From: Thermoanaerobacterales bacterium
GTDB lineage: Bacteria > Bacillota > Thermosediminibacteria > Thermosediminibacterales > Tepidanaerobacteraceae
Length of the DNA: 64,000 nucleotides
Assembly: GCA_012840135.1 (NCBI GenBank)
Contig: DUMA01000023.1
Location: forward strand, 1 to 64,000
Reading direction: 5' to 3'
Positions within the stretch are counted from its first letter, which is position 1; each line of letters starts with the position of its first letter. Under the pieces are notes generated by a model. It worked only from the letters and a program-made list of their open reading frames with translations, searched no databases and had not been told where the DNA came from. Below, one piece after another: positions 1-64,000 of the stretch. A program made the position numbers and the translations under genes.

Positions 1-46
1 ACTCAACTATTAATTTTCTGGACGGTTGATATGTTCCCTCAAGCAA

Positions 47-126
47 CCAAAATAAGGGTTTCCTGACATTGCCACATCCGGCAGATCGGCCTCGGGAAAA
101 ACTAAATGTCTGGAAACCCTTTATTT
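47..126. repeat. Long imperfect inverted repeat 3' of rlmD
   Basis: Arms at 51-70 and 103-124 pair almost perfectly (AGGGTTTCC-T-GACATT with AATGTC-T-GGAAACCCT) around a GC-rich loop. It starts about 25 nt after the stop of the minus-strand methyltransferase, so it may act as its terminator or 3' stabiliser. The loop carries a GGG-AAAACTA motif resembling the ~95-bp repeat family elsewhere in the window, so it may be a diverged member. Confidence 0.5.
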
Positions 127-149
127 AGAAGCTTTTCTGTTCTTTATTT

Positions 150-1517
150 CTAAACCCTTGACATCAATGTGACGCACTCAACATGGTGAGTGTGCGGGAA
201 CATATCTACAGGCTGGACTTCTTTTGTTTGGTAGCCGCGGTCCTCCAGGAACCTCAGGTCCCGGGCCAAAGTGGCGGGGTTGCATGAAACGTAGACCATA
301 TTTCGGGGTGCCATATCGACAGCGGCTTTAAGAAGTTTCTCATCGCAGCCCCGGCGGGGAGGGTCCATCACTATGACATCGGCTCTGGCCCCTTTCCTGA
401 CAAGCTCAGGCATTACTTCTTCGGCCGCTCCCTCGATAAATTCGACATTGCTTATCCCGTTTATTTCGGCGTTGTGCCGGGCATCCTTCACCGCCGCATC
501 GACTATCTCTATGCCGTATACTTTTCTGGCTCTTCGGGCTAAAAACAAAGTGATGGTGCCTATGCCGCAGTAAGTGTCTATGACCGTTTCATCCCCGGTC
601 AGGCCGGCATATTCCAGGGCTTTTTCGTAGAGTATTTCTACCTGCACCGGATTTACCTGAAAGAAAGACAGCGGAGACAGACTGAATTTTATCTCGCCGA
701 TGTAGTCATAAATATAAGGGGAGCCGAAAAGCAACGTATTCCTGCTACCCAAGATGACATTGGTCCTTCTGTCGTTTTTATTCAAGATCAAACTTTTAAA
801 TCCCTTTATATTTTTTTGAAGAAGCTCTATCAGTTCCTTTTTATTCGGGATTTCATCCCCGTTTACCACCAGAATGACCATTACTTCGCCGGTCTTCATC
901 CCAACTTTCGTTACTACATGTCGCAGGAGGCCGGTATGCTTTTCCTCATTATAAACTGGCACACGACAACGGTTGGCCCATTCCTTTACCGTTGCGGCTA
1001 CATCATCATTGATCCCGTGCTGTATCATGCATGAATTGGAAGGAACTATGCTGTGAGTCCTCTTTTCGTAAAACCCCAGCACAGCCTGGCCCCTTTCCTC
1101 CCCTACCGGATACTGGGCCTTATTGCGGTATCTCCAAGGATCGGGCATGCCGATAGTATCATGGACTATTGTCTTGATGCGACCGATCCTTTCCAGACTG
1201 TCTTTCACCTTTTGGGTTTTAAACTCCAGTTGCCCTTTGTATGATAAGTGCTGAAGCGAGCATCCGCCGCAGCGCTCCGCGTGCGGGCATGCCGGCGTTA
1301 TCCTTTCCTGAGAAGGAACTTGGATTTTTTCCAAATGGGCTATGGCGTAATTCCTGGCGGTTTTGTCGATCCGAGCTCTTACCCTCTCACCCTTTAACGC
1401 TCCCTCCACAAAAACTGCCATACCGTCTATCCTGCCTATTCCCTGGCCTTCATGGGCCATGCCTTCGATGTCAATTTCAATGCTCTGACCTTTTTTTATC
1501 TCAGTATATGGTTTCAA
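150..1517 (-). CDS. rlmD: 23S rRNA (uracil-5-)-methyltransferase, RlmD/RumA family
   Basis: SAM-dependent methyltransferase that makes 5-methyluridine in 23S rRNA. Visible: an N-terminal TRAM RNA-binding domain (first ~65 residues), an Fe-S-type cysteine cluster (CPHAERCGGC near residue 80 plus a later SCMIQH cysteine), the SAM-binding DTYCGIGTITLFLA segment, the catalytic MDPPRRG motif and the SCNPATLARDL nucleophile motif near the C-terminus. The reading frame is open to an ATG at 1541, but a GGAGGG lies inside that stretch at 1525-1530, seven bases before an in-frame TTG at 1517. I therefore take the TTG as start (about 455 aa, normal for the family). RlmC/RlmCD specificity cannot be told apart here. 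Confidence 0.93.
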   Translation of the reverse strand: MKPYTEIKKGQSIEIDIEGMAHEGQGIGRIDGMAVFVEGALKGERVRARIDKTARNYAIAHLEKIQVPSQERITPACPHAERCGGCSLQHLSYKGQLEFKTQKVKDSLERIGRIKTIVHDTIGMPDPWRYRNKAQYPVGEERGQAVLGFYEKRTHSIVPSNSCMIQHGINDDVAATVKEWANRCRVPVYNEEKHTGLLRHVVTKVGMKTGEVMVILVVNGDEIPNKKELIELLQKNIKGFKSLILNKNDRRTNVILGSRNTLLFGSPYIYDYIGEIKFSLSPLSFFQVNPVQVEILYEKALEYAGLTGDETVIDTYCGIGTITLFLARRARKVYGIEIVDAAVKDARHNAEINGISNVEFIEGAAEEVMPELVRKGARADVIVMDPPRRGCDEKLLKAAVDMAPRNMVYVSCNPATLARDLRFLEDRGYQTKEVQPVDMFPHTHHVECVTLMSRV

Positions 1518-1670
1518 TATCAAACCCTCCAAAAAACGCATACGGCTCTATGCCGCAATATTTCGATTCGGATATGATTTTTCTACCGTCATTATATCAT
1601 TTTAATCATCATCCACAAAAGCGTTTTAACAAAAACCAACAAATAAATGGTAAATGTTACTATTTTTTGG

Positions 1671-1699
1671 TTGCATTTTTTTACAAAATTAGATATAAT
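1671..1699 (+). promoter_or_regulatory. Sigma-A promoter for riboswitch/chemoreceptor transcript
   Basis: TTGCAT at 1671-1676, a 17-bp spacer and TATAAT at 1694-1699. Transcription would begin near 1706, just before the riboswitch. Confidence 0.75.
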
Positions 1700-1715
1700 T
1701 AGATAAAACATGTCC

Positions 1716-1797
1716 TTTTTGGCAAACTCCCCGAAAGGGGCGGGCGCAAAGCTATGGGCCTAAAGCATTCGACATGCTATGGTTGCCAGGTTGCATC
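1716..1797 (+). ncRNA. Cyclic di-GMP-I (GEMM-I) riboswitch
   Basis: The segment shows the hallmarks of the GEMM-I aptamer: a P1 strand ending in GGCAAAC, a GAAA tetraloop hairpin (CTCCCCGAAAGGGGCGGG), the GCGCAAAGC core, GGGCCTAAAG, and the 3' strand ATGGTTGCCAGGTTGC. It sits between a strong promoter and a terminator hairpin, 70 nt before a chemoreceptor gene. GEMM-I elements are known upstream of motility and chemotaxis genes. The arrangement suggests control by transcription termination, but the ON/OFF direction was not worked out. Confidence 0.9.
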
Positions 1798-1806
1798 ACA
1801 ATAATC

Positions 1807-1825
1807 GCCCAGAAGGGCATTTTTT
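1807..1825 (+). terminator. Riboswitch expression-platform terminator
   Basis: GCCC-agaa-GGGC followed by ATTTTTTATT directly after the aptamer; probably the attenuator switched by c-di-GMP. Confidence 0.65.
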
Positions 1826-1868
1826 ATTATAGTTTATTTCTCAATAATAATTCAGGGGGGTTTTTCAT

Positions 1869-3905
1869 GTGAAAAGAAGTTTTAAAACTCTTGCGCTATT
1901 TTCTTCATTAAAACCTCGCTCCGGCGTTGTTAATGTGAAAAGAAGTTTAAAAACTCGTCTTGCCGTATACCTCACCGCAATGGCTCTTATTCCTCTCATT
2001 ATCATGGGAGTCATAATCAATTACCTGGTCAAGGATTCCATGATGCAGGAAATCCAGGATAAAGTCAGTATAGTCGTAGACAATCTAAATGATAATATAG
2101 ACCTTTTTATAGAGCAGAACAAGAATCTCGTAACCTTCCTTGCTAACACAAAAACTGTAAGGTCCTTGAACCAGGACCAGATAACTCCGTTCCTTTATGA
2201 CATGACTCAGCAAAACCCACAGATACTGCGCATATATGTGGCCGATACCAGCGGAAAGGTTTTTGCAATACCCTTCGCCACATTCCCCGATAATTATGAT
2301 GTTAAAAACGAGCCGTGGTACACCGGTGCCATGGACGCAAAGGGTCTGTACGTGACCAAGGTCAAAGTAGACCAGATGTCCGGCAATTCCATCATATCCA
2401 TATCTAACGTCATATTATCCGACACCGGCCAGACTGTAGGCGTTCTCAGTGCAGATATATCACTGGTAAGTTTAACGAGAATAGTCATGAATATGAAAAT
2501 CGGCAACGAGGGATACGCATATGTGACCGACAGCGACGGGTATATTATAGCTCATAAGGATTATAAGATAGTAAAATCCCGCGAAAACATGTCCACTTAC
2601 GATTTCGTACAAGCGGCACTGGCGGGAAAATCGGGATTTACCACCTATGAAAAAGACGGCATCAAAAAATATGTGGCTTACGGAAAACAGAAGTCCATAG
2701 GGTGGGGCATATTCGTGCAGCAGCCGGTTCAAGAGGCCTTCGCCCATGTAAACAGGATCACGGGTACCATATACATAACAGCCATAGTAATCGCACTTCT
2801 CTGCTTGGGTATGGGTCTTTTTATAGGAAACCTGATCGCAAAACCCATCAACCATCTGGTAAAAGCGGCCAACAATGTCGCCTCTGGAAACCTAATGGAA
2901 AGTATCAATATAAAGGACACAACAGAAATCGGAATAATGGCATCATCTTTCAATTCTATGGTATCAAACCTTAAAGAGCTTGTAAAAGAGGTCATTAAGG
3001 CAGCGGAAAACCTGTCGGCTTCAGCCGAAGAATTGGCCGCCGGTGCCGAGCAGAGCAACCAGTCTGCCCAGCAGGTGGCAGGAGCCATACAGCAGATAGC
3101 AGCAGGGGCCAGTGAACAGTCCAAAAAACTTTCCGAGATCGCCGACATAGTAGATAAAATGGTGGTCTCCAACGGCAAGGTAGAGGAAAATGCTCACTCA
3201 ACGGCCTCCTCTGCCGAAGAAATGGCTCAAAAAGCAAAAGAGAGCCGCCAAAAAATAGAAGCTGCCACTGAAAAGATAAATACCATAAAATCTACGGTGG
3301 ACAAGACCAATACCATAATGCAGGAGCTGGATTCAAAGATCACCGAAATCGGCAAAATTACAGGGATAATTCGCGATATAGTAGATCAAACCAACCTCCT
3401 GGCTCTGAATGCTTCCATAGAAGCGGCTCGGGCCGGCGAACACGGCCGCGGCTTTGCTGTGGTGGCGGATGAGGTGAGAAAGCTGGCTGAACAATCGGGC
3501 GAAGCTGCAAAGCAGATAGCCGGAATCGTAAAGTTGATTCAAAACAGCAGCAGGATCGCAGTAAATGCCATGGCCGAAAGCAACAAACAGGTGAACGAAG
3601 GCCAGTTGCTCATTAGTGAAATAAACGAAAGAATAAACGCATTGATGGCACAAATAGATGCGGTGGCGCAGCGCTCCAGAGAAATTTCCACAGAACTTTC
3701 ATCTCAATATCAGAATGTGGAACACATTGTGGAAATGGTTCAGAGCATATCGATGATATCCCAGGAATCCGCTGCCAGCACCGAAGAAGTATCCGCCTCC
3801 TCGGAAGAACAGACAGCCACCATGGAAAACATAGCCTTATCGGCTCAGGAACTGGCAAAATTGGCGGAAAACCTCACATCCCTTGTCAACAAATTCAAGG
3901 TGTAA
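1869..3905 (+). CDS. Methyl-accepting chemotaxis protein with extracellular Cache domain
   Basis: Transmembrane chemoreceptor, 678 aa from a GTG start preceded by GGGGGG. Order: TM1 (about 33-55), a periplasmic-type dCache sensor (about 65-300), TM2 (about 300-325), HAMP (about 325-378) and a cytoplasmic signalling helix pair. The conserved hairpin tip ([21 protein letters not shown]) marks an interaction site for CheA/CheW. The Cache fold with its DxxxRxWYxxA-like segment ([12 protein letters not shown]) is typical of small-ligand receptors, often amino acids; the ligand is unknown. Expression is under the c-di-GMP riboswitch just upstream. The first 22 codons are a near copy of the next stretch (see findings), so a second GTG at 1935 is an alternative start. 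Confidence 0.93.
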
Positions 3906-3923
3906 TAAAGCTATCCGAACAAA

Positions 3924-3950
3924 AAGCCCGGAATCCCGGGCTTATTTATT
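3924..3950 (+). terminator. Rho-independent terminator of chemoreceptor gene
   Basis: AAGCCCGG-aatc-CCGGGCTT followed by ATTTATTT, 20 nt after the stop codon. Confidence 0.85.
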
Positions 3951-3964
3951 TCCACCTGCAGTTT

Positions 3965-4303
3965 TTAAATCTGATGTATCTTTTCATGAGCAAAAAGCCT
4001 ATCATCAAGCTTTTTTATGTCGTCCCAAATATACTTCAATTCTTTTCTTATCTCTTTCTGCCCTTCTTCTATTTTTTTCTGTCTATCCTCAAGCCTCTTC
4101 TGACCTTCCTCCAATTTAACCTGTCTTTCTTCAAGCCTCTTCTGACCTTCCTCCAATTTAACCTGTCTTTCTTCAAGCCTCTTTTGACCTTCCTCTAATT
4201 TAACCTGTCTTTCTTCAAGCCTTTTTTGCCCTTCTTTTAATTCTGTTACACTACTTTCAATACCATCTACTTTTTCTAAAATCTTTTTTAATAATTCTTC
4301 CAT
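3965..4303 (-). CDS. Small coiled-coil protein with 14-residue tandem repeats
   Basis: 112 aa, function not recognised. After an N-terminal amphipathic helix, residues ~25-85 are a tandem array of a 14-residue unit, RLEERQVKLEEGQK, i.e. two heptads, giving a continuous charged coiled coil; the C-terminus reads KKLDDRLFAHEKIHQI. SD AGGGGGA lies 7 nt before the ATG. Proteins of this kind are common in clostridia and vary in repeat number. It follows the chemoreceptor convergently and precedes no clear operon. Confidence 0.75.
   Translation of the reverse strand: MEELLKKILEKVDGIESSVTELKEGQKRLEERQVKLEEGQKRLEERQVKLEEGQKRLEERQVKLEEGQKRLEDRQKKIEEGQKEIRKELKYIWDDIKKLDDRLFAHEKIHQI
4091..4240. repeat. 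42-bp in-frame tandem repeat, about 3.5 copies
   Basis: Units begin near 4091, 4133 and 4175 with almost identical sequence and a partial fourth. They encode the coiled-coil heptads, and 42 bp keeps the frame when copy number changes. Confidence 0.85.
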
Positions 4304-4385
4304 TTAAAGTCCCCCTATAAAAACTTCATGTCATTATTATAGCATTTTTTTTACAAAAAGGGGGAATTTTTCTTATAGGTTTTCC

Positions 4386-5540
4386 TTATACCACTTTCCG
4401 GTTTAAACTCAATACACTTTTATAAATCGATACAAGTTCCCTATCGAGTAGCGGCCTTTTTAAAGCTACGGCCATGCTCCGCACTTCTTCCAGTATGTCT
4501 TTTGCCAGATCTTCATCTATAAAGATACCGTATTCCTTTAACTTGGTCTTTATGGAAGCGGTGCCGGAGTGTTTTCCTATGATGATTTTCCTCTTGAGGC
4601 CCAGTTCCGCCGGGTCTAAAAACTCATAGGTGGACGGATCTTTTATGACACCATCGGCATGGATGCCCGATTCATGGGCAAAAATGTTTTCGCCCACTAT
4701 GGTCTTGTTTACGGAAAGGGGCCTTGCCGAAGCTTTCGCCACATATTCACAGATTTCTTTCAACATGGGAACCTTTATGGCCACATCGCAGCCCATGGTG
4801 TATTTTAGGGCCATCGCCACCTCTTCCAGAGGAGCATTGCCGGCCCGCTCACCCAGACCGTTTACTGTAACGCCCACATAAGACGCTCCTGCCTCTATAC
4901 CCGCCAGAGCGTTGGCAGTGGCCATGCCCAGGTCATTGTGGGTGTGCATTTCAACTTCGATTTGAGTCTTCTCTATGAGCTCCTTTACCATTTTGGAAGT
5001 TTTAAAGGGATTGAGTATGCCCAATGTGTCGCAGAATCGAAGCCTGTCGGCTCCCGCTTTTTTAGCTTCCCGAGCAAATTCTATCAGAAAACCCATGTCC
5101 GTCCTGGATGCGTCTTCGGCATTTACAGAAACATATACCCCCTGACTTTTGGCATATTCCGCAGCTTTCACCATCTGATCCAGGACCCATTCTCTGCTCT
5201 TTTTCAGCTTGTTCTTTATGTGTATGTCTGAAGTGGAAATGGAGATGGCCACCGCATCTACACCGCAGTCTATGGCCTCCTTAATATCATCGATGCTGGC
5301 CCTGTTCCATGCCATGATGCTAGCTGAAAGGCCCGATTTTACAATAGCCTTAATAGCAGCTTTTTCATCTCCACCCATTACCGGAGTTCCGACTTCCAAC
5401 TGGTCTACTCCCAGTTCGTCCAGCATCCTGGCAATCTCCAGTTTTTCATGATTGGCAAAGACCACTCCGGCCGTCTGCTCCCCATCTCTCAAAGTGGTAT
5501 CCACAAATTTTATTTTCCTTCCCATCAAATCCGCAGCCAT
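4386..5540 (-). CDS. Homocitrate synthase (NifV-type) or Re-citrate synthase
   Basis: 384 aa DRE-TIM metallolyase of the isopropylmalate/homocitrate synthase family, condensing acetyl-CoA with a 2-oxo acid. Visible: the N-terminal FVDTTLRDGEQTAGV motif, the metal-binding HTHNDLGMATANAL, ERAGNAPLEE and the HESGIHADG segment. There is no C-terminal LeuA regulatory domain, and the length matches NifV. No nif or lysine genes lie nearby. In several clostridia a paralogue of this family is the Re-face citrate synthase, so citrate formation is a live alternative. SD GGAGAGG precedes the ATG by 6 nt. A perfect consensus promoter with a palindromic operator lies upstream. Confidence 0.85.
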   Translation of the reverse strand: MAADLMGRKIKFVDTTLRDGEQTAGVVFANHEKLEIARMLDELGVDQLEVGTPVMGGDEKAAIKAIVKSGLSASIMAWNRASIDDIKEAIDCGVDAVAISISTSDIHIKNKLKKSREWVLDQMVKAAEYAKSQGVYVSVNAEDASRTDMGFLIEFAREAKKAGADRLRFCDTLGILNPFKTSKMVKELIEKTQIEVEMHTHNDLGMATANALAGIEAGASYVGVTVNGLGERAGNAPLEEVAMALKYTMGCDVAIKVPMLKEICEYVAKASARPLSVNKTIVGENIFAHESGIHADGVIKDPSTYEFLDPAELGLKRKIIIGKHSGTASIKTKLKEYGIFIDEDLAKDILEEVRSMAVALKRPLLDRELVSIYKSVLSLNRKVV

Positions 5541-5567
5541 ACAGCACCTCTCCTGTTCTTATGTATT

Positions 5568-5606
5568 ATTGTATACAATTATACTTGTGCTTATGTCTTT
5601 TGTCAA
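5568..5606 (-). promoter_or_regulatory. Consensus promoter with GntR-like palindromic operator
   Basis: On the minus strand TTGACA (5606-5601), a 17-bp spacer and TATAAT (5583-5578). The palindrome ATTGTATACAAT (5568-5579) overlaps the end of the -10 and the expected start site, so a bound repressor would block the synthase promoter. FadR-type GntR regulators use sites of this form. Confidence 0.7.
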
Positions 5607-5715
5607 TAGCTCTTTTTGGTTTTTAAAAAAATAAGCCAGGGTAACATAACATCCTGACTCCAGCTTGTATACAAAGCCCATTATATTGAGCTGCAGACAC
5701 TCCCGCACGTCTAAC

Positions 5716-6198
5716 TCATTTTTTAGAAGGGCCCTCTATCTTTAAACCTTTAAACCCATTTTGCCTCATGGCTTCGTATACAACTATAGCTACCGAATTG
5801 GAGAGGTTCAGGGATCTGGCGTCATCTACCATAGGTATCCTGGCGCACCGGTCCCAGTGAGCTTTTAATATCTCCAGTGGAAGGCCGGCAGTCTCCTTGC
5901 CGAATACAAGGTAGCAGCCGGGATTATAGCTCATGTCAGCATAGCATTGTTTTGCTTTGGTAGAAAAAAAGTATTTGTCAGCACCTGGATTTTTTTCTTC
6001 AAATTCTCGGTAACTTTCATAATACTTCACTTCTACCAGGGGCCAGTAGTCGAGCCCAGCCCTTTTTAAGTACTTATCCTCCAAAGAAAATCCCAGAGGC
6101 CCCACAAGGTGCAGGGTACTTCCGATGGCTGCACAGGTCCTAGCCACATTTCCAGTGTTTTGTGGGATTTCCGGTTCCACCAATACCACATTGAACAT
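5716..6198 (-). CDS. trmL: tRNA (cytidine/uridine-34-2'-O)-methyltransferase TrmL
   Basis: SPOUT-class methyltransferase that 2'-O-methylates the wobble base of certain leucine tRNAs. It has the family start VVLVEPEIPQNTGNVART, LVGPLGF, the knot motif LVFGKETAGLP, and IPMVDDARSLNLSNSVAIVVYEA. The frame is open 21 nt further to a TTG, but the family begins at this ATG (6198), preceded by GGGTG. About 160 aa, full length. It stands alone between the homocitrate synthase promoter and a PHP phosphatase. Confidence 0.92.
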   Translation of the reverse strand: MFNVVLVEPEIPQNTGNVARTCAAIGSTLHLVGPLGFSLEDKYLKRAGLDYWPLVEVKYYESYREFEEKNPGADKYFFSTKAKQCYADMSYNPGCYLVFGKETAGLPLEILKAHWDRCARIPMVDDARSLNLSNSVAIVVYEAMRQNGFKGLKIEGPSKK

Positions 6199-6295
6199 AT
6201 TTATCACCCGGTTATACAAATTGAATGTTTCAAATCAGTTAATTAACTTTGATTGATTCAAGAAGTATAAAACTTGCCTTGTATCACTTTTTTTA

Positions 6296-7141
6296 TTAAG
6301 AATCGACGGTTAACGCATATATGCCCGTGCCTCTTCGGAACTTTCCGTTTTGGAACTCCGCACATTTTCCGTACCCATAGCTTTTGACAAAATCCAGCGC
6401 TTTATCAAAATCCCTGCCCACATCTTCCGGCCTGTGAGCATCGGAGTTGATAACAACCGGCACATTATATTTTTTAAAGCACTCCATCATGGCGGGCGAT
6501 GGATACATCTCGCCTACCGGCTTGCGAAGGCCGGCAGTGCTCACTTCCGCACAGATTCCAGCATCCTTCAGGGCCCTGGCTACCTCATCATAAATGTCCT
6601 TCAAATCCGCTTTAGCCCTGTGGCCGAAAACCTTTATGACATCGGGATGGGCGATGCAGTCAAAAATTCTTGATTTTATTGCTTTGAGGAGGACATCGAA
6701 GTATTCTCTGTATGTGAGATCGATGTTCCTCTTATTCCATTCGTCCCTTAATGCCGGATGGTCAAATCCGAAATCCCCCAGCCAGTGCACCGCCCCCAGC
6801 ACATAGTCGAAGGGGTATTTCGCCACGAATTCCCAGATCTCATCCTCATGTTCGGGGATATAGTCCATTTCAATCCCCAGCTTCACCGGAAGCCCCATGC
6901 TTTTGGCTTTTTGGACTATTTCTATATATTCATCAATATCCTTGGTGGCTTCGGATCCGGTCCATTTTCCCCGAAAGCCATGACTTCCCCAGAGATTTAC
7001 GGCCTGGATAAATCTGTGCCCGTGCTCGGAAAAGCCTATCTCTACAACCCTTCTCTTTTCCCCTTCTTCGACAAATTTTTTTATCCACTCAATAGTATAC
7101 GGCCCCTGTTCCAAGTGAACGTGATAATCCTTAAAATTCAT
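6296..7141 (-). CDS. PHP-domain phosphatase, histidinol-phosphatase-like
   Basis: About 281 aa polymerase-and-histidinol-phosphatase fold protein. The metal-binding motifs are the N-terminal DYHVHLE, GFSEHGH, the GIEMDYIPEHED segment, VLGAVHWL, CIAHPDVIKVFG and the late INSDAHRPEDVGRDF. These fit HisJ-like metal-dependent phosphoesterases, and the C-terminal SDAH is diagnostic. Without neighbouring his genes a role in histidine synthesis is not certain. The open frame reaches an ATG at 7156, but AGGAGG lies inside that stretch just before the ATG at 7141, which I take as start. Confidence 0.85.
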   Translation of the reverse strand: MNFKDYHVHLEQGPYTIEWIKKFVEEGEKRRVVEIGFSEHGHRFIQAVNLWGSHGFRGKWTGSEATKDIDEYIEIVQKAKSMGLPVKLGIEMDYIPEHEDEIWEFVAKYPFDYVLGAVHWLGDFGFDHPALRDEWNKRNIDLTYREYFDVLLKAIKSRIFDCIAHPDVIKVFGHRAKADLKDIYDEVARALKDAGICAEVSTAGLRKPVGEMYPSPAMMECFKKYNVPVVINSDAHRPEDVGRDFDKALDFVKSYGYGKCAEFQNGKFRRGTGIYALTVDS

Positions 7142-7310
7142 AAGATTCCTCCTCATCTATCCCCTTACCATTATATCATAAATTTTCAATTTCATTTTTA
7201 GATATCTCAAAATGAATAAATAACGCTTTTCTCCGTATAAAACAAAAAAATCATAAAAACTTTCACCGGCCTCAATTTTCTGGTAATATTAATTAGAGGA
7301 GGGATTTTTC

Positions 7311-7698
7311 ATGCCGATACAATTGAATAAAAAGGATAGACCATTTACTTACAGTGATTATTTGAAATGGACCGGCGATGAAAGATGGGAGTTGATAGAC
7401 GGCGTGGCTTATAGCATGGGCTTGATGAAAAAGGCTGCAAAGGTGCCCCGGATTTAATTGTGGAAATATCTTCACCTGCCACGGTCAAAAAAGATATGAT
7501 TTTAAAATTTTCCCGGTACGAAAGAGCCGGGGTAAAAGAATACTGGATAGTTTCTCCGGAAAATAAAACCTTCATGGTTTTTAAAATAGAACTGCCACCG
7601 ACCGCTATGGCCGACCCGATATTTATTCCGACGAAGATACCGTAAAGGTTGGCATAATTGAAGATCTAACCATAGATTTAAAGGCGGTTTTTATATAA
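7311..7698 (+). pseudogene. Uma2-family (DUF820) endonuclease-fold gene, internally deleted
   Basis: Starts well (GAGGAGGG SD, ATG at 7311; protein MPIQLNKKDRPFTYSDYLKW, WELIDG), then jumps from ..YSMG directly into LDEKGCKGAPDLIVE in another frame, so roughly the middle third including part of the PD-(D/E)XK-like core is missing. The C-terminal half (EISSPAT, KFSRYERAGVKEYWIVSP) continues. A second frameshift near 7598 precedes DRYGRPDIYSDEDTVKVG and a stop at 7698. An intact Uma2 protein is about 190 aa. A second, differently broken member lies at 17040-17585. Confidence 0.85.
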
Positions 7699-7703
7699 TA
7701 ATA

Positions 7704-7726
7704 ACCCGGAACAATTCATTCCGGGT
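7704..7726. terminator. Bidirectional terminator-like hairpin
   Basis: ACCCGGAA-caattca-TTCCGGGT between the Uma2 pseudogene and the amino-acid transporter operon, flanked by A/T-rich tails on both sides. Confidence 0.65.
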
Positions 7727-7751
7727 ATTAGCATATCTAGGGACATTAAAA

Positions 7752-7812
7752 AGTGCGGCAGCAGAGCTGCCGACGGCTGGGCGAAACTAATCCCGCTCCA
7801 TAATACATGCAC
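7752..7812. repeat. Dispersed palindromic repeat, copy A (partial)
   Basis: Contains CGGCAGCAGAGCTGCCG, GGCTGGGCGAAACTA and the conserved end CCATAATACATGC shared with copies at 47970, 54650 and 58114. The left arm is missing. It ends a few bases after the stop of the ABC ATPase gene; read on the minus strand the inner hairpin is followed by CACTTTTTAA and could terminate the operon. Confidence 0.75.
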
Positions 7813-7816
7813 AGGG

Positions 7817-8539
7817 TTATAATATCTTGCTTAAGAAATCTTTAGTCCTGGGATTTTGCGGATTGTTGTAAATTTCGTCGGGGGTGCCTTCCTCCACTAT
7901 CCTGCCTTCATCCATGAATATGACCCTATCGCCTACTTCCCGGGCAAAGCCCATTTCGTGGGTGACCACCACCATGGTCATGCCGTCCTTTGCCAGATCC
8001 TTCATGACATCCAGCACTTCCTTTATCATCTCGGGGTCAAGAGCCGACGTCGGCTCATCGAATAGCATTATCTTGGGGTTCATGGCAAGAGCCCGGGCTA
8101 TAGCCACCCTCTGCTTCTGGCCGCCGGAAAGCTGAGAAGGAAAGTTCTGAGCTTTATCGGCAAGGCCCACGCGGCTCAAAAGCTCCATAGCCTTTTCCTC
8201 GGCTTCCCTGGGCTTTTCTCCCTTTACCTTTATGGGAGCCAGAGTGACATTTTCTATAACCTTCTTATGGGGAAACAGGTTGAAATGCTGGAAGACCATG
8301 CCCACATCCTGCCTCAGCTGGTTCACATTGGTCCTGGGGTCCATTAGATTCTTGCCTTCGATATACACCTCGCCTCTTGTGGGCTTTTCCAGCAGGTTCA
8401 AGCACCTCAAAAAGGTGCTCTTTCCGGAACCGCTCGGGCCGATGACCACCACTACTTCCCCTTTTTCCACTTTATTATTTATCCCCTTCAAAACTTCCAG
8501 GTGCCCGAAATTCTTATATAGATCTCTAACTTCAATCAC
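7817..8539 (-). CDS. Polar amino-acid ABC transporter ATP-binding protein (GlnQ type)
   Basis: 240 aa ATPase energising the permease encoded upstream. Walker [10 protein letters not shown] (about residues 34-42), Q-loop [11 protein letters not shown], signature LSGGQKQR, Walker [14 protein letters not shown] and H-loop VTHEMGFA are all present. GTG start with AGGAGG 10 nt upstream, overlapping the permease stop by 8 nt, so the two are translationally coupled. Order binding protein - permease - ATPase is the usual PAAT layout. The substrate is unknown (glutamine, arginine, cystine and others are handled by relatives). Confidence 0.93.
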
Positions 8540-9191
8540 TTTCCGCCAGCCTCCTTTCCAGGTAACCGGTTAACTGGGAAAAAGCCAGTGTCATGACAAG
8601 ATAAAAAGCTGCCACTACAAAATAAGGTTCAAAGGGCTTATAGGTATTGCCCGCCACTATTTGGCCGGCTCTGGTCAGTTCGCCAAATCCTATAGTCGTA
8701 GCCAGGGAAGAATTCTTTAATAATGTAACGAATTCATTACCCAGCGGCGGTATCATCTTTTTAAAAGCTTGCGGCAAGATAATGTACCTCATGGCCATAG
8801 CATGACTCATGCCAAGGGAGCGGGCAGCTTCCATCTGGCCTTTTTCTACGGCAAGGATGCCGCCCCGGATGATTTCCGCCACATATCCGCCGCTGTTTAT
8901 CCCCAGGGCCATTACCGCTGCGGGATATTCCGGAATATCAATGCCAATTATTTGTGGAATACCGAAATAAAAAATTAATATCTGCACGAGGAGCGGCGTT
9001 CCCCTGATGACTTCTACATAGGCAATGCATATCCAACGTATTATGCTTATTCTGGACATCTTGCCCATTCCCACAAAAAGCCCTATGACGATCCCCATAA
9101 AGACCGCCAGGGCTGTTATTTTCACCGTCACAAGGGCTCCCTGCAAAAAGAGATTAAAGTAGGGTATTATGATAGAAAAATCAAGATCCAT
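8532..9191 (-). CDS. Polar amino-acid ABC transporter permease (HisM/GlnP type)
   Basis: About 219 aa integral membrane protein with the HisMQ fold: N-terminal [19 protein letters not shown], the [12 protein letters not shown] segment near the first third and the EAA loop [22 protein letters not shown], which contacts the ATPase. Roughly five membrane spans. The frame is open to a TTG at 9212, but the ATG at 9191 has AGGAG about 11 nt upstream and gives the usual length. A stem-loop separates it from the binding-protein gene. Confidence 0.9.
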
Positions 9192-9219
9192 GTCCTCATT
9201 TTCTCCTCTCAAAGAGTAA

Positions 9220-9237
9220 GGGCTCTGTTAAGAGCCC
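9220..9237 (-). promoter_or_regulatory. Intercistronic stem-loop between binding protein and permease
   Basis: Perfect 7-bp stem GGGCTCT-taac-AGAGCCC (minus strand) in a 55-nt gap. Such structures usually stabilise the binding-protein mRNA or attenuate downstream transcription, so that more binding protein than permease is made. Confidence 0.6.
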
Positions 9238-9246
9238 TCTTATACA

Positions 9247-10149
9247 TTACTTCTTCTCAGCGGGTTTGAAATCCACAAACCATTTTTGCACAAGTTTATC
9301 GTATTCGCCGCTGTCCTTGAGGTCTTTTAGAACCTTGTTCACCACTTCCAGAAGCTTGGTATCTTCCTTCCTTATCGGTATACCGTTTTGCTCGGAATTT
9401 AGCTTGTCGCCAGCCTTGACGAACTTATCCGGATTGAGCTTCACATAGGCATCGGCCACCACGCTGCCTACTATGGCCGCATCTATTCTTTTATTCATGA
9501 GTTCCAGCATGACCGCATCCACTCTGTCAAATTGTTTCAGTTTGGCGCCCTGGATCTTCTTTGCCTCTTCCTCGCCGGTGGTGCTGAGCTGAACACCTAT
9601 GGTCTTGCCCTTTAAATCTTCCTTGCCCTTGATGGGGCTTCCCTTATATGTTACTATCTGCTGGCCGCCATCCAGATACGGATCCGAGAAATTTACGCTC
9701 TTTTTGCGCTCTTCAGTAATGGTAAAAGCAGCAATGGCAATATCAACTTTTTTGGAAAGTAGGGCCGGTAAAACACCGTCAAAGGCCATATCCTTTATCT
9801 CCAGCTGCACGCCCAGTTCCTTGGCTATAGCTTTAGCGATGTCTATATCAAACCCCGTAATCTCATCTTTGCCGCCGGAAATATCGTGGAATTCATAAGG
9901 TGGGTAATCGGCGCTGGTGGCCATCACCAGTTTTCCGCTGCTTTTAATCTTCTCCACAATGTCCTGGTCACCGGCAGTGTTTTGATTGCTGCCGGAGCTC
10001 TGGGAATCCGCCGAGCTCTGGTTACTTCCCTGAGAAGCCTGATCCTGTTTTTGCTCTGTTGAAGATGTGCTGGACCCGCAGCCGGCCAGCAAACTTATAG
10101 CCATTAAAACAACTAAAAGTATAACCAGACCTTTTTTAAATTTCAACAT
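9247..10149 (-). CDS. Amino-acid ABC transporter substrate-binding lipoprotein
   Basis: About 300 aa. Signal peptide ending in the lipobox LLAGCG (cysteine near residue 24), a Ser/Gln/Asn-rich linker (about 25-60), then an SBP_bac_3 (cluster F) domain: KLVMATSADYPPYEFHD, GFDIDIAKAIAKELG, DMAFDGVLPALLSKKVDIAIAA and YLDGGQQIVTYKGS. It captures an amino acid outside the membrane for the permease/ATPase encoded downstream. The open frame reaches a TTG at 10173, but the ATG at 10149 with GGGG 9-10 nt upstream starts the signal peptide cleanly. Confidence 0.93.
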   Translation of the reverse strand: MLKFKKGLVILLVVLMAISLLAGCGSSTSSTEQKQDQASQGSNQSSADSQSSGSNQNTAGDQDIVEKIKSSGKLVMATSADYPPYEFHDISGGKDEITGFDIDIAKAIAKELGVQLEIKDMAFDGVLPALLSKKVDIAIAAFTITEERKKSVNFSDPYLDGGQQIVTYKGSPIKGKEDLKGKTIGVQLSTTGEEEAKKIQGAKLKQFDRVDAVMLELMNKRIDAAIVGSVVADAYVKLNPDKFVKAGDKLNSEQNGIPIRKEDTKLLEVVNKVLKDLKDSGEYDKLVQKWFVDFKPAEKK

Positions 10150-10191
10150 TATTATTATCCCCTTTTGCCTCAAAAATTAAATTCGGGTATA

Positions 10192-10220
10192 ATTATACAT
10201 TAAAAAGTATATTATTGCAA
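10192..10220 (-). promoter_or_regulatory. Promoter of amino-acid ABC transporter operon
   Basis: TTGCAA (10220-10215), 17-bp spacer, TATAAT (10197-10192) on the minus strand, about 45 nt before the start codon. Confidence 0.7.
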
Positions 10221-10285
10221 TACTCTTTTTTATTTTTGGTGCGGATAACTTACAGCCTCAAGTCCGGGTTGCAGTAAAAAATAAA

Positions 10286-10309
10286 AAGGTCCGGGTAAAA
10301 CCGGACCTT
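10286..10309 (-). terminator. Terminator after zinc-ribbon gene
   Basis: AAGGTCCGG stem pairing with CCGGACCTT around TTTTAC, followed on the minus strand by TTTTTATTTTTT. Confidence 0.85.
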
Positions 10310-10321
10310 AATTTCCCTTTT

Positions 10322-10627
10322 TTAAGCGTTCTGGGCCATGCGATGGTTCTGGTAGCAAGCGCTGCAGTACACGGGTCTATCGTTTCTGGGCTTAAAGGGA
10401 ACCTGTGTGGGTGCTCCGCAGTCGGCGCAAACAGCATCATACATCTGCTTTGGCTGCCTTCTCGAACCGCCGTCGCTCATTCTCTTTTTGCGAGCGTCTC
10501 TGCATGCTTTGCAGCGGGTCGGTTCATTCTCGAAGCCCTTTTCCGCGTAGAACTCCTGCTCTCCGGCGGTGAAAACAAACTCATTCCCACACTCTTTACA
10601 TACCAATGTTTTGTCCTGAAATGCCAT
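10322..10627 (-). CDS. Zinc-ribbon domain protein
   Basis: 101 aa, cytosolic and basic in the middle. Four CxxC pairs form two zinc ribbons: CKECG (about 15-18) with CKACRDARKK (about 38-41), and CADCG (about 69-72) with CSACYQNH (about 90-93). This is the probable zinc-binding domain family often misnamed cytochrome c551 or zf-trcl. Its role is unknown; relatives are small, abundant and thought to bind nucleic acid or partner proteins. It has its own promoter, a structured leader of about 155 nt and a strong terminator, so it is a regulated single-gene unit. Confidence 0.8.
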   Translation of the reverse strand: MAFQDKTLVCKECGNEFVFTAGEQEFYAEKGFENEPTRCKACRDARKKRMSDGGSRRQPKQMYDAVCADCGAPTQVPFKPRNDRPVYCSACYQNHRMAQNA

Positions 10628-10659
10628 TAAAAAAACCCCTCACTTTAAATGATTTTATC

Positions 10660-10784
10660 GGCATTTCCTTAGCTGACCTGGTCTTCCCCAAAAACGCCGC
10701 GTACTGCGAGTGGAACGCCACTCCTGGGAGTCGCTTCGCCTACGGCCCTGGCATCGACTTTCAACCACAGACCTAAGTTATGCC
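10660..10784 (-). ncRNA. Unidentified structured 5' leader RNA (riboswitch-like)
   Basis: GC-rich block in AT-rich flanks, starting at the predicted transcription start and ending about 30 nt before the zinc-ribbon ATG. Closing helix GGCAU..CUUAG pairs with CUAAG..AUGCC, then GGUCU pairs with AGACC. Two inner hairpins follow: AGUCG-AU-GCC pairing with GGC-GAAG-CGACU, and GAGUGG-CGUU-CCACUC. No Rfam family was recognised by eye. Confidence 0.6.
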
Positions 10785-10790
10785 TATATT

Positions 10791-10819
10791 ATTATATCTT
10801 GAATTTCTAAAAAATGCAA
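10791..10819 (-). promoter_or_regulatory. Promoter of leader RNA / zinc-ribbon gene
   Basis: TTGCAT (10819-10814), 17-bp spacer, TATAAT (10796-10791) on the minus strand; the expected start site coincides with the first base pairs of the structured leader. Confidence 0.75.
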
Positions 10820-10838
10820 GAAAAAAAATAATCATCTT

Positions 10839-11297
10839 TCACTTTTTTGTATCGATAAAACCACCAAAACCGCTTCGGCCTTCTATAACCCCATAGCCTT
10901 TGAGAGCTTTGCCTGCTTGTCTTGCATCATTTATACTATTCGAGATATGCAACTGCAATTCCCGGGCATCCTTTAGATTCTTATCGTCCTGTTTTTTTAT
11001 CTCTTTTAATAGGGCTACAGCCTCTTCGTAAAATACACCGAGTTCGCCATCCCGCTTTATTTCCTCAACAATGTCATCTTTTTCTTTGACCATCCCCGCC
11101 ATATTCTTTGTAATTTCATCAAAATCGCTGATGGCCTTTCCCCTGAGTTCCAGCCACTTCAAAATTTCCGACGTATCCTTTTTTCTTATGGCTTCCTCGA
11201 TATTCCGGGTATGTATTTGTATTTCCTTTAATATCTTGAGTTTTTTATCCATCAGCAGCTTTATTCTTTCTCTTACTTTTTTATCTTGTAAAATCAT
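10839..11297 (-). CDS. Probable flagellar export chaperone, FliT-like
   Basis: 152 aa, almost entirely helical and highly charged, last gene of the flaG-fliD-fliS cluster and overlapping fliS by 17 nt. In Bacillus the gene in this place is fliT, the chaperone for the filament cap protein FliD. Length and predicted coiled-coil character fit, but sequence similarity is weak, so the name rests mainly on position. The C-terminus (GYGVIEGRSGFGGFIDTKK) is unstructured-looking. A FlgN-type chaperone is the alternative; another such gene lies at 45537. Confidence 0.65.
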   Translation of the reverse strand: MILQDKKVRERIKLLMDKKLKILKEIQIHTRNIEEAIRKKDTSEILKWLELRGKAISDFDEITKNMAGMVKEKDDIVEEIKRDGELGVFYEEAVALLKEIKKQDDKNLKDARELQLHISNSINDARQAGKALKGYGVIEGRSGFGGFIDTKK

Positions 11298-11670
11298 CGC
11301 CTACCGCCTTTAACTTCTTCGAAGCCTCATACCACGTGTTTCTCAGGTCCTCTATCATGGGCTCTATCTCATCCAGTATTTCCACACTCTTTTTAACATT
11401 AGCCTGGATGAGTTTATCATTTATAAAATTATACAGGCTTCTAAGATTTTTTGAAATTTCTATATCCATATTGAGGTTTATGTTGAGCTCCGAAATAATG
11501 TCCTGGGCCTTGACAAGATTGTAGTTGGCCTGTCCAAAATCCTTTTCTTCTATAGCCTTCCGAGCAAGCTTTATAAACTTTATGGCGCCATCGTAGAGCA
11601 TTATAAGAAGTTGCTGCGGTGATGCCAGCATTATGGTATTTCTCTGATACTGTTCATATGCATTGATCAT
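11281..11670 (-). CDS. fliS: Flagellar secretion chaperone FliS
   Basis: 129 aa four-helix chaperone that binds the C-terminus of flagellin in the cytosol and escorts it to the export gate. Diagnostic N-terminus MINAYEQYQRNTIMLASP and LLIMLYDGAIKFI, then the AQDIISELNINLNMDIEISKNL region. SD AGGAGGGG 6 nt before the ATG. It lies between fliD and the FliT-like gene in one operon. FliS also interacts with FlgM and FliW in Bacillus, linking it to the regulators at 41.9 and 46.1 kb. Confidence 0.95.
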   Translation of the reverse strand: MINAYEQYQRNTIMLASPQQLLIMLYDGAIKFIKLARKAIEEKDFGQANYNLVKAQDIISELNINLNMDIEISKNLRSLYNFINDKLIQANVKKSVEILDEIEPMIEDLRNTWYEASKKLKAVGDDFTR

Positions 11671-11703
11671 AATATGCCCCTCCTTAAAAACAACTCAATC
11701 TTT

Positions 11704-13602
11704 TTATCCCTGACTCATGCCGCTCAGTTGCTGGGAAAGCCACATGCTCTGCTGGTTCATGTAGGCTATGGCCTGCTCCATCTGGGTAAACTGGTTATAG
11801 TACCGCTCTTCGATCCTGAGAAGCTGGTCCTCCATATTCGAAATCCTGTCGCTTATGTCCTTTACCTGCTTGCCGAGGATGCTGTTGTCAAACAGCTGGT
11901 AATCTCCTCCGCCGGCCTTTTCGGTGATGCTGTCCATGCCGGATTTCAATATATCGTACAACCTTACGGCAACACCGTCATTCTCTGTGTTTTTATCGTC
12001 CGAGGATGCAGTAAATAAATTTGCCACAGTATTCGGGTCCTTTGTCAGGGCATCTCTGAGCTTGTTTTCATCAAGATAAAGCTTACCCTTTTCCCAGTAG
12101 CCGCCCGTTGTTATCCCTATTTCGCTCAATGTATCCATATCCGACCTAAGACCGCTGACAGGAGTATAAATGGCTTCCCTCATCTTGTTTATGATGCCCG
12201 AAAGCAGCGGGTCGGACCGCAAAAGCCCGCTTTTTGCCTTTTCCTCCCACAGCGTTATATCACTATCCTTCATTTCCTTTTTCTGTTCATCGGTCAGGGG
12301 GGGATAATCCCTGTAGCGCGTCTCAGAAAGTTTCTGGTTTATGGCATCAATAGTCTCATTATACTTGTCGATAAAACCTTTGATATTTGCGACAACAGAA
12401 TCGATGTCGGATTCTATTTTAAGGGTAGCGGTATCGGTCATGGTTTGTCTAAGATTGAATTGGATACCACTTAAAGTAAAGCTATTTGTCGTTTTTTCTA
12501 TATAAATGTCGTTAAAAGTAATCTTGGCGTTTGTTCCGTAAGCAGTATCGGCTGTATCTATCTGCAAAGCCCCTGATGATCCAAATAAATTGCCTGATGT
12601 ATTTACGATACTTACTGAAGAACTTATACCCGTATCCTTCGATTTTATAACGACTTTATCCGTAACGGAATCATAATATGCATTCACATTGGCATCCGGA
12701 TCGGAATTAATCTTTTCTAATATATCGTTCAACGAATAATCTTTTTCGGCTCCGGTATCACTCAAATCAAAACTGAAACTTTTTCCGTTTATAGTAAAAG
12801 ACAAAGTATAATTGGCAGTTCCACCAAACGGATCATTTGTGAATTTTGCATATTCCGTTCTTAATGAAGCATTCGGGTTAATCTTATAATAATCTCCATT
12901 TTGAAACCCCAGGCTTTCTAAAACGTTCGCTGTAGGAGACTCTTTAAGAACTATAGAGGGCTTGTACGCACCGGCAGGTTGAAAAGTTAGGCTCGATCCA
13001 TTTAATCCTACCGTCACTTGATTTTCTCCGAATAATTTATCAATTTGAGTCTGTATATCAGTTTTTAAATCAGTTAATGTATTTCCTGTGGATCCATCAT
13101 ACCGCTTCTGCGGAAGCACTACTGTTTTTTCAATGCCATCAACAGAGATGATGAATTGATTATTGGTGGTAGTATCGATGGGATAGTTAGCTAAGTCAAG
13201 GGGATTTCCTTGTAATACTCTAGAAATAGAACCGGAACTTTCTTTTTTGGCGCTGGATGCTAATTGTACAACTTTGATAGTGTAGTCTCCGGGCACTGCA
13301 GCAGAACCTGCCGTTGCAGTAAAATAATTATCCGATGAAGCACCGGAGGGCATGGTCCCGGTAGCTTTATATTTCAAGTAAGTTCCCTGCAACTTCATGT
13401 TGAATACATTATCATACAGCGCTTTGAGCTTCAGATTCATATCCCGGTAGTCCTGCTGCTGCCACTCTATGAGCTGCTTTTGCTGGTATAATTTGTCCAC
13501 TCTGGTGCGTTCGGCTTTCATAAGATCCGACACTATCTGGTCCACATCAATACCGGATACAAGGCCGCTCACGCGGAAGGTATTGGAAATATAACTTGCC
13601 AT
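11704..13602 (-). CDS. fliD: Flagellar filament cap protein FliD (HAP2)
   Basis: About 632 aa. N-terminal FliD_N domain with the family signature FRVSGLVSGIDVDQIVSDLM, then a coiled-coil stretch (LYQQKQLIEWQQQDYRDMN). A variable exposed middle part, rich in Thr/Ser/Asp, covers about residues 110-400. The C-terminal FliD_C domain has SETRYRDYPPLTDEQKKEM and LRDALTKDPNTVANLF, and ends in a long helix (MEDQLLRIEERYYNQFTQM). It caps the growing filament and folds flagellin. ATG at 13602 chosen because GAGGTG stands 6 nt upstream; the frame opens 9 nt earlier at a GTG. Confidence 0.95.
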   Translation of the reverse strand: MASYISNTFRVSGLVSGIDVDQIVSDLMKAERTRVDKLYQQKQLIEWQQQDYRDMNLKLKALYDNVFNMKLQGTYLKYKATGTMPSGASSDNYFTATAGSAAVPGDYTIKVVQLASSAKKESSGSISRVLQGNPLDLANYPIDTTTNNQFIISVDGIEKTVVLPQKRYDGSTGNTLTDLKTDIQTQIDKLFGENQVTVGLNGSSLTFQPAGAYKPSIVLKESPTANVLESLGFQNGDYYKINPNASLRTEYAKFTNDPFGGTANYTLSFTINGKSFSFDLSDTGAEKDYSLNDILEKINSDPDANVNAYYDSVTDKVVIKSKDTGISSSVSIVNTSGNLFGSSGALQIDTADTAYGTNAKITFNDIYIEKTTNSFTLSGIQFNLRQTMTDTATLKIESDIDSVVANIKGFIDKYNETIDAINQKLSETRYRDYPPLTDEQKKEMKDSDITLWEEKAKSGLLRSDPLLSGIINKMREAIYTPVSGLRSDMDTLSEIGITTGGYWEKGKLYLDENKLRDALTKDPNTVANLFTASSDDKNTENDGVAVRLYDILKSGMDSITEKAGGGDYQLFDNSILGKQVKDISDRISNMEDQLLRIEERYYNQFTQMEQAIAYMNQQSMWLSQQLSGMSQG

Positions 13603-13691
13603 TTCTTGCACCTCTTTTCAATATATACACATACACTTTCCCTCTGCTATGGCCCGATCACCCGGCTTTACCGGCTTTTAATCTATGCATA

Positions 13692-14072
13692 TTACACTTT
13701 CCTATCTATTATGAGCCCTACCTGCTTCCATATGTTTGCGATAAGATCTAAAAACTTTTCCGGCGGAATTTCGCTTATAAGCTCATTCGTATTCATATCG
13801 TAAATCCTGACAATTACCCTTTTGGTCTCTTCATGGATGGAAAACTCAAACCGGGTATTTTTTATCTCCAGGGCGAACTTTTTTAGCCCGTCGGTGAATT
13901 CTCTAAAATCCCCTTCCCCGGCGGTTTTTTTAAAATTCCCTTCTTCCGCCGCGGCCATTTCTGTAAAAAGAGGGGCTTTCAAATCCTCCATCGGAGCTTT
14001 TAATGCCGTCTCTGACCCGCTCACGGATCTTTCCACTTGAAAGTTTAAACTTTTTATACTCCCTATCTGCAC
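13692..14072 (-). CDS. flaG: FlaG family flagellar protein (YvyC)
   Basis: 126 aa; residues ~60-126 form the FlaG domain (LKFALEIKNTRFEFSIHEE, VIVRIYDMNTNELISEIPPEKFLD). Members influence filament length and are usually encoded next to fliD, as here. GTG start with AAGGGTGA seven bases upstream. It is the promoter-proximal gene of flaG-fliD-fliS-fliT; upstream the flagellar locus is interrupted by the accessory island. Confidence 0.88.
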   Translation of the reverse strand: MQIGSIKSLNFQVERSVSGSETALKAPMEDLKAPLFTEMAAAEEGNFKKTAGEGDFREFTDGLKKFALEIKNTRFEFSIHEETKRVIVRIYDMNTNELISEIPPEKFLDLIANIWKQVGLIIDRKV

Positions 14073-14331
14073 AAAACTTCACCCTTTTTAAATGGTTTCG
14101 GACAGCTTTGATACGGTTCACTATTCATATATTTTTTCAGCCAAATACTTTCTTTTACTTAAATTATCGGATTACATTTTTACTTAAATTAAATCGAAAT
14201 ATCACTTATTTTGGCAAATACAGGTTATTAAATTAATATACTTTGATATTCCTAATCGCTTATACAATTTTTCTCTTAAAATCTTTGTTTATTATTTAGA
14301 GCTAAAATTATTGTTTTCATTAAATTACTTA
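14073..14331. other. AT-rich spacer without recognised gene
   Basis: Left boundary of accessory island 2. No credible ORF, RBS-start pair or hairpin was seen. Confidence 0.5.
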
Positions 14332-14611
14332 TTATTCAATTACTACCACCGGAATATCTAACATCCTGGCAGCATCTATTAACTTTGAATCTTATTGCTA
14401 AGTTCTGTCTACATAGTTCTTATGTAGTATTTCGTACCTTTTAACTCTATTTCTGCAAATTTTAATTTGTTGATTTCTTCCCGGATCACTTCTGGTGAGG
14501 CATCGATAATTCCTGCCTTATTGAGCTCGTATTCAAGTTTTCTTTCCAGAAGAAATGCAAGAAAGCAAATGGCAAAGTATTATAAGCGTCGAGAATTTCT
14601 TCGGGTTTCAT
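14332..14611 (-). pseudogene. Transposase C-terminal remnant (IS1634-like), degenerate
   Basis: Read on the minus strand with several frame changes it gives MKPEEILDAYNT, then ERKLEYELNKAGIIDAS, PEVIREEINKLKFAEIE, LKGTKYYIRT and DSKLIDAARMLDIPVVVIE before a stop. The layout (helix, then an EVIREEI-type segment, then a short beta C-terminus) resembles the C-terminal end of IS1634/IS4-type transposases. The very 3' end recurs at 25718-25780. Only a fossil; family assignment is from memory. Confidence 0.5.
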
Positions 14612-14644
14612 ATTCTTTTCACTGGTTGTTATTTTTATAAACTA

Positions 14645-14673
14645 TTGTCACGTCTTATAAGACGTGTTATTAT
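14645..14673 (+). promoter_or_regulatory. hicAB promoter with embedded palindromic operator
   Basis: TTGTCA (14645-14650), 17-bp spacer, TATTAT (14668-14673). The perfect 18-bp palindrome CACGTCTTATAAGACGTG (14649-14666) fills the spacer. HicB antitoxins autorepress their promoter through a C-terminal DNA-binding domain, so this is the likely operator. Confidence 0.75.
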
Positions 14674-14697
14674 TTAATTGTCAGGAGGAGAAAGTAA

Positions 14698-14889
14698 ATG
14701 AAATCGTACTCATCAAGAGAAGTAATTAAAATACTCGAACAGAACTGATGGTACTTAAAAAGAGTAGTCGGAGACCATTACCAATACTCAGATGGCCATA
14801 GATTGGCAACAATTAGACACCCAGTTAAAGATATAGGAATAAAAAACTTAAAGAGTATTGAAAAACAAACAGGGATTAAATTCAATTAA
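14698..14889 (+). pseudogene. hicA: HicA mRNA-interferase toxin with in-frame TGA
   Basis: The frame gives MKSYSSREVIKILEQN, stop (TGA at 14746-14748), then WYLKRVVGDHYQYSDGHRLA, TIRHPVKDIGIKNLKSIEKQ, TGIKFN, stop. Normal HicA reads ..LEQNGW.., so one base change (GGA to TGA) interrupts the gene. The double-stranded-RNA-binding fold and the catalytic His (GDHYQY) follow the stop. SD AGGAGGAG is good. It is 45 nt upstream of an intact hicB. No other damage is visible, suggesting recent toxin loss. Confidence 0.88.
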
Positions 14890-14934
14890 TCCCCAACTTT
14901 TCTTTTCCTGAAAAACTAAAAGGAGCTTATTTTT

Positions 14935-15345
14935 GTGAAAAAGGATATTTACGTTTTTCCAGCTATATTAACTCAGTATGAAGGCAATATTGGCATTACA
15001 TTCCCCGATTTACCCGGTTGCGTGTCTAACGCTAAAAATATGGATGAGGCCGTCAAAAATGCCAAGGAAGCTTTAGCACTTCATCTTTTCGGTATGGAGG
15101 AAGATGGCATTGATATCCCTTCTCCTTCATCTATCAATAATTTAAAATTAGATTCAAATGAAATTCCATTACTGGTTGAAGTTTATATGCCTTTATACCG
15201 CAATGCTATTGAATCTTCAACAGTGAAAACAACTGTAACTATGCCTCAATGGCTAAAATCCTTAGCTGAAAAAAAGAATGTTAACTTCTCTCAATTGCTT
15301 CAATCAGCTTTAAAAGAATATTTAGGTATTCACGATAGGCAGTAA
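14935..15345 (+). CDS. hicB: HicB-type antitoxin
   Basis: 136 aa. N-terminal RNase-H-like HicB fold (VFPAILTQYEGNIGITFPD, LPGCVSNAKNMDEAVKNAKE, ALALHLFGMEEDG) that would bind HicA, and a C-terminal ribbon-helix-helix DNA-binding part (TVKTTVTMPQWLKSLAEKKN, NFSQLLQSALKEYL). GTG start with AAAGGAG 9 nt upstream. It should repress the promoter at 14645. With hicA broken it is an orphan antitoxin. Confidence 0.9.
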   Translation: MKKDIYVFPAILTQYEGNIGITFPDLPGCVSNAKNMDEAVKNAKEALALHLFGMEEDGIDIPSPSSINNLKLDSNEIPLLVEVYMPLYRNAIESSTVKTTVTMPQWLKSLAEKKNVNFSQLLQSALKEYLGIHDRQ

Positions 15346-15764
15346 TGGCCTTTTTAGGTTTTGCGATACAAATAATTGTGTTTACATTTTCACTGCAATC
15401 TGACTTTGACACTTTAGATCCTAAAACCCGCATAAAATGAGCATTCTTATCCTGAAAAAAGGCCAGTTTACCACCCCCTTTTGCCGGGCATCCGGAAAAG
15501 GGAACCCTGTCGTTTCTAGCTGAATATTTCATATTCCAGGCTTTTGTAATGCTTTCCAAAAGCTTGGAATGACAGGTATTTCAAGGCATGGTACCTAAGG
15601 CTCGGTAATTGAACTGTTCGCCTTCAGTATCACTATAAAAAACTTTGATTTCCCCAAGCTATCAACAACAAGTCAGGCTGAGCCATCGTTCAGCCTTTTG
15701 CTATGTTCTGAAATAAAAAAGTTGCACAATAATAAATTTATGCACGGCTTTATCAAGATTCTTA
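15346..15764. other. Intergenic stretch of probable insertion debris
   Basis: No start/RBS-supported gene. A stem-loop AGGCTGA-gccatcg-TTCAGCCT is visible near 15673-15694. A minus ORF at 15281-15559 runs into hicB and lacks an RBS. It precedes the IS left end and is probably mobile-element residue. Confidence 0.4.
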
Positions 15765-16881
15765 CTCAACTTTCGCAGATCAAACTATAGGTACAAACCT
15801 TGATAAATCAATAAAAATAAGCAAACAAAAATGCAAGAAGCTTCCTTTTTGTGATATAATGGAATTGGACAAAATATACAAGAAAGGAAGATCCTTGCAA
15901 TGTCCATTATATCACATTATAACGAAAATGAAAACCACTTTTCCTCAACTGTTGACAATTTTTTAAAAGAAAATCGTATAGGGTTCCTACTAAAACAGAG
16001 CAATTTCTATAAGGAAAAGGGAATTTCATGCTATGCTGTTTTCAAGTTTCTGTTCACTCTTGTATTCTCTGGTAAGAATCTTTACAGGATTCTGGAGTCG
16101 CAAAATTCCAATTTGCCCTTTGCCAAGGATGTCATATATAGATTCCTGAACTCTATATATTATAACTGGCAGAAGTTTCTTATGTTGCTGGCATCATCCA
16201 TAATCCGCAGCAAGTTGGTAGGTTTGACATCGGACAACCGTGTCAATGTCCTAATAATAGACGATTCTATATACAGTAGGAATAGAAGCAAGGTTGTCGA
16301 ACTTTTAGCCAGAGTAAGAGACCATGTGGCACAAAAATACGTTAAGGGGTTCAGACTTCTCACCCTTGGATGGTCTGATGGAAATACCTTCATCCCGCTC
16401 GGCTTCAACCTCTTGAGTGCACAAACTTCTGAAAACAGGTTGCAACCTATGAACAGTGAAATTGATAAAAGGAGCATAGGCTACAAGCGCCGAATTTCTT
16501 CACTCGCGAAAGAAACCGATGCCATGATAGACCTGCTAAAACAGGCAGTGGAGAATAACATCCCTGCAAAATATGTGCTGTTTGATAGCTGGTTTACTTA
16601 CCCAAGCATATTGTTGAAGATCCTCGGATTAAACCTCCACGTCATAGCCATGGTTAAGAACATGAAGAAAATTTATTACAGTTTTCAAGGCAAAAGAATG
16701 AGCCTTCAGTCTATATATTCTTGCGTAAGAAAAAAACGCGGTAAGGCAAAGATACTTTCATCAGTTGTAGTTGGTATCGGCACTGACAATGATGGTAATG
16801 AAGTTCTTGCAAAGATTGTATTTGTAAGGGACTCGCAACAGATCTCGCAACTGGCTTGCCATTATTTCTACAGATACAACG
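15765..16881 (+). mobile_element. IS4-family element, left-end fragment (copy A)
   Basis: Begins with the terminal repeat CTCAACTTTCGCAG (15765-15778), followed by about 120 nt of leader and the transposase gene. It is cut off at 16881, exactly where a second copy of the same terminal repeat starts. The right end of this copy is missing. The family identification is by transposase character. Confidence 0.7.
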
Positions 16882-16934
16882 CTCAACTTTCGCAGGAACA
16901 TAAAGCGAGCTTTTCCCTGATAAAAGTGGGCTAA
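15900..16934 (+). pseudogene. Truncated DDE transposase, IS4 family
   Basis: 344 codons open, of which about 315 are genuine. DDE features: LIIDDSIYSRNRSKVVELLA (first Asp), FRLLTLGWSDGNTFIPL, and YVLFDSWFTYPSILLKIL (second Asp). The Glu-containing C-terminal YREKWxIE-type region is absent. Near 16835 the frame slips: RSRNWLAIISTDTTLN, expected for the protein, is in another frame. Then the gene meets an inverted IS end at 16882. Overlapping upstream sequence AGAAAGGAAG serves as SD. Inactive as a transposase. Confidence 0.85.
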
Positions 16935-17045
16935 CAAGACATAAAGTGATCCAAAAACTCACTTATTGCCTCTTTAGAAAGCATAAGTTTTTCACTCAAA
17001 GCTGTTTTAAGAGCATCCATTAAAAGCTGTAAAGCTTCAAGAAAC
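16882..17045 (-). mobile_element. Inverted right-end fragment of same IS (copy B)
   Basis: On the minus strand the sequence encodes LEALQLLMDALKTALSEKLM then LSKEAISEFLDHFMSC and a stop, which looks like the C-terminus of the same transposase type. After ~35 nt it ends in CTGCGAAAGTTGAG, the exact inverse of the left-end repeat. It directly abuts copy A and cuts the 3' end of the Uma2 pseudogene. Confidence 0.65.
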
Positions 17046-17585
17046 TTTATGATCTTCAAAAATAGATACTCTTACCTTGTCTCCTTGCGTATATATATCA
17101 GGACGTCCATATCTTCAATTCTCCTGTAAAACAAACACATTCAAGATTTTACTTTCAGGCTCCACTATCCAGTATTCTTTTACGCCTTATTTTTCATATA
17201 AGTTAAACTTATGCAGTTTATCTTTCTGAGCTGTCGAAGGCGAAGTGATTTCTACAGTCAAATCAGGCGCTCCCGTGCATCCTCTTTCATCAAGCTTGGA
17301 TTCATCGCACACGACAACTATGTTGGGCTGAACCACGGTTTTTATCTCTTTCTCGTCCTTTTCATCTCCATCTGGAAACCTCACATCAAAAGGTGACATA
17401 TAAACTTCGCAAGATTTATCCTTTAGATAATCGAAGAATTGATAAAAAAGCTGCCCTAGGATCTTTTGATGGGTTCTAGAAGGGGATGTCATCAGGTAAA
17501 CCCGGCCATAAATCAATTCTATCCTCTCATTTTCCGACCAGGTCAAATAATCTGCATAAGTATAAATTTTATCTTCTTTTGGCAA
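17040..17585 (-). pseudogene. Uma2-family (DUF820) gene with two in-frame stops
   Basis: Good start (MPKEDKIYTYADYLTW, RIELIYGRVYLM, PFDVRFPDG, VVQPNIVVVCDESKLDERGC, TGAPDLTVEITSPSTAQKDK), then FNLYEK followed by TAA where the family has a Tyr codon. Translation continues in frame through GVKEYWIVEPESKILNVFVL, hits a TGA, and continues RYGRPDIYTQGDKVRVSIFE until IS sequence takes over near 17040. It thus has two nonsense codons and a lost 3' end. Differently broken from the copy at 7311. Confidence 0.85.
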
Positions 17586-17680
17586 TGGCTATTCGCACCT
17601 TCTTTCGAAAAAACTATCTTTTATAAAATTGCCGTCTACTAATTTGCTGCCTCTATAAATACTTATAAATACTAAATACA

Positions 17681-18136
17681 TTAATTGCTATTCTTTTTGA
17701 GGATTAAAAGAAACTCGTTAGCCGCTTTCGCAAGAAGTTCTGCTCTTTTTAGCACGAAATCCCCGTATACCTGTTTGAGATCTTCTTTTCCCCAGCTTTT
17801 TTCTACGATTTCCCTTCCTGCCGATGCGTCCGCAAAAACACCAGGTATAAAATGTTCGTCGAGTTCTCCTCTAGAAATATTATACTCGAGCACGTACTTC
17901 CAAGTAGGCTTTCCTGAAAGTCTACTTACATTCGTTCGCTCAAACGACCCTACAGGATACTCGCGGTATAAAGATTCTGCAAGCAATTTTACCTGCTCGG
18001 GATCCCAAACAAAATCCCTCTGAAACTCCGGAACATCGATTTCCTTATTGACGGCTCGCCGAACTATTTCCTTTACTTTCAACTGCTCAAGAGCTATAAA
18101 ACCCCTCCTTCTTAATAAAAACGACGTAATTACCAA
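17681..18136 (-). pseudogene. DUF262 (GmrSD/ParB-like) protein, internally deleted remnant
   Basis: 151 aa open frame. Its N-terminal half shows the DUF262 signature (KEIDVPEFQRDFVWDPEQVK, LLAESLYREYPVGSF), the DGQQR-less start of a ParB/Srx-fold NTPase-nuclease. The rest (FADASAGREIVEKSWGKEDL, QVYGDFVLKRAELLAKAANE) resembles the C-terminal end of such proteins, which are normally 350-700 aa. The catalytic middle is missing. It overlaps the DUF7662 gene by about 50 nt in another frame, and its true start is unclear. DUF262 proteins are common in defence islands. Confidence 0.6.
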
Positions 18137-18359
18137 GGCTTACTTCCTCGACCTTCCACCCCGCCCTCAACCAGGCATAGGCCTGCACATGTCCTCCGTT
18201 AGCCCACCACGGACGATGCTTTCTTGCCGAAGGCGGCAAACTATCTGCTATAATTTTTTCGATATCCTCAAAGGAAAGTTTTACCCGGAAAGAATCCTGA
18301 CTCATAAGATATTCTTCCAAAGGGTAATATTTACCTTTGTTTAACTTTCTCCTATGCAA
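18087..18359 (-). CDS. DUF7662-type small protein
   Basis: 90 aa. It matches the small domain with pattern KYYPLEEYL, SFEDIEKIIADSLPPSARKH, RPWWANGGHVQAYAWLRAGW, which I recognise as DUF7662; function unknown. TTG start with AGGAGG 9 nt upstream, 25 nt after the helicase stop codon, so it is co-transcribed with the helicase-nuclease. Intact. Members often sit beside restriction or defence genes, in line with this context. Confidence 0.7.
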   Translation of the reverse strand: MHRRKLNKGKYYPLEEYLMSQDSFRVKLSFEDIEKIIADSLPPSARKHRPWWANGGHVQAYAWLRAGWKVEEVSLGNYVVFIKKEGFYSS

Positions 18360-18384
18360 GGTAGGATACCTCCTATCACGGTTT

Positions 18385-21300
18385 TCAAATCTCCTCCCAC
18401 TCCTTGCGAAGCAGTGCGGCCATCCTTATAATTTCTTCTACCAGTTCGCTTCGGGTATCATTCGTATTATTTTCTGGTAGATAGCCTTCAGGTTTTATGC
18501 CGTGAGCATTAAGCTGCTCAAACACCCATTTCATGGTTCCCTCAGGATCCCTGTAAAACTCACTGCCGCGGATTCGGATGAATTTCCATCCCAGGCGTTC
18601 CAGGACAGCCTGGCGAGCCAAATCCTCCGGCAATTTTTCTATGGGATGCCATCTGTCGCCGTCGCATTCTATCGCTATTCTATTGTCTGCCCATTCTACA
18701 ACCAGATCTATAAAATAGTAGCCGACCTGCCACTGCGCATGGGTGCGGTAGTAGCCTGCTGCTATAAGGCGCTTTAAAACTTCCTGTTCAAAAGGAGATT
18801 GTGTTCTAGCACTTTCACGGGCTAAAGCCCTAGTAACTGCTTCCGGATCTAAAGCGTATTCGATTAAACGGCGGCGGAGATCGCCTTCTTTTAAATCATT
18901 ATATGGATCTAAGGAATACACCACCCACATCTGGTCTTTAGCCCTGCTGGCAGCTACATTAAACCGCTGTCTAAAACGGTCGGTTTCGCGCAAGGGAAGA
19001 GGAGTTCCCGTCGAAGCGTCTACAAGGGACAAAAATACCACATCCCTTTCGTCGCCCTGAAATTGAGCAGCGGTGCCGCACAAAATATTTCGGCTCTTGT
19101 ATTCTTGTTCTGACAAATACCTTCGAAGCAATGAATCTATGTATCGAGCCTGCTCTTCTCCCACCAAAGATATTACGCCAAAGGTCTTATTTTTGTAAGC
19201 CGGATGCTTCGCCGCCGCTACCAACAGCGACGCCAACTCTATTGCCTCTTTTTTATTTATCTTTCTTTCAACGATTGCACCTTGCACCCGGTAGGGTACC
19301 ACGTGAGATTTGAGCGGTACCTTGCCAGATTCCCTCAAAGGTCTTATACTGCCGTTGTAAGAAAGGTGGTTACTGAACTGGATAATTTCCGGTACGCATC
19401 GGAAATGCTCTACCAGCATGATGGTGCCGCCGAAGGACTCCCGGGCAATATCGTAAATCGAGCGCCTTCCGTCATAAAGTATGGCATTTGGAATATCCTT
19501 TAAGTATTCCGCTATGAGATTCTTTATTTTTTCCAACTCTTGTCCGATTCCTTCCGGGCTTACCTGTTCATGGTCACCCACAACAACTACTTTTTCAGCC
19601 AAATACAGCGCAGCGAGGGCCAACGAATCGCACTGGCTTGCTTCATCGATGATAACCACATCAAAGCGCGTCGTCTCTGGTTCGAACTGTTCTACCACGC
19701 GGGAAAGCGGCATAATCCACACCGGCACAGCATCACGGGCAATGTTTAACTTCCTGGCCGCCTCCGCCCTCAAATAGGGAGCAAGTTTAGTGTATCCTTT
19801 ACCAAGTTTTTTCACAATACCCAACCATCCCATCAAAGCCTGCTGCTGTTCAAGTGTCGTCCTTTTCAGCTGCGCTGCCCAGGCCTTGCATTCTATAAGC
19901 TCAGCTGTGATCTGCCTTAGAGCTTCGGTTCGCCTGTTTATAAGCCCCTGCAATTCCGATACCGAAACCGATGTGCGCCTTTTGAGTTCCTCCTCGAGTA
20001 GCCTCCACCGCCAAGCCTCCACGGGGTCCCCCGGCAATTCCGCCTTGCCGTGGACGCCCTGCCGTGTGCGAATAGTCGCTGCCCAACCAGGTGCGAACTG
20101 CTCTAGTTTCGTTAAAAGCTCTTCTCTTCTCTTAAGGTGGACCTTACGTCTATAAAGGTCCAAAAGCTTTTCATAGGCCGTTGAATAGTTTTCTGCATCC
20201 AAATTTTTAACAGCCTTATACAAACGAGTTACAATTACACTCTTATTCAATTTCAGAATCTCTCTTAACACTTTTTCTAGGTTTTCAATTTCGACGTGCG
20301 CCCAATAATGGCGGATATTCGATATCCTCGATTCGATAATTTCAAGCAATTCTTCCATCAACACTTTGCCCAAAGTTCTGAGTTCTTCAAAAGGAGAACT
20401 TTCGGGTTCACGTTGCTTTATAAAAGCTTCCCAATCAAAGCCGTAGCTTTTTAATTTCTCAATCAATGGCGAAAGTCTTTTGTCGCTAAATTCGAGCAAC
20501 CTCTGGATTCGGCCCAAACGCTGAACGGCAGCCCGTTCAGGTTCTTCACTCTGTTTATCAAGTTCGGAACCACCATGCCTTACCACAAGGTAATCCCAGC
20601 GCAATATGAGTTCACTGCGCAATCTTGATAGTCTTGCCAGTGCCGCCAGAGCCTGAAAGTGCTGGATCTTGCTTGGTTGTCCCGACGCTACTTTGGCATT
20701 CTGAATGAATCTTCGCCATGCGGGACGAAAAATTAGGGAAAGGCCGCCTATACTACCACGGTGCGACGCTTCCTCCGCCAGCTCAACGGCCAATCGCTCC
20801 TGTTCTTCAACAGGAATATTGCCGGCCAACCGCGGGCGATGGAGAATGAAAAGCTCCTGCGAGTTCGCTTTCAATTCCTCAATATCTCCCAGCAATTTTA
20901 TGAGATTATTCCACGGTTCGCAATAGGCTTTGCCCTTAGTTCCAGAATCTACAGCTGCAAGTTCCCAATCTTCAGCCTCCAAAAGTTCCTTTCCGATTTG
21001 TTTTGCTTCCTTTGCAAGTTCATCCAAATACCCAACAATTTCTTGCCCTTTTTTCTCATCATCCCAAAACTCCGAACTGAGCAAATTAACCGGATGCGAC
21101 AAAATTCCACTCAATTCGGAAAAACGCTCGGGAGACATGAGGTTTTCCGGAGAAGGGAGTCCAAAAAGCAACTCTCCCTCTTCTTCGGGCGTTATAGCGG
21201 CATTGGTTTGATAAAGCTCTACTAATTCTGGAATAGAAAGGGGTAGAGGTTGGCCCGTCTCGACGGGGCCCGGTATCCAGTCATGGACCCCTTTACCTTT

Positions 21301-22884
21301 CACAACTAGCCTTGCCGCCTCACTTGGGTCATACGACTCGCCGCCTAATACAATGGGCCTGTACTCGTTGCCAACGGCATCTAAAAGGCGCTGCTGCAAA
21401 GTCTGAATTTCCCTCTTCAACTGACTTCTCTGGATAGATAAATCTTTTGCCTTTTCTTCAAAAGTTCTTGCATCGCCTCGACTTAGCTGCTCGTTGATAT
21501 GCCATACGGCCTCTTCTAGCTGCTTTCGGCTCTCCAAATCGTTGTCCAGTACGCTAACACAAAGGGGCCTCAGCGGTTCGACTATTTTGTCTCGAAGCAT
21601 CCTTAATGCTTTTGAGGTATGGGCGGTGACAAGGACTGATTTGCCCTGTGCGAGGAGATGGCCGATGAGATTTGCAATTGTGTGCGTTTTCCCGGTCCCA
21701 GGGGGGCCCTGGACCAGAACTGCACCGTAACTTTCCAATCTTTCGGCTATTTTCAATTGTTCCTTATTCCAAGGCTTGCTAAAAAGAATATCATCAGGTT
21801 CGCTCCCCGGAAGTCCGGTATACTCTGTTTCCGTCGCCTCAGTTTTCCCGTCCGACAAATCTATTCCAACGATCCTCGACAAAAACGAGGGCAAGTCTTT
21901 ACGCTCCTTCAAATCCTCCAAAATCCTATCCAGCACAAGTGCAAAACCTAATGTCCGTTGTCTTAAGAAAATCAAAGGCGATCTTCCTATAACCGGTTGT
22001 ATCGATCCTTCCGGCGGTAACTTTTCCCCGATAAAGTCACCGTGGGGCGAAAGAGCTACTACAAGTCGTCTGAGAAAGCCTGAAGTATCGTCCCCTCCCA
22101 GCGGATGAAATCCACTCTTGCTCCATTCATCCTGTACACTTGCTAAATTGTTCAAGTCAATTTCTGTCCCATAGCGAAATGCGGCAGTATAAAGCTGTGG
22201 ATTTGCTCCTGTATCAATAATGCGAAATTCTGGTACATCGGTGTCAAATTCCAATTGCACCGGCATCAAAAGCACAGGATAATATATTTCTCTCCCTTCA
22301 ATTTGCTAACTTAAAATACCATCCCCTAGCATCAACTCTACGCGTTCACCTTCACGCTGGATATACCCGTACAATTCGTAGAGGGTTTCGAAAACCTTCA
22401 TGGCCTGCCTTGCCGGCCGCTCATTTGCCGCCCATTCTGTCCACAATTTCCTCCAGCGTTCGAATTCCTCCACGCGTTTTTTATCGTCTTCGAATCGTTC
22501 CACAGCGGAAGCCCCGTCTGGTAATTCTACATTTTTACTTGCTATCGTAAATACATCCTGCTTAAAAGGATCTTCCCAGCTGGGCTGGAGCCATTCCTTG
22601 ATGGATTCGGGAGGTGCCGGCGGTTTTGTGAGCTTGGGCCGCCGGACTCTAAGGATAAATCCATTTCCTTCTGTTTCGGATGCTGAATTTTCCCCTTCTT
22701 CTGAAGTAAAAAAGTATGTACGGCTAATAGAAGGATGATCGGGAAGCTCGGAAAACCAAAGCCGCCAGCTATGTTCCTTTATATTTGTTGGAAAAGAACA
22801 GCGAATACGGGAAAATTCACGAAGAAAGCTATATAATCTTATCAGGCGTTCTCTTGCCGTCTGGAGTTTTTCATTTACACTCAT
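18385..22884 (-). pseudogene. SF1 (DNA2/Upf1-type) helicase with C-terminal Vsr/DUF559 nuclease, split by amber codon
   Basis: One frame of about 1,500 codons is interrupted only by TAG at 22306-22308, between ..MLGDGILS and QIEGREIYYPVLLMPV... Before the stop: N-terminal regulatory region (SD GGGGGT, ATG 22884). After it: Walker A VQGPPGTGKTHTIANLIGHL, coiled-coil insert, Walker B VVIIDEASQCDSLALA, motif III VVGDHEQVSPEG, motif IV-VI (VEHFRCVPEIIQFS, TAAQFQGDERDVVFLSLVDA, RFNVAASRAKDQMWVVYS). The C-terminal PD-(D/E)XK nuclease shows SPFEQEVLKRL, YFIDLVVE and IAIECDG. The TAG probably replaces TGG (Trp). Internal re-initiation at the GTG at 22275 could still give a 1,296-aa helicase. It is the core of the decayed defence-type cluster. 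Confidence 0.88.
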
Positions 22885-22928
22885 GTATATACCCCCATTA
22901 GTGGCCATTATTTACTCAATAAAAGTAA

Positions 22929-24704
22929 CTACACACCTACCACAATATAAGTTCCGATTCTGTTAATGTTCAACATTTTTGATGATGTTATTTCGTTCAA
23001 ATTTAAATCAAATTCAAAGGGAAAAAGCGAATAAAGTTTATCTATTTCGGCAAAATCCAGGTAACTTCTATTCGATGCCTTTAAATAGCACAAAATCAAA
23101 AAGCATTTTATGGAACTGTCGGAGATATATATCTCCCTGCCGGACGTATAGAGTCCTTTTCCCTCGCTTATTATCAGTCCCCACTCTTTCAAGCTGAATA
23201 TAATATTGTTAATCGAATATAAAATCGTCTGCCTTTCTCCCCACTTTTCGAAAATCTTTCTCCTTATGTTTTCCAGTTTGAATTTTTCATCCAAATACAG
23301 GCTTTTACCGATTAGATAGATGATATCGTTAAAAATAGGGAAGCTTAGCATCATCAAACCGTAGTGCAGCGCTATTTTTTCTTCGGCATTTCCTTGGGCA
23401 GTCCATCTCCCTTCCACTCTATAACCTGTTTTTCTCTCAATAAATCACCGAAATCGCCGTATTTATTTTGGTAAATCGCAATCCTATTTGACAATGTATC
23501 CAACACAACCTCCTCTTTTACGCCTCCCTGGCCCACCGTCGATATGTTTCCGTGGTCCGAAGTTATGAAAATCTCATAGCCCCTTTGCTCTGATTCTTCT
23601 AAGAACTCCGCCAAAAAGCCGTTTTTCAAGAAAATCTCGATATGATATTATAAAGACCTATATAATCGAAAAATTCCTGATGAGCATAAATATCTATTAT
23701 ATCGGCAACTATACCTATAATTTTTATACCGCTTCTTATACTTTCCAGCAAGGCCTCCTCTTTAAATGTCTTTATACTCCTCAAATAAGCGATTTCACTT
23801 TCTTTATACCCGTGCTCGATGTAAAATTTCTTAAACCGCTTTTCATCGTGATCGGTCGAAAATAACGTATCCTTAAAGCTGACCGGTATCTCTCCCGAAA
23901 AAAGAGCCTGCCTCGAAGCAGAAGTTATGGTGGGAATCCAGGCAAAGCAAGCTTTATCCTCCAGAAGAAAACTGCGCTCTTTTAAGAAATTTTTTATGAT
24001 ACACCAATTGAACTCCGACATGCCGTCAAAGACAATCAAAATTACCTTATCCTTCCCTTCTCTTCTTAACAAGTTTACGATGTAATGTTGAACATGATGC
24101 ACCATGACCGGCGAACTTGTAAAAGACAAGAAGGTAAGTTTGCCGTAGTTGTCCATAAGCCAATTTTTAAACTTTTCATTTATCCTAAGGTTTTCTTAAG
24201 TCTCCGCCAAAACTTTCAAGAAATATTCTCCACTGCTCCTGCAAAAAATCGAAAAACGCTTCCTTTCCCTTTAAAATTTTTTCTACGATATCCTTCTCGT
24301 TTACAGTATTTAAACTCTTTCTAATAAAGCGCCGCAATACAGGTGGAAGCTCGATTCCTTTGTAGTAGAGCTTCAACAGTTTTTTTACCAAATCTCCCAG
24401 TGAATTTATTAAAGCCGCATCGACTTGAAAAACGCTTTTTAATATAAAAGCGCAGGTTTCATCAAAGTCTAGCTTTTTTTTGAGCTTTGAAGATCTCTCA
24501 TATATCACGTCGTAATATCCCCTTTCTATCTCCATCAAAACCACGACATCCTAATTCCTCGCCAGGCCTTGCGTAGACCAAACAATCATCTTTTATAATT
24601 CCTCTTGTCGAAGCAATTATTTTCTTGTACCTGCTTATGTTTTTTAATGTTCCGATAGGATCCAACTTCAAATGCTTTTCAAATAAAATCTCCGTGTTGT
24701 CCAC
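22929..24704 (-). pseudogene. pglZ: PglZ-domain protein (BREX-type phosphatase) with four frameshifts
   Basis: Pieces in three frames, in order: LDPIGTLKNISRYKK..VYARPGEEL; DVVVLMEIERGYYDVIYE.. LPPVLRRFIRKSLN.. AFFDFLQEQWRIFLES; INEKFKNWLMDNYGKLTFLS, then the alkaline-phosphatase-like core VILIVFDGMSEFNWCII and IPTITSASRQALFSGEIP; then EIFITSDHGNISTVGQGGV; then NAEEKIALHYGLMML and a winged C-terminal tail. Breaks are near 24550, 24180, 23632 and 23395. The last two can be repaired by one base in T or A runs. BREX-3-like PglZ proteins share the FLQERW segment. GTG start at 24704 overlaps the coiled-coil gene upstream. Non-functional as it stands. Confidence 0.85.
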
Positions 24705-24847
24705 AAGCCTTGCAACCTACCTTCGAATTCAACTTTTAAACGCTCAATAGACTGCTCCATCTCGCGGCTCGAATATTTCAAGCTTTTTTCCGTTACATTT
24801 ATTCTTTCCTTCACCTTCGCAATTTCTCGGTCTATCTGAGCCAGCAT
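24668..24847 (-). pseudogene. Coiled-coil protein, C-terminal fragment upstream of pglZ
   Basis: 59 codons: MLAQIDREIAKVKERINVTE, then SLKYSSREMEQSIERLKVEF and GRLQGLWTTRRFYLKSI. Helical, charged, overlapping the pglZ start by 37 nt, so it was the preceding operon gene. Upstream of 24847 the frame hits a stop at the breakpoint with the oppositely oriented dynamin-like remnant, showing that its N-terminal part was deleted. Confidence 0.5.
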
Positions 24848-24859
24848 CAGATTAAAAGC

Positions 24860-25648
24860 CTAGAAGACGCACTAAAGGAAATCGGAGGGAAAACCGAAGA
24901 CATTCTCGCCGTGTTAAACAGGATAGACCTTATAAATTCCTCAAAAAGGGAACTGGTATTGGAGGAATCCTATCGCATTTTCGGAAATGTATTTTGCGAT
25001 ATCGTGGCTTTTTCCGCAAAACAAGCTCTTTTATCCATAGAAAGCGGCGATACCGAGGGGCTAAGACAGAGCGGCTACTTTGTCTTTTTGGAATCCATAG
25101 AAAAAAACTTCCTATCTAAAGCCCTGCATCTTCAAAAAAATCCAAACTTCTCGGATTTAAAGGATTTACCTCCGAGGTCGTAAGAATCACCGACGAATAT
25201 CAAAAAAGGTTAGAAAACGACGAAAAAAGGCGAGCAAACCTTTTTTCTGCCTTTCTCTCCATTCTGCTGTCCGTTACTTTTATAGGAGCTTTAAGCACAT
25301 TCCTCCCCATAGGACTTATAGTAGGAACTATTTTCGCCCTTTTCAACAAATTTTCCGGCAAAAAAAAAGGACATCGACCTTTCGATGAGCATCGACGTAG
25401 AAAATATAAGGCGGCGCTTTGTCACCGAATTACTAGAACCCCAGGTTATACTTCAGATAAAAAATCTTTCTGAAAAGCTCATAGAAAAGCGCTTTGAACA
25501 GATCTTTACTGAAAGCTTCAAGGGGTACACCCGGGAAAAACTGAGCCGTTTTTTGCAGGAGCTGAAAGAATACGTGGAAAGGGTAGACGATATTTTGGAA
25601 AGAGTTAGGAGTTTTAATTTATCGACTCTTGCACTCAAAGGTAGCTGA
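24860..25648 (+). pseudogene. Dynamin-like GTPase, 3' remnant
   Basis: Starts inside the G domain: LEDALKEIGGKTEDILAVLN-RID (NRID fits the G4 N/TKxD motif). Then come ESYRIFGNVFCDIVAFSAKQ and, after a frameshift in a seven-A run (25134-25140), GFKGFTSEVVRITDEYQKRL. A hydrophobic hairpin of about 34 residues (FLSILLSVTFIGALSTFLP..IGLIVGTIFALF) resembles the membrane paddle of bacterial dynamins. A further frameshift in a nine-A run (25360-25368) leads into a helical stalk (NIRRRFVTELLEPQ.. YTREKLSRFLQELKEY). G1-G3 are missing. Orientation is opposite to pglZ. Confidence 0.65.
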
Positions 25649-25717
25649 ATACGTCCATGACACGATATGGAATAGATGGAATTCATTCTATGCCGTTTAA
25701 AATTCAATGGTAACTAC

Positions 25718-25780
25718 TTAGTCAATCGCTGCCACCGGAATATCTAACATCTTGGCAGCATCTATTAACTTTGAATCTTA
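25718..25780 (-). pseudogene. Transposase C-terminal tail, second copy
   Basis: Encodes DSKLIDAAKMLDIPVAAID-stop, nearly identical to the tail of the remnant at 14332. Only about 60 bp remain. Confidence 0.5.
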
Positions 25781-25804
25781 TATAGGCTTCCTTATTATGT
25801 AGAT

Positions 25805-26269
25805 TTATGCTTTTTCTGATTGTTTCATTTCCTCTTCTTTCAGCTTTCTTAATTGATGAATATTTATCATTGGCATTCTTACAGGGGGGTTAATTCCTGC
25901 CAGTGCTGTGGCAGACAAGACATATGATCTCGTGAACTGGGAAAGAGCAACAACCCCATTCAATTCCAGCATTTTTTTAAAATCTTCTTGTTTTAACGCA
26001 TTTTTATCGCCTATAAACTTCCCTTCGTAGACAATATTTATTTTAAATAAAATGCTTTTACCTTTTTTGGCAACAAAATTGGATTTAAACTGAACTACAC
26101 CATAATAAGCCTCATCATGTTCTTCTAGTTTTATAACTTCATAATCAAAATCATTCTTAATATTTACTTTTTCTTTGTTCTTACCCACTTCTTTAGTTTC
26201 CAGTTTAAAATTCACAACTCTACTTGCAATCATCTGAAAAATTGCAATTATTTTATTTGAGTCTATCAT
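25805..26269 (-). CDS. SecB-like chaperone of a toxin-antitoxin-chaperone (TAC) module
   Basis: 154 aa. SecB fold features: strands YYGVVQFKSNFVAKKGK and LFKINIVYEGKFIG, then the C-terminal LSQFTRSYVLSATALAGINP followed by PVRMPMINIHQL, equivalent to the YARE..PxLxPIN ending of SecB. Monoderm bacteria lack an export SecB, but SecB-like proteins encoded third in HigBA operons act as chaperones that fold and protect the antitoxin. The ATG overlaps the antitoxin stop by 4 nt (ATGA), giving tight coupling. Intact. Confidence 0.8.
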   Translation of the reverse strand: MIDSNKIIAIFQMIASRVVNFKLETKEVGKNKEKVNIKNDFDYEVIKLEEHDEAYYGVVQFKSNFVAKKGKSILFKINIVYEGKFIGDKNALKQEDFKKMLELNGVVALSQFTRSYVLSATALAGINPPVRMPMINIHQLRKLKEEEMKQSEKA

Positions 26270-26631
26270 GCTGCTTCACCTACAAAATTAAAATTCAACA
26301 TATTACCTTCAGTAATATCCCATACAGTTACATTTTGCTTCTTCTCCCTAAATATAACTTTAAACTCCAGACCTAATGCCGATGATATTTTCCATAACTG
26401 TTCAATAGATGGATTATACTCTCCGCTTTCCAGTTTGGAAACCATCGCCTGGGTGCATCCTAATTTTTGTGCTAAATCCTTCTGTGTTAAATTATTTTTT
26501 ACTCTATAGTTTATTAAAGTAACAGCTATATCAACTAATATATCATCTAATTCAAAATATTTTTTTTCTTCATCATCAGCTATTTCATCGATTAAATCAT
26601 AGGGATTCCCCAGCATCATTTTATAATCCAT
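26266..26631 (-). CDS. XRE-family antitoxin, HigA type
   Basis: 121 aa. Central helix-turn-helix (NLTQKDLAQKLGCTQAMVSK, LESGEYNPSIEQLWKISSAL) for DNA and operator binding. The C-terminal extension (about residues 100-121, VTVWDITEGNMLNFNFVGEA) is hydrophobic and lies where the chaperone-addiction sequence sits in TAC antitoxins. It is the second gene of the toxin-antitoxin-SecB operon and likely represses the palindromic promoter at 27128. The ATG at 26631 is supported by an upstream GGAGG. Confidence 0.85.
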   Translation of the reverse strand: MDYKMMLGNPYDLIDEIADDEEKKYFELDDILVDIAVTLINYRVKNNLTQKDLAQKLGCTQAMVSKLESGEYNPSIEQLWKISSALGLEFKVIFREKKQNVTVWDITEGNMLNFNFVGEAA

Positions 26632-26674
26632 ATTTATACCTCCATTTCAGCCCTTTCCTTTTAATTATTCCCTT

Positions 26675-27115
26675 TTAACTTAGTTTTAGACCTGTCCCCA
26701 TAAGCTCATTTATCCTTTCTTTGGCAACTTCGATTGCTTTTGCATAACTTTTGCTGCTCGTTTTCTTTTTATTTTCTTTCTCCTGGAAACAATTTAATAA
26801 TATTACAATTTCTCTTCCTTTATCGTAAAAGAAAGAAAATAATATCCGTATATTTTGTTTATCAACAAACCTTATAGAATATATTATTCCATTATCTTTT
26901 AGTTGCTCAAATGATTTCTGGTAAATACATTGTTTTTTTAGTTTTTCTAAAAACGATAATTTGATTTTATATTTTCGCGAAAAATTTTTCTTTTGGCCGC
27001 TCTCTTCTAATAGGACTTTTAACTCCTCGTTAAATGAAAAATAAGTAAAAATATAATTCGAGTTAAATTCTTCTGGATAAATAATTTTACATTTTCCCTG
27101 CTTTTCCTCCGTCAT
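26675..27115 (-). CDS. HigB/RelE-superfamily toxin (Gp49-like)
   Basis: About 146 aa. The C-terminal half has the RelE/Gp49-like fold: GIIYSIRFVDKQNIRILFSF, DKGREIVILLNCFQEKENKK, and the SYAKAIEVAKERINEL helix that follows the K-K-T motif in DUF891 toxins. Expected to be a ribosome-dependent mRNA endonuclease. The first ~50 residues are less typical. The frame opens to a TTG at 27163, but the ATG at 27115 follows AGGGGTG and lies just past the promoter. First gene of the TAC operon. Confidence 0.8.
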   Translation of the reverse strand: MTEEKQGKCKIIYPEEFNSNYIFTYFSFNEELKVLLEESGQKKNFSRKYKIKLSFLEKLKKQCIYQKSFEQLKDNGIIYSIRFVDKQNIRILFSFFYDKGREIVILLNCFQEKENKKKTSSKSYAKAIEVAKERINELMGTGLKLS

Positions 27116-27127
27116 CCTTGCACCCCT

Positions 27128-27157
27128 ATTATATAACTTATAAGTTATATTAGTCAA
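27128..27157 (-). promoter_or_regulatory. TAC operon promoter with 20-bp palindromic operator
   Basis: TTGACT (27157-27152), 18-bp spacer, TATAAT (27133-27128) on the minus strand. The perfect palindrome ATATAACTTATAAGTTATAT (27131-27150) spans the spacer and part of the -10. Antitoxin binding there would shut the promoter. The predicted start site is only about 6 nt before the toxin ATG. Confidence 0.8.
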
Positions 27158-27192
27158 GGCCAATTTATTTAATCAAAGATATATTTTTCGGT

Positions 27193-27531
27193 CTAATATT
27201 GTAATACCTCGTCGTTTTGATTCACACCGTAAGGTTTACATCGATTTTTCACATAATTTATGATTCGATATTTCTCAACATTTTCCTTCATACGGGGGGA
27301 AGATTTTAAATAAAAAAGCCGGAGAATAATCTCCAGCATAGTCAACGACCTCTTCACAAGGATGGTCTGGGCATCACCAGTGGACAATGAACGACACATA
27401 GCCGCGAATGTCGACTTTCCTCGCCCGTTCTCGGCGTATATCACATTGATTTTTTTCAGGGCGAGCGCTCCAGAAGGAAGCGCGTTATGAAGCAAACCTA
27501 TACCCTTTACAATGATGAACTTTTCAATCAT
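27193..27531 (-). pseudogene. AAA ATPase (RloC/AAA_13-like), N-terminal fragment
   Basis: 112 codons. Begins MIEKFIIVKGIGLLHNALPS.. LKKINVIYAENGRGKSTFAA, with a clear Walker A (ENGRGKST) as in RloC/PrrC-like and other SMC-related defence ATPases. After about residue 60 similarity stops, and the frame ends where normal proteins continue for several hundred residues. SD GGAGGT precedes the ATG. It overlaps the end of an upstream remnant by 8 nt. Probably another casualty of island decay. Confidence 0.65.
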
Positions 27532-27634
27532 ATCGCACCTCCGTAATATTTGATTGGGAAGGAAACGTACCGGATTTCATATATTCTTTCAGTTTCTGGT
27601 TGAATATGCCAAAGAGGATGCCGTAACTTTGCAT
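27524..27634 (-). pseudogene. C-terminal remnant of unknown gene upstream of ATPase fragment
   Basis: Open frame MQSYGILFGIFNQKLKEYMK then SGTFPSQSNITEVRYD, ending in a TGA that overlaps the ATPase start. This looks like operon coupling, and no function can be assigned. The remaining spacer to 27800 shows no gene. Confidence 0.3.
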
Positions 27635-27804
27635 AATTGTCAGGGCTCGAGTTGGAGCGGATTCGACCAATTCCTTTTTTGAATAGAAGTGCAAATTTTA
27701 AATTGCAAAGGCGGCTATACTTTTCGTATGTTTTTTTATCGATATCTATCCTTATTTTAGAGACAATGAAAAAAGGCAGGGGCTCGCTGCAATTAAAAAT
27801 ATGA

Positions 27805-27821
27805 CCCCGGTATTACCGGGG
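27805..27821 (-). terminator. Flagellin gene terminator
   Basis: CCCCGGT-aat-ACCGGGG followed on the minus strand by CATATTTTTAATT, 29 nt after the hag stop. Confidence 0.85.
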
Positions 27822-27849
27822 CCTCTTAAGCTTAATTTTAACATTATTT

Positions 27850-28683
27850 TTATCCTAGCAACTTCAGCACCGACTGGGGAAGCATGTTGGCCTGGGCTAG
27901 CATTGCCGTGGCAGCTTGATTCAATATGCTGTTTTTGGTGAATTCCATCATTTCTTTTGCCATATCTACATCACGGATACGAGATTCAGCAGCGGTGAGG
28001 TTTTCGGATGCAGTACCAAGATTGTTTATGGTATGTTCAAGGCGGTTCTGCAATGCGCCAAGTTGGCCTCTTGTTGAAGATACAGTATTAATAGCCTCAT
28101 CGAGCTTGGAAAGCATATCACTTGCGGAAGTTGCGGTGAAATTTTCATCAACACATACATAAGTATTGTTAACTGTTAATGAACTTGCATCCATATTAGC
28201 AAGTGTTAAATCAATCGTTTGACCGCCATTTGCGCCAATTTGGAACACAATGCTTGTTGCTGCATAGTCGCCGCTTAATAAAGATTTGGTGTTGAATTGC
28301 GTTTGTCTTGCTATTCTCGTAATCTCATCTTGTAAAGCTGTTATTTCTTTCCCTATATTTTGTAAGTCTGTGTTGCTGTTCGTACCGTTACCTGCCTGAA
28401 CAACAAGTTCTCTCATTCTCTGAAGTATTGAATGAGTTTCATTTAATGCGCCTTCTGCTGTTTGTATAAGGGAAATTCCATCTTGAGCATTCCTCTGGGC
28501 TTGATTTAAACCTCTTATCTGTCCTCGCATCTTTTCACTGATGGCAAGGCCCGCAGCATCGTCGCCGGCTCTGTTTATCCGATAGCCTGATGACAATTTT
28601 TCCAACGATTTCTGCATATTTGTGTTGTTTACGGTCAACTGCCTATAAGCATTCAAGGCACTGATGTTGTGATTGATAATCAT
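27850..28683 (-). CDS. hag: Flagellin
   Basis: 277 aa filament protein made only of the conserved D0/D1 parts plus a short middle. N-terminal MIINHNISALNAYRQL, LEKLSSGYRINRAGDDAAGL, AISEKMRGQIRGL and C-terminal SRIRDVDMAKEMMEFTKNSI, LNQAATAMLAQANMLPQSVL. Secreted by the flagellar export apparatus; FliS (11281) is its chaperone and FliD (11704) its cap. It has its own sigma-D promoter, a CsrA-type leader and a terminator. It stands between two accessory islands; the glycosyltransferases upstream may modify it. Confidence 0.97.
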   Translation of the reverse strand: MIINHNISALNAYRQLTVNNTNMQKSLEKLSSGYRINRAGDDAAGLAISEKMRGQIRGLNQAQRNAQDGISLIQTAEGALNETHSILQRMRELVVQAGNGTNSNTDLQNIGKEITALQDEITRIARQTQFNTKSLLSGDYAATSIVFQIGANGGQTIDLTLANMDASSLTVNNTYVCVDENFTATSASDMLSKLDEAINTVSSTRGQLGALQNRLEHTINNLGTASENLTAAESRIRDVDMAKEMMEFTKNSILNQAATAMLAQANMLPQSVLKLLG

Positions 28684-28690
28684 AAAATCA

Positions 28691-28727
28691 TCCTCCCTGA
28701 TTTTTTTATTTCCCGCTTCCCTGCGGG
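28691..28727 (-). promoter_or_regulatory. CsrA-binding leader of flagellin mRNA (hairpin plus SD site)
   Basis: A perfect hairpin CCCGC-AGGGAA-GCGGG (28727-28712) presents GGA in its loop, the classic CsrA target. About 12 nt downstream the SD itself reads CAGGGAGGA, a second CsrA-type site. This is the layout of the Bacillus hag leader, and both csrA and its antagonist fliW are encoded at 41.65-42.3 kb. Confidence 0.7.
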
Positions 28728-28783
28728 ATAAGTAATCTTTCGGTCCGGCCGGTCCCGAAACTTTATTTTCACTTTCACTTTTA

Positions 28784-28810
28784 TTATCGATATATGTTCA
28801 GAAAAATTAA
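28784..28810 (-). promoter_or_regulatory. Sigma-D (sigma-28) promoter of hag
   Basis: Minus strand TTAA (28810-28807), 15-bp spacer, ATCGATAA (28791-28784), close to the TAAA-N15-GCCGATAA consensus with exact spacing. FlgM (46082) is the cognate anti-sigma factor. Confidence 0.7.
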
Positions 28811-28941
28811 TGGTGAAAAAATATGATATTTCGCCATTTCTACTCAAATTTTGTCATATAACCAAATTTTTATTTCATATTTACCTTTTCCCATTTCCAT
28901 ATTTAATTTTGGTATAATTATTGTCGAATATTCAATATAAG

Positions 28942-31900
28942 TTATATAACCATCTCTGCAAGGTCTATTTCAGGATATAACTCTTTTACCGTTAAATTGA
29001 CTTCTTCTGCTTCATCATTTTTGTCCATAGCCCTGTAGATTTTATATATCAATGCATAATTATCTACATCCATCTTATCAATCTCATAAGCTCTGGCAGC
29101 AAAGGATAATGCTTCATCTAACATATTCTTATCCATTGCTTTCTGGGCGAGGTAGCGGTATACCTCTGGATTCTGGCTGTGTAAGCCGGCTGCTTTAATA
29201 TAAGCCTCCATTGCCAGCTCCTCCAGGCCGTAATTAATCATCAGCTGCCCGTACCTTTCGAAATCCTCCCTTGCAAACTGCAAAACATATAGATTCAAGA
29301 CGTCATTATACAGATCGAATTCTTTTATTTTGATAAGAGTATCTAACAACTGGAAGAAGCTATCTTTCACCTCATCATATTTTGCTTTTATATCACCGAT
29401 TATCGCCATGTATAGTTTTTTATCCGATGAATCCGGTATCTTCCACAATAATTCTTTTGCTTTATCAATATTTTTCGATATTATGTGGCATAAAACTTCA
29501 TGGTAGAGGGCTTCTTCTTTAGCTTTTCCATATTCCATCTCAAAGTGTTTTACAGCATTTTCATAGTCCTTCATACCCATGTACGCTAAACCTTTTAAGT
29601 TGTTTAATCCTTCAACATCGATACTAATATTGTCAAGATATTCTTTTGCAATATCAAACCTGCCCACATTCATATAAAGCCTTGCCAGGATAGCAAAGTT
29701 TACAGGGGAACTCTTGCCCACATATTTGTCAAAAAACTCTTTTACATCCTCGGGCTTTTCATTTTTTACAAAGATATCAAAAAGCTTTATAAAAACTTCC
29801 TGGTAATTCGGATTTTCCTTCAAGAGTTCTATATATTCTTTTATAGCATCATTGAGGCGGTTTAGCTTCTCATAGCACAAACCTATCATATACCTCGCCC
29901 TGTAGCTGCCTGTCCCGCCCATGGTTACAAAAATGCCCTTATATTCACCCATGGAGAGGCACTCTTTGAACATTTCTATGGCTTTCTCATACCTTTTCTG
30001 ATCCATGTATATCGTGCCTTCGAAGAATTTAAAATCCGGGACATCCGCATAATACTCCTTCGCATCTCTTATAATCCTCAGTGCCATATCATAATCCTTT
30101 AAAGCAGAATATGTTAATATTAGATATCGCAAAAGCCTGGTCGCTCCATTTGTTTTCACGTCCATACCTTTAGTGGCAATCAGCAGATGTTTTAGCGCTT
30201 TATGATATTCTCCTATGTTGAAATATTCTACCGCCAAATTCCCATGTTGGAACTTATCTTCGGGGTGCTCCAATAGATATCTGGAAATAATGCTTATATT
30301 CCTTTGGGACTTTTCCTTTCTTATAATTGTCTCCAATAAGTATCCGTAATGAAGAATGGTAACATCGGCTTTTTTGTATACTGGGACCTCTCCTTTTTCC
30401 ACATTTCTAAGATTTTCATGAATCGGATATATGTATCTCAATCTACCGTTGTTTCTAAATAAACGAAAGTTATAATTTTCTTCTGTAACTTTGTTGTTTA
30501 TATTTGTCCCTAAAAAACTCACAAACTTCAATATATATGCTTCCACAGTGTCATCATTCAGCAGCGGCCGTATTTTCCCCACATCTTCTTTTTTTATCTC
30601 CTCATCGGCATCAAGGAAAAGTATCCAGTCACTCTTGGCATTTTCTATGGCAATATTCCGGGCCTTGGCAAAATCATCTTCCCACTTCACATGTATAATC
30701 TTTGCACCAAAGCTTTCTGCTATCTCCACCGTCTTATCCTTCGAGCCTGTATCTACCACCACGATCTCATCCACGATATCCTTGACACTATTTATACAGC
30801 GGGCAATGTTCTTTTCTTCGTCCTTTGTGATGAGGCAGAGGGAGAGGGTGGAAGGCACTTTCTTGGCTGCAACTATAACATATTGATATGCATCACCTTC
30901 ATTTTTGTAGTTATATGAATATCCTAAAATTTTTGCTATATTATCAAGATAATATAAAAATGTATTATCCCTTGATGATTCGATTCCCGAAACTAATTTA
31001 GTAACATCTTTTATATAATATCCCGCATCGTCAAACATTTTTTTAATGGAATTATAAGTAAAAAATCTTATATGTGTCCTATCTAATAATCCCGCATCTG
31101 CATATTCCCATTTTCCGGATAAAAGACCTTTTATAATACTGATATTGTTTATATTCGGAATGCTTGTAACAATAATACCATTCTTACTTAATAACCTTTT
31201 TATCTTTTTTATAAACTCCCATGGATTATGCATATGCTCTAATACATCGCCTAAGGCCACTACATCATAATAATTTTCTTCAAGTTCATTAACTATTTGT
31301 TCGGCATCTCCTATATATACCTTGTCTAAAATCTTTGATGCTATCTTTGCTACATTTTCATTTTTTTCAATGCCGTGTACCTCAATATCTTTATTTAAAT
31401 TCCTTAATTCAAGGCCTAACGCCCCTAATCCACATTCGATATCTAATACGCGGTTTGTTCTTATCGGAATCTTTGTCATTATAATTGAATTGTAATTTCT
31501 GTAATAACCAGAACTAAATCCCCATTTGGTTAAAAAATATTTCATGTTATCTTCCATTATTTTTTTATAATTTAAATTATTTCCCCTAAATGTCACACTG
31601 CCATAATGATAAATAAATGTGGATTCTAACATATAAAGGGATTTACCATTTAGAATTGTCCTAATGCAGATATCATCATCTTCAAAATTTCCAATGCCAA
31701 AATTCTCATCTAATAAACCGATTTCATCCAATAATTGTCTCCTAATCATCATGCAAAAGCCAACTAATCTCATAACCTTTTTATATCTTAAATCACTATT
31801 ATTATATTTATCTGCGAATTTATGGATATCATCAATTGTTTTTAAATCAACATTAATTTTTTGCATCCCTGAAACATTATTTGTAACGGGGCCTACAATG

Positions 31901-32235
31901 CCCGCATCCTCATGATTATTCATAAAGTCTACCAAATTGCGAAGCCAATTTTTTGTAACTATTGTATCGTTATTTAACAAAACAATAAATTCGCCTTTTG
32001 AAATCTTGATTCCCTGATTGCACCCCTTAGCAAAACCAAGATTTTTATCATTTTTTACTAAGGTAATATCATTTTGCTTTTCAAGAAAATCAACAGTTCC
32101 ATCGGTAGAACCATTATCAACAATAATAATTTCATAAGGCACATCTGTATATATTCGCACGCTATTAAGACATTTTTTCGTATATTCCAATTGATTGCAT
32201 GTCAATACTATAATACTACAAAGCCCTTTAATCAT
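28942..32235 (-). CDS. Multidomain glycosyltransferase: GT2 - methyltransferase - GT2 - TPR
   Basis: 1,097 aa. Residues ~1-250: GT2 transferase (SIIVLTCNQLEYTKKCLNSV, IIIVDNGSTDGTVDFLE, LLNNDTIVTKNWL, GNFEDDDICIR). About 250-450: SAM methyltransferase (VLDIECGLGALGLELR, DVVALGDVLEHMHNP). About 455-690: second GT2 (LSLCLITKDEEKNIARCI, VVVDTGSKDKTVEIAESF, WILFLDADEEI). About 690-1097: TPR repeats. This suggests sequential building and methylation of a glycan on a repeated protein target. It lies just upstream of flagellin, so flagellin glycosylation is the leading guess; S-layer or wall glycans are alternatives. SD GGAG 8 nt before the ATG. Confidence 0.88.
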   Translation of the reverse strand: MIKGLCSIIVLTCNQLEYTKKCLNSVRIYTDVPYEIIIVDNGSTDGTVDFLEKQNDITLVKNDKNLGFAKGCNQGIKISKGEFIVLLNNDTIVTKNWLRNLVDFMNNHEDAGIVGPVTNNVSGMQKINVDLKTIDDIHKFADKYNNSDLRYKKVMRLVGFCMMIRRQLLDEIGLLDENFGIGNFEDDDICIRTILNGKSLYMLESTFIYHYGSVTFRGNNLNYKKIMEDNMKYFLTKWGFSSGYYRNYNSIIMTKIPIRTNRVLDIECGLGALGLELRNLNKDIEVHGIEKNENVAKIASKILDKVYIGDAEQIVNELEENYYDVVALGDVLEHMHNPWEFIKKIKRLLSKNGIIVTSIPNINNISIIKGLLSGKWEYADAGLLDRTHIRFFTYNSIKKMFDDAGYYIKDVTKLVSGIESSRDNTFLYYLDNIAKILGYSYNYKNEGDAYQYVIVAAKKVPSTLSLCLITKDEEKNIARCINSVKDIVDEIVVVDTGSKDKTVEIAESFGAKIIHVKWEDDFAKARNIAIENAKSDWILFLDADEEIKKEDVGKIRPLLNDDTVEAYILKFVSFLGTNINNKVTEENYNFRLFRNNGRLRYIYPIHENLRNVEKGEVPVYKKADVTILHYGYLLETIIRKEKSQRNISIISRYLLEHPEDKFQHGNLAVEYFNIGEYHKALKHLLIATKGMDVKTNGATRLLRYLILTYSALKDYDMALRIIRDAKEYYADVPDFKFFEGTIYMDQKRYEKAIEMFKECLSMGEYKGIFVTMGGTGSYRARYMIGLCYEKLNRLNDAIKEYIELLKENPNYQEVFIKLFDIFVKNEKPEDVKEFFDKYVGKSSPVNFAILARLYMNVGRFDIAKEYLDNISIDVEGLNNLKGLAYMGMKDYENAVKHFEMEYGKAKEEALYHEVLCHIISKNIDKAKELLWKIPDSSDKKLYMAIIGDIKAKYDEVKDSFFQLLDTLIKIKEFDLYNDVLNLYVLQFAREDFERYGQLMINYGLEELAMEAYIKAAGLHSQNPEVYRYLAQKAMDKNMLDEALSFAARAYEIDKMDVDNYALIYKIYRAMDKNDEAEEVNLTVKELYPEIDLAEMVI

Positions 32236-32262
32236 AGTTTTCTCCTTCCATCAAGTCTAATT

Positions 32263-34266
32263 TTAATCACTGCTCAATATATTCAAATATATATTTTCCA
32301 GTTGCTTTGCTTCATCCTCAGGTGTAGGTATACTTGTATTTATTGCCCCTTTCTTTAATTTATCAATTAAAGATTTGTCCTTTAATACCATCATTACCTT
32401 TTGCTTCAAACCTTGAAAATCTCCAGTTTTAAAAACTAAACCGTTGTACCCGTCTTTAACTATATCTGCAATTCCATATATATCTGAAACTATTGAAGGA
32501 ATACCCATATACAACAGCTCTCTTGTTGTAATTGAATAAGTTTCACTATAAGAAGGCATGATTCCCATATCTTTTTTATCTAATAATAGTGATAAATTTT
32601 CCTTCTTATACGGACCCATATATTTTACTTTGCCTCTAGATATAATTTCAACGTCTCGAATTTTGCTTTGTAAATCGTCCTCGGCAACACCAAAAATATT
32701 TAATGTAAAGTTTTTTTCTAATATTTCTTTATCACTAAATACATCTAAAAGTAAATTGGCTCCTTTAACTTTCGCCATAGTTCCTATATACACAAAATTT
32801 ATAACATCATTAGTTTTCTTTATCTGTTCTTCTCTCTTTACAGATAAATTAATACCTAGCGGCACTATAAAACTCTTCGTTTTGTCATACTTAATAAATT
32901 TACTTATGTATTCCTTCCATTTATCTGTCATAAATAAAATTGCATCATATTTGCTATAGAGATAGTTTATATACTCAAATCTAGCATTTATTTTACATAA
33001 ATAATTGGATTCATTTCTCAAACGAAAAACATTATTTCTATTATAATTATCCTTTAAAATACATTTAGCGCATTTTATAGGTGTTTCAGGACCATTACAA
33101 AGTTCATCTTTGTAAAATGGATGTGTTCTAAAGCATAATTCCTCCATAGCATGTACAAACCTGACCATGGGTAAGCCTATAGCTTCAAAGAGTTCTATAA
33201 TTTTTGCAGACATAAAAACATAGTCATTTATATGTACAATGTCAGGGCCAAAATCCTTAATAACATCTTCGACTATACTCAAATAATTTCTTATGTTGTA
33301 TCCAAAATAAGCATCCTCTAAAAATGTTTGACCCCAACTTAATGAAGGTACTTTATATATAGTAATATTGTTTACGAATTCTTTTATTGGACCAACCGAT
33401 GTACCTTTGTTAGGTATTAATACAGCCGTTTCATGACCTAATTGCTGTAATGATATCATCTCGGTATATGTTGAGATAGGTGTACCTGTATATTCATAAG
33501 GTGGCACAGAATGGTTGACAAACAATATTCTTAACTTTTGTTTTCTACTTATAGATACCACTTGATTATCGACTTTAATGTCCCTTTTATTACATATAAA
33601 AAACATATGTTCAACTTTTTTATAATTGCATTCATTAACTTCCTTAAAATCAAATGTTGAATTTAGCACATCTTTTAAATCAACTACTTCTGCTACAAAA
33701 AATTTGTATCTAGTAAACAACTTACTAAAAAACTTTTTGCCTTTTTCTATACTCCAGTTCGCTACATGATCGGAATTTAAATCAGTGCCATGGTATCTCC
33801 AATGAGGAATTGAAACAATTAAAAGACCATCATCATTTAACAGTTTTAAAGCATCTTTCACAAATTTCTCCGGTGCTTCCACGTGCTCCAAAGTCTCAAG
33901 ACTCACAATACAATCAAATTTATATCCTTTATCTCTCAGGCCCTCAAAAGAAGATTTTACATAGCTTACATTTTTCCTTTCAATATTTATTAGATTCGCC
34001 AGGGTTACCGCTTCATTGTCAATATCTGCCCCAATAACTTGAGAATTGGGTAGCCCTCCTAAAATAATAGAACCATATCCGCATCCACATCCACAATCTA
34101 ATATCTTGTATTTTTTGTTATAATTTCCTTTCTCAAAGTCCTCTATTATTTGTCTTATATGAGTATAGTTACAAATAAATTTTATTGTATTCATATAATC
34201 ATTAAGTCCTACTATTGGTCTTCTTTGTGGATTAATATTGGCCCTTAATACATCTACCTTACTCAA
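32263..34266 (-). CDS. Methyltransferase - GT4 glycosyltransferase fusion
   Basis: 667 aa. N-terminal ~230 residues: SAM methyltransferase (ILDCGCGCGYGSIILGGLPN, DCIVSLETLEHVEAPEKFVK, LLIVSIPHWRYHG). C-terminal ~420 residues: GT-B transferase of family 4 (LRILFVNHSVPPYEYTGTPI, MVRFVHAMEELCFRTHP, VYIGTMAKVKGANLLLDVFS, the E-x7-E-like region MPSYSETYSITTRELLYMGI). A cysteine group (CNGPETPIKCAKC) sits between the GT domains. TTG start overlaps the stop of the upstream ORF (TTGA). It probably acts in the same glycan pathway as the 1,097-aa protein. Confidence 0.87.
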   Translation of the reverse strand: MSKVDVLRANINPQRRPIVGLNDYMNTIKFICNYTHIRQIIEDFEKGNYNKKYKILDCGCGCGYGSIILGGLPNSQVIGADIDNEAVTLANLINIERKNVSYVKSSFEGLRDKGYKFDCIVSLETLEHVEAPEKFVKDALKLLNDDGLLIVSIPHWRYHGTDLNSDHVANWSIEKGKKFFSKLFTRYKFFVAEVVDLKDVLNSTFDFKEVNECNYKKVEHMFFICNKRDIKVDNQVVSISRKQKLRILFVNHSVPPYEYTGTPISTYTEMISLQQLGHETAVLIPNKGTSVGPIKEFVNNITIYKVPSLSWGQTFLEDAYFGYNIRNYLSIVEDVIKDFGPDIVHINDYVFMSAKIIELFEAIGLPMVRFVHAMEELCFRTHPFYKDELCNGPETPIKCAKCILKDNYNRNNVFRLRNESNYLCKINARFEYINYLYSKYDAILFMTDKWKEYISKFIKYDKTKSFIVPLGINLSVKREEQIKKTNDVINFVYIGTMAKVKGANLLLDVFSDKEILEKNFTLNIFGVAEDDLQSKIRDVEIISRGKVKYMGPYKKENLSLLLDKKDMGIMPSYSETYSITTRELLYMGIPSIVSDIYGIADIVKDGYNGLVFKTGDFQGLKQKVMMVLKDKSLIDKLKKGAINTSIPTPEDEAKQLENIYLNILSSD

Positions 34267-34601
34267 TAAGTCGGTAAAAAAATATCATTAGGTTGACGTA
34301 TAGACTTCTTACTACTTATAATATTTACTGCTTCTAAATATACTTTATTTAGCGTATTGTTATCTATAGAAATAAGCATTGAGGGTATCTCTATTTCATC
34401 ATAATCATTCAATGTATTGAGAAATATAGGTACTAATTTATTACTTTTTTCGCTAAATAATAATAAATCAAAGAACATCTGGTTATTCAGTATATGAACA
34501 TTTACAGAAAAAAGCTCCCAATCAATATTCGGTATTTTAGTATATAATTGATATTTATCATAACTAGTTGTTATTTTAAATTTTAACTTCAATACTTCCA
34601 C
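34263..34601 (-). CDS. Hypothetical protein in glycosylation cluster
   Basis: 112 aa, not recognised. Beta-rich look (KLKFKITTSYDKYQLYTKIP, VNVHILNNQMFFDLLLF, IPSMLISIDNNTLNKV). Coupled by TTGA overlap to the downstream methyltransferase-glycosyltransferase, and preceded by GAGGTGG. Start GTG at 34601 or TTG at 34592 cannot be decided. Could be a small carbohydrate-binding or accessory domain split off from a transferase. Confidence 0.6.
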   Translation of the reverse strand: MEVLKLKFKITTSYDKYQLYTKIPNIDWELFSVNVHILNNQMFFDLLLFSEKSNKLVPIFLNTLNDYDEIEIPSMLISIDNNTLNKVYLEAVNIISSKKSIRQPNDIFLPTY

Positions 34602-34617
34602 CTCAGCAATTAAAATT

Positions 34618-35583
34618 TTATTTGCTTATTATTTCTAACATTTTACTTAACCTATTCGTAAACAAATATTCTTTCATAGTCCTTTGGTATGCTTTCTCCG
34701 CAATCTTTGTTCTTTCATCATCATGTTTTAAATAATATTGAATTTTGTTTATTAAGTCATCAATCCCATCATAAACGACTATTTCCTCGCCTATTTTATA
34801 AAACCTCTCTAAATCCTCTCGATAATCAACAATTTGAAATCCCCCGGCTGCTGATATATCAAAAGTCCTGTTATTTGGTGAAATTGCCTTAATGTGCGAC
34901 TTGTTTAAATCAAATGTTCTATCATCGAAACTTCTATGTATATTAAGATTAATTTTAGAATTGGAATAGTATCTCGCTGCTTCTTCATCTGTTGTTATTT
35001 GAGGTAGAACTTTATTCTTTATCATGTCATAGCATTTAAGTTTCTCCCACCATCTGCCTATAATTTTTACATTGTATAGAACAATAATATCATATAATTC
35101 GTCGATTATATCTAATCTGCTTTGAAATGCTGAGCCAATGATACATATATCAGAATAATATCTGCTATCATGAGTTTTATTAAAAACATCTTCGTTGCTT
35201 CCTAATGGAAGATAATATGAATTTATTACATATTTTTTATATAAATCAATAACACTTCTTTCGGTATCAAAAATGTAGTCATAATTTATTGCATACTTTA
35301 TGCTATTATCGATTTCATAAGGATCATCGACTAACCAGACTCCAATTTTATAACCCAGTTTCTTTATTTCAATAACCTTATTAATATTTAAATTTATTCC
35401 ATGTAATGTCAATATAAAATCCGGACAAAATTGATCCAAAACATTATAAAACTCATCATTATATACTTCTCTCACATCAACCGCTATTATCTCTTGTCCT
35501 AATTTTAGAAATCCATTTATAATGGAATAATCTATATTATTATGAGGCCATGGAAATCCTGAACTTATATACATTATTTTCAT
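34618..35583 (-). CDS. CgeB-like glycosyltransferase
   Basis: About 321 aa GT-B-type protein of the spore-maturation CgeB/DUF3880 group. N-terminal MKIMYISSGFPWPHNNIDYS, GVWLVDDPYEIDNSIKYA, DYIFDTERSVIDLYKKYVIN; then IIGSAFQSRLDIIDEL; C-terminal INLNIHRSFDDRTFDLNKSH, ISAAGGFQIVDYREDLERF, YLKHDDERTKIAEKAYQR. The ORF is open another 28 codons into rfbD, but GGGTGA precedes the ATG at 35583, which I use. It probably adds a sugar, perhaps rhamnose from the adjacent rfb operon. Confidence 0.82.
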   Translation of the reverse strand: MKIMYISSGFPWPHNNIDYSIINGFLKLGQEIIAVDVREVYNDEFYNVLDQFCPDFILTLHGINLNINKVIEIKKLGYKIGVWLVDDPYEIDNSIKYAINYDYIFDTERSVIDLYKKYVINSYYLPLGSNEDVFNKTHDSRYYSDICIIGSAFQSRLDIIDELYDIIVLYNVKIIGRWWEKLKCYDMIKNKVLPQITTDEEAARYYSNSKINLNIHRSFDDRTFDLNKSHIKAISPNNRTFDISAAGGFQIVDYREDLERFYKIGEEIVVYDGIDDLINKIQYYLKHDDERTKIAEKAYQRTMKEYLFTNRLSKMLEIISK

Positions 35584-35624
35584 TTGCTCACCCAATTCCA
35601 TATTGTGATATAAATAACGTATTG

Positions 35625-36464
35625 CTAATCTAGACCTATTAAAAATTCTTTTATCGCATCTTCCCAATTCCTTAATTTATAATCAAATCGATGTCTTAAA
35701 ATAAAATTATCAAGTACCGAATACTTGGGTCTTTTAGCGGGAGAATTGTATTCTTCTGAACTGATTGGCATTACTTGTGTCTTAATACCTGATAACTCAA
35801 ATATTTTTCTAGCAAACTCATACCATGTGGTCATACCGCTGTTGGTCATATGATATATGCCATACGCTCCTGACTTGATTAAAAAATAAATACCTTCTGC
35901 CAAATCCTTGGTATATGTCGGAGTACCATGTTGGTCATTTACAACCTTTATTTCGTCTTTCATCTTGCTTAATCTTAACATCGTCTTTACGAAGTTGTTA
36001 CCATTTTTGCCGTATAACCAGGATGTTCGAACTATATAATGCTTGTCAAGTATTTCTTTTACAATATTTTCACCCGTCAATTTACTTTTGCCGTAAACAT
36101 TGATTGGGTTTGGGATGTCAAATTCGTTATACGGCATCGATTTTTCTCCATCAAAGACATAATCTGTCGATATGTATACCATTATTGCACCAATATCACT
36201 GCATATAGATGCTATATTGCCGGAACCTATAGCATTTACTTTGTAAGCAATATCTATATGTTTTTCGCTGTCATCCACTTTTGTATATGCAGCACAATGT
36301 ATTACAATATCAGGCATATATTCTCTTATAAATTTATTTGCGCTATCTAAATCGGTTACATCAAAATCATCTCTGCCGGCTGCCACCACATCTTCCTTTC
36401 CTTTTAATAATTGATAGAAGTCAAAACCCAACTGCCCGTTTTTCCCTGTAATCAGCACTTTCAA
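35625..36464 (-). CDS. rfbD: dTDP-4-dehydrorhamnose reductase
   Basis: About 279 aa SDR enzyme, last step of dTDP-L-rhamnose synthesis (NAD(P)H reduction). GxxGxxG variant VLITGKNGQLG at the N-terminus, DVTDLDSANKFIREYMPDIV, CAAYTKVDDSEK, YISTDYVFDGEKSMPYNE, the catalytic YGKSKLTGE, and RTSWLYGKNG. The frame opens at GTG 36473, but AGGTAGGTG is correctly spaced for the TTG at 36464. It follows rfbB directly. Confidence 0.93.
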   Translation of the reverse strand: MKVLITGKNGQLGFDFYQLLKGKEDVVAAGRDDFDVTDLDSANKFIREYMPDIVIHCAAYTKVDDSEKHIDIAYKVNAIGSGNIASICSDIGAIMVYISTDYVFDGEKSMPYNEFDIPNPINVYGKSKLTGENIVKEILDKHYIVRTSWLYGKNGNNFVKTMLRLSKMKDEIKVVNDQHGTPTYTKDLAEGIYFLIKSGAYGIYHMTNSGMTTWYEFARKIFELSGIKTQVMPISSEEYNSPAKRPKYSVLDNFILRHRFDYKLRNWEDAIKEFLIGLD

Positions 36465-36473
36465 GTAAAGCAC

Positions 36474-37484
36474 CTACCTGTTTGCATACATTTTTGCATA
36501 ATAATCACGGTACTCTCCGGTGACTATCTTTTGCCACCATCCTTTGTTGTCTAAATACCATTTGATTGTCTTTTTCATTCCCTCTTCGAAACTATATAAA
36601 GGCTTCCAACCTAATTCCTCTTGCATCTTAGTAGAATCTATGGCATAGCGCCTGTCATGACCCGGCCGATCTTTTACGTATTTTATCAGAGATTCAGGTT
36701 TGCCAATTTCTTTTAATATGTATTTTACTATATCTATGTTTGTCTTCTCATTATTGCCCCCAATATTATAAATCTCGCCGACCGTACCATGATGTAGTAT
36801 CATATCAATAGCCCTACAATGATCTTCTACATAAATCCAGTCCCTTATATTTAGCCCATCGCCATATACAGGTAAATCCTTATCATTCATTGCATTGATA
36901 ATCATAAGGGGTATGAGTTTTTCGGGAAATTGATGTGGGCCGTAATTGTTTGAGCACCTGGTTATATTTACCCGCAATCCATAAGTATGAGCATATGCCT
37001 TTACCAACAAATCTGCAGATGCTTTACTCGCAGAGTATGGGCTATTTGGGGATAGTGGCGACTGCTCCGTAAAATAGCCTGTTGGCCCCAAGGACCCATA
37101 AACCTCATCTGTAGAAACCTGCAAAAACTTTTTAACATTAACTTTCTTTGAAGCATCCAGCAAAACTTGTGTCCCAATAACATTTGTTTTTAGAAATATT
37201 TGCGGATCTTCTATGCTCCTATCTACATGGGATTCTGCCGCAAAGTTTATTACGTAGTTGATATCATAGGAAAAAAATAGGCTTTCAACCAGGTTTTTAT
37301 CGGTAATGTCACCATTTATAAAAATATAATTTGGATTATCCTCTACATCTTTAAGATTCTCAAGATTCCCCGCGTATGTAAGCTTATCGAGGTTTATTAT
37401 TTTATAATCTTCGTGCTGTTTTAACATGTATCTTATAAAATTGCTGCCGATAAAGCCTGCTCCACCTGTCACTAATATTTTCAT
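36474..37484 (-). CDS. rfbB: dTDP-glucose 4,6-dehydratase
   Basis: 336 aa extended SDR, second step of dTDP-L-rhamnose synthesis. NAD-binding MKILVTGGAGFIGSNFIRY, FAAESHVDRSIEDPQIFLKT, STDEVYGSLGPTGYFTE, catalytic YSASKASADLLV, RCSNNYGPHQFPEKLIPLMI, IRDWIYVEDHCRAIDMILHH and RPGHDRRYAID are all family-typical. SD GAGGTG. Operon order rfbA-rfbC-rfbB-rfbD. Confidence 0.96.
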   Translation of the reverse strand: MKILVTGGAGFIGSNFIRYMLKQHEDYKIINLDKLTYAGNLENLKDVEDNPNYIFINGDITDKNLVESLFFSYDINYVINFAAESHVDRSIEDPQIFLKTNVIGTQVLLDASKKVNVKKFLQVSTDEVYGSLGPTGYFTEQSPLSPNSPYSASKASADLLVKAYAHTYGLRVNITRCSNNYGPHQFPEKLIPLMIINAMNDKDLPVYGDGLNIRDWIYVEDHCRAIDMILHHGTVGEIYNIGGNNEKTNIDIVKYILKEIGKPESLIKYVKDRPGHDRRYAIDSTKMQEELGWKPLYSFEEGMKKTIKWYLDNKGWWQKIVTGEYRDYYAKMYANR

Positions 37485-37493
37485 TGCGGCACC

Positions 37494-37958
37494 TCACCTG
37501 TTCTTAGTAGCCCAATCAAATCCTATTTCCGGGTCATCCCAGGGTATCCTATATTCATCGGGGTTTTCCCTGTTATACGCCATTGTAGTAAAGTATGTAA
37601 TTATGGCCGGTTCATTGCCTAAAACCCTATATCCATGGGCAACACCTACAGGTATAAAGAGAAGTATGGGATTGTTTTCGCCCATATAAAACACATTGGT
37701 CATTCCCCTTGTAGGCGAATCTTCTCGCAAATCATGTAACACCACCTGGGCATTGCCTTTGGGGAAAAACCATAAATCATCCTGCAATTTATGATAATGA
37801 AATGCTTTTATTACGCCAGGATATGTAAAGGACATTGATGCTTGTCCAAACCTCTTTAAAAGATTGTCATCATCCCGCAGTATTTCCATAAAAAATCCTC
37901 TGTCGTCAACATGCTTAATAAGATTTTTTATTTGAACACCCTTAATCAATTCACCCAT
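37494..37958 (-). CDS. rfbC: dTDP-4-dehydrorhamnose 3,5-epimerase family protein
   Basis: 154 aa cupin. HVDDRGFFMEILRDDD, SMSFTYPGVIKAFHYHKLQD, DLWFFPKGNAQVVLHDLRED, IPVGVAHGYRVLGNEP and EYRIPWDDPEIGFDW match the RmlC family. It is the shorter variant (~150 rather than ~180 aa) with AFHYH instead of the usual G-L-H-x-Q. Position between rfbA and rfbB argues strongly for the epimerase step. It overlaps rfbA by 13 nt. Confidence 0.88.
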   Translation of the reverse strand: MGELIKGVQIKNLIKHVDDRGFFMEILRDDDNLLKRFGQASMSFTYPGVIKAFHYHKLQDDLWFFPKGNAQVVLHDLREDSPTRGMTNVFYMGENNPILLFIPVGVAHGYRVLGNEPAIITYFTTMAYNRENPDEYRIPWDDPEIGFDWATKNR

Positions 37959-38728
37959 TTTTCTGCCTCCATTTCCCTTGTTGCTGCTGCGTATTTTAAA
38001 GCTTCGGTAAAGTTCAATTCTATGTTATATGATAGTTCATTAGCCCTTCTTAAAGATACAAACGTGCCCGCATCTGTCCATGGGCCTTTTAAAATGTCAT
38101 ATGTCAATATCCCTTCCTTTATATATTCATTGTTGACATCTGTTATTTCAAGTTCTCCCCTACCGGAAGGTTTTAATGTTTTAATTATATCAAATACTTT
38201 ACTGTCATACATGTAAATTCCTGTTACGCAGTAATTACTTTTAGGATTTTTGGGTTTCTCCTCAATGGATACAATTTTATCCTCTACTAATTCAGCCACT
38301 CCGAATCTGTGGGGATCAGGCACTTGTTTTAATAAAATCTTGGCTCCCATTGGTTGTTTTCTGAAATTATCAACATATGGGCTTATATTATCTTCAAAAA
38401 TATTATCACCTAAAATGACCACGCATCTGTCACCATTTACAAAGTGTTCTGCTAATCCCAGCGCCTGAGCAATACCACCTGGCTGATCCTGAATTTTATA
38501 TGTAAATTCTACTCCGAATTCATACCCACTGCCCAGCAGGTTTACTACACTTCCCATATGTTCTTTTCCTGTTACAACAAGTATTTCACTTATACCGGCT
38601 TCGATTAATTTGTATATGGGGTAATAAATCATTGGGTATTTCCCTACCGGAAGTAAATGCTTATTTGTAACTTTTGTCAAAGGAAATAGTCTCGAGCCTG
38701 TTCCGCCTGCTAATATAACTCCTTTCAT
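37946..38728 (-). CDS. rfbA: Glucose-1-phosphate thymidylyltransferase
   Basis: About 260 aa nucleotidyltransferase making dTDP-glucose, the first step to dTDP-rhamnose. MKGVILAGGTGSRLFPLTKV, NKHLLPVGKYPMIYYPIYKL, VVILGDNIFEDNI, QVPDPHRFGVAEL, IEEKPKNPKSNYCVTGIYMY and GRGELEITDVNNEYI. It is a short-form RmlA. The ORF is open 45 codons further upstream through intron-like sequence, but the family start and an AGGA 8 nt ahead fix the ATG at 38728. Confidence 0.94.
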   Translation of the reverse strand: MKGVILAGGTGSRLFPLTKVTNKHLLPVGKYPMIYYPIYKLIEAGISEILVVTGKEHMGSVVNLLGSGYEFGVEFTYKIQDQPGGIAQALGLAEHFVNGDRCVVILGDNIFEDNISPYVDNFRKQPMGAKILLKQVPDPHRFGVAELVEDKIVSIEEKPKNPKSNYCVTGIYMYDSKVFDIIKTLKPSGRGELEITDVNNEYIKEGILTYDILKGPWTDAGTFVSLRRANELSYNIELNFTEALKYAAATREMEAEKWVN

Positions 38729-38761
38729 ATTCACCATCCTTAAAAATACATGAGTTGATTT

Positions 38762-38850
38762 TTTATCGAGTAGTAGGTGGTGATTAACCCCTATCCTCTC
38801 ACACACACCACAGGGCATAAGGTCTTTTATCCGGTGCTTGACCAGGGTTA
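38762..38850 (-). mobile_element. Group II intron 3'-end remnant (domains V/VI-like)
   Basis: Minus-strand text GGTGTGTGTGAGAGGATAGG, then GGTTAATCACC-ACC-TACTACTCGAT, is the form typical of the domain V-VI end of clostridial group II introns, with a bulged-A-like TTAATC. No intron ORF or 5' end is present. It separates dpnD from rfbA. Confidence 0.5.
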
Positions 38851-38901
38851 ACTTGTTAACCATTAATTAACCAGCAATTAGATGTCATACTCATGGTGCT
38901 T

Positions 38902-39096
38902 TTAGGCACTGCTTTGTGCTTCGATTTCTTTTTCCCGGGCAGTAAACTCTACTCCTACAAAGTGTTCAGCATCGAGAATGTAGTCTTCATTGATATATGC
39001 CTCCCGCACTATCGCTTCCGCTTGTTGTGCATTTTCTGCTGCGATTTCGACTGTCATGCAAAGGGTTTCTTTTATTTCAACCTGAAAGGTTTTCAT
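38902..39096 (-). CDS. dpnD: DpnD/PcfM family protein
   Basis: About 64 aa. MKTFQVEIKETLCMTVEIAA, ENAQQAEAIVREAYINEDYI and DAEHFVGVEFTAREKEIE match DpnD-PcfM, the small companion of DpnI in pneumococcal DpnI cassettes. Its function is not established. The ATG at 39096 lies 67 nt after dpnI, with GGAGGG upstream; the open frame continues further up but without support. Acidic and short, possibly a regulator. Confidence 0.85.
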   Translation of the reverse strand: MKTFQVEIKETLCMTVEIAAENAQQAEAIVREAYINEDYILDAEHFVGVEFTAREKEIEAQSSA

Positions 39097-39163
39097 AAAA
39101 GGCTGCCCTCCCTCTATTACATTTTTGAACCACTTTATAATATCTTTTTTATTTAAAAAATGA

Positions 39164-39946
39164 TTAAATCTTCTTGTATCTACCTCTTCCCAAAAATTCA
39201 ATTATACCATTATCTCGCAATATTTGTAGCTGTTGCCTTATTTTTGCCTCAATATTATTATTGTTAGGATGAAGATTTTTTAAGAATGTAGCATAATTAT
39301 ACACATCGTCCAATTCAAAAACATCTTTTTTAATATTTGAAATCACATTTAAAACATCACTGATCCAACCTCTTCCTTCAATCTCTTTCATTTTTCTATA
39401 AAAAGCGATTTTCGCAACTTTTTCCCTCACTTCTTTTTTATCTATAACGTTTTTCCCTTTTATAGCAAACACTTTACCTGCATCCGGAATATTTTTTAAA
39501 ATGATGTTGCAACCTGTCCATCCTGACCTTTTAGCTTTAAGCGATAAGGGCTTTCTTTTTTGAATAATACCGGGCAAAATGAATTCTTTTGGGATAATAA
39601 GCAGGTCGTAAATAAAATCATATGACGAACTGTAACTCATAAGTATTAAATTCGGTACCGAATTTGAATATATAGCTTCCATCATTTTGTTATATTCCCC
39701 ATCTGTAATGGCATTTCCGAATTTAAGCTTTTTGGATTTTAATTGAAATTGCTCATTGCATTGATCGCAAAAAAAGTCCGCCACGGGATGATTGTTATTA
39801 AATGTGATTATTCTATCTTCTGTACAAAAAGGACAATACATATGGTCTTTAAACCAGTTTTCGGAAATAACTCTAATCAATTGTGATTTACTTTTATATA
39901 ATCCTTTATATTTTTGATAATAATCATCTAAGGCATCTGTAACCAT
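39164..39946 (-). CDS. dpnI: DpnI-type methyl-directed restriction endonuclease
   Basis: About 260 aa homologue of DpnI (type IIM, cuts GATC when the adenine is methylated). N-terminal PD-(D/E)XK domain with zinc cysteines (CPFC at ~42-45; CDQC at ~64-67, counted from the GTG) and catalytic text VADFFCDQCNEQFQLKSKK. This gives Asp61 and Lys74 but Gln72 where, from memory, DpnI has Glu. IIQKRKPL and AKRSGWTGCNIIL follow. C-terminal winged helix for m6A readout: EAKIRQQLQILRDNGIIEFL, GRGRYKKI. Start GTG 39958 or ATG 39946. No Dam gene is visible, consistent with an unmethylated host. Confidence 0.9.
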   Translation of the reverse strand: MVTDALDDYYQKYKGLYKSKSQLIRVISENWFKDHMYCPFCTEDRIITFNNNHPVADFFCDQCNEQFQLKSKKLKFGNAITDGEYNKMMEAIYSNSVPNLILMSYSSSYDFIYDLLIIPKEFILPGIIQKRKPLSLKAKRSGWTGCNIILKNIPDAGKVFAIKGKNVIDKKEVREKVAKIAFYRKMKEIEGRGWISDVLNVISNIKKDVFELDDVYNYATFLKNLHPNNNNIEAKIRQQLQILRDNGIIEFLGRGRYKKI

Positions 39947-40100
39947 TATAGAGCTCACTCACTTTTTATAGCTTGGACGGTTCTTATTTAGATTTCGACA
40001 AATATAATTACTAATATACAGCATTGCTATCAATGTCCATTTTATCTATCTTCATAAGTTTTGGCTGCAAAAAACAAATGAAGGTATAATAATAAACAGT

Positions 40101-40294
40101 CTATATCTTTTCTAAAAAATCGCAGAACTTTTCCAGCTGTTCCTTGAGTTTGCTGTAAATATCATCTATTTTTTCTACTAAAGGTTTCATTTTTTCAGGA
40201 AGAAAATTAAGGGCATAGCCCGTTCAAGGCTGAAGTTTATTTCTGATAATTCCTGTTTTATCCTGGCGGATAAGGTTAGATATTTATTAATCAT
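40101..40294 (-). pseudogene. HEPN-type toxin partner (HepT-like), internally deleted
   Basis: Begins at an ATG overlapping the nucleotidyltransferase stop (ATGA). MINKYLTLSARIKQELSEIN and FSLERA are intact; the frame then breaks near 40217. The C-terminal part NFLPEKMKPLVEKIDDIYSK, LKEQLEKFCDFLEKI follows in another frame. The middle of the ~110-140 aa HEPN domain with the RxxxxH site is gone. The remaining spacer 39959-40100 holds nothing recognisable. Confidence 0.65.
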
Positions 40295-40653
40295 ATCAAT
40301 ATCCCCTCTCTTTGAATATTTTCTTGCATTAAGGGGCTGCACTCAAAAACGTCTACTATGTCTATTTTATATTCCTGTGAGAAGGAGATAACTTCAGCCA
40401 CGGCTTTATAATAATATTCGCTTGGTATTCCTTCGACAGCAATATCAATGTCGGACCACTGGTTGAACATCTCTTTATTCGTAAGAGAACCGAAAACCCA
40501 AACCTTGTTTGCACCGTACTTTTGGCGAAGAAGATAGGCGATTTGCTTTGCGACTCCCCAGGCTTTTTCATATCGCTCGGCCAGTTTTTGTTTTTCCATC
40601 TCTAACATTTTTTTCATGTACTCTCTATAGCTCGTCATTTCTGTCGAAGGCAT
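40291..40653 (-). CDS. MNT-type nucleotidyltransferase (antitoxin-like)
   Basis: About 120 aa. A helical N-terminal extension is followed by the minimal nucleotidyltransferase fold with KVWVFGSLTNKEMFNQWSDI and DIAVEG (GS..DxD metal site), then KIDIVDVFECSPLMQENI. In MNT-HEPN pairs the MNT protein neutralises the HEPN RNase by AMPylation. The ATG at 40653 has GGAGGA 7 nt upstream. Its partner gene immediately downstream is broken. Confidence 0.8.
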   Translation of the reverse strand: MPSTEMTSYREYMKKMLEMEKQKLAERYEKAWGVAKQIAYLLRQKYGANKVWVFGSLTNKEMFNQWSDIDIAVEGIPSEYYYKAVAEVISFSQEYKIDIVDVFECSPLMQENIQREGILI

Positions 40654-40713
40654 ATATATTCCTCCGTTTTTTAAATATTTTCTCAATAATTGCCTGCAGT
40701 ATTATTATACCAT

Positions 40714-41112
40714 TTAATATCCTTCCAATCTCTGCTGGATTTTGTTCAAAAGCTCTTTTAACAGATGTATATGATTTACTTTTATTTTTTTATATATCGC
40801 CCTTGCTTCATTTTCATCGTAGATATGGGATGTTCTGTTTCTGTCGATCATCATATCTATCCAGCCGTCGCCATCACTTACCATCCCAATCCGGTAAGCT
40901 TCCTTGATAGCAGATCTGGGGCTTTTTGCTTCAATACCTTCATATTCCAGGCAGTCTTTCATGAGTTTCCATGCCAGTTCGAAAGTGAATTCGAATCTCT
41001 GAATGACACCATCGACGATAATATCATCATACGGCTCGATTTGCAGCCCTTCTTCCAGGCTTTTGAGAGCTTTCCTGTAGTCCTCAAATCTTTCTGTGAT
41101 CCTTTCTTTCAT
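40714..41112 (-). CDS. hepT: HEPN toxin (HepT/HI0074 family)
   Basis: 132 aa four-helix HEPN protein. DYRKALKSLEEGLQIEPYDD, RFEFTFELAWKLMKDCLEYE, GIEAKSPRSAIKEAYRIGMV, then the catalytic RxxxxH as RNRTSH, and HIYDENEARAIYKKIK. It would be an RNase toxin held by the MntA protein encoded just upstream, with which it overlaps by 29 nt. Intact. Confidence 0.87.
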   Translation of the reverse strand: MKERITERFEDYRKALKSLEEGLQIEPYDDIIVDGVIQRFEFTFELAWKLMKDCLEYEGIEAKSPRSAIKEAYRIGMVSDGDGWIDMMIDRNRTSHIYDENEARAIYKKIKVNHIHLLKELLNKIQQRLEGY

Positions 41113-41443
41113 ACAGCACCACTCCGTCCCTCAGTATTCTGTCTCTTAAAGACTCTTTGGCCAGTTTGTTGTAATGGACGATGTCAAAAGACAAGGCGGT
41201 ATCTATCTGATTTATTTCATCAATCAGAAGATTAAAGTCTCTATCAGAAATATCCTCTGAAAAAACTGCAATGTCTATATCGGATGTTTTGCTGAAATCG
41301 TCTCTTGCCCTTGAGCCAAAAAGCAATACTTTTTCAATAGAAGTATATTTTTTAAAGATTTTATCCAATTTTTCTAAAATCTCGCCCTTATTAAATGCTT
41401 TTATTTTGTCATGCCCGTTACCTATTGACTCGACTGAAACCAT
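41084..41443 (-). CDS. mntA: MntA-type nucleotidyltransferase antitoxin
   Basis: About 119 aa minimal nucleotidyltransferase: VLLFGSRARDDFSKTSDIDI and AVFSEDISDRDF carry the GSxARx..SDxD active site, followed by ALSFDIVHYNKLAKESLRDR. Expected to AMPylate and silence the HEPN toxin encoded downstream. ATG at 41443 with GGGGAT upstream; TTG 6 nt earlier is possible. First gene of the pair, at the csrA-proximal edge of island 1. Confidence 0.87.
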   Translation of the reverse strand: MVSVESIGNGHDKIKAFNKGEILEKLDKIFKKYTSIEKVLLFGSRARDDFSKTSDIDIAVFSEDISDRDFNLLIDEINQIDTALSFDIVHYNKLAKESLRDRILRDGVVLYERKDHRKI

Positions 41444-41649
41444 AAACAATCCCCGCTTTATAAAAAAGCTTTTATTATAAGCAATTAAATAGTAGTGGCT
41501 TTTTTGAAATGCATTACGGAAAGCCGTATTAAAACATTTCTGTCAATATTGTATTGCATATCAATCCCTTTAGCAATAGGCAAAAATAAAAAGCCGCAGA
41601 TTGAACGGTCAAGCGTGAAAAACAAAAGAATAATTTGTCTTTATATTTC

Positions 41650-41865
41650 CTATATCTTTAGACTCTTAACGATATCATCCGGAACTTTTACTGCCTGGCG
41701 GTTTTCGCCGGTTATCTCCTCGTAAAGCTCGGTGCGGAGGACCTTCATTTCCTTCGGCGCCTCTATGCCCACCTGGACCCGGTCGCCCTCGATTTCAAGG
41801 ATCTTTATGGTTATGTCTTTTCCTATGGAAAGGCTCTGCCCTACCTTGCGGGATAATATCAGCAT
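41650..41865 (-). CDS. csrA: Carbon storage regulator CsrA
   Basis: About 71 aa. MLILSRKVGQSLSIGKDITI, KILEIEGDRVQVGIEAPKEM, VLRTELYEEITGENRQAVKV: a complete CsrA with both RNA-binding edges. It dimerises and blocks translation of mRNAs with GGA hairpins, chiefly hag, whose leader at 28.7 kb has such sites. It overlaps fliW slightly, and FliW sequesters it. The frame also opens 9 nt earlier at a GTG. Confidence 0.96.
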   Translation of the reverse strand: MLILSRKVGQSLSIGKDITIKILEIEGDRVQVGIEAPKEMKVLRTELYEEITGENRQAVKVPDDIVKSLKI

Positions 41866-42314
41866 CCGGCACACCGTCCTTCCTGCTTTTGAGCAAGCGG
41901 GAGAGGGTGCCTCACCTTGTACTCGGGGTTTTCGGCTATCATCTGGTCCGCCAGGCGGCGTGAGGGGTTCAATACTACGGGGGCCTTAAGGTTTATGGTG
42001 GCCTTCCGGATGTCGGCGGGCACGGTGATGATGCACAGTATGATGGCGCTTTCTATGCTATCAAGCCCTATGGATTTTAAATCTTCTCGATTTATGGAAG
42101 GCGAATAATCGGGGAAAAAAGCCGTGGGGTCCGCCGCAGGCAGGGAGATATCGGGGTCATCGACGGATTGGAGCCATTTTAATACCTGACTTCCGGGATG
42201 ATCTATAATAACGTATTTTTTCAAGGTTTCAAATCCCATCAGGCCGTTCACGAAGGAGATGATCTTTGATTCATCTATATCCAGCCGGCCGAATCTTCTT
42301 GTGTCTATATACAT
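41859..42314 (-). CDS. fliW: Flagellar assembly factor FliW
   Basis: 151 aa. MYIDTRRFGRLDIDESKIIS, FVNGLMGFETLKKYVIIDHP, LKWLQSVDDPDISLPAADPT, ILCIITVPADIRKATINLKA, PVVLNPSRRLADQMI. FliW binds either flagellin or CsrA: when flagellin is exported, FliW frees itself and removes CsrA from hag mRNA. SD AAGGGGG. Coupled to csrA by a short overlap. Confidence 0.96.
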   Translation of the reverse strand: MYIDTRRFGRLDIDESKIISFVNGLMGFETLKKYVIIDHPGSQVLKWLQSVDDPDISLPAADPTAFFPDYSPSINREDLKSIGLDSIESAIILCIITVPADIRKATINLKAPVVLNPSRRLADQMIAENPEYKVRHPLPLAQKQEGRCAGC

Positions 42315-42418
42315 TTTATGTCCCCCTTCCTCCAGACTTTAGAAGATCCAGGTGAACGGTCAGGTGCCTTGCCGTCACATGGACATTTGAAGACAGAATT
42401 TAAGACAGAAACTTGCGC

Positions 42419-42994
42419 TCAGATTCTTTTATCAAAATTCTTCCCCACATAAACAGCTTTTATATCTATATAAGGTTTTTTATCAAGATATATATCCACT
42501 TTGGCCCGGTCGAAACTGAATCTCACCGGAAAAGGATTTGTGGAGACAGCTATATCGCCGGGCACATATTCGATGGTAACCTGCCCGGTTTGGACCGTTA
42601 TGCCTGGTCTGGATTTTGGAATAAGGTCCACGTTGAAGTCAGGCGGCTCGGGAAAGGCCTGATCGTAGGCAATGTCCTGAATGGATACTCCTTTGTGTAT
42701 GTCAGCCAGGGCGTTACCTTCGGCCACCTTCATGTCGATGTAGTCCGATGCTGCCTGTTTCCCTTCGTCCCGCCAGTTGACGGCAGCTTCGGGAAGGGTG
42801 GGATAACCCATCTCTGCCCGGCAGAGGGAAAAGTCTATATCTATCTTCGGATATTCTGTAGAAATAGCAATATCGGGCTTTTTTATCCTCATGTCAAAGC
42901 CCGAATGAAGGTCGGTTTTTATACCGATGCCGCCTCGGTATGTATTTATGCCGAGCCTACCAAATCCAAACCTTATATCGAGATTGTAGGCCAG
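42419..42994 (-). CDS. DUF6470 family protein (YviE) with probable non-AUG start
   Basis: About 191 aa if extended. Repeating beta segments (IGIKTDLHSGFDMRI, KKPDIAISTEYPKIDIDFSL, RPGITVQTGQVTIEYVPGDI) and GYPTLPEAAVNWRDEGKQAA are typical of YviE/DUF6470, found between flgL and fliW. The first ATG (42892) would cut the conserved N-terminal repeats. The same frame continues upstream (AYNLDIRFGFGRLGINTYRG) to a CTG at 42994 with AGGTGA 9 nt ahead, then a TGA. Function unknown. Confidence 0.78.
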   Translation of the reverse strand: MAYNLDIRFGFGRLGINTYRGGIGIKTDLHSGFDMRIKKPDIAISTEYPKIDIDFSLCRAEMGYPTLPEAAVNWRDEGKQAASDYIDMKVAEGNALADIHKGVSIQDIAYDQAFPEPPDFNVDLIPKSRPGITVQTGQVTIEYVPGDIAVSTNPFPVRFSFDRAKVDIYLDKKPYIDIKAVYVGKNFDKRI

Positions 42995-43186
42995 TATGAT
43001 ATATCACCTGCCGCCAAATTCAAAAATCACTGAAAACAAATTAACATCCGGTCAAAAACTATATCAGGATACCGGCCGCCCTAAATCCTGGATATATAAC
43101 AATAACATCTAATTTCACTTCGAATTCTTAAGATGTAGACTAATCTACCGGAATATTTTTAAAAGAACTTTTAAGCACACATATCT

Positions 43187-44071
43187 TTATCTTAGAAAAT
43201 CCACAAGCGTGGGCTGAATTATTCTGGCGCCCACGGCAAGGGAAGCGCGGTATACATTTTCGTCCATCTTGAGATCCATGATGGTTTTGGCTATATCCAC
43301 ATCTTCGGTTTTGGAGAGAAGGTCGGTGTAATCTACTTCATTGGAATCAAGCCTTGTCTTGGTGGCGTCCAGCCGGTTAGATTTGGCGCCTATCTGGGAG
43401 CGGTATTTCAGGACGGTGTCGATGGCACTGTCAAGATCTGCCAGCCTGGACGACAGTGCAGCGGCATCATTGGCCTGAAGATCCGCCTCTATGGATTCCA
43501 CTGTGGCAAATAAATCTTTAAATACATCAGTGCCCAGTACATTTACTTCTATATCATTATTCATTCCAAGATTATATTTAAACGTTCCCGCGGCGCTGGC
43601 ATTTGCTGTTATTTTGCCGGTGCTGCTGTCAATATAGAAAGGCTTCTGATCCGTGGCATACCCGCCGAACAGATATCTGTTGTTATAGCTCGTGTTGGCC
43701 TCCTGCAGCAGCTGCAGTTTGAGCTGGGATACCTCGTCCAGTATAGTCTGCCTGTCCTGTGGAGTCAGGGTCCCGTTGGCCGCATTGACCGTAAGTTCCC
43801 GGATGCGCTGGAGGATGTCGCCGGCATTTGCCAGAGCCGACTCGGTGTTTTCAAGCCAGGTGAGGGCATCGTTTACATTCTTATTATACTGCTCGATGCC
43901 AGAAAGGGTATTTCTTATTCTCATAGCAAGGACGGCGGAAACCGGGTCATCGGAGGGGCGCCTTATCCTCTTGCCCGATGAAAGCATGTTTTCTTTATCA
44001 TTGAGATTTTTCAGGTTGTAGGAAAGATTTCTCATAAATGCTTCTGTTATCATTCCCTGAGTTATGCGCAT
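43187..44071 (-). CDS. flgL: Flagellar hook-associated protein FlgL (HAP3)
   Basis: 294 aa flagellin-like junction protein. N-terminal RITQGMITEAFMRNLSYNLK, MLSSGKRIRRPSDDPVSAVL and C-terminal TDLLSKTEDVDIAKTIMDLK, YRASLAVGARIIQPTLVDFL form the D0/D1 coiled coil; NNRYLFGGYATDQKPF lies in the middle. It joins filament to hook with FlgK. Follows flgK by 7 nt. Nothing unusual. Confidence 0.95.
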   Translation of the reverse strand: MRITQGMITEAFMRNLSYNLKNLNDKENMLSSGKRIRRPSDDPVSAVLAMRIRNTLSGIEQYNKNVNDALTWLENTESALANAGDILQRIRELTVNAANGTLTPQDRQTILDEVSQLKLQLLQEANTSYNNRYLFGGYATDQKPFYIDSSTGKITANASAAGTFKYNLGMNNDIEVNVLGTDVFKDLFATVESIEADLQANDAAALSSRLADLDSAIDTVLKYRSQIGAKSNRLDATKTRLDSNEVDYTDLLSKTEDVDIAKTIMDLKMDENVYRASLAVGARIIQPTLVDFLR

Positions 44072-44078
44072 GATATCA

Positions 44079-45524
44079 CTACCTTCCTGTTATGCCCATT
44101 CCGTTCACGATGGTATTTAACATTTCATCAATAGCAGTAACAACCCTGGCGGCGGCGTTATATGCGTGCTGGTACATGATCATCTTTGCCATTTCTTCAT
44201 CCAATGAAACGCCGGAAATTTCTTTTCTCTGTTCGTCCAGCTGGCTTACTATTACTTCCTGGCTGTCTACCATGCGCTGGGCTTCCCGGGAATCGACTCC
44301 CAGTTTCGAAATGAGTGCACCGTAATAATCGTCAAGGGTTATATTTTGACCGTCTATCGAGAATTTGCTGTACTTTAGATTTGCCAGTTCCAGGGCATTC
44401 TGGTTGTCTCCGGAAAGGGGTTTGCCCGAAACTGCATCCAAACTTTTAGCAGCGGCTATTTTGCTGAGATCGTTCAAGATCCTATCATCTACGGCGATGA
44501 TCTCCCCCGAGCCGAGGTTTGATGAATCTTTGAAAAAATCTCCCTGGCTGCCGTCAAGTCCGTATCCCTGGCGGTGAATGTTATTGAATTCCGCTGCTAA
44601 AGTTGCGGTAAAGTTTTTGAGTTTGTCCTGGTACGCTTTTATCTTGTCGTCCCTGAGGTTGATCAGGCCTTTCAGCTCACCTTTTGACAGGTTTACTGCC
44701 GTTCCGTAGCCGGACCATTTAACAATAGGTGAAGTGTTGCTGGGATCTCCACCATCATCCAGTTTCACGGTCTCATAGTCCGAACCTTTAACCAGAATAG
44801 AACCGCCCACCGTCACGGTAAACACGCCGTTCTGGTCTTCGTAGGTATCTATGTTGACCAGCTTGGAAAGGTCGTCCAGCAAAAGGTCCCTTTTATCCCT
44901 GAGGTCGCTGGCGGTAACGCCCACTATTTCCGTCTGGCTTATCTGGGCATTGAGCTCGGAGATCTGCCTGGCCAGGTTGTTTACCTCATCTATTTTCACA
45001 GAGAGCCTGAAGTTCACATCATCCAGTATCTGCTGCAACTGATTTGCCGTATGGTTTATGGTGTCTGCCAGGGTAACGGCGTTTTCCTTCACCGTTTCCC
45101 TTATTTCCACAGCCTCAGGATTTTTTGAAAGTTCTTCCAGAGAATTCCAGAATGCTGTCAGTACCGATGATATTCCTATATCCGAAGGCTCGTTGAAGAT
45201 CGATTCGATCTGTGTCAGTGAATCCGCCTGAAATTCCCAAAAACCCAGGTTGGAGTTCTCCTCCCGAAACTGCATGTCTTTAAAGGAATCCCGCACTCTG
45301 GCTATATCTTCCACTTTCACTCCGGAGCCAAGCTGATAGGCGCCGGTCCCGGCCAGATTGGTACCGCCGTACGGTTTCATATATGTCGATTCCATTATCG
45401 CCCTCTGCCGGGAATACCCCGGGGTGTTGGCATTGGCCACGTTGTGCGATACGTTTTCCAGGGCCCGCTGCTGGGCAAAAAGGGCTTTTTTGGCAATCTC
45501 TATGCCGAAAAAACTCGAATACAT
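44079..45524 (-). CDS. flgK: Flagellar hook-associated protein FlgK (HAP1)
   Basis: 481 aa. FFGIEIAKKALFAQQRALEN, VSHNVANANTPGYSRQRAIM (rod-type flagellar N-terminal motif), SDIGISSVLTAFWNSLEELS, NLARQISELNAQISQTEIVG, SDLRDKRDLLLDDLSKLVNI and the C-terminal GVSLDEEMAKMIMYQHAYNA, ARVVTAIDEMLNTIVNGMGI. First hook-filament junction protein; FlgN is its export chaperone, encoded just upstream. Confidence 0.96.
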   Translation of the reverse strand: MYSSFFGIEIAKKALFAQQRALENVSHNVANANTPGYSRQRAIMESTYMKPYGGTNLAGTGAYQLGSGVKVEDIARVRDSFKDMQFREENSNLGFWEFQADSLTQIESIFNEPSDIGISSVLTAFWNSLEELSKNPEAVEIRETVKENAVTLADTINHTANQLQQILDDVNFRLSVKIDEVNNLARQISELNAQISQTEIVGVTASDLRDKRDLLLDDLSKLVNIDTYEDQNGVFTVTVGGSILVKGSDYETVKLDDGGDPSNTSPIVKWSGYGTAVNLSKGELKGLINLRDDKIKAYQDKLKNFTATLAAEFNNIHRQGYGLDGSQGDFFKDSSNLGSGEIIAVDDRILNDLSKIAAAKSLDAVSGKPLSGDNQNALELANLKYSKFSIDGQNITLDDYYGALISKLGVDSREAQRMVDSQEVIVSQLDEQRKEISGVSLDEEMAKMIMYQHAYNAAARVVTAIDEMLNTIVNGMGITGR

Positions 45525-45536
45525 TGCTTCACCGCC

Positions 45537-46046
45537 TTATGCTTTTTTATCTATCAGGCGCAGCGCTCCTTCTCCGGAATTTTTTCCCTTCGCATCATAT
45601 ACTGCTGTTTCTTTTCCCGCTTCGGTGATTATCTCAATAGAAAATTTTATATAGTCAAGAGCCCGCTTTATCAATTTTTCATTGGTTTTGTTTTTTTGCT
45701 CGAGTTTGGCCAGGACATCTTTCAGTTCCTGAAAAATGCGGGTAAATTCCGTCAGTTTATCCTCTGGCAAAACGCTTTCAAAGAAACGGGCATTTACATC
45801 AGCTACTTCTTTCTTGTAAAAAGCTGCGATCTGTTTTACGATATCACATCTTCTAGCCTCTATCCTTCCCAGCTTTAAAACCAGATCCTGTTCGATTTCG
45901 GTGATCTCCTCCAGTACCTTTACATCGCCTTTGACAAGGATATCGGTTTTTTTCCCGGCTATGGACAAGAGCTCTTTATAGATGGCCAGTTCCTTGTTTA
46001 ATTCCTCCATGAGCTCAGCAAAATATACATTGTCTGCGGTTTCCAT
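45537..46046 (-). CDS. flgN: Flagellar export chaperone FlgN-like
   Basis: 169 aa, helical. Pattern ELMEELNKELAIYKELLSIA, KVLEEITEIEQDLVLKLGRI and LEQKNKTNEKLIKRALDYIK is that of FlgN/YvyG proteins, which chaperone FlgK and FlgL. Sits between flgM and flgK as in Bacillus. SD GGGGGC before the ATG. Sequence conservation in this family is low, so position contributes to the name. Confidence 0.85.
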   Translation of the reverse strand: METADNVYFAELMEELNKELAIYKELLSIAGKKTDILVKGDVKVLEEITEIEQDLVLKLGRIEARRCDIVKQIAAFYKKEVADVNARFFESVLPEDKLTEFTRIFQELKDVLAKLEQKNKTNEKLIKRALDYIKFSIEIITEAGKETAVYDAKGKNSGEGALRLIDKKA

Positions 46047-46081
46047 TTTAAAGCCCCCGTTTCCCCCTTATCGTTTTCCCC

Positions 46082-46378
46082 CTAAATCAATTTGCCGTTA
46101 AAATGCTCCTCGATCATCTTTTCGGCCACCAGCTGGCCGTCGATATTGTAAGTGCCCTTGTTTATTTTTTCCTTCAACAGGGCTACTTTTTCCTCCCTTA
46201 CTTCCTCATGGGTCATAGTGGACTTTACGGCATTTAATAATTCCCTTGCCTCTGCAGAAAGACTTATGCTGTCACCGTGAGCAGTTTTGGATTTGTCTAT
46301 GTCCTTGCTCCGGGTTTGCCTTCCATTTTCAGAATATATGCGTATAAAACTATCCAGCTGGCTTCGGGAAATATTCAT
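46082..46378 (-). CDS. flgM: Anti-sigma-28 factor FlgM
   Basis: 98 aa. An unfolded N-terminal part is followed by the sigma-binding helices SISLSAEARELLNAVKSTMT, VREEKVALLKEKINKGTYNI, QLVAEKMIEEHF, which is diagnostic. It holds sigma-D inactive until the hook is complete, and would control the hag promoter at 28784. SD GAGGGGG. A sigma-D-like -10 lies upstream. Confidence 0.94.
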   Translation of the reverse strand: MNISRSQLDSFIRIYSENGRQTRSKDIDKSKTAHGDSISLSAEARELLNAVKSTMTHEEVREEKVALLKEKINKGTYNIDGQLVAEKMIEEHFNGKLI

Positions 46379-46414
46379 ACAAATGCCCCCTCATTATTTC
46401 TTCTGCTGTTATAT

Positions 46415-46441
46415 TTATCGGAAACATCCCATTGAAAAGTG
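46415..46441 (-). promoter_or_regulatory. Possible sigma-D promoter before flgM
   Basis: Minus-strand TCCGATAA (46422-46415) is a near-perfect sigma-D -10; the -35 at the right distance (CACT) is poor. Confidence 0.4.
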
Positions 46442-46515
46442 AGCATTATATACGGCCTCAGAGCTGATTTATGCCCTGATATCTCTTTATTTCTCAGGTT
46501 TTATGGGAGCTTTTT

Positions 46516-46920
46516 CTACTTTTCACGTTTTCGCAGCTTGGAAAGGTGAAGGGTTCCCTTCATGTCTTCATTTAACCCAATAGCCCTGTACTTCAAGCTA
46601 TCCATTTTATTTTTTATTTCTCTGGCGCATTTTTCGCAGTACCTGCCCGTAAGGATCGGCGAGCCGCACATCTCGCAGCTTAAAACGTTCAGGTTGCTCT
46701 TTTTCAACATGAGCCTGCCCTCTTTTAAGTACTCCAGGACACTCTTGGCAGGAACCCCCGTATTTTCCGCAATTTCTTCAAGGGTAGCCATGGGAAAATC
46801 ATGGAGGTACCGGCGGACTTTATCAAAGTTTTCTTCATCCTTTTTAACACAATCCGGGCACAGGTTTCTAACGGTGTATACGAAAAGTTTCCCACAGACC
46901 GGGCAGTTTCGAAGTTCCAT
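46516..46920 (-). CDS. Flagellar operon protein YvyF
   Basis: About 134 aa. Two zinc-finger-like cysteine groups (NCPVCGKLF..NLCPDC near the N-terminus, CEMCGSPILTGRYCEKC near residue 95) flank a winged-helix-like stretch (VRRYLHDFPMATLEEIAENT, GVPAKSVLEYLKEGRL). Matches the family named after B. subtilis YvyF, always next to flgM; reported as a motility-related regulator. The ATG at 46920 has GAGGAGGTG upstream; the longer open frame merely runs back into comFC. Confidence 0.88.
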   Translation of the reverse strand: MELRNCPVCGKLFVYTVRNLCPDCVKKDEENFDKVRRYLHDFPMATLEEIAENTGVPAKSVLEYLKEGRLMLKKSNLNVLSCEMCGSPILTGRYCEKCAREIKNKMDSLKYRAIGLNEDMKGTLHLSKLRKREK

Positions 46921-46934
46921 TTTTTCACCTCCTC

Positions 46935-47711
46935 TCATCCTCGAGCGCATGTCAATACAAATACGCAATCGGCTCCGGCATTTATAAGAGTCCTGGAACA
47001 TTCATCGGCGGTGGAGCCGGTAGTATAAACGTCATCTATTAAAAGCAGAGTTTTGCCATTCAACACGGCCTTATCCACCACTTCAAAGGCCCCTGAAAGG
47101 TTTTGCTCCCTTAAAGGTTTATCAAGCAGGGTCTGGTGTTCTGTGGGCTTCACCCTTATGAAGCCTTTGAAAATGGGAATGCCGGTATGGCGGCTCACAA
47201 CGGCCGCCAGCAGATATGCCTGGTTAAACCCCCGCTCCCGTTCCCGTTTTATATGAAGGGGCACCGGCACAATATAGTCGAAAGCCGGCCAGGAAATTTG
47301 CTCTAATGTTCGGACCATGCCTTCGCCGAGAAATCCTGCAAGCTCCCGCTTTCCGCCATATTTGAAATGGTGTATGAGTTCCCTCAAGACACCCTCGTAT
47401 TGTCCGAAAGAGCGCGCTTGCACAAAAAAATGCTCCCTTGCCCTGCAGTCGCGGCAAAGATGCTGCGCCCGGTCTTTGTAAAAACCGGCTGCGGAAAGGC
47501 CCTCATTTCCAGCCGCTGCAATGTCCGGCGTAAGGAGGGATCTGCCGCACTTTCGACACAAAGGCGGGCTCAAGGGCTTCACCCTGCTTTCGCACGAATG
47601 GCAAACAAGAACCTTTCCCGGCTCAAGTTTATTATTGCACACGAGGCAGTAAGGCTGCCGGGGAAAAAGAAGATCCAGCATTCCGCTTGTGATTTCATGA
47701 AATATGCTCAT
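46935..47711 (-). CDS. comFC: ComF family protein (ComFC), phosphoribosyltransferase fold
   Basis: About 258 aa. N-terminal double zinc ribbon (CLVCNNKLEPGKVLVCHSC, CRKCG, CRDC), then a type I PRTase domain: FDYIVPVPLHIKRERERGFN, RVKPTEHQTLLDKPLREQNL, and the PRPP-binding LLLIDDVYTTGSTADECSRT. Needed for DNA uptake/transformation in relatives, with ComFA helicase; comFA is not present here. The GTG at 47726 and ATG at 47711 are both possible; GGTGG fits the ATG. Confidence 0.92.
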   Translation of the reverse strand: MSIFHEITSGMLDLLFPRQPYCLVCNNKLEPGKVLVCHSCESRVKPLSPPLCRKCGRSLLTPDIAAAGNEGLSAAGFYKDRAQHLCRDCRAREHFFVQARSFGQYEGVLRELIHHFKYGGKRELAGFLGEGMVRTLEQISWPAFDYIVPVPLHIKRERERGFNQAYLLAAVVSRHTGIPIFKGFIRVKPTEHQTLLDKPLREQNLSGAFEVVDKAVLNGKTLLLIDDVYTTGSTADECSRTLINAGADCVFVLTCARG

Positions 47712-47726
47712 GATCGACCACCACAC

Positions 47727-47969
47727 TGCAATGCATGTTTTCCTTGCAACGGCTTTTTAATTTTTGTTCTATACTCTTTATTTTTATCTCTTATTCGGCA
47801 AATGGGTGATTTTATTTTACAATATTCTACCAGATATGCCGTTTTTCCTCTTTTTATAAAATAAAAAATGAATCCGGTGTAATAAAGCCAATTTTTGTGG
47901 TAAATGACGGCTAAAGGCACCGTAGAGTGAAGCTAATGGCAATAATATTTAATCCAGGTTTATATACAA
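47727..47969. other. AT-rich intergenic region upstream of comFC
   Basis: No gene. A sigma-D-like GCCGAATA on the minus strand near 47790-47800, with TAAA-rich sequence about 15-16 bp upstream, could serve comFC-yvyF, but the match is weak. Confidence 0.35.
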
Positions 47970-48064
47970 AGCCCGCATGTATTATTTTGCTGCGGACCAG
48001 ACGCGTCTGCGGCAGCAGAGCTGCCGACATCCGAAAAACTGATCCCCCATAATACATGCGGGCT
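47970..48064. repeat. Dispersed palindromic repeat, copy B
   Basis: Ends AGCCCGCATGTATTAT and ATAATACATGCGGGCT are perfect inverse copies 95 bp apart; the interior has CGGCAGCAGAGCTGCCG and CCGAAAAACTGAT. Located 28 nt after the prfB stop; transcripts leaving prfB would form a long hairpin. Confidence 0.85.
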
Positions 48065-48091
48065 GATTTGGTTTTCCGCCACAAGCATAAA

Positions 48092-49196
48092 TCAATTTGT
48101 TTTTACGTTAATCTTCAAATATGCATTTATGAAATCGTCTATTTCCCCGTCCATGACGGCCTGGACGTTTCCTACCTCCACATTGGTCCTGTGGTCTTTT
48201 ACCAGGCTGTATGGATGGAATACGTAGGACCTTATCTGGCTGCCCCAGGCTATCTCCCTCTGGACTCCCCGGAGCTTATCCAGCTCTTTTTGCTGTTCCT
48301 CCTGGTGCAGTTCAAACAGTTTGGCTTTCAGCAGCTTCATGGCGGTATTCCTGTTGCTCTGCTGGGAGCGCTCGGTCTGACAGGCCACCACGATGCCTGT
48401 AGGTATATGAGTAATGCGCACCGCCGATTCGGTCTTATTTACATACTGGCCGCCGGCCCCGCTGGCCCTGAAAGTGTCTATTTTGAGATCCTCGGGTTTT
48501 ATTTCTATTTCCACATCGTCATCGATTTCAGGCATCACATCTACGGAAGCAAAGGATGTATGTCGGCGGTTGGCTGCATCAAAGGGCGATATGCGCACCA
48601 GCCGGTGGACGCCTTTTTCGGATTTAAGATATCCGTAGGCGTTGAGGCCTTCCACCAGGATGGTGACGCTTTTTATGCCCGCTTCCTCTCCCGGCAGTAT
48701 GTCAAGAGTCGTAACCTTATATCCCCTGTCTTCAGCCCAGCGGGTATACATGCGAAGAAGCATCTGGACCCAATCCTGGGCTTCCGTGCCGCCGGCCCCG
48801 GCGTGGAGGGAAACTATGGCATTGTTGCCGTCATACTTGCCCGAAAGCAGCGTCTCCAGCCTGGCTTTTTCCAGCATGTTTTTTAGGGCTATGGCTTCTT
48901 GTTTTATTTCTTCCGCCAGCTCATCATCAGGGCTTTCCTCGTATAGTTCTATCAGAGTTTGTACATCATCTAGTTTATGCTCTAAGCTTTCAAATCTTTC
49001 TATCTTTTCCTTAAGGCCGTTGAGCTTTTGGAGTATTTTCTGGGCGTTTTCCTGATCATCCCAGAAGCCGGGGGATATAGTCTTTTGTTCCAGATCCTTT
49101 ATTTCACCCTTCAGTTTTTCAATTTCAAAGAGAATCCCTCAGTTCCGATAAAATTTGTCTTGAAGATTCAAGCTCTACTTTGTATTCTTCTATCAT
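48092..49196 (-). CDS. prfB: Peptide chain release factor 2 with programmed +1 frameshift
   Basis: About 367 aa after frameshifting; terminates translation at UGA and UAA. The zero frame starts at ATG 49196 (SD AGGTGGG) and reads [23 protein letters not shown], then TGA. A +1 shift at CTT-TGA (49130-49125) continues [36 protein letters not shown]. Further on come the GGQ loop ([20 protein letters not shown]) and the codon-recognition SPF motif ([20 protein letters not shown]). A GAGGGA stands just before the slip site, as in other bacteria. Operon partner of secA. Confidence 0.96.
49125..49142 (-). promoter_or_regulatory. prfB programmed frameshift signal
   Basis: Minus strand CTGAGGGATTCTCTTTGA: internal SD-like GAGGGA, then the slippery CTT followed by in-frame TGA. 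Low RF2 favours +1 slippage, an autoregulatory loop known in most bacteria. Confidence 0.9.
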
Positions 49197-49230
49197 TCAC
49201 ATCCCACCTTTAATTTTATATTTTAATACC

Positions 49231-51744
49231 TTATGCGAAGCGTCCGCAGCATTTCTTGTATTTCTTGCCGCTGCCGCAGGGACACGGGTCATTGCGGCCC
49301 ACCTTCTTTTCCTTCCTGATGGGCTGCCTTTTCTCTTCGCTTCCTCCGTGGGAATAAGATACATTGTAAGCCCTCTGCTGCTCCCTCTGGGGAACCGCTT
49401 TTACCTGGACCCTGAACATGTAGCGGAGTGTATCCTCCTGGATATTTTTTATCATTTCCTGGAACATGTCGTACCCTTCGATCTTATACTCAATAACCGG
49501 GTCCCTCTGGCCGTACGCCCGAAGACCGATGCCCTCCCGGAGCTGGTCCATAGCGTCTATGTGGTCCATCCACTTCTGGTCAACTACCTTGAGCATGATG
49601 AACCTTTCCAGCTCCCGCATGGTTTCGCTACCCAGTTCTTGTTCCTTTTTTTCATATGCGGCCTGGGCTTTTTCGATGAGGGTATTTCTTACATCATCCC
49701 TGGACATGTTCTCCAGAGAAGCGGAATCGATGACATCCCTTATTTGGAATATATCCGCCATATATTCGGAAAGGCCCTTTATATCCCACTCTTCAGGATG
49801 GATCTCCTTGCCGGCATATATTTCAAGGAGCCTTTCGACCACATCCACAATCATCTGCTTTATGCTTTCTTTGAGGTCCTCCTTTTCCAGGACCTTGCGG
49901 CGCTGGGAGTATATGACTTCCCTCTGGGTATTCATGACATCGTCATATTCCAGCACATGTTTTCTTATGTCAAAGTTCCTGGCTTCCACTTTTTTCTGGG
50001 CGTTTTCTATGGCCTTCGTAATCAGTGGATGCTCGATGGGCTGGTCTTCCTCCAGACCCAGGCGGTCCATGATGCCCTTTATGCTGTCGGAGCCGAAAAG
50101 CCTCATGAGATCGTCTTCCAGAGAAACATAAAATCTTGAAGAGCCCGGATCTCCCTGCCGCCCGGAACGACCCCGGAGCTGGTTGTCTATGCGTCTGGCT
50201 TCATGGCGCTCCGTACCTATTATATGAAGGCCTCCCAGCTCTGCCACACCTTCGCCCAGTACAATGTCGGTTCCCCTGCCGGCCATATTGGTGGCTATGG
50301 TAACCGCACCTTTCTGCCCGGCCTTCGCCACGATCTCTGCTTCCTTTTCGTGGTACTTGGCATTTAGGACCTGGTGGGGGATTCCCCTCCTTTTGAGCAT
50401 ACTGCTCAGAAGCTCGGACTTCTCTATGGAAACCGTGCCCACCAGCACCGGCTGACCTCTTTTGTGACACTCCACAATTTCATTGACCACAGCTTCAAAT
50501 TTGCCCTTTTCGGTCTTATAGATGACATCGGGGTAATCAACCCTTATCATGGGCTTGTTGGTGGGTATGACCACCACATCCAGCCCGTATATCTTCCTAA
50601 ACTCCTCTTCCTCGGTGGCGGCAGTGCCTGTCATACCTGCAAGCTTCTTATACATCCTGAAATAGTTCTGGAAGGTTATTGTAGCGAGAGTCTTGCTCTC
50701 ATGCTCCACTTTAACGCCTTCCTTGGCCTCGATCGCCTGGTGCAGTCCATCGCTGTATCTTCTGCCGAACATGAGCCTGCCGGTAAATTCATCGACGATA
50801 ATGACCTGGCCGTCTTTTACCACATAGTCCCGGTCAAGCTTCATGAGGGCATGAGCCTTCAGGGCCTGCTGAAAATGGTGCAAAAGTTCCATGTTTTCCT
50901 CATCGTACAGGTTTTCAACGCCGAGGAAACTTTCGGCTTTCTTTATGCCCTTTTCTGTGGGCATGACGCTGTGAGCCTTTTCATCCACGGTGTAGTCTTC
51001 GCCCTCTTTCAACCGGGGGACGAATCTTGCAAACTTGTAGTAAATATCCGTAGATTCCTCCGCCTGACCGGAAATGATAAGCGGAGTCCTGGCTTCATCT
51101 ATCAGTATGCTGTCGACCTCGTCTACGATGGCGTAATTTAAGGGCCTTTGAACCATTTGCTCCTTGTGCAGCACCATGTTGTCCCTCAGGTAATCAAAGC
51201 CGAACTCATTGTTGGTGCCGTAAGTTATATCGGCATTGTAGGCCTTTTTTCTGGCTTCATAGTCCATGTCGTGGACAATGAGGCCAACTTCGAGGCCCAG
51301 GAAATTATAAATCTTTCCCATCCATTCGCTGTCCCTTTTGGCCAGGTAATCGTTGACCGTCACTACATGCACGCCCTTTCCGGTCAATGCGTTCAGGTAA
51401 GCGGGCATGGTGGCCACCAGGGTCTTTCCTTCACCAGTCTTCATCTCGGCTATGCGGCCCTGGTGAAGCACGATGCCGCCCAGCACCTGTACATCGAAGG
51501 GGCGCATGCCGAGGGTCCTTTTGGAAGCCTCTCTCACCACGGCAAAGGCTTCGGGGAGCAAATCTTCAAGCGTCTCGCCTTCTGAAAGGCGCTCTTTAAA
51601 CTCCTCAGTTTTTCTGCTAAGCTCCTCATCGGAAAGTTTTTCTATCTCAGGTTCCCACCGGTTCACATCTTCTACAATCACATTCAGCTTCTTGATTTCC
51701 CTCTCATTGGAGTTCCCCAATATTCTGCTCAAAATGCCTAACAT
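49231..51744 (-). CDS. secA: Preprotein translocase ATPase SecA
   Basis: 837 aa motor for Sec export. N-terminal [20 protein letters not shown], Walker [44 protein letters not shown]-equivalent [40 protein letters not shown], helicase motif [40 protein letters not shown]. The C-terminal zinc-binding tail [14 protein letters not shown], used for lipid and chaperone contacts, is present. 34 nt upstream of prfB. Full length for a Firmicute. Confidence 0.98.
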
Positions 51745-51828
51745 ACTGTCACCTCATCTTCCTCCAGTGTAATCTATGAAAAATCCATACGTCAAACGCT
51801 TGCCAGAAATATACATTCAAAAATTTAT

Positions 51829-51850
51829 AAGGAACCTTTAAGGTTCCTTT
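51829..51850. terminator. Bidirectional terminator between DUF5317 gene and secA
   Basis: Perfect stem AAGGAACC-TTTAA-GGTTCCTT with T-rich tails, 11 nt after the DUF5317 stop codon. Confidence 0.8.
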
Positions 51851-51860
51851 CTGCAGTTAT

Positions 51861-52430
51861 CTATACTATTTTACCACTGGCATCACTTTTTTTCAACATG
51901 GCATCCTGAATGGTCAAAAATATGCCCATTCCCATTAAAAGATCCCCCACGCTGAAAACCCTGGGTCTGGGGTACGGAGGGGGGAGAGGCAAAATATCCC
52001 CCAGGAGTTTCAACCTAGTGGCTGAATCAATAGCGGTGTGGTAAAGATAGGACGGATCGAAAAGCAGCGGCTTTAAGTCGGTCAAACCGGCAATATCCAG
52101 GGCCGGAATGGAGACCGGCATTTTTCCGCCGTTTGCCAGTATCACAACATAATTTAGAAAAACTCCAATAGTTACAAGCCGCAGTGTTTTAATCTGCCAG
52201 TTGGAAGCCAGAGCATAAAGCAAAATAAGGTAAGACGCTGATACTGTAATGATGTTAAACCTTGCAGCCATCTCCAAAAGATTGCCCTTTAAAAACAGCG
52301 GCAAATAGCGGATTATGAAAGAAATAAAAATAAGTTCCAGTTTTTTTAAGGGTATTTTTGAAAGGCTTTTAAAATTCCCTTTTCTTAGCAGACCTATAGC
52401 GATAGATATTATTAAAAAATCAACCAGCAT
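51861..52430 (-). CDS. DUF5317 membrane protein
   Basis: 189 aa with about four hydrophobic segments (MLVDFLIISIAIGLL, IFISFIIRYLPLFL, ITVSASYLILLYALAS, LVTIGVFLNYVVILA) and a conserved loop NGGKMPVSIPA, then LGDILPLPPPYPRPRVFSVG, DLLMGMGIFL. This matches DUF5317, found beside HD-GYP genes in thermophilic clostridia. Function unknown. It overlaps the HD-GYP gene by 11 nt, so the two are likely partners. Confidence 0.8.
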   Translation of the reverse strand: MLVDFLIISIAIGLLRKGNFKSLSKIPLKKLELIFISFIIRYLPLFLKGNLLEMAARFNIITVSASYLILLYALASNWQIKTLRLVTIGVFLNYVVILANGGKMPVSIPALDIAGLTDLKPLLFDPSYLYHTAIDSATRLKLLGDILPLPPPYPRPRVFSVGDLLMGMGIFLTIQDAMLKKSDASGKIV

Positions 52431-53676
52431 CTATTCTGATTCTCCCTTTTTTTACAGCATTTTTTAAAGCCTCCACCACTTCGGGCCTGAACTGGATACC
52501 GGAATTGATTTCGATTTCATGTAATGTATCATCTAAATTCCACGCCCTACGGTAAGGCCTGTCGGAAGTCAGGGCATCGAAAGCGTCGGCCACCGCCAGT
52601 ATGGCGGCACCTAGCGGGATATCTTCGCCTTTCAATCCCTCGGGATAACCCCTGCCGTTCTGCCTTTCATGATGAAAGCGAATATATGAAGACGCCTGGG
52701 CCAGAAAGTCAATTTTTTCCACTATATTGGCACCGAGGATCGGATGGATTCTTATCCTGTCAAATTCTTCCTCGGAAAGTTTGCCTGGCTTATTCAGTAT
52801 TTCATCGGGTATGCCTATTTTTCCGATATCATGAAGCAATGCGGCAAAATTCAATGTGTTTAAAAAATCCTCCGGAAGATTCATCTCTTCGGCTATAATC
52901 GATGAATACATAGCCACTCTTTCGGAATGACCTCGTGTATAAGGATCCTTGGCCTCTATGGCCGTAGCCAGCGCCTGGATGGTCTCAAGATAAATTTTTC
53001 GCATGTTCATATAAAGCTGGAAAGAATGCCGTGCTATCAAAAGGGGGACTAAAAAAAGAAGGATTCCCGCACTACCGACATTTATGTATGTAATGGCAAA
53101 GATAATGCCCAGCGGAGCTAGAGCCAGATAATTAGGTAGAGCCCATTTGAAATTGCTGGAAAATATACTTAAAAGATGTTCTCCATTTAGAATAGAAAAA
53201 CCTAAAGTTATAAGACTTACATTAATAAACAAATAAGTAAAAATTAAAACAATAATGGGAATCAGTTCTTTATATAAATTTATACTACCTGGCGTCCCTC
53301 CCATAAACTCAAAAAAGTGACCAGATAATCCAACCATAATAATATAAACACATATATTACATAGAGATTTATAGAATGGTTTCTTAAAAACACTTTTTAA
53401 TTCTGATAACAGAGCAGCCATAAAAGCTATCCAAATACTTGCCTTTGTTCCAAGAACTAAAATTGAACCCATTAAAACCGCAAAACCTACTGTTACTTCC
53501 CCGTATTTTGGTAGACTTATCGACAATATTTCTGCAAGAAATGCTAAGCATGTAAAAAAAGAAACAGTAGTAATCTGCCGCCAGATAATTATATCCCATG
53601 ATGAAATTAGTATTTTCCCTGCTATTAAAGTAAGAAAGGAAATGTATATAATAAAAAGCTTTAAATGTCGCTCCAT
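52420..53676 (-). CDS. HD-GYP c-di-GMP phosphodiesterase with membrane sensor
   Basis: 418 aa. The N-terminal ~215 residues form 6-7 membrane spans (MASE-like sensor). A short helix (ETIQALATAIEAKDPYTRGH) leads to the HD-GYP domain: HSERVAMYSSIIAEEMNLPE, LLHDIGKIGIPDEILNKPGK (HD pair), HPILGANI, and FHHERQNGRGYPEGLKGEDI (HHExxxGxGYP). All metal and GYP residues are present, so it should hydrolyse c-di-GMP. It shares the window with a c-di-GMP riboswitch at 1.7 kb. Confidence 0.92.
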   Translation of the reverse strand: MERHLKLFIIYISFLTLIAGKILISSWDIIIWRQITTVSFFTCLAFLAEILSISLPKYGEVTVGFAVLMGSILVLGTKASIWIAFMAALLSELKSVFKKPFYKSLCNICVYIIMVGLSGHFFEFMGGTPGSINLYKELIPIIVLIFTYLFINVSLITLGFSILNGEHLLSIFSSNFKWALPNYLALAPLGIIFAITYINVGSAGILLFLVPLLIARHSFQLYMNMRKIYLETIQALATAIEAKDPYTRGHSERVAMYSSIIAEEMNLPEDFLNTLNFAALLHDIGKIGIPDEILNKPGKLSEEEFDRIRIHPILGANIVEKIDFLAQASSYIRFHHERQNGRGYPEGLKGEDIPLGAAILAVADAFDALTSDRPYRRAWNLDDTLHEIEINSGIQFRPEVVEALKNAVKKGRIRIDAG

Positions 53677-53732
53677 TTAACTCACCTTTTTATTATTAAA
53701 TAAAAGGCCGACAAATATTAAAAATCATATGC

Positions 53733-53816
53733 CTACATCTTGAAATTAGCCCCACCAGCCAGTACTAAAGCAAACAGTGCCAGAAGGATCTTGACCAGAG
53801 TATCGTTTAACTTCAT
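53733..53816 (-). CDS. Small hydrophobic peptide (27 aa)
   Basis: MKLNDTLVKILLALFALVLA-GGANFKM with a single membrane segment. AAGGGGG lies 7 nt before the ATG, a strong ribosome site. Lies 57 nt upstream of the HD-GYP gene on the same strand. Function unknown; possibly a membrane regulator of the sensor enzyme or a short leader peptide. A chance ORF cannot be excluded. Confidence 0.5.
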   Translation of the reverse strand: MKLNDTLVKILLALFALVLAGGANFKM

Positions 53817-53900
53817 TTTATAGCCCCCTTTTCTTACGGTGCTCTGCTCTACCGCTATTAAAGCAGGCTATAAAACCGCTTCGCTCTTATTTGTCGGCCC

Positions 53901-54563
53901 TTAAACTATATTCTCTTTTATCATAAAACTTATTTTTCTGTTAACGGCATTTAATACTGCTGCAACTATCGCTTCCGCCTTATCCTGCTTTATGAGGGCA
54001 CTGCCCAGAAAATGCTCTTCACTCCCTTCAACGACCATGGATACAAGAACTCCCAGAGCTTCTCTCCCGCCTATTTTAAAACTTATCACATCTTCCAGGG
54101 ACAAAACAAAGGATTCTCCAAGGAATTGTTGTATAGCCTTAAGCGTGGCTGACGCGACGGTGCGCAGCCGCCCATAAATTGATGTGGAGCCTTCGGCTTT
54201 TCCTTCATATGTATTTCCGTCATGGTCACTGAGGGTAACCGATGCTTCATAATTGAATCTATAGTTCCTCACGCCGATGCCGTCGATTTTTAAGCGAACA
54301 TCAAACATATACTCGTTTTCATGGTTTATCTGAGCGACACTTATCTTTTTATGATCTATTTCCGAACCTAAAGTGGCAATGAGAGCCGATTCTATATCCC
54401 TCACTATCTGCTTGGGATTTCTTTTTGAATTGGCTATAACATGAATTTCTGATATTTTTCCTTCCGGTGTTGTAATAATTTTAGCTGAAATAATATCTTT
54501 TATGCTTTTTAGAATTTCTTCGCAGTGCTTTATATACTGCTCTTTATCTATATTTTCCGACAT
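53901..54563 (-). CDS. Conserved-type protein of unknown function (220 aa)
   Basis: Not recognised. N-terminal helix (KEQYIKHCEEILKSIKDIIS), then alternating strands and helices: AKIITTPEGKISEIHVIANS, KRNPKQIVRDIESALIATLG and a repeat-like C-terminal half VSMVVEGSEEHFLGSALIKQ, DKAEAIVAAVLNAVNRKISF. The IHVIANSKRNPKQIVRDIES stretch resembles a small ligand-binding/ACT-like unit. Soluble. GGGGTG precedes the ATG at 54563. Same direction as the HD-GYP gene with the 27-aa ORF between. Confidence 0.65.
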   Translation of the reverse strand: MSENIDKEQYIKHCEEILKSIKDIISAKIITTPEGKISEIHVIANSKRNPKQIVRDIESALIATLGSEIDHKKISVAQINHENEYMFDVRLKIDGIGVRNYRFNYEASVTLSDHDGNTYEGKAEGSTSIYGRLRTVASATLKAIQQFLGESFVLSLEDVISFKIGGREALGVLVSMVVEGSEEHFLGSALIKQDKAEAIVAAVLNAVNRKISFMIKENIV

Positions 54564-54649
54564 CGGACCACCCCGCATTTTCTTATGTTTAATTAATTCG
54601 ACCTTATTTTGTTATTTCCTGCTATTAAAAGAAAATTTTTCAAAAGAAA

Positions 54650-54750
54650 AGCCCGCATGATATTTGCTACGGACACGCTCGCTCGCCGTTTGCGGCAAAG
54701 CTGTCGGCGGCTGGGCGAAACTAGTCCCATTCCATAATACATGCGGGCTA
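54650..54750. repeat. Dispersed palindromic repeat, copy C
   Basis: AGCCCGCATGATATT..CATAATACATGCGGGCT ends, inner GGCTGGGCGAAACTAGTCCC. About 50 nt after the hpf stop. On the minus strand the closing arm is followed by TTTTCTTTTG, so it can work as a terminator. Confidence 0.85.
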
Positions 54751-54798
54751 AGTGAGTTCGTCAACGTTCTGAACCTGCCTTAAGGGCAGGCTTTGAAT

Positions 54799-55338
54799 TC
54801 ATGACAGTTCGGGTTCAATCAGGCCATAATTGCCGTCTTTTCGCCTATATACCACATTCACCTCATTGGTTTCCGAATTCGAAAATACAAAGAAGTCATG
54901 GCCCAAAAGATCCATCTGCAATACAGCTTCTTCCAAATCCATGGGCTTTATGGCAAACCTTTTAACTCTCACCACTTTGGGCTCGTTTTCGGTCTTTATA
55001 AAATTTAAAGATTCGGCAGCTCCGCCATTGAACTTGAGGGGGGATTTTCTGACGCTGCGGGCAATCTTCGTCTTGTATTTTTCAATCTGTTTTTCGAGTT
55101 TGTCTACCACCAGGTCTATGGATGAATACATGTCATGGGTTTCGGTTTCACCCCTCAATATTATCCCATTAACAGGTATGGTGACTTCCACTATATGCCT
55201 GTCTTTCTCCACATTCAATGTTACCTGGGCTTCCACATCGCTTTCAAAAAACCTCTCGAGCTTGCCCACTTTCTTTTCCGCATATTCTTTCAGGGGATTT
55301 GTGACTGTGATGTTTTTGCCGCTAACCGTAATCTTCAT
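54799..55338 (-). CDS. hpf: Ribosome hibernation-promoting factor, long form
   Basis: 179 aa. N-terminal RaiA/HPF domain (MKITVSGKNITVTNPLKEYA, KVGKLERFFESDVEAQVTLN, RHIVEVTIPVNGIILRGETE, THDMYSSIDLVVDKLEKQIE) and C-terminal dimerisation domain (VRVKRFAIKPMDLEEAVLQM, LLGHDFFVFSNSETNEVNVV, YRRKDGNYGLIEP). The long form alone makes 100S ribosomes in Firmicutes. In Bacillus it lies between fliT and secA; here it is upstream of secA with HD-GYP genes between. Confidence 0.96.
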   Translation of the reverse strand: MKITVSGKNITVTNPLKEYAEKKVGKLERFFESDVEAQVTLNVEKDRHIVEVTIPVNGIILRGETETHDMYSSIDLVVDKLEKQIEKYKTKIARSVRKSPLKFNGGAAESLNFIKTENEPKVVRVKRFAIKPMDLEEAVLQMDLLGHDFFVFSNSETNEVNVVYRRKDGNYGLIEPELS

Positions 55339-55450
55339 ATGATCCCAACTCCCTTCTGGGATTTTTTAAGTTTTTATTAAGTTTTTGTCAATATATATAT
55401 AATTATTCCTCATTTATCATAAAAATCCTTCTTTAAAGATAAAAATTAAA

Positions 55451-55469
55451 AGCCCGGATTTTCCGGGCT
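55451..55469 (-). terminator. Terminator of cold-shock gene
   Basis: AGCCCGG-aaaat-CCGGGCT followed on the minus strand by TTTAATTTTTATC, 13 nt after the stop. Confidence 0.85.
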
Positions 55470-55481
55470 TGTCTTTTCCCT

Positions 55482-55682
55482 TCAGTCAACTTTTACCACG
55501 TTGGCAGCCTGTGGGCCTTTCTGGCCTTCCACCACATCAAATTCTACTTTTTCGCCTTCTTTCAGAGTTTTGAATCCTTCCTGTTGAATGGCTGTATAAT
55601 GGACGAAAATGTCCTTTTCACCTTCAACTTCAATAAACCCGTAACCTTTCTCCTGATTAAACCATTTGACTTTGCCCTGCAC
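55482..55682 (-). CDS. csp: Cold-shock protein, CspA family
   Basis: 66 aa single OB-fold. [19 protein letters not shown] (RNP1-type KGYGFIE), [20 protein letters not shown] (RNP2-type FVHY), [23 protein letters not shown] chaperone. The start is GTG at 55682 with AGGAGG 9 nt upstream. Own terminator; monocistronic. Confidence 0.97.
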
Positions 55683-55902
55683 TTATACATTCCTCCTAAA
55701 AAATGAATAGAAGTGGAACTCCACTCCTTCAAATATAGCACACCGGAAAGCCAAAGTCAAATAATCTCAAATTGACAGAAATCGTCCATGCAAGTCACTT
55801 AAAACATGCAAAACATGCGTCGAATTCACCCATCTTGCGGTTTTTGAATATTCTTTAATAACCCTGATTAACAAACGATATTCCGGGGGAGGGTTTTAAA
55901 AT

Positions 55903-56184
55903 ATGAAAAATCCAATTACGAGCATCAAGGATTGGGTAAACCGGATAAAAAAAAGGCCCCGGCAGTATGACGATGTGGAAGTCGTCCTGCCCGGTCTTGT
56001 CATAAAGCTCAAAAGAAAGCTGGATATAGATACGCCCCACGAGGTCACCGTGGTGGTTCCCAGAGCGGAGATCCGCAAAAAATGTCTGAACGAGAATTGC
56101 AGCAAATTTGAATACGAGTTGATATACAGCAGCATTACCGTAGTCCATTCTCCAAGGCACCCTCTGGCCGGTCCGCCCCATTGA
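55903..56184 (+). CDS. Hypothetical protein (93 aa)
   Basis: Unrecognised small protein on the plus strand, convergent with the nucleoside kinase. GGGGGAGGG 9 nt before the ATG is a strong RBS. Basic N-terminus (IKDWVNRIKKRPRQYDD), then beta-like VEVVLPGLVIKLKRKLDIDT and PHEVTVVVPRAEIRKKCLNE, NCSKFEYELIYSSITVVHSP. Two cysteines close together (CLNENC). No signal or membrane segment. Confidence 0.6.
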   Translation: MKNPITSIKDWVNRIKKRPRQYDDVEVVLPGLVIKLKRKLDIDTPHEVTVVVPRAEIRKKCLNENCSKFEYELIYSSITVVHSPRHPLAGPPH

Positions 56185-56193
56185 GAAGTGGGA

Positions 56194-57849
56194 TTAATCC
56201 TCATAGAAGACGCTTCCGCCTATGAATTCCCGGATGATGGACGTGAGGGGGATATCCTTTTCATCTTCGATGGGCACGAAATAATCCAGAAATTTTAAAA
56301 GGTGCTTTGCCGTAACGTACTCCGGTTCTCCAAATTCAATATTTTTCAAAAGGGGCTCGGCGTACTTTTTCAGCACCGCCAGCTCGTAAACCAGCGCGGA
56401 ATTGAACATGGCATCGGCTTCTTCCTGATAAGGAAAAATGTTTTTTTCTGCACCTTTCAGCACCGACGGCCACATGGCGATGGTCTTTTTTGCATCGGCA
56501 GATCTTGCCCAGCTGTCCCTCACAATCCGCCGGAGGAGCCTGGTGTCAGTGGTAGAAATCCTGTTATGGTTGTCTATGCTGAGCTGCGTCAGGGCGCTGA
56601 CATAAATCTTGAATTTGTTTTCTCTGGGGATGGAAGATGTCAGCCGCTCATTGAGGCCGTGAATACCTTCGATTATGATGGGCTGGTCCTTTTCTATTCT
56701 AACAGGTAAATTATGGTATTCCCTTTTTCCGGTATGAAAATTAAATTTCGGCAGCAACACCTCTTTCCCCTGTATAAGTTTTGTCAGATGATGGTTGAAT
56801 AGTCTGAGATCGATGGCCTCCAGGGCTTCAAAATCGGGCTTGCCCTCATCATCCAGCGGAGTTTTATCCCGCTCCAGAAAATAATCGTCCAAAGAAATGG
56901 ATACGGGCCTCAGCCCATTTACCTTTAACTGCACCATGAGTCGCTGGGCAAAGGTGGTCTTACCCGATGATGAAGGGCCGGCTATGAGGATAATCCTCAT
57001 TTTATCCCGATTTTCATATATGGTGTCCGCAATCTGCGCAATCTTTTTTTCGTGGAGGGCTTCGGCAATTCTTATGATTTCACCGGACTTGCCGGATGTT
57101 ATGTAGTCGTTCAGAGCGCCGACATCGGCAACATTTAATATGTGGGCCCACTGCTCGGCTTCCCTAAATACCCTGGAAAGCTTCGCCTGTTCCCTGTACG
57201 GAGCCACTTCTGTAGGTTTTGTCCTTGATGGAAACTGCAGTATAACGCCGGGTAGATAGAATTTCAGTTTAAACCACTTCAAGTAGCCGGTGGAGGGCAG
57301 CATGTATCCGTAAAAATAGTCCTTCATGCCATCCAGTTCATATATATTTACATAGGGGTCTTTTCTATATCGCAAAACCCTAACTTTATCCTCCAAGCCC
57401 ATTTTTTTGAACATGATAGCCGCTTCTTCGGTGAGAATTTTTTGCTTTTTTATGGGGAGATCTCTTTCCGCCAGTTGTTTCATCCTTTTTTCTATCTCCT
57501 CCACGTCTTCCTCTCCCAGGGGTTCCGACCTGTATATTTCACAGTAAAGACCGTTTCCCAGCGAATGTTCTATGTGGACTTTGCAGTCGGGGAAAATATC
57601 ATGGCAGGCTTTTATGAATAAAAAAGTAAGGGTCCTTATATATATTTTCATACCTATTTCCGTAGACATGTCGAGAAATTCCACCACAGCGTCTTCCTTC
57701 AACGTTGATGCAAGCTCCATCAAGTTGTTGTTTACTATTGCCGCCATAATGGGATAAGGAAAGTTTTTTTCCACTTCCCGGGCAATCTCCAGCAGTTCCA
57801 CCGGCCCTTCCAGATTTTTTTCGCCGTAGCCTTTTATGGTAACCTTCAT
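56194..57849 (-). CDS. Nucleoside (uridine-type) kinase with TGS/ThrRS-like N-terminus
   Basis: About 551 aa. N-terminal ~250 residues resemble the TGS and editing-like part of threonyl-tRNA synthetase (MKVTIKGYGEKNLEGPVELL; VHIEHSLGNGLYCEIY). The C-terminal half is a P-loop kinase of the uridine kinase/phosphoribulokinase family: IILIAGPSSSGKTTFAQRLM, VSISLDDYFLERDKTPLDDE, IIIEGIHGLNERLTSSIP, LLRRIVRDSWARSADAKKTI. Members are annotated nucleoside kinase; the substrate is not settled. The ATG at 57849 has AAGGAG upstream, and the open frame runs 30 codons further without support. Confidence 0.88.
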   Translation of the reverse strand: MKVTIKGYGEKNLEGPVELLEIAREVEKNFPYPIMAAIVNNNLMELASTLKEDAVVEFLDMSTEIGMKIYIRTLTFLFIKACHDIFPDCKVHIEHSLGNGLYCEIYRSEPLGEEDVEEIEKRMKQLAERDLPIKKQKILTEEAAIMFKKMGLEDKVRVLRYRKDPYVNIYELDGMKDYFYGYMLPSTGYLKWFKLKFYLPGVILQFPSRTKPTEVAPYREQAKLSRVFREAEQWAHILNVADVGALNDYITSGKSGEIIRIAEALHEKKIAQIADTIYENRDKMRIILIAGPSSSGKTTFAQRLMVQLKVNGLRPVSISLDDYFLERDKTPLDDEGKPDFEALEAIDLRLFNHHLTKLIQGKEVLLPKFNFHTGKREYHNLPVRIEKDQPIIIEGIHGLNERLTSSIPRENKFKIYVSALTQLSIDNHNRISTTDTRLLRRIVRDSWARSADAKKTIAMWPSVLKGAEKNIFPYQEEADAMFNSALVYELAVLKKYAEPLLKNIEFGEPEYVTAKHLLKFLDYFVPIEDEKDIPLTSIIREFIGGSVFYED

Positions 57850-58064
57850 ATTCTGCACTCCTTTTATTTCAGATTTGATTCTTATACGTGAAGATTTTAT
57901 TGCTTTTGTTTCTATGATTCTAAAAATATCTGTAACCAATTATAGCATATGTTGACACAGGCAATAATATTTTATTTCGAACATCTATCCCGAAAAAATC
58001 TTTAGGATATTTTCATTCTCTGATGGCGATGCCCTTTGCATCATGAATGTCTAAACAAAAAAAT
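57850..58064. other. Intergenic region between nucleoside kinase and sulfur operon
   Basis: No gene found. It holds the kinase ribosome binding site and an AT-rich upstream region; no convincing promoter was picked out by eye. Confidence 0.4.
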
Positions 58065-58089
58065 AAGGAATCCTGTCTTCAGGATTCCT
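58065..58089 (-). terminator. Terminator of sulfur-trafficking operon
   Basis: Perfect 10-bp stem AGGAATCCTG-aaga-CAGGATTCCT followed on the minus strand by TATTTTTTTG. Confidence 0.85.
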
Positions 58090-58113
58090 CAGACCATTGA
58101 CAAAAACAATTGG

Positions 58114-58209
58114 GGCCGCATGTATTATGGAGCGGGACTGGTTTCGCTCAGCCATCACAAGCTCCTGCCGCAAACGGCGTGCGAGCGTGTCCGTATCATA
58201 TATCATGAG
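58114..58209. repeat. Dispersed palindromic repeat, copy D (reverse orientation)
   Basis: GCCGCATGTATTATGGAGCG, then GGACTGGTTTCGCTCAGCC, then CTGCCGCAAACGGCG, ending near CATGAGG. Inverse orientation relative to copies A-C. It ends just before the DsrE-like stop codon, upstream of that operon's real terminator. Confidence 0.8.
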
Positions 58210-58216
58210 GACTTTG

Positions 58217-58690
58217 TTAAATAAACAGATTAACATTGGCTTCGTCGGCTTCTCCCAGGTATGTGGCCACACCGGCATAATCGATGCCGTCTATGAGCTC
58301 TTCCTTCTTTATTCCCATCACATCCATGGACATGGTGCATGCTATAATCCTGACCCCAAGAGCCCGAGCATTTTCCATAAGTTCCGTAAGGGTGTTTACA
58401 TTTTTGCGCTTCATGATGTAGCGCATCATTTTTGCTCCAAGGCCGCCGAAATTCATTTTCGAAAGCCCTAGTTTTTCAGGCCCTCTGGGCATCATAAAGC
58501 CGAACATTCTCTCCAAAAAGTCCTTTTTAACCTGAACTTTCTTTGCCTTTCTTAGGATGTTGAGGCCCCAGAACGTGAAGAACATGGTCACCTCGTCGCC
58601 CATGGCAGCAGCTCCCGTAGCAATGATAAAAGCCGCCATGGCCTTGTCCAGGTCCCCTGAAAAAACTATGATGGTCTTTTTGTTTGCCAT
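58217..58690 (-). CDS. DsrE/DsrF/DrsH-like family protein
   Basis: About 157 aa. Rossmann-like DsrE fold: MANKKTIIVFSGDLDKAMAA, FIIATGAAAMGDEVTMFFTF, WGLNILRK, LGVRIIACTMSMDVMGIKKE, ELIDGIDYAGVATYLGEADE. The conserved cysteine in the IIACTMSMD segment can carry sulfane sulfur. ATG at 58690 with AGGAGG upstream. Third gene after the rhodanese-reductase and TusA genes; sulfur relay is the likely role. Confidence 0.88.
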   Translation of the reverse strand: MANKKTIIVFSGDLDKAMAAFIIATGAAAMGDEVTMFFTFWGLNILRKAKKVQVKKDFLERMFGFMMPRGPEKLGLSKMNFGGLGAKMMRYIMKRKNVNTLTELMENARALGVRIIACTMSMDVMGIKKEELIDGIDYAGVATYLGEADEANVNLFI

Positions 58691-58702
58691 GCGGTGCACC
58701 TC

Positions 58703-58924
58703 CTAAGCCTTTTTGACTCTGGCCACTATCACGTCGCCATCTTCCAGGCTCAGAAGCTCATTGCCGGTCTTCTTACACCAGGCCTGGACATCCTTGTAAA
58801 AGCCCCGGTCCGTGGCTTCCACCACTATCACATCGCCGCTCTGCGCCGATTTTACAGCATTGAAGAGCTGCACAATCGGTCCGGGGCACTGCAGGCATTT
58901 TGCATCAATTTTAATTTCCGCCAT
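58703..58924 (-). CDS. tusA: TusA-family sulfurtransferase
   Basis: About 73 aa. KIDAKCLQCPGPIVQLFNAV holds the TusA motif C-x-x-C-P-x-P, where the first Cys carries persulfide; then SGDVIVVEATDRGFYKDVQA and GNELLSLEDGDVIVARVKK. The ATG at 58924 follows GGGAGG; it overlaps slightly with the end of the upstream reductase gene's reading frame. It is a sulfur carrier between the reductase-rhodanese and the DsrE protein. Confidence 0.92.
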   Translation of the reverse strand: MAEIKIDAKCLQCPGPIVQLFNAVKSAQSGDVIVVEATDRGFYKDVQAWCKKTGNELLSLEDGDVIVARVKKA

Positions 58925-58937
58925 GATATACACCTCC

Positions 58938-60596
58938 CTATTCCAACTCAAAGGGCCATGCGGTAACGCCGCCGTCCAGTATCTTCAGCTTTTGTACACC
59001 AAGGTGCTTTAAGGTTATATAGGCAAGATATGCCCTCAGGCCGATTTTGCATAAAACTACCGTTTCTCTTTGTTTGTCGATCTCTCCCGCTCTTTGCCGT
59101 ATCTCTTTTAACGGGATGTTCCTGGCACCGGGAATGGTCCCAACCAGGTATTCGGCTTCTTCCCTTACATCTATTATTTGCAATTCGGGGTCGGAGAGCC
59201 TGTCTTTCAGCTCCAGCGGTGAAATGCCCTCCAGCTTGCCCAGAAGTTTGTTTCTTGCCACATTGGCCGCCACTATGGTGGAACTCATGGCCGAAGAAAA
59301 GGGCGGAGCATAGGCCAGGTCCAGTTTGGCCATGTCTTCTACCGTTCCCTTCAGGGTTATAACGGTGGCTGCTATGTCGATGGGTTTGTCCACCACTCCT
59401 TCGCCGATAATTTGAGCTCCAAGCAGCCTGTGGGTGGCTTTGTCTACTATAAGCTTTGTGATGATATTTTTGGCTCCGGGGTAGTAGTGGGCCCTGTCGT
59501 GGGCGGGAACAATTACGGTTATGATGTTGTATCCTGCGTTTTTCGCATCCTTTTCGGAAAGGCCGGTCTTTGCCACATTGATATCAAAGAGTTTTACCAC
59601 GGTGGTCCCCAGAACGCCCTCAAGGCTTTCCTTTTCACCTTTCGGATAGAGGTTCAGCGCTGCCACCCTGCCCATTTTGTTGGCGGTGGACCCCATGGGG
59701 AACCAGGCAGGCTTGCCGGTGACAAGGTTTATGTTTTCGGCGCAGTCGCCCACGGCGTATATATCGTGTATATTGGTCTCCATGTTTTCATTTACTTTAA
59801 TGGCACCCTTTATTCCCAGTTCGATGCCTGCACCGGCGGCAAGCTGCGTGTCGGGCTTAACACCTATGGACAGGAGCACCATATCGGCATCTATTTTTCT
59901 TTTATCGGTGAGAAGAGCTGTAGCTTTTCCATCTTTTCCTTCGATGGAAAGGGCTTTTTCTGACGTGAATACTTCCACTCCCTTTTCTTTTAAATGTTTT
60001 TCAGCCAGCAGGGCTATCTCTTTATCGAAATTGGGAAGGATCTGGTCCAGCAGTTCTACAAGTGTCACTTTCACTCCCCGAAGGGTGAGGTTTTCTGCCA
60101 CTTCCAGGCCGATAAATCCTCCGCCTACCACCACAGCCTTCTTGATGCCTTCTTTTTCCACTGCATCTCTTATCTTGAAGGCATCGGTGACGCTGCGGAG
60201 GACATACACATTTTTGAGTTCTATGCCGGGAATGGGCGGCACTATGGGCTTTGCACCGGTGGCCAGCACCAGTTTGTCATAGGGAAATTCTTTTTCTTCG
60301 CCGGTCACCATGTCTTTGGCTTTAACCACTTTTTGCGAAGGGATGATTTTTTCAGCCCGGGTGTGCAGGAGCACTGTGATGCCTTTTTCCTTGAATTTCT
60401 CGGGGTTCATTACGGTGAGGTGCTTTTTGTCCCTTATTACATTTCCGATATAGTATGGCAGGCCGCATCCAGCGTAGGAAATGTAATCTTCTTCGGTAAT
60501 TACTGTAATCTCCAGGTCCGGGTTTTCCCGGATGGCTTTGGCGGCGGTCTTGGTGCCGGAAGCCACGCCGCCGATTACAACGAGCCTTTGTTTCAT
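58938..60596 (-). CDS. CoA-disulfide/persulfide reductase with C-terminal rhodanese domain
   Basis: 552 aa flavoprotein. FAD site VIGGVASGTKTAAKAIRENP, redox cysteine YAGCGLPYYIG (about residue 44), NAD site AVVVGGGFIGLEVAENLTLR, second FAD motif DIYAVGDCAENINLVTGKPA, dimerisation domain, then from ~460 a rhodanese domain (LQIIDVREEAEYLVGTIPGA, VVLCKIGLRAYLAYITLKHL) with active Cys in LCKIGLR. Such fusions (Npsr/CoADR-Rhd) reduce CoA disulfide or persulfides. With tusA and dsrE downstream this points to sulfane-sulfur metabolism. SD GGAG. Confidence 0.92.
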   Translation of the reverse strand: MKQRLVVIGGVASGTKTAAKAIRENPDLEITVITEEDYISYAGCGLPYYIGNVIRDKKHLTVMNPEKFKEKGITVLLHTRAEKIIPSQKVVKAKDMVTGEEKEFPYDKLVLATGAKPIVPPIPGIELKNVYVLRSVTDAFKIRDAVEKEGIKKAVVVGGGFIGLEVAENLTLRGVKVTLVELLDQILPNFDKEIALLAEKHLKEKGVEVFTSEKALSIEGKDGKATALLTDKRKIDADMVLLSIGVKPDTQLAAGAGIELGIKGAIKVNENMETNIHDIYAVGDCAENINLVTGKPAWFPMGSTANKMGRVAALNLYPKGEKESLEGVLGTTVVKLFDINVAKTGLSEKDAKNAGYNIITVIVPAHDRAHYYPGAKNIITKLIVDKATHRLLGAQIIGEGVVDKPIDIAATVITLKGTVEDMAKLDLAYAPPFSSAMSSTIVAANVARNKLLGKLEGISPLELKDRLSDPELQIIDVREEAEYLVGTIPGARNIPLKEIRQRAGEIDKQRETVVLCKIGLRAYLAYITLKHLGVQKLKILDGGVTAWPFELE

Positions 60597-60919
60597 AAAA
60601 TTCCACTCCCCTTTTTATTCATGCTAGATATTTGTGATAACTTTCGCTTGAAATATTATCAACCGTTTCGTGCGGATAAGTGAATATTTCAAGCCTGACC
60701 CCATAGACTACTTTTCATTGTTTCTATATATTATAATATTATGTTTTTATGATATATTCAACTACCGGACAAATGTGAAAAAACCCGCTTTCTTAAGAAA
60801 ACGGGTCGTGATTTATGGTACAAATTCATTGATATGGCCGCGCATTAAAAATAGATTGATATCAGTTTTTTTGAAGGAGGGAAGTCTAATTACCGTCCGT
60901 GCCGCAATTAAAAACAATC
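60597..60919. other. Intergenic region between TPM gene and CoA-disulfide reductase
   Basis: Apart from the terminator at 60783-60806, no gene is convincing. A GGAGG at ~60875 on the plus strand has no usable ORF after it. Confidence 0.45.
60783..60806 (-). terminator. Terminator after TPM-domain gene
   Basis: ACCCG-t-TTTCTTAAGAAA-g-CGGGT, an 11-bp stem with one mismatch, followed on the minus strand by TTTTTTCAC. Confidence 0.7.
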
Positions 60920-61792
60920 CTACCGGCTGGCGCCACCGCCTCCGCCGGAACCACCGCCGAACCCCCCTCCTCCGAAACCCCCTCCTCCGAAGCCTCCACC
61001 GCCGAAGCCGCCTCCTCCGAAGGAACCGGGACCGAAGAACGGGCCATCAAAGGGGCCCTTAAAGTGTTTGCCTTTTCTTGAGCCGGCAATTATGATAAAG
61101 AAAATAATCAAGAAAATAATTAAAGCTATAATAACTCCTGCAGGAATTCCTTCATCAAGTTGACTGCTGTACTCTTCAAGGCCCGACAGCTCTCCGCTGC
61201 TCATGTCCAGATTGTACTCTTTTGCCACTTCACCCGCCAAAGCCATGAAGGTATCTAAAATTCCTTTTGAATACTGCTTTTGTTCGAAAGCTGGCAGGGC
61301 ATAGTTATCCAGGATTCTTCCGGCCTTGGCGTCATTTATGGCACCTTCCAGGCCATATCCCACTTCTATTCTTATCCTTCCGCTCCTTGATGCCAGAAGG
61401 TTTTCTTTATTTACAAGGACAAGCAAACCATTGTTCTCCTGCCTGTCGCCTATGCCCCATCCCCTGAAAAGCTTTAGCGAATAATCTTCCAATGCCATAC
61501 CGTTTAAATCATTGACCGTAACCACTACAATCTGGGCTTTTGTTTTTATATCTATAGCCCGAGCGATGGTCTTCATCTCTTCCTCATCGGAACCGTCTAT
61601 GAGATCTGCAAAGTCATAAACATAACTTATGGTATCGGGCTTTGGCGGAATGGGCTCGGCTTTTGCCACATTTAAAAATCCCGAAAGGCTTAGAGTAACT
61701 GCAGCCATGAACACTATCAGAGTTTTATTAAAATACTTTCTCCACCCTGGCGTTTTTTCCCCTGTAATGGTTTCATATGTGATTCCCCTCAT
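60920..61792 (-). CDS. TPM-domain membrane protein with Gly-rich tail (YgcG family)
   Basis: 290 aa. Signal/anchor (about 24-46: TLIVFMAAVTLSLSGFLNVA), extracellular TPM domain (YVYDFADLIDGSDEEEMKTI, AQIVVVTVNDLNGMALEDYS, NNGLLVLVNKENLLASRSGR, VGYGLEGAINDAKAGRILDN), one TM (GVIIALIIFLIIFFIIIAG) and a terminal GGGGF-repeat tail of about 35 residues. Family members often pair with LemA proteins, as here (LemA gene 37 nt upstream). Role in envelope or photosystem repair in other organisms; unknown here. SD AAAGGAGGG. Confidence 0.9.
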   Translation of the reverse strand: MRGITYETITGEKTPGWRKYFNKTLIVFMAAVTLSLSGFLNVAKAEPIPPKPDTISYVYDFADLIDGSDEEEMKTIARAIDIKTKAQIVVVTVNDLNGMALEDYSLKLFRGWGIGDRQENNGLLVLVNKENLLASRSGRIRIEVGYGLEGAINDAKAGRILDNYALPAFEQKQYSKGILDTFMALAGEVAKEYNLDMSSGELSGLEEYSSQLDEGIPAGVIIALIIFLIIFFIIIAGSRKGKHFKGPFDGPFFGPGSFGGGGFGGGGFGGGGFGGGGFGGGSGGGGGASR

Positions 61793-61829
61793 TTAGACCC
61801 TCCTTTCCCAAAGTGTCTTAAGCACTGAT

Positions 61830-62408
61830 TTATTTTTGAATGCTAAAGTCCACTTTAGGCGCCTCTTTTGCTCCCTGTTCAGCCTGGAAGTAGTCCTTTT
61901 TCTCAAATCCGAACATGCCGGCTATAATAACCGTCGGGAATCTCCTTATCCTGCTGTTGTAAGCCTGAACCGCATTGTTATAATCCATGCGGGCCACCGC
62001 AATGCGATTTTCGGTGCCGGCCAGCTCATCGGCCAGCTGGCGGAAATTGGCATCGGCTTTCAAATTCGGGTAATTTTCCACTATAGCTAAAAGTCTCGAA
62101 AGGGCACTTGTAAGCTCTGCATCGGCCTGAGCTTTTTCTGCTACGCTTCCTGCCCCTATCAGTTTCTCCCGCGCCCTGGTCACCTCGGTAAATATGCTTT
62201 CCTCATGGGCAGCATAGCCCTTCACGGTGCTCACCAGATTGGGGATAAGATCGGCCCTCCTTTGAAGCTGGTTTTCTATTTGACTCCATTTGCTGTTGAC
62301 ATTTTCTTCCGAGCTCACAAGCCCGTTGTAGCTGCCGAAAATAAACATGGCTATCACGGCCAGTACCACCACTATGGCAATAACCGCCGTCAGAATTCCA
62401 TTTTTCAT
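61830..62408 (-). CDS. LemA family protein
   Basis: 192 aa. One N-terminal membrane anchor (ILTAVIAIVVVLAVIAMFIF), YNGLVSSEENVNSKWSQIEN, QLQRRADLIPNLVSTVKGYA, AHEESIFTEVTRAREKLIGA, SRLLAIVENYPNLKADANFR and AVQAYNSRIRRFPTVIIAGM: a complete LemA helical-bundle protein. First gene of a LemA-TPM pair. Function undetermined across the family. Confidence 0.95.
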   Translation of the reverse strand: MKNGILTAVIAIVVVLAVIAMFIFGSYNGLVSSEENVNSKWSQIENQLQRRADLIPNLVSTVKGYAAHEESIFTEVTRAREKLIGAGSVAEKAQADAELTSALSRLLAIVENYPNLKADANFRQLADELAGTENRIAVARMDYNNAVQAYNSRIRRFPTVIIAGMFGFEKKDYFQAEQGAKEAPKVDFSIQK

Positions 62409-62454
62409 GAAGACCCCTCCATTTCTTTCGGTATTGTTTAAAGACCTTTAATTT

Positions 62455-62484
62455 ATTATATCTTAAAACTATACACTGTGTCAC
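62455..62484 (-). promoter_or_regulatory. Promoter of lemA-TPM operon
   Basis: Minus strand GTGACA (62484-62479), 18-bp spacer, TATAAT (62460-62455), about 47 nt before the ATG. Confidence 0.6.
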
Positions 62485-62617
62485 CTGAAATTTTTTATAC
62501 TGTATACATGAATTATATTTCTGTGGTATTCAGTTGGAATCTGTTGAATTCAGTTACTTGCAAGATAAAATTATAAACAGTTTAATATTTTAAATATTTT
62601 TTAAAGGGGGAAAAGTT

Positions 62618-63625
62618 ATGGGTAAAAAACTGACGGCTCTTTTGATGTGCATTCTGCTGGCAGCAGTGCTTCTGGCCGGCTGCGGCGGCAGCGGCACCTC
62701 CCAGAGTTCCGGCCAGAGTTCTGAACAGAGCTCAGGTCAGGGTTCCGGGGAACAGATCTTTATAAATCTTGCCACCGGCGGGACGGCTGGAACCTATTAT
62801 CCTCTGGGCGGAGCCCTGATAGAGATATGGAATAAGAACATAAAGGGCATGAATGCTACAGCCCAAAGCACCGGCGCTTCGGTGGCCAACGTAAATCTTT
62901 TGAAGGATGGCAAGGCGGACGTAATTTTCGTCCAGAATGACATAGCCTACTATGCGGCCAACGGCACTGAAATGTTCAAAGACAAAAAGTACGAGGATAT
63001 AAGAGGCCTCGCTACATTGTATCCCGAAACCATCCAGATAGTGACGCTGGAAAACAAAGGCATTAACAGCATCGAAGAACTCAAAGGCAAAAAAGTGGCC
63101 GTAGGTGCAGCCGGCAGCGGTGCCGAGGCCAATGCCCGCCAGATACTGGAAGCAGCGGGGATAACTTATAATGATATAAACGCTCAGTACCTTTCCTTTG
63201 CGGAAGCTGCCAACAACCTGAAAGATGGCAACATAGATGCGGCTTTCCTGACGGCGGGTTTCCCGACGGCTGCGGTAACCGACATTGCAGCCCAGCACAA
63301 GATCAAACTGATTGCAGTGGATGATGCCTTCGCCGATAAATTAATAGAAAAATATCCCTTCTATACAAAGACCGTAATCCCGGCCAACACATACAGCGGC
63401 CAGACCGAAGATGTCAAAACCGTATCGGTCATGTCAATGCTGGCAGTGAGCTCTAAGATGGATGAAAACACCGCATACAGCCTGGTCAAGACCATGTACG
63501 ACAACCTTGATAGAATCAAGGCGGCTCATTCCGTAGGTGAAAAGATAAAACCCGAAACAGGGCAGGAAGGCATGTCTATAACACTTCATCCGGGAGCCGA
63601 AAAATACTTCCAAGAGAAAAAATAA
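62618..63625 (+). CDS. TAXI-family TRAP transporter solute-binding lipoprotein
   Basis: 335 aa. Lipobox LLAGCG (Cys about residue 22), Ser/Gln/Gly linker, then the TAXI domain: IFINLATGGTAGTYYPLGGA, NVNLLKDGKADVIFVQNDIA, LYPETIQIVTLENKGINSIE, LKGKKVAVGAAGSGAEANAR, NIDAAFLTAGFPTAAVTDIA. It binds an organic anion or amino acid outside the cell for a fused 4TM-12TM TRAP permease, expected to the right of the window. SD AAAGGGGG. Diverges from lemA. Confidence 0.95.
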   Translation: MGKKLTALLMCILLAAVLLAGCGGSGTSQSSGQSSEQSSGQGSGEQIFINLATGGTAGTYYPLGGALIEIWNKNIKGMNATAQSTGASVANVNLLKDGKADVIFVQNDIAYYAANGTEMFKDKKYEDIRGLATLYPETIQIVTLENKGINSIEELKGKKVAVGAAGSGAEANARQILEAAGITYNDINAQYLSFAEAANNLKDGNIDAAFLTAGFPTAAVTDIAAQHKIKLIAVDDAFADKLIEKYPFYTKTVIPANTYSGQTEDVKTVSVMSMLAVSSKMDENTAYSLVKTMYDNLDRIKAAHSVGEKIKPETGQEGMSITLHPGAEKYFQEKK

Positions 63626-63684
63626 GAACCCTCGGAAGTTTCGCTTCCTTAGAACCTGTATTTACAATAATTTGAAGGAGGTTG

Positions 63685-63712
63685 CTGAGCATTGGGCTTA
63701 TCCAATGCTCAG
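63685..63712 (+). promoter_or_regulatory. 11-bp hairpin between SD and start of DUF1850 gene
   Basis: CTGAGCATTGG-gcttat-CCAATGCTCAG, perfect. It is preceded 3 nt earlier by AAGGAGG (63675-63681) and followed 6 nt later by ATG (63719). TATTTTAT after the stem also allows a weak terminator/attenuator function. Confidence 0.75.
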
Positions 63713-63718
63713 TATTTT

Positions 63719-64000
63719 ATGAAACCGAGATGGGAAATAATTGTAATAATTTTTATGGTCATTCTGGCGGGATTTTTTTCAAAATACAGGATAGTCCATG
63801 GAGTCTACCTTTCCATAGTCAATGCCGATAAAATGGAATTTTTCCTCCCGGTTCCGGACAGGAAGTTTACCCTCAGTTTTACACACTCGGTCCAAAAAAC
63901 TCCTGTTTACGAGATGTACTTCATAGATGGTGATAATAACCTCGTGTTGAAAGAGACCAGATACTATTCTCTCGGAGTAGGCCTCCCTTTTACCGACGAA
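63719..64000 (+). CDS. DUF1850 protein, partial (runs off the edge)
   Basis: MKPRWEIIVIIFMVILAGFF gives a membrane anchor, then KFTLSFTHSVQKTPVYEMYF, IDGDNNLVLKETRYYSLGVG, which is typical of DUF1850 proteins encoded between TAXI binding proteins and TRAP permeases. ATG 63719 is chosen because it begins the anchor; an in-frame TTG at 63692, 10 nt after AAGGAGG but inside the hairpin, is the alternative. The 3' end lies beyond the window. Confidence 0.85.
   Translation, partial: MKPRWEIIVIIFMVILAGFFSKYRIVHGVYLSIVNADKMEFFLPVPDRKFTLSFTHSVQKTPVYEMYFIDGDNNLVLKETRYYSLGVGLPFTDE

Follow-up and report, generated by a model that had tools for sequence, protein, structure and literature searches.

The stretch at positions 17681 to 25648 of the window (the whole 64,000-nucleotide piece of DNA that we analyzed, on contig 19 of a 3.18-Mb genome) is very probably a pseudogenized type III BREX operon followed by two appended restriction modules. 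The window copy is the remnant of a type III BREX member and not a working member, as only pieces of brxF, pglZ, and brxA are left of the six type III core genes (brxF, brxC, pglXI, brxHII, pglZ, and brxA). It is a dead relic, and its value lies in a near-intact relative and in its chromosomal site. The initial annotation had listed pglZ, an SF1 helicase-Vsr nuclease, DUF7662, a DUF262 remnant, and a dynamin-like fragment. We recovered all of these (pglZ and the dynamin in pieces, the nuclease domain as Vsr/MTES_1575, and the DUF262 gene truncated), and the list of open reading frames (ORFs) and family profiles agreed with its gene order and strands. It had suggested that the set might be an undescribed combination outside the standard BREX layout; pglZ, brxA, and brxF are instead what is left at either end of a type III BREX operon after loss of its central genes.

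The closest matches to the window's helicase lie within the same order, and the named one among them is Thermovorax subterraneus DSM 21563, which has been assigned to the Thermosediminibacterales (PMC9679718). Its locus (L026 and L032) carries, on one strand, brxF (166 amino acids [aa]), brxC (1232 aa), pglX (848 aa), brxHII (886 aa), pglZ (624 aa), brxA (235 aa), the helicase-Vsr gene (1506 aa), DUF7662, and a GmrSD-type gene (a DUF262 protein of 576 aa). PADLOC matched all six type III BREX core genes, in order. Up to the helicase, the genes are separated by 0 to 20 bp or overlap slightly; between the helicase and DUF7662, about 0.37 kb is inserted that is missing from both the window and the metagenome-assembled genome (MAG) contig L021. 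An in-frame stop in DUF7662 is the sole broken frame of the nine-gene run. The expectation that intact versions exist in relatives was thus largely correct, and this near-intact run was found in one copy only; elsewhere, the modules occur with other partners.

Nucleotide alignment of the window with Thermovorax revealed four deletions, one frameshift, and one in-frame stop, as anticipated by the description of the locus as decayed defense genes. The first deletion, of about 9.3 kb, runs from brxF into pglZ and takes brxC, pglX, and brxHII; the second removes 0.30 kb inside pglZ; the third removes 0.38 kb from pglZ into brxA; and the fourth removes 1.28 kb, in frame, inside the DUF262 gene. The sequences at the junctions, aligned by blastn and then read base by base, have at most 1 to 2 bases in common, and we therefore infer that the deletions were illegitimate and did not arise by recombination between repeats.

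Each of the three BREX remnants, all on the minus strand, could be placed on this map. What remains of brxF (24556 to 24706) is roughly 50 codons close to its 3′ end, with 92% blastn identity to Thermovorax brxF and a match to the PADLOC BrxF profile (PDLC02497, E = 2e-19); the largest deletion, which also took the start of pglZ, joined this remnant to that gene. The pglZ gene itself (23391 to 24556) survives in three pieces, recognized by matches to NF033449 and PDLC02556 and by the Thermovorax alignment. It has lost its N-terminal part and 0.30 kb at 24187, is frameshifted near 23626, and is fused at its 3′ end to brxA. The matching family model, NF033449, identifies the type III BREX form of PglZ, so that for pglZ a truncated known BREX subtype, the outcome that the initial annotation had set against its own reading, is what was found. 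The brxA gene (22929 to 23391) lacks its first 80 codons owing to the 0.38-kb deletion, which also covers the pglZ 3′ end; the ORF at 22929 to 23417 matches the PADLOC BrxA profile (PDLC02437, E = 2e-52, profile positions 81 to 233 of 238) and is 94% identical to residues 81 to 235 of Thermovorax BrxA.

Both brxA and the brxF remnant had been overlooked earlier. The ORF at 24498 to 24704, taken then for a coiled-coil fragment overlapping pglZ, begins as the BrxF remnant and continues as pglZ; a coiled-coil stretch does exist, further upstream at about 24707 to 24860. The lack of BrxC and PglX, from which a nonstandard layout had been deduced, is real, but it stems, like that of BrxHII, from the deletion, the window and Thermovorax aligning on both sides of the junction at 24556. 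The window copy is unable to work as BREX because the methyltransferase, the BrxC ATPase, and the GmrSD motifs are gone.

Further type III BREX loci were noted in this lineage. The window genome holds a second remnant on another contig (L097, G000:C37, 8009 to 11782); there, an in-frame fusion links BrxF to the C-terminal part of PglX, no brxC is left, and pglZ is split between two frames. In the same genus and family, type III BREX occurs without brxHII between pglX and pglZ (L198 and L086, G001:C1 at about 1330600 to 1340200; L080, G006), and the G001 pglX is split over two frames.

The dynamin piece (24842 to 25650, plus strand) is separate from the BREX locus. It is a fragmented remnant of an Eleos-like dynamin with 35 to 47% identity to proteins of 662 to 719 aa in five genomes, in which two dynamin genes stand in tandem. 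Two of the cassettes were checked, and in both the dynamin pair is preceded by a gene for a coiled-coil protein of about 310 to 330 aa, and the proteins of one cassette match LeoBC and LeoA of Eleos. The coiled-coil stretch at 24707 to 24860 gave no match to the coiled-coil gene of these cassettes. The dynamin-like GTPase, previously counted as part of the set, is unrelated to it and probably belongs to an Eleos-like cassette. We consider it highly improbable that coiled-coil, PglZ, helicase-nuclease, DUF7662, DUF262, and dynamin form an undescribed non-BREX system: all six families are indeed neighbors in the window, but PglZ is flanked by BrxA and BrxF remnants, the corresponding Thermovorax locus contains the complete BREX core and no dynamin, and homologues of the dynamin are found in another kind of cassette.

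The first of the two modules that accompany the BREX operon is a UPF1-like SF1 helicase that ends in a Vsr-type (MTES_1575) nuclease (18385 to 22908, minus strand; Pfam AAA_11, AAA_12, and MTES_1575). An in-frame TAG at 22306 to 22308 divides it into ORFs of 200 aa and 1296 aa, both spanned by the single 1506-aa frame of Thermovorax at 88 to 90% identity. Apart from this stop, the catalytic motifs are kept, with about 690 residues from Walker A to Walker B. The dN/dS ratio across three copies is 0.11 to 0.14; the helicase was therefore under selection until recently. The architecture, including a long insertion after Walker A, is shared with CnuH of type III-B CoCoNuT, and the helicase could in principle be a CnuH whose McrBC partners lie elsewhere or were lost. 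We regard this as improbable, since no McrC (PF10117) is present in the window genome, Thermovorax, or G021, and 18 of the 24 helicase-bearing genomes lack it; moreover, the described III-B systems are chiefly alphaproteobacterial, and a fold search with the model of the helicase N-terminal region (pLDDT 79) gave no match.

The second module pairs DUF7662 with a GmrSD-type gene. DUF7662 is an open frame of 90 aa (18087 to 18359, minus strand; PF24698, E = 1e-18) whose AlphaFold model (pLDDT 87) has a winged-helix-like order of elements; searched against the PDB, the model had no significant match, and many of the weak ones were winged-helix proteins. Of 398 genomes of the phylum, 17 encode the family, often in other settings. 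A DUF262/GmrSD gene is its neighbor in five genomes, of which four are closely related. It also stands alone or is fused to a tautomerase (Pfam match) or, with labels assigned by reading the sequences, to GIY-YIG, MGMT-like, and GNAT-like domains. These fusions and stand-alone copies rule out DUF7662 as a dedicated GmrSD partner. Searches for the family in phages and in the literature returned nothing. Read in the same way, two loci (L162, 1477 to 2526; L159, 1465 to 2523) carry DUF7662 at the C terminus of O6-alkylguanine transferase-like proteins, 5′ of an sbcD-like gene. The GmrSD-type (DUF262) gene of the window (17681 to 18136, minus strand; PF03235) consists of two ends, as aligned to the 576-aa Thermovorax protein; the in-frame loss of about 1.28 kb, covering codons 66 to 492, takes both the DGQQR and the HHIYP motifs. 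The Thermovorax protein has the DUF262 domain (PF03235, E = 5e-29) with VDGQQR at residue 89, and HHIYP is present in it, with a GmrSD_C match (E = 0.046) below Pfam's cut-off.

We then looked at whether these modules belong to BREX. Homologues of the helicase were found in 20 of 61 genomes (that of the window and 60 relatives, threshold 1e-3) and in 34 of 398 genomes of the phylum (1e-40), and about 20 neighborhoods outside the window lineage were read. The helicase homologues had no constant partner in them: BREX adjoined the helicase once, as type I (G104/L147, with BrxA, BrxB, BrxC, and PglX), and GmrSD also once (G269/L142). In G043 (L095), a type III BREX has as its divergent neighbor a more distantly related helicase of the PDC-S37/Hhe type. 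After brxA, other type III BREX loci carry other genes, for example a JetC-type gene (L093) or extra SNF2-type helicases (L088, L090, and L091), and in G020, DUF7662 and DUF262 come after a type III restriction-modification (RM) system. Because the helicase and DUF7662/DUF262 occur elsewhere with other defense genes, they are separable and look like auxiliary modules.

These observations lend weight to a possibility that we take seriously, while rating it somewhat short of even: that BREX III, helicase-Vsr, DUF7662-GmrSD, the Eleos-like cassette, and a toxin-antitoxin-chaperone set piled up in a hotspot, each arriving and decaying independently, so that BREX and the modules would be functionally unconnected. 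The lack of a fixed helicase partner, the position of DUF7662-DUF262 after type III RM in G020, and the differing contents of the insertion site across genomes (see below) all fit such a pile-up. Against it, brxA and the helicase lie 20 bp apart on the same strand in both the window and Thermovorax, and the order helicase-DUF7662-DUF262 recurs in three genomes (window, Thermovorax, and the short MAG contig L021, which ends within the helicase). Judging from spacing and strand, the chances that the modules may act jointly with BREX in Thermovorax are roughly balanced. The stronger proposal, that the nine-gene run is one integrated system with helicase-Vsr and DUF7662-GmrSD as co-regulated second and third effectors, is unlikely.

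We also examined the chromosomal site. The island is bordered by flaG (13692 to 14072, minus strand; matched in 16 of the 18 related genomes) and the flagellin gene fliC (27850 to 28683, minus strand; matched in 15 of the 18). In five relatives, the two genes are less than 0.3 kb apart (G001, of the same genus, G003, G006, G010, and G012); in others, the distance is about 3.4 kb (G013), 6 kb (G004), 10 kb (G014), 23 kb (G015), and 45 kb (G016), the G016 filler being largely metabolic, not defense, by gene reading. A type III RM system follows the flagellin gene in G020 and G019, and G019 also has brxF, pglX, pglZ, and brxA pieces of the same BREX beside it. In Thermovorax, the BREX island adjoins flagellin, and flaG is on another contig. 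Across genomes (window 13692 to 28683; L173 to L186, L031, L104, and L102), the gap contains type III RM, BREX III, helicase-Vsr, or SNF2 genes. The fliC-flaG interval is thus a candidate defense hotspot and a simple landmark for locating defense islands in the Thermosediminibacterales.

Further genes lie on or beside the island. A Gp49/HigB-like gene, a helix-turn-helix antitoxin, and a SecB-like gene, likely a toxin-antitoxin-chaperone set, adjoin it in three genomes, on differing sides (window 25805 to 27163; L026, 2193 to 3553; L175, 6577 to 7934). The window also contains a DDE_5 transposase (15900 to 16934), a Uma2 nuclease-like fragment (17187 to 17585), a HicB-like antitoxin (14935 to 15345), and an AAA_13/PDC-S06-like N-terminal fragment (27193 to 27531).

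In the intact unit, PglX would methylate host DNA, and BrxC, BrxF, BrxA, BrxHII, and PglZ would recognize and block unmethylated incoming DNA, with PglZ probably the nuclease. By analogy with BrxU beside BREX, the GmrSD-type enzyme may cut phage DNA with modified cytosines. The helicase would probably translocate on nucleic acid, its Vsr domain cutting as a backup, and DUF7662 would probably serve as a small partner that binds DNA. What had been a puzzling mixed gene set becomes a known system whose damage can be identified. The near-intact operon of a thermophile, with two different restriction nucleases downstream of type III BREX, offers a natural test case for layered defense.

Among known systems, the closest to the dynamin remnant of the window is Eleos (LeoA/LeoBC): the remnant corresponds to one of the two dynamins in the intact cassettes, whose proteins match LeoBC and LeoA. 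Unlike Eleos, those cassettes add a coiled-coil gene of about 310 aa, and the window has only one fragment, not linked to BREX. Like CnuH of CoCoNuT III-B, the helicase is a UPF1-like SF1 enzyme with a long insertion after Walker A and a fused Vsr nuclease (architecture according to PMC11090510), but the window lineage has no McrB/McrC (CnuB/CnuC) partner, and the missing McrC speaks against membership. The PADLOC PDC-S37, Hhe, and Mokosh helicases share the same features, the Vsr-type nuclease being C-terminal, whereas the window helicase matches PDC-S37, Hhe, and MkoC over part of its length only, with scores well under NCBIfam's cut-off for Hhe. With GmrSD and BrxU, the latter a GmrSD homologue that complements BREX (PMC10952713), the Thermovorax protein shares a DUF262 domain with DGQQR, an HHIYP-bearing C-terminal region, and a place next to BREX; it differs in its type III BREX neighbor, in the DUF7662 ahead of it, and in a C-terminal domain under the Pfam cut-off, and the window copy lacks both motifs. 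As for type III BREX itself, Thermovorax has the six core genes in the same order, and the window keeps pieces of brxF, pglZ, and brxA; what differs is the two restriction modules after brxA and, in the window, a broken core from which brxC, pglX, and brxHII are gone. The accessible portions of the literature held no description of type III BREX combined with helicase-Vsr and DUF7662-GmrSD. According to the available part of a 2026 survey (PMC12839542), BrxHII is found in 77% of type III BREX systems, and auxiliary nucleases, including PD-(D/E)XK and GmrSD types, adjoin the core genes in all BREX types. To that extent, the pairing of BREX with auxiliary nucleases, also of the GmrSD type, is on record, and the near-intact version is a modest new variant.
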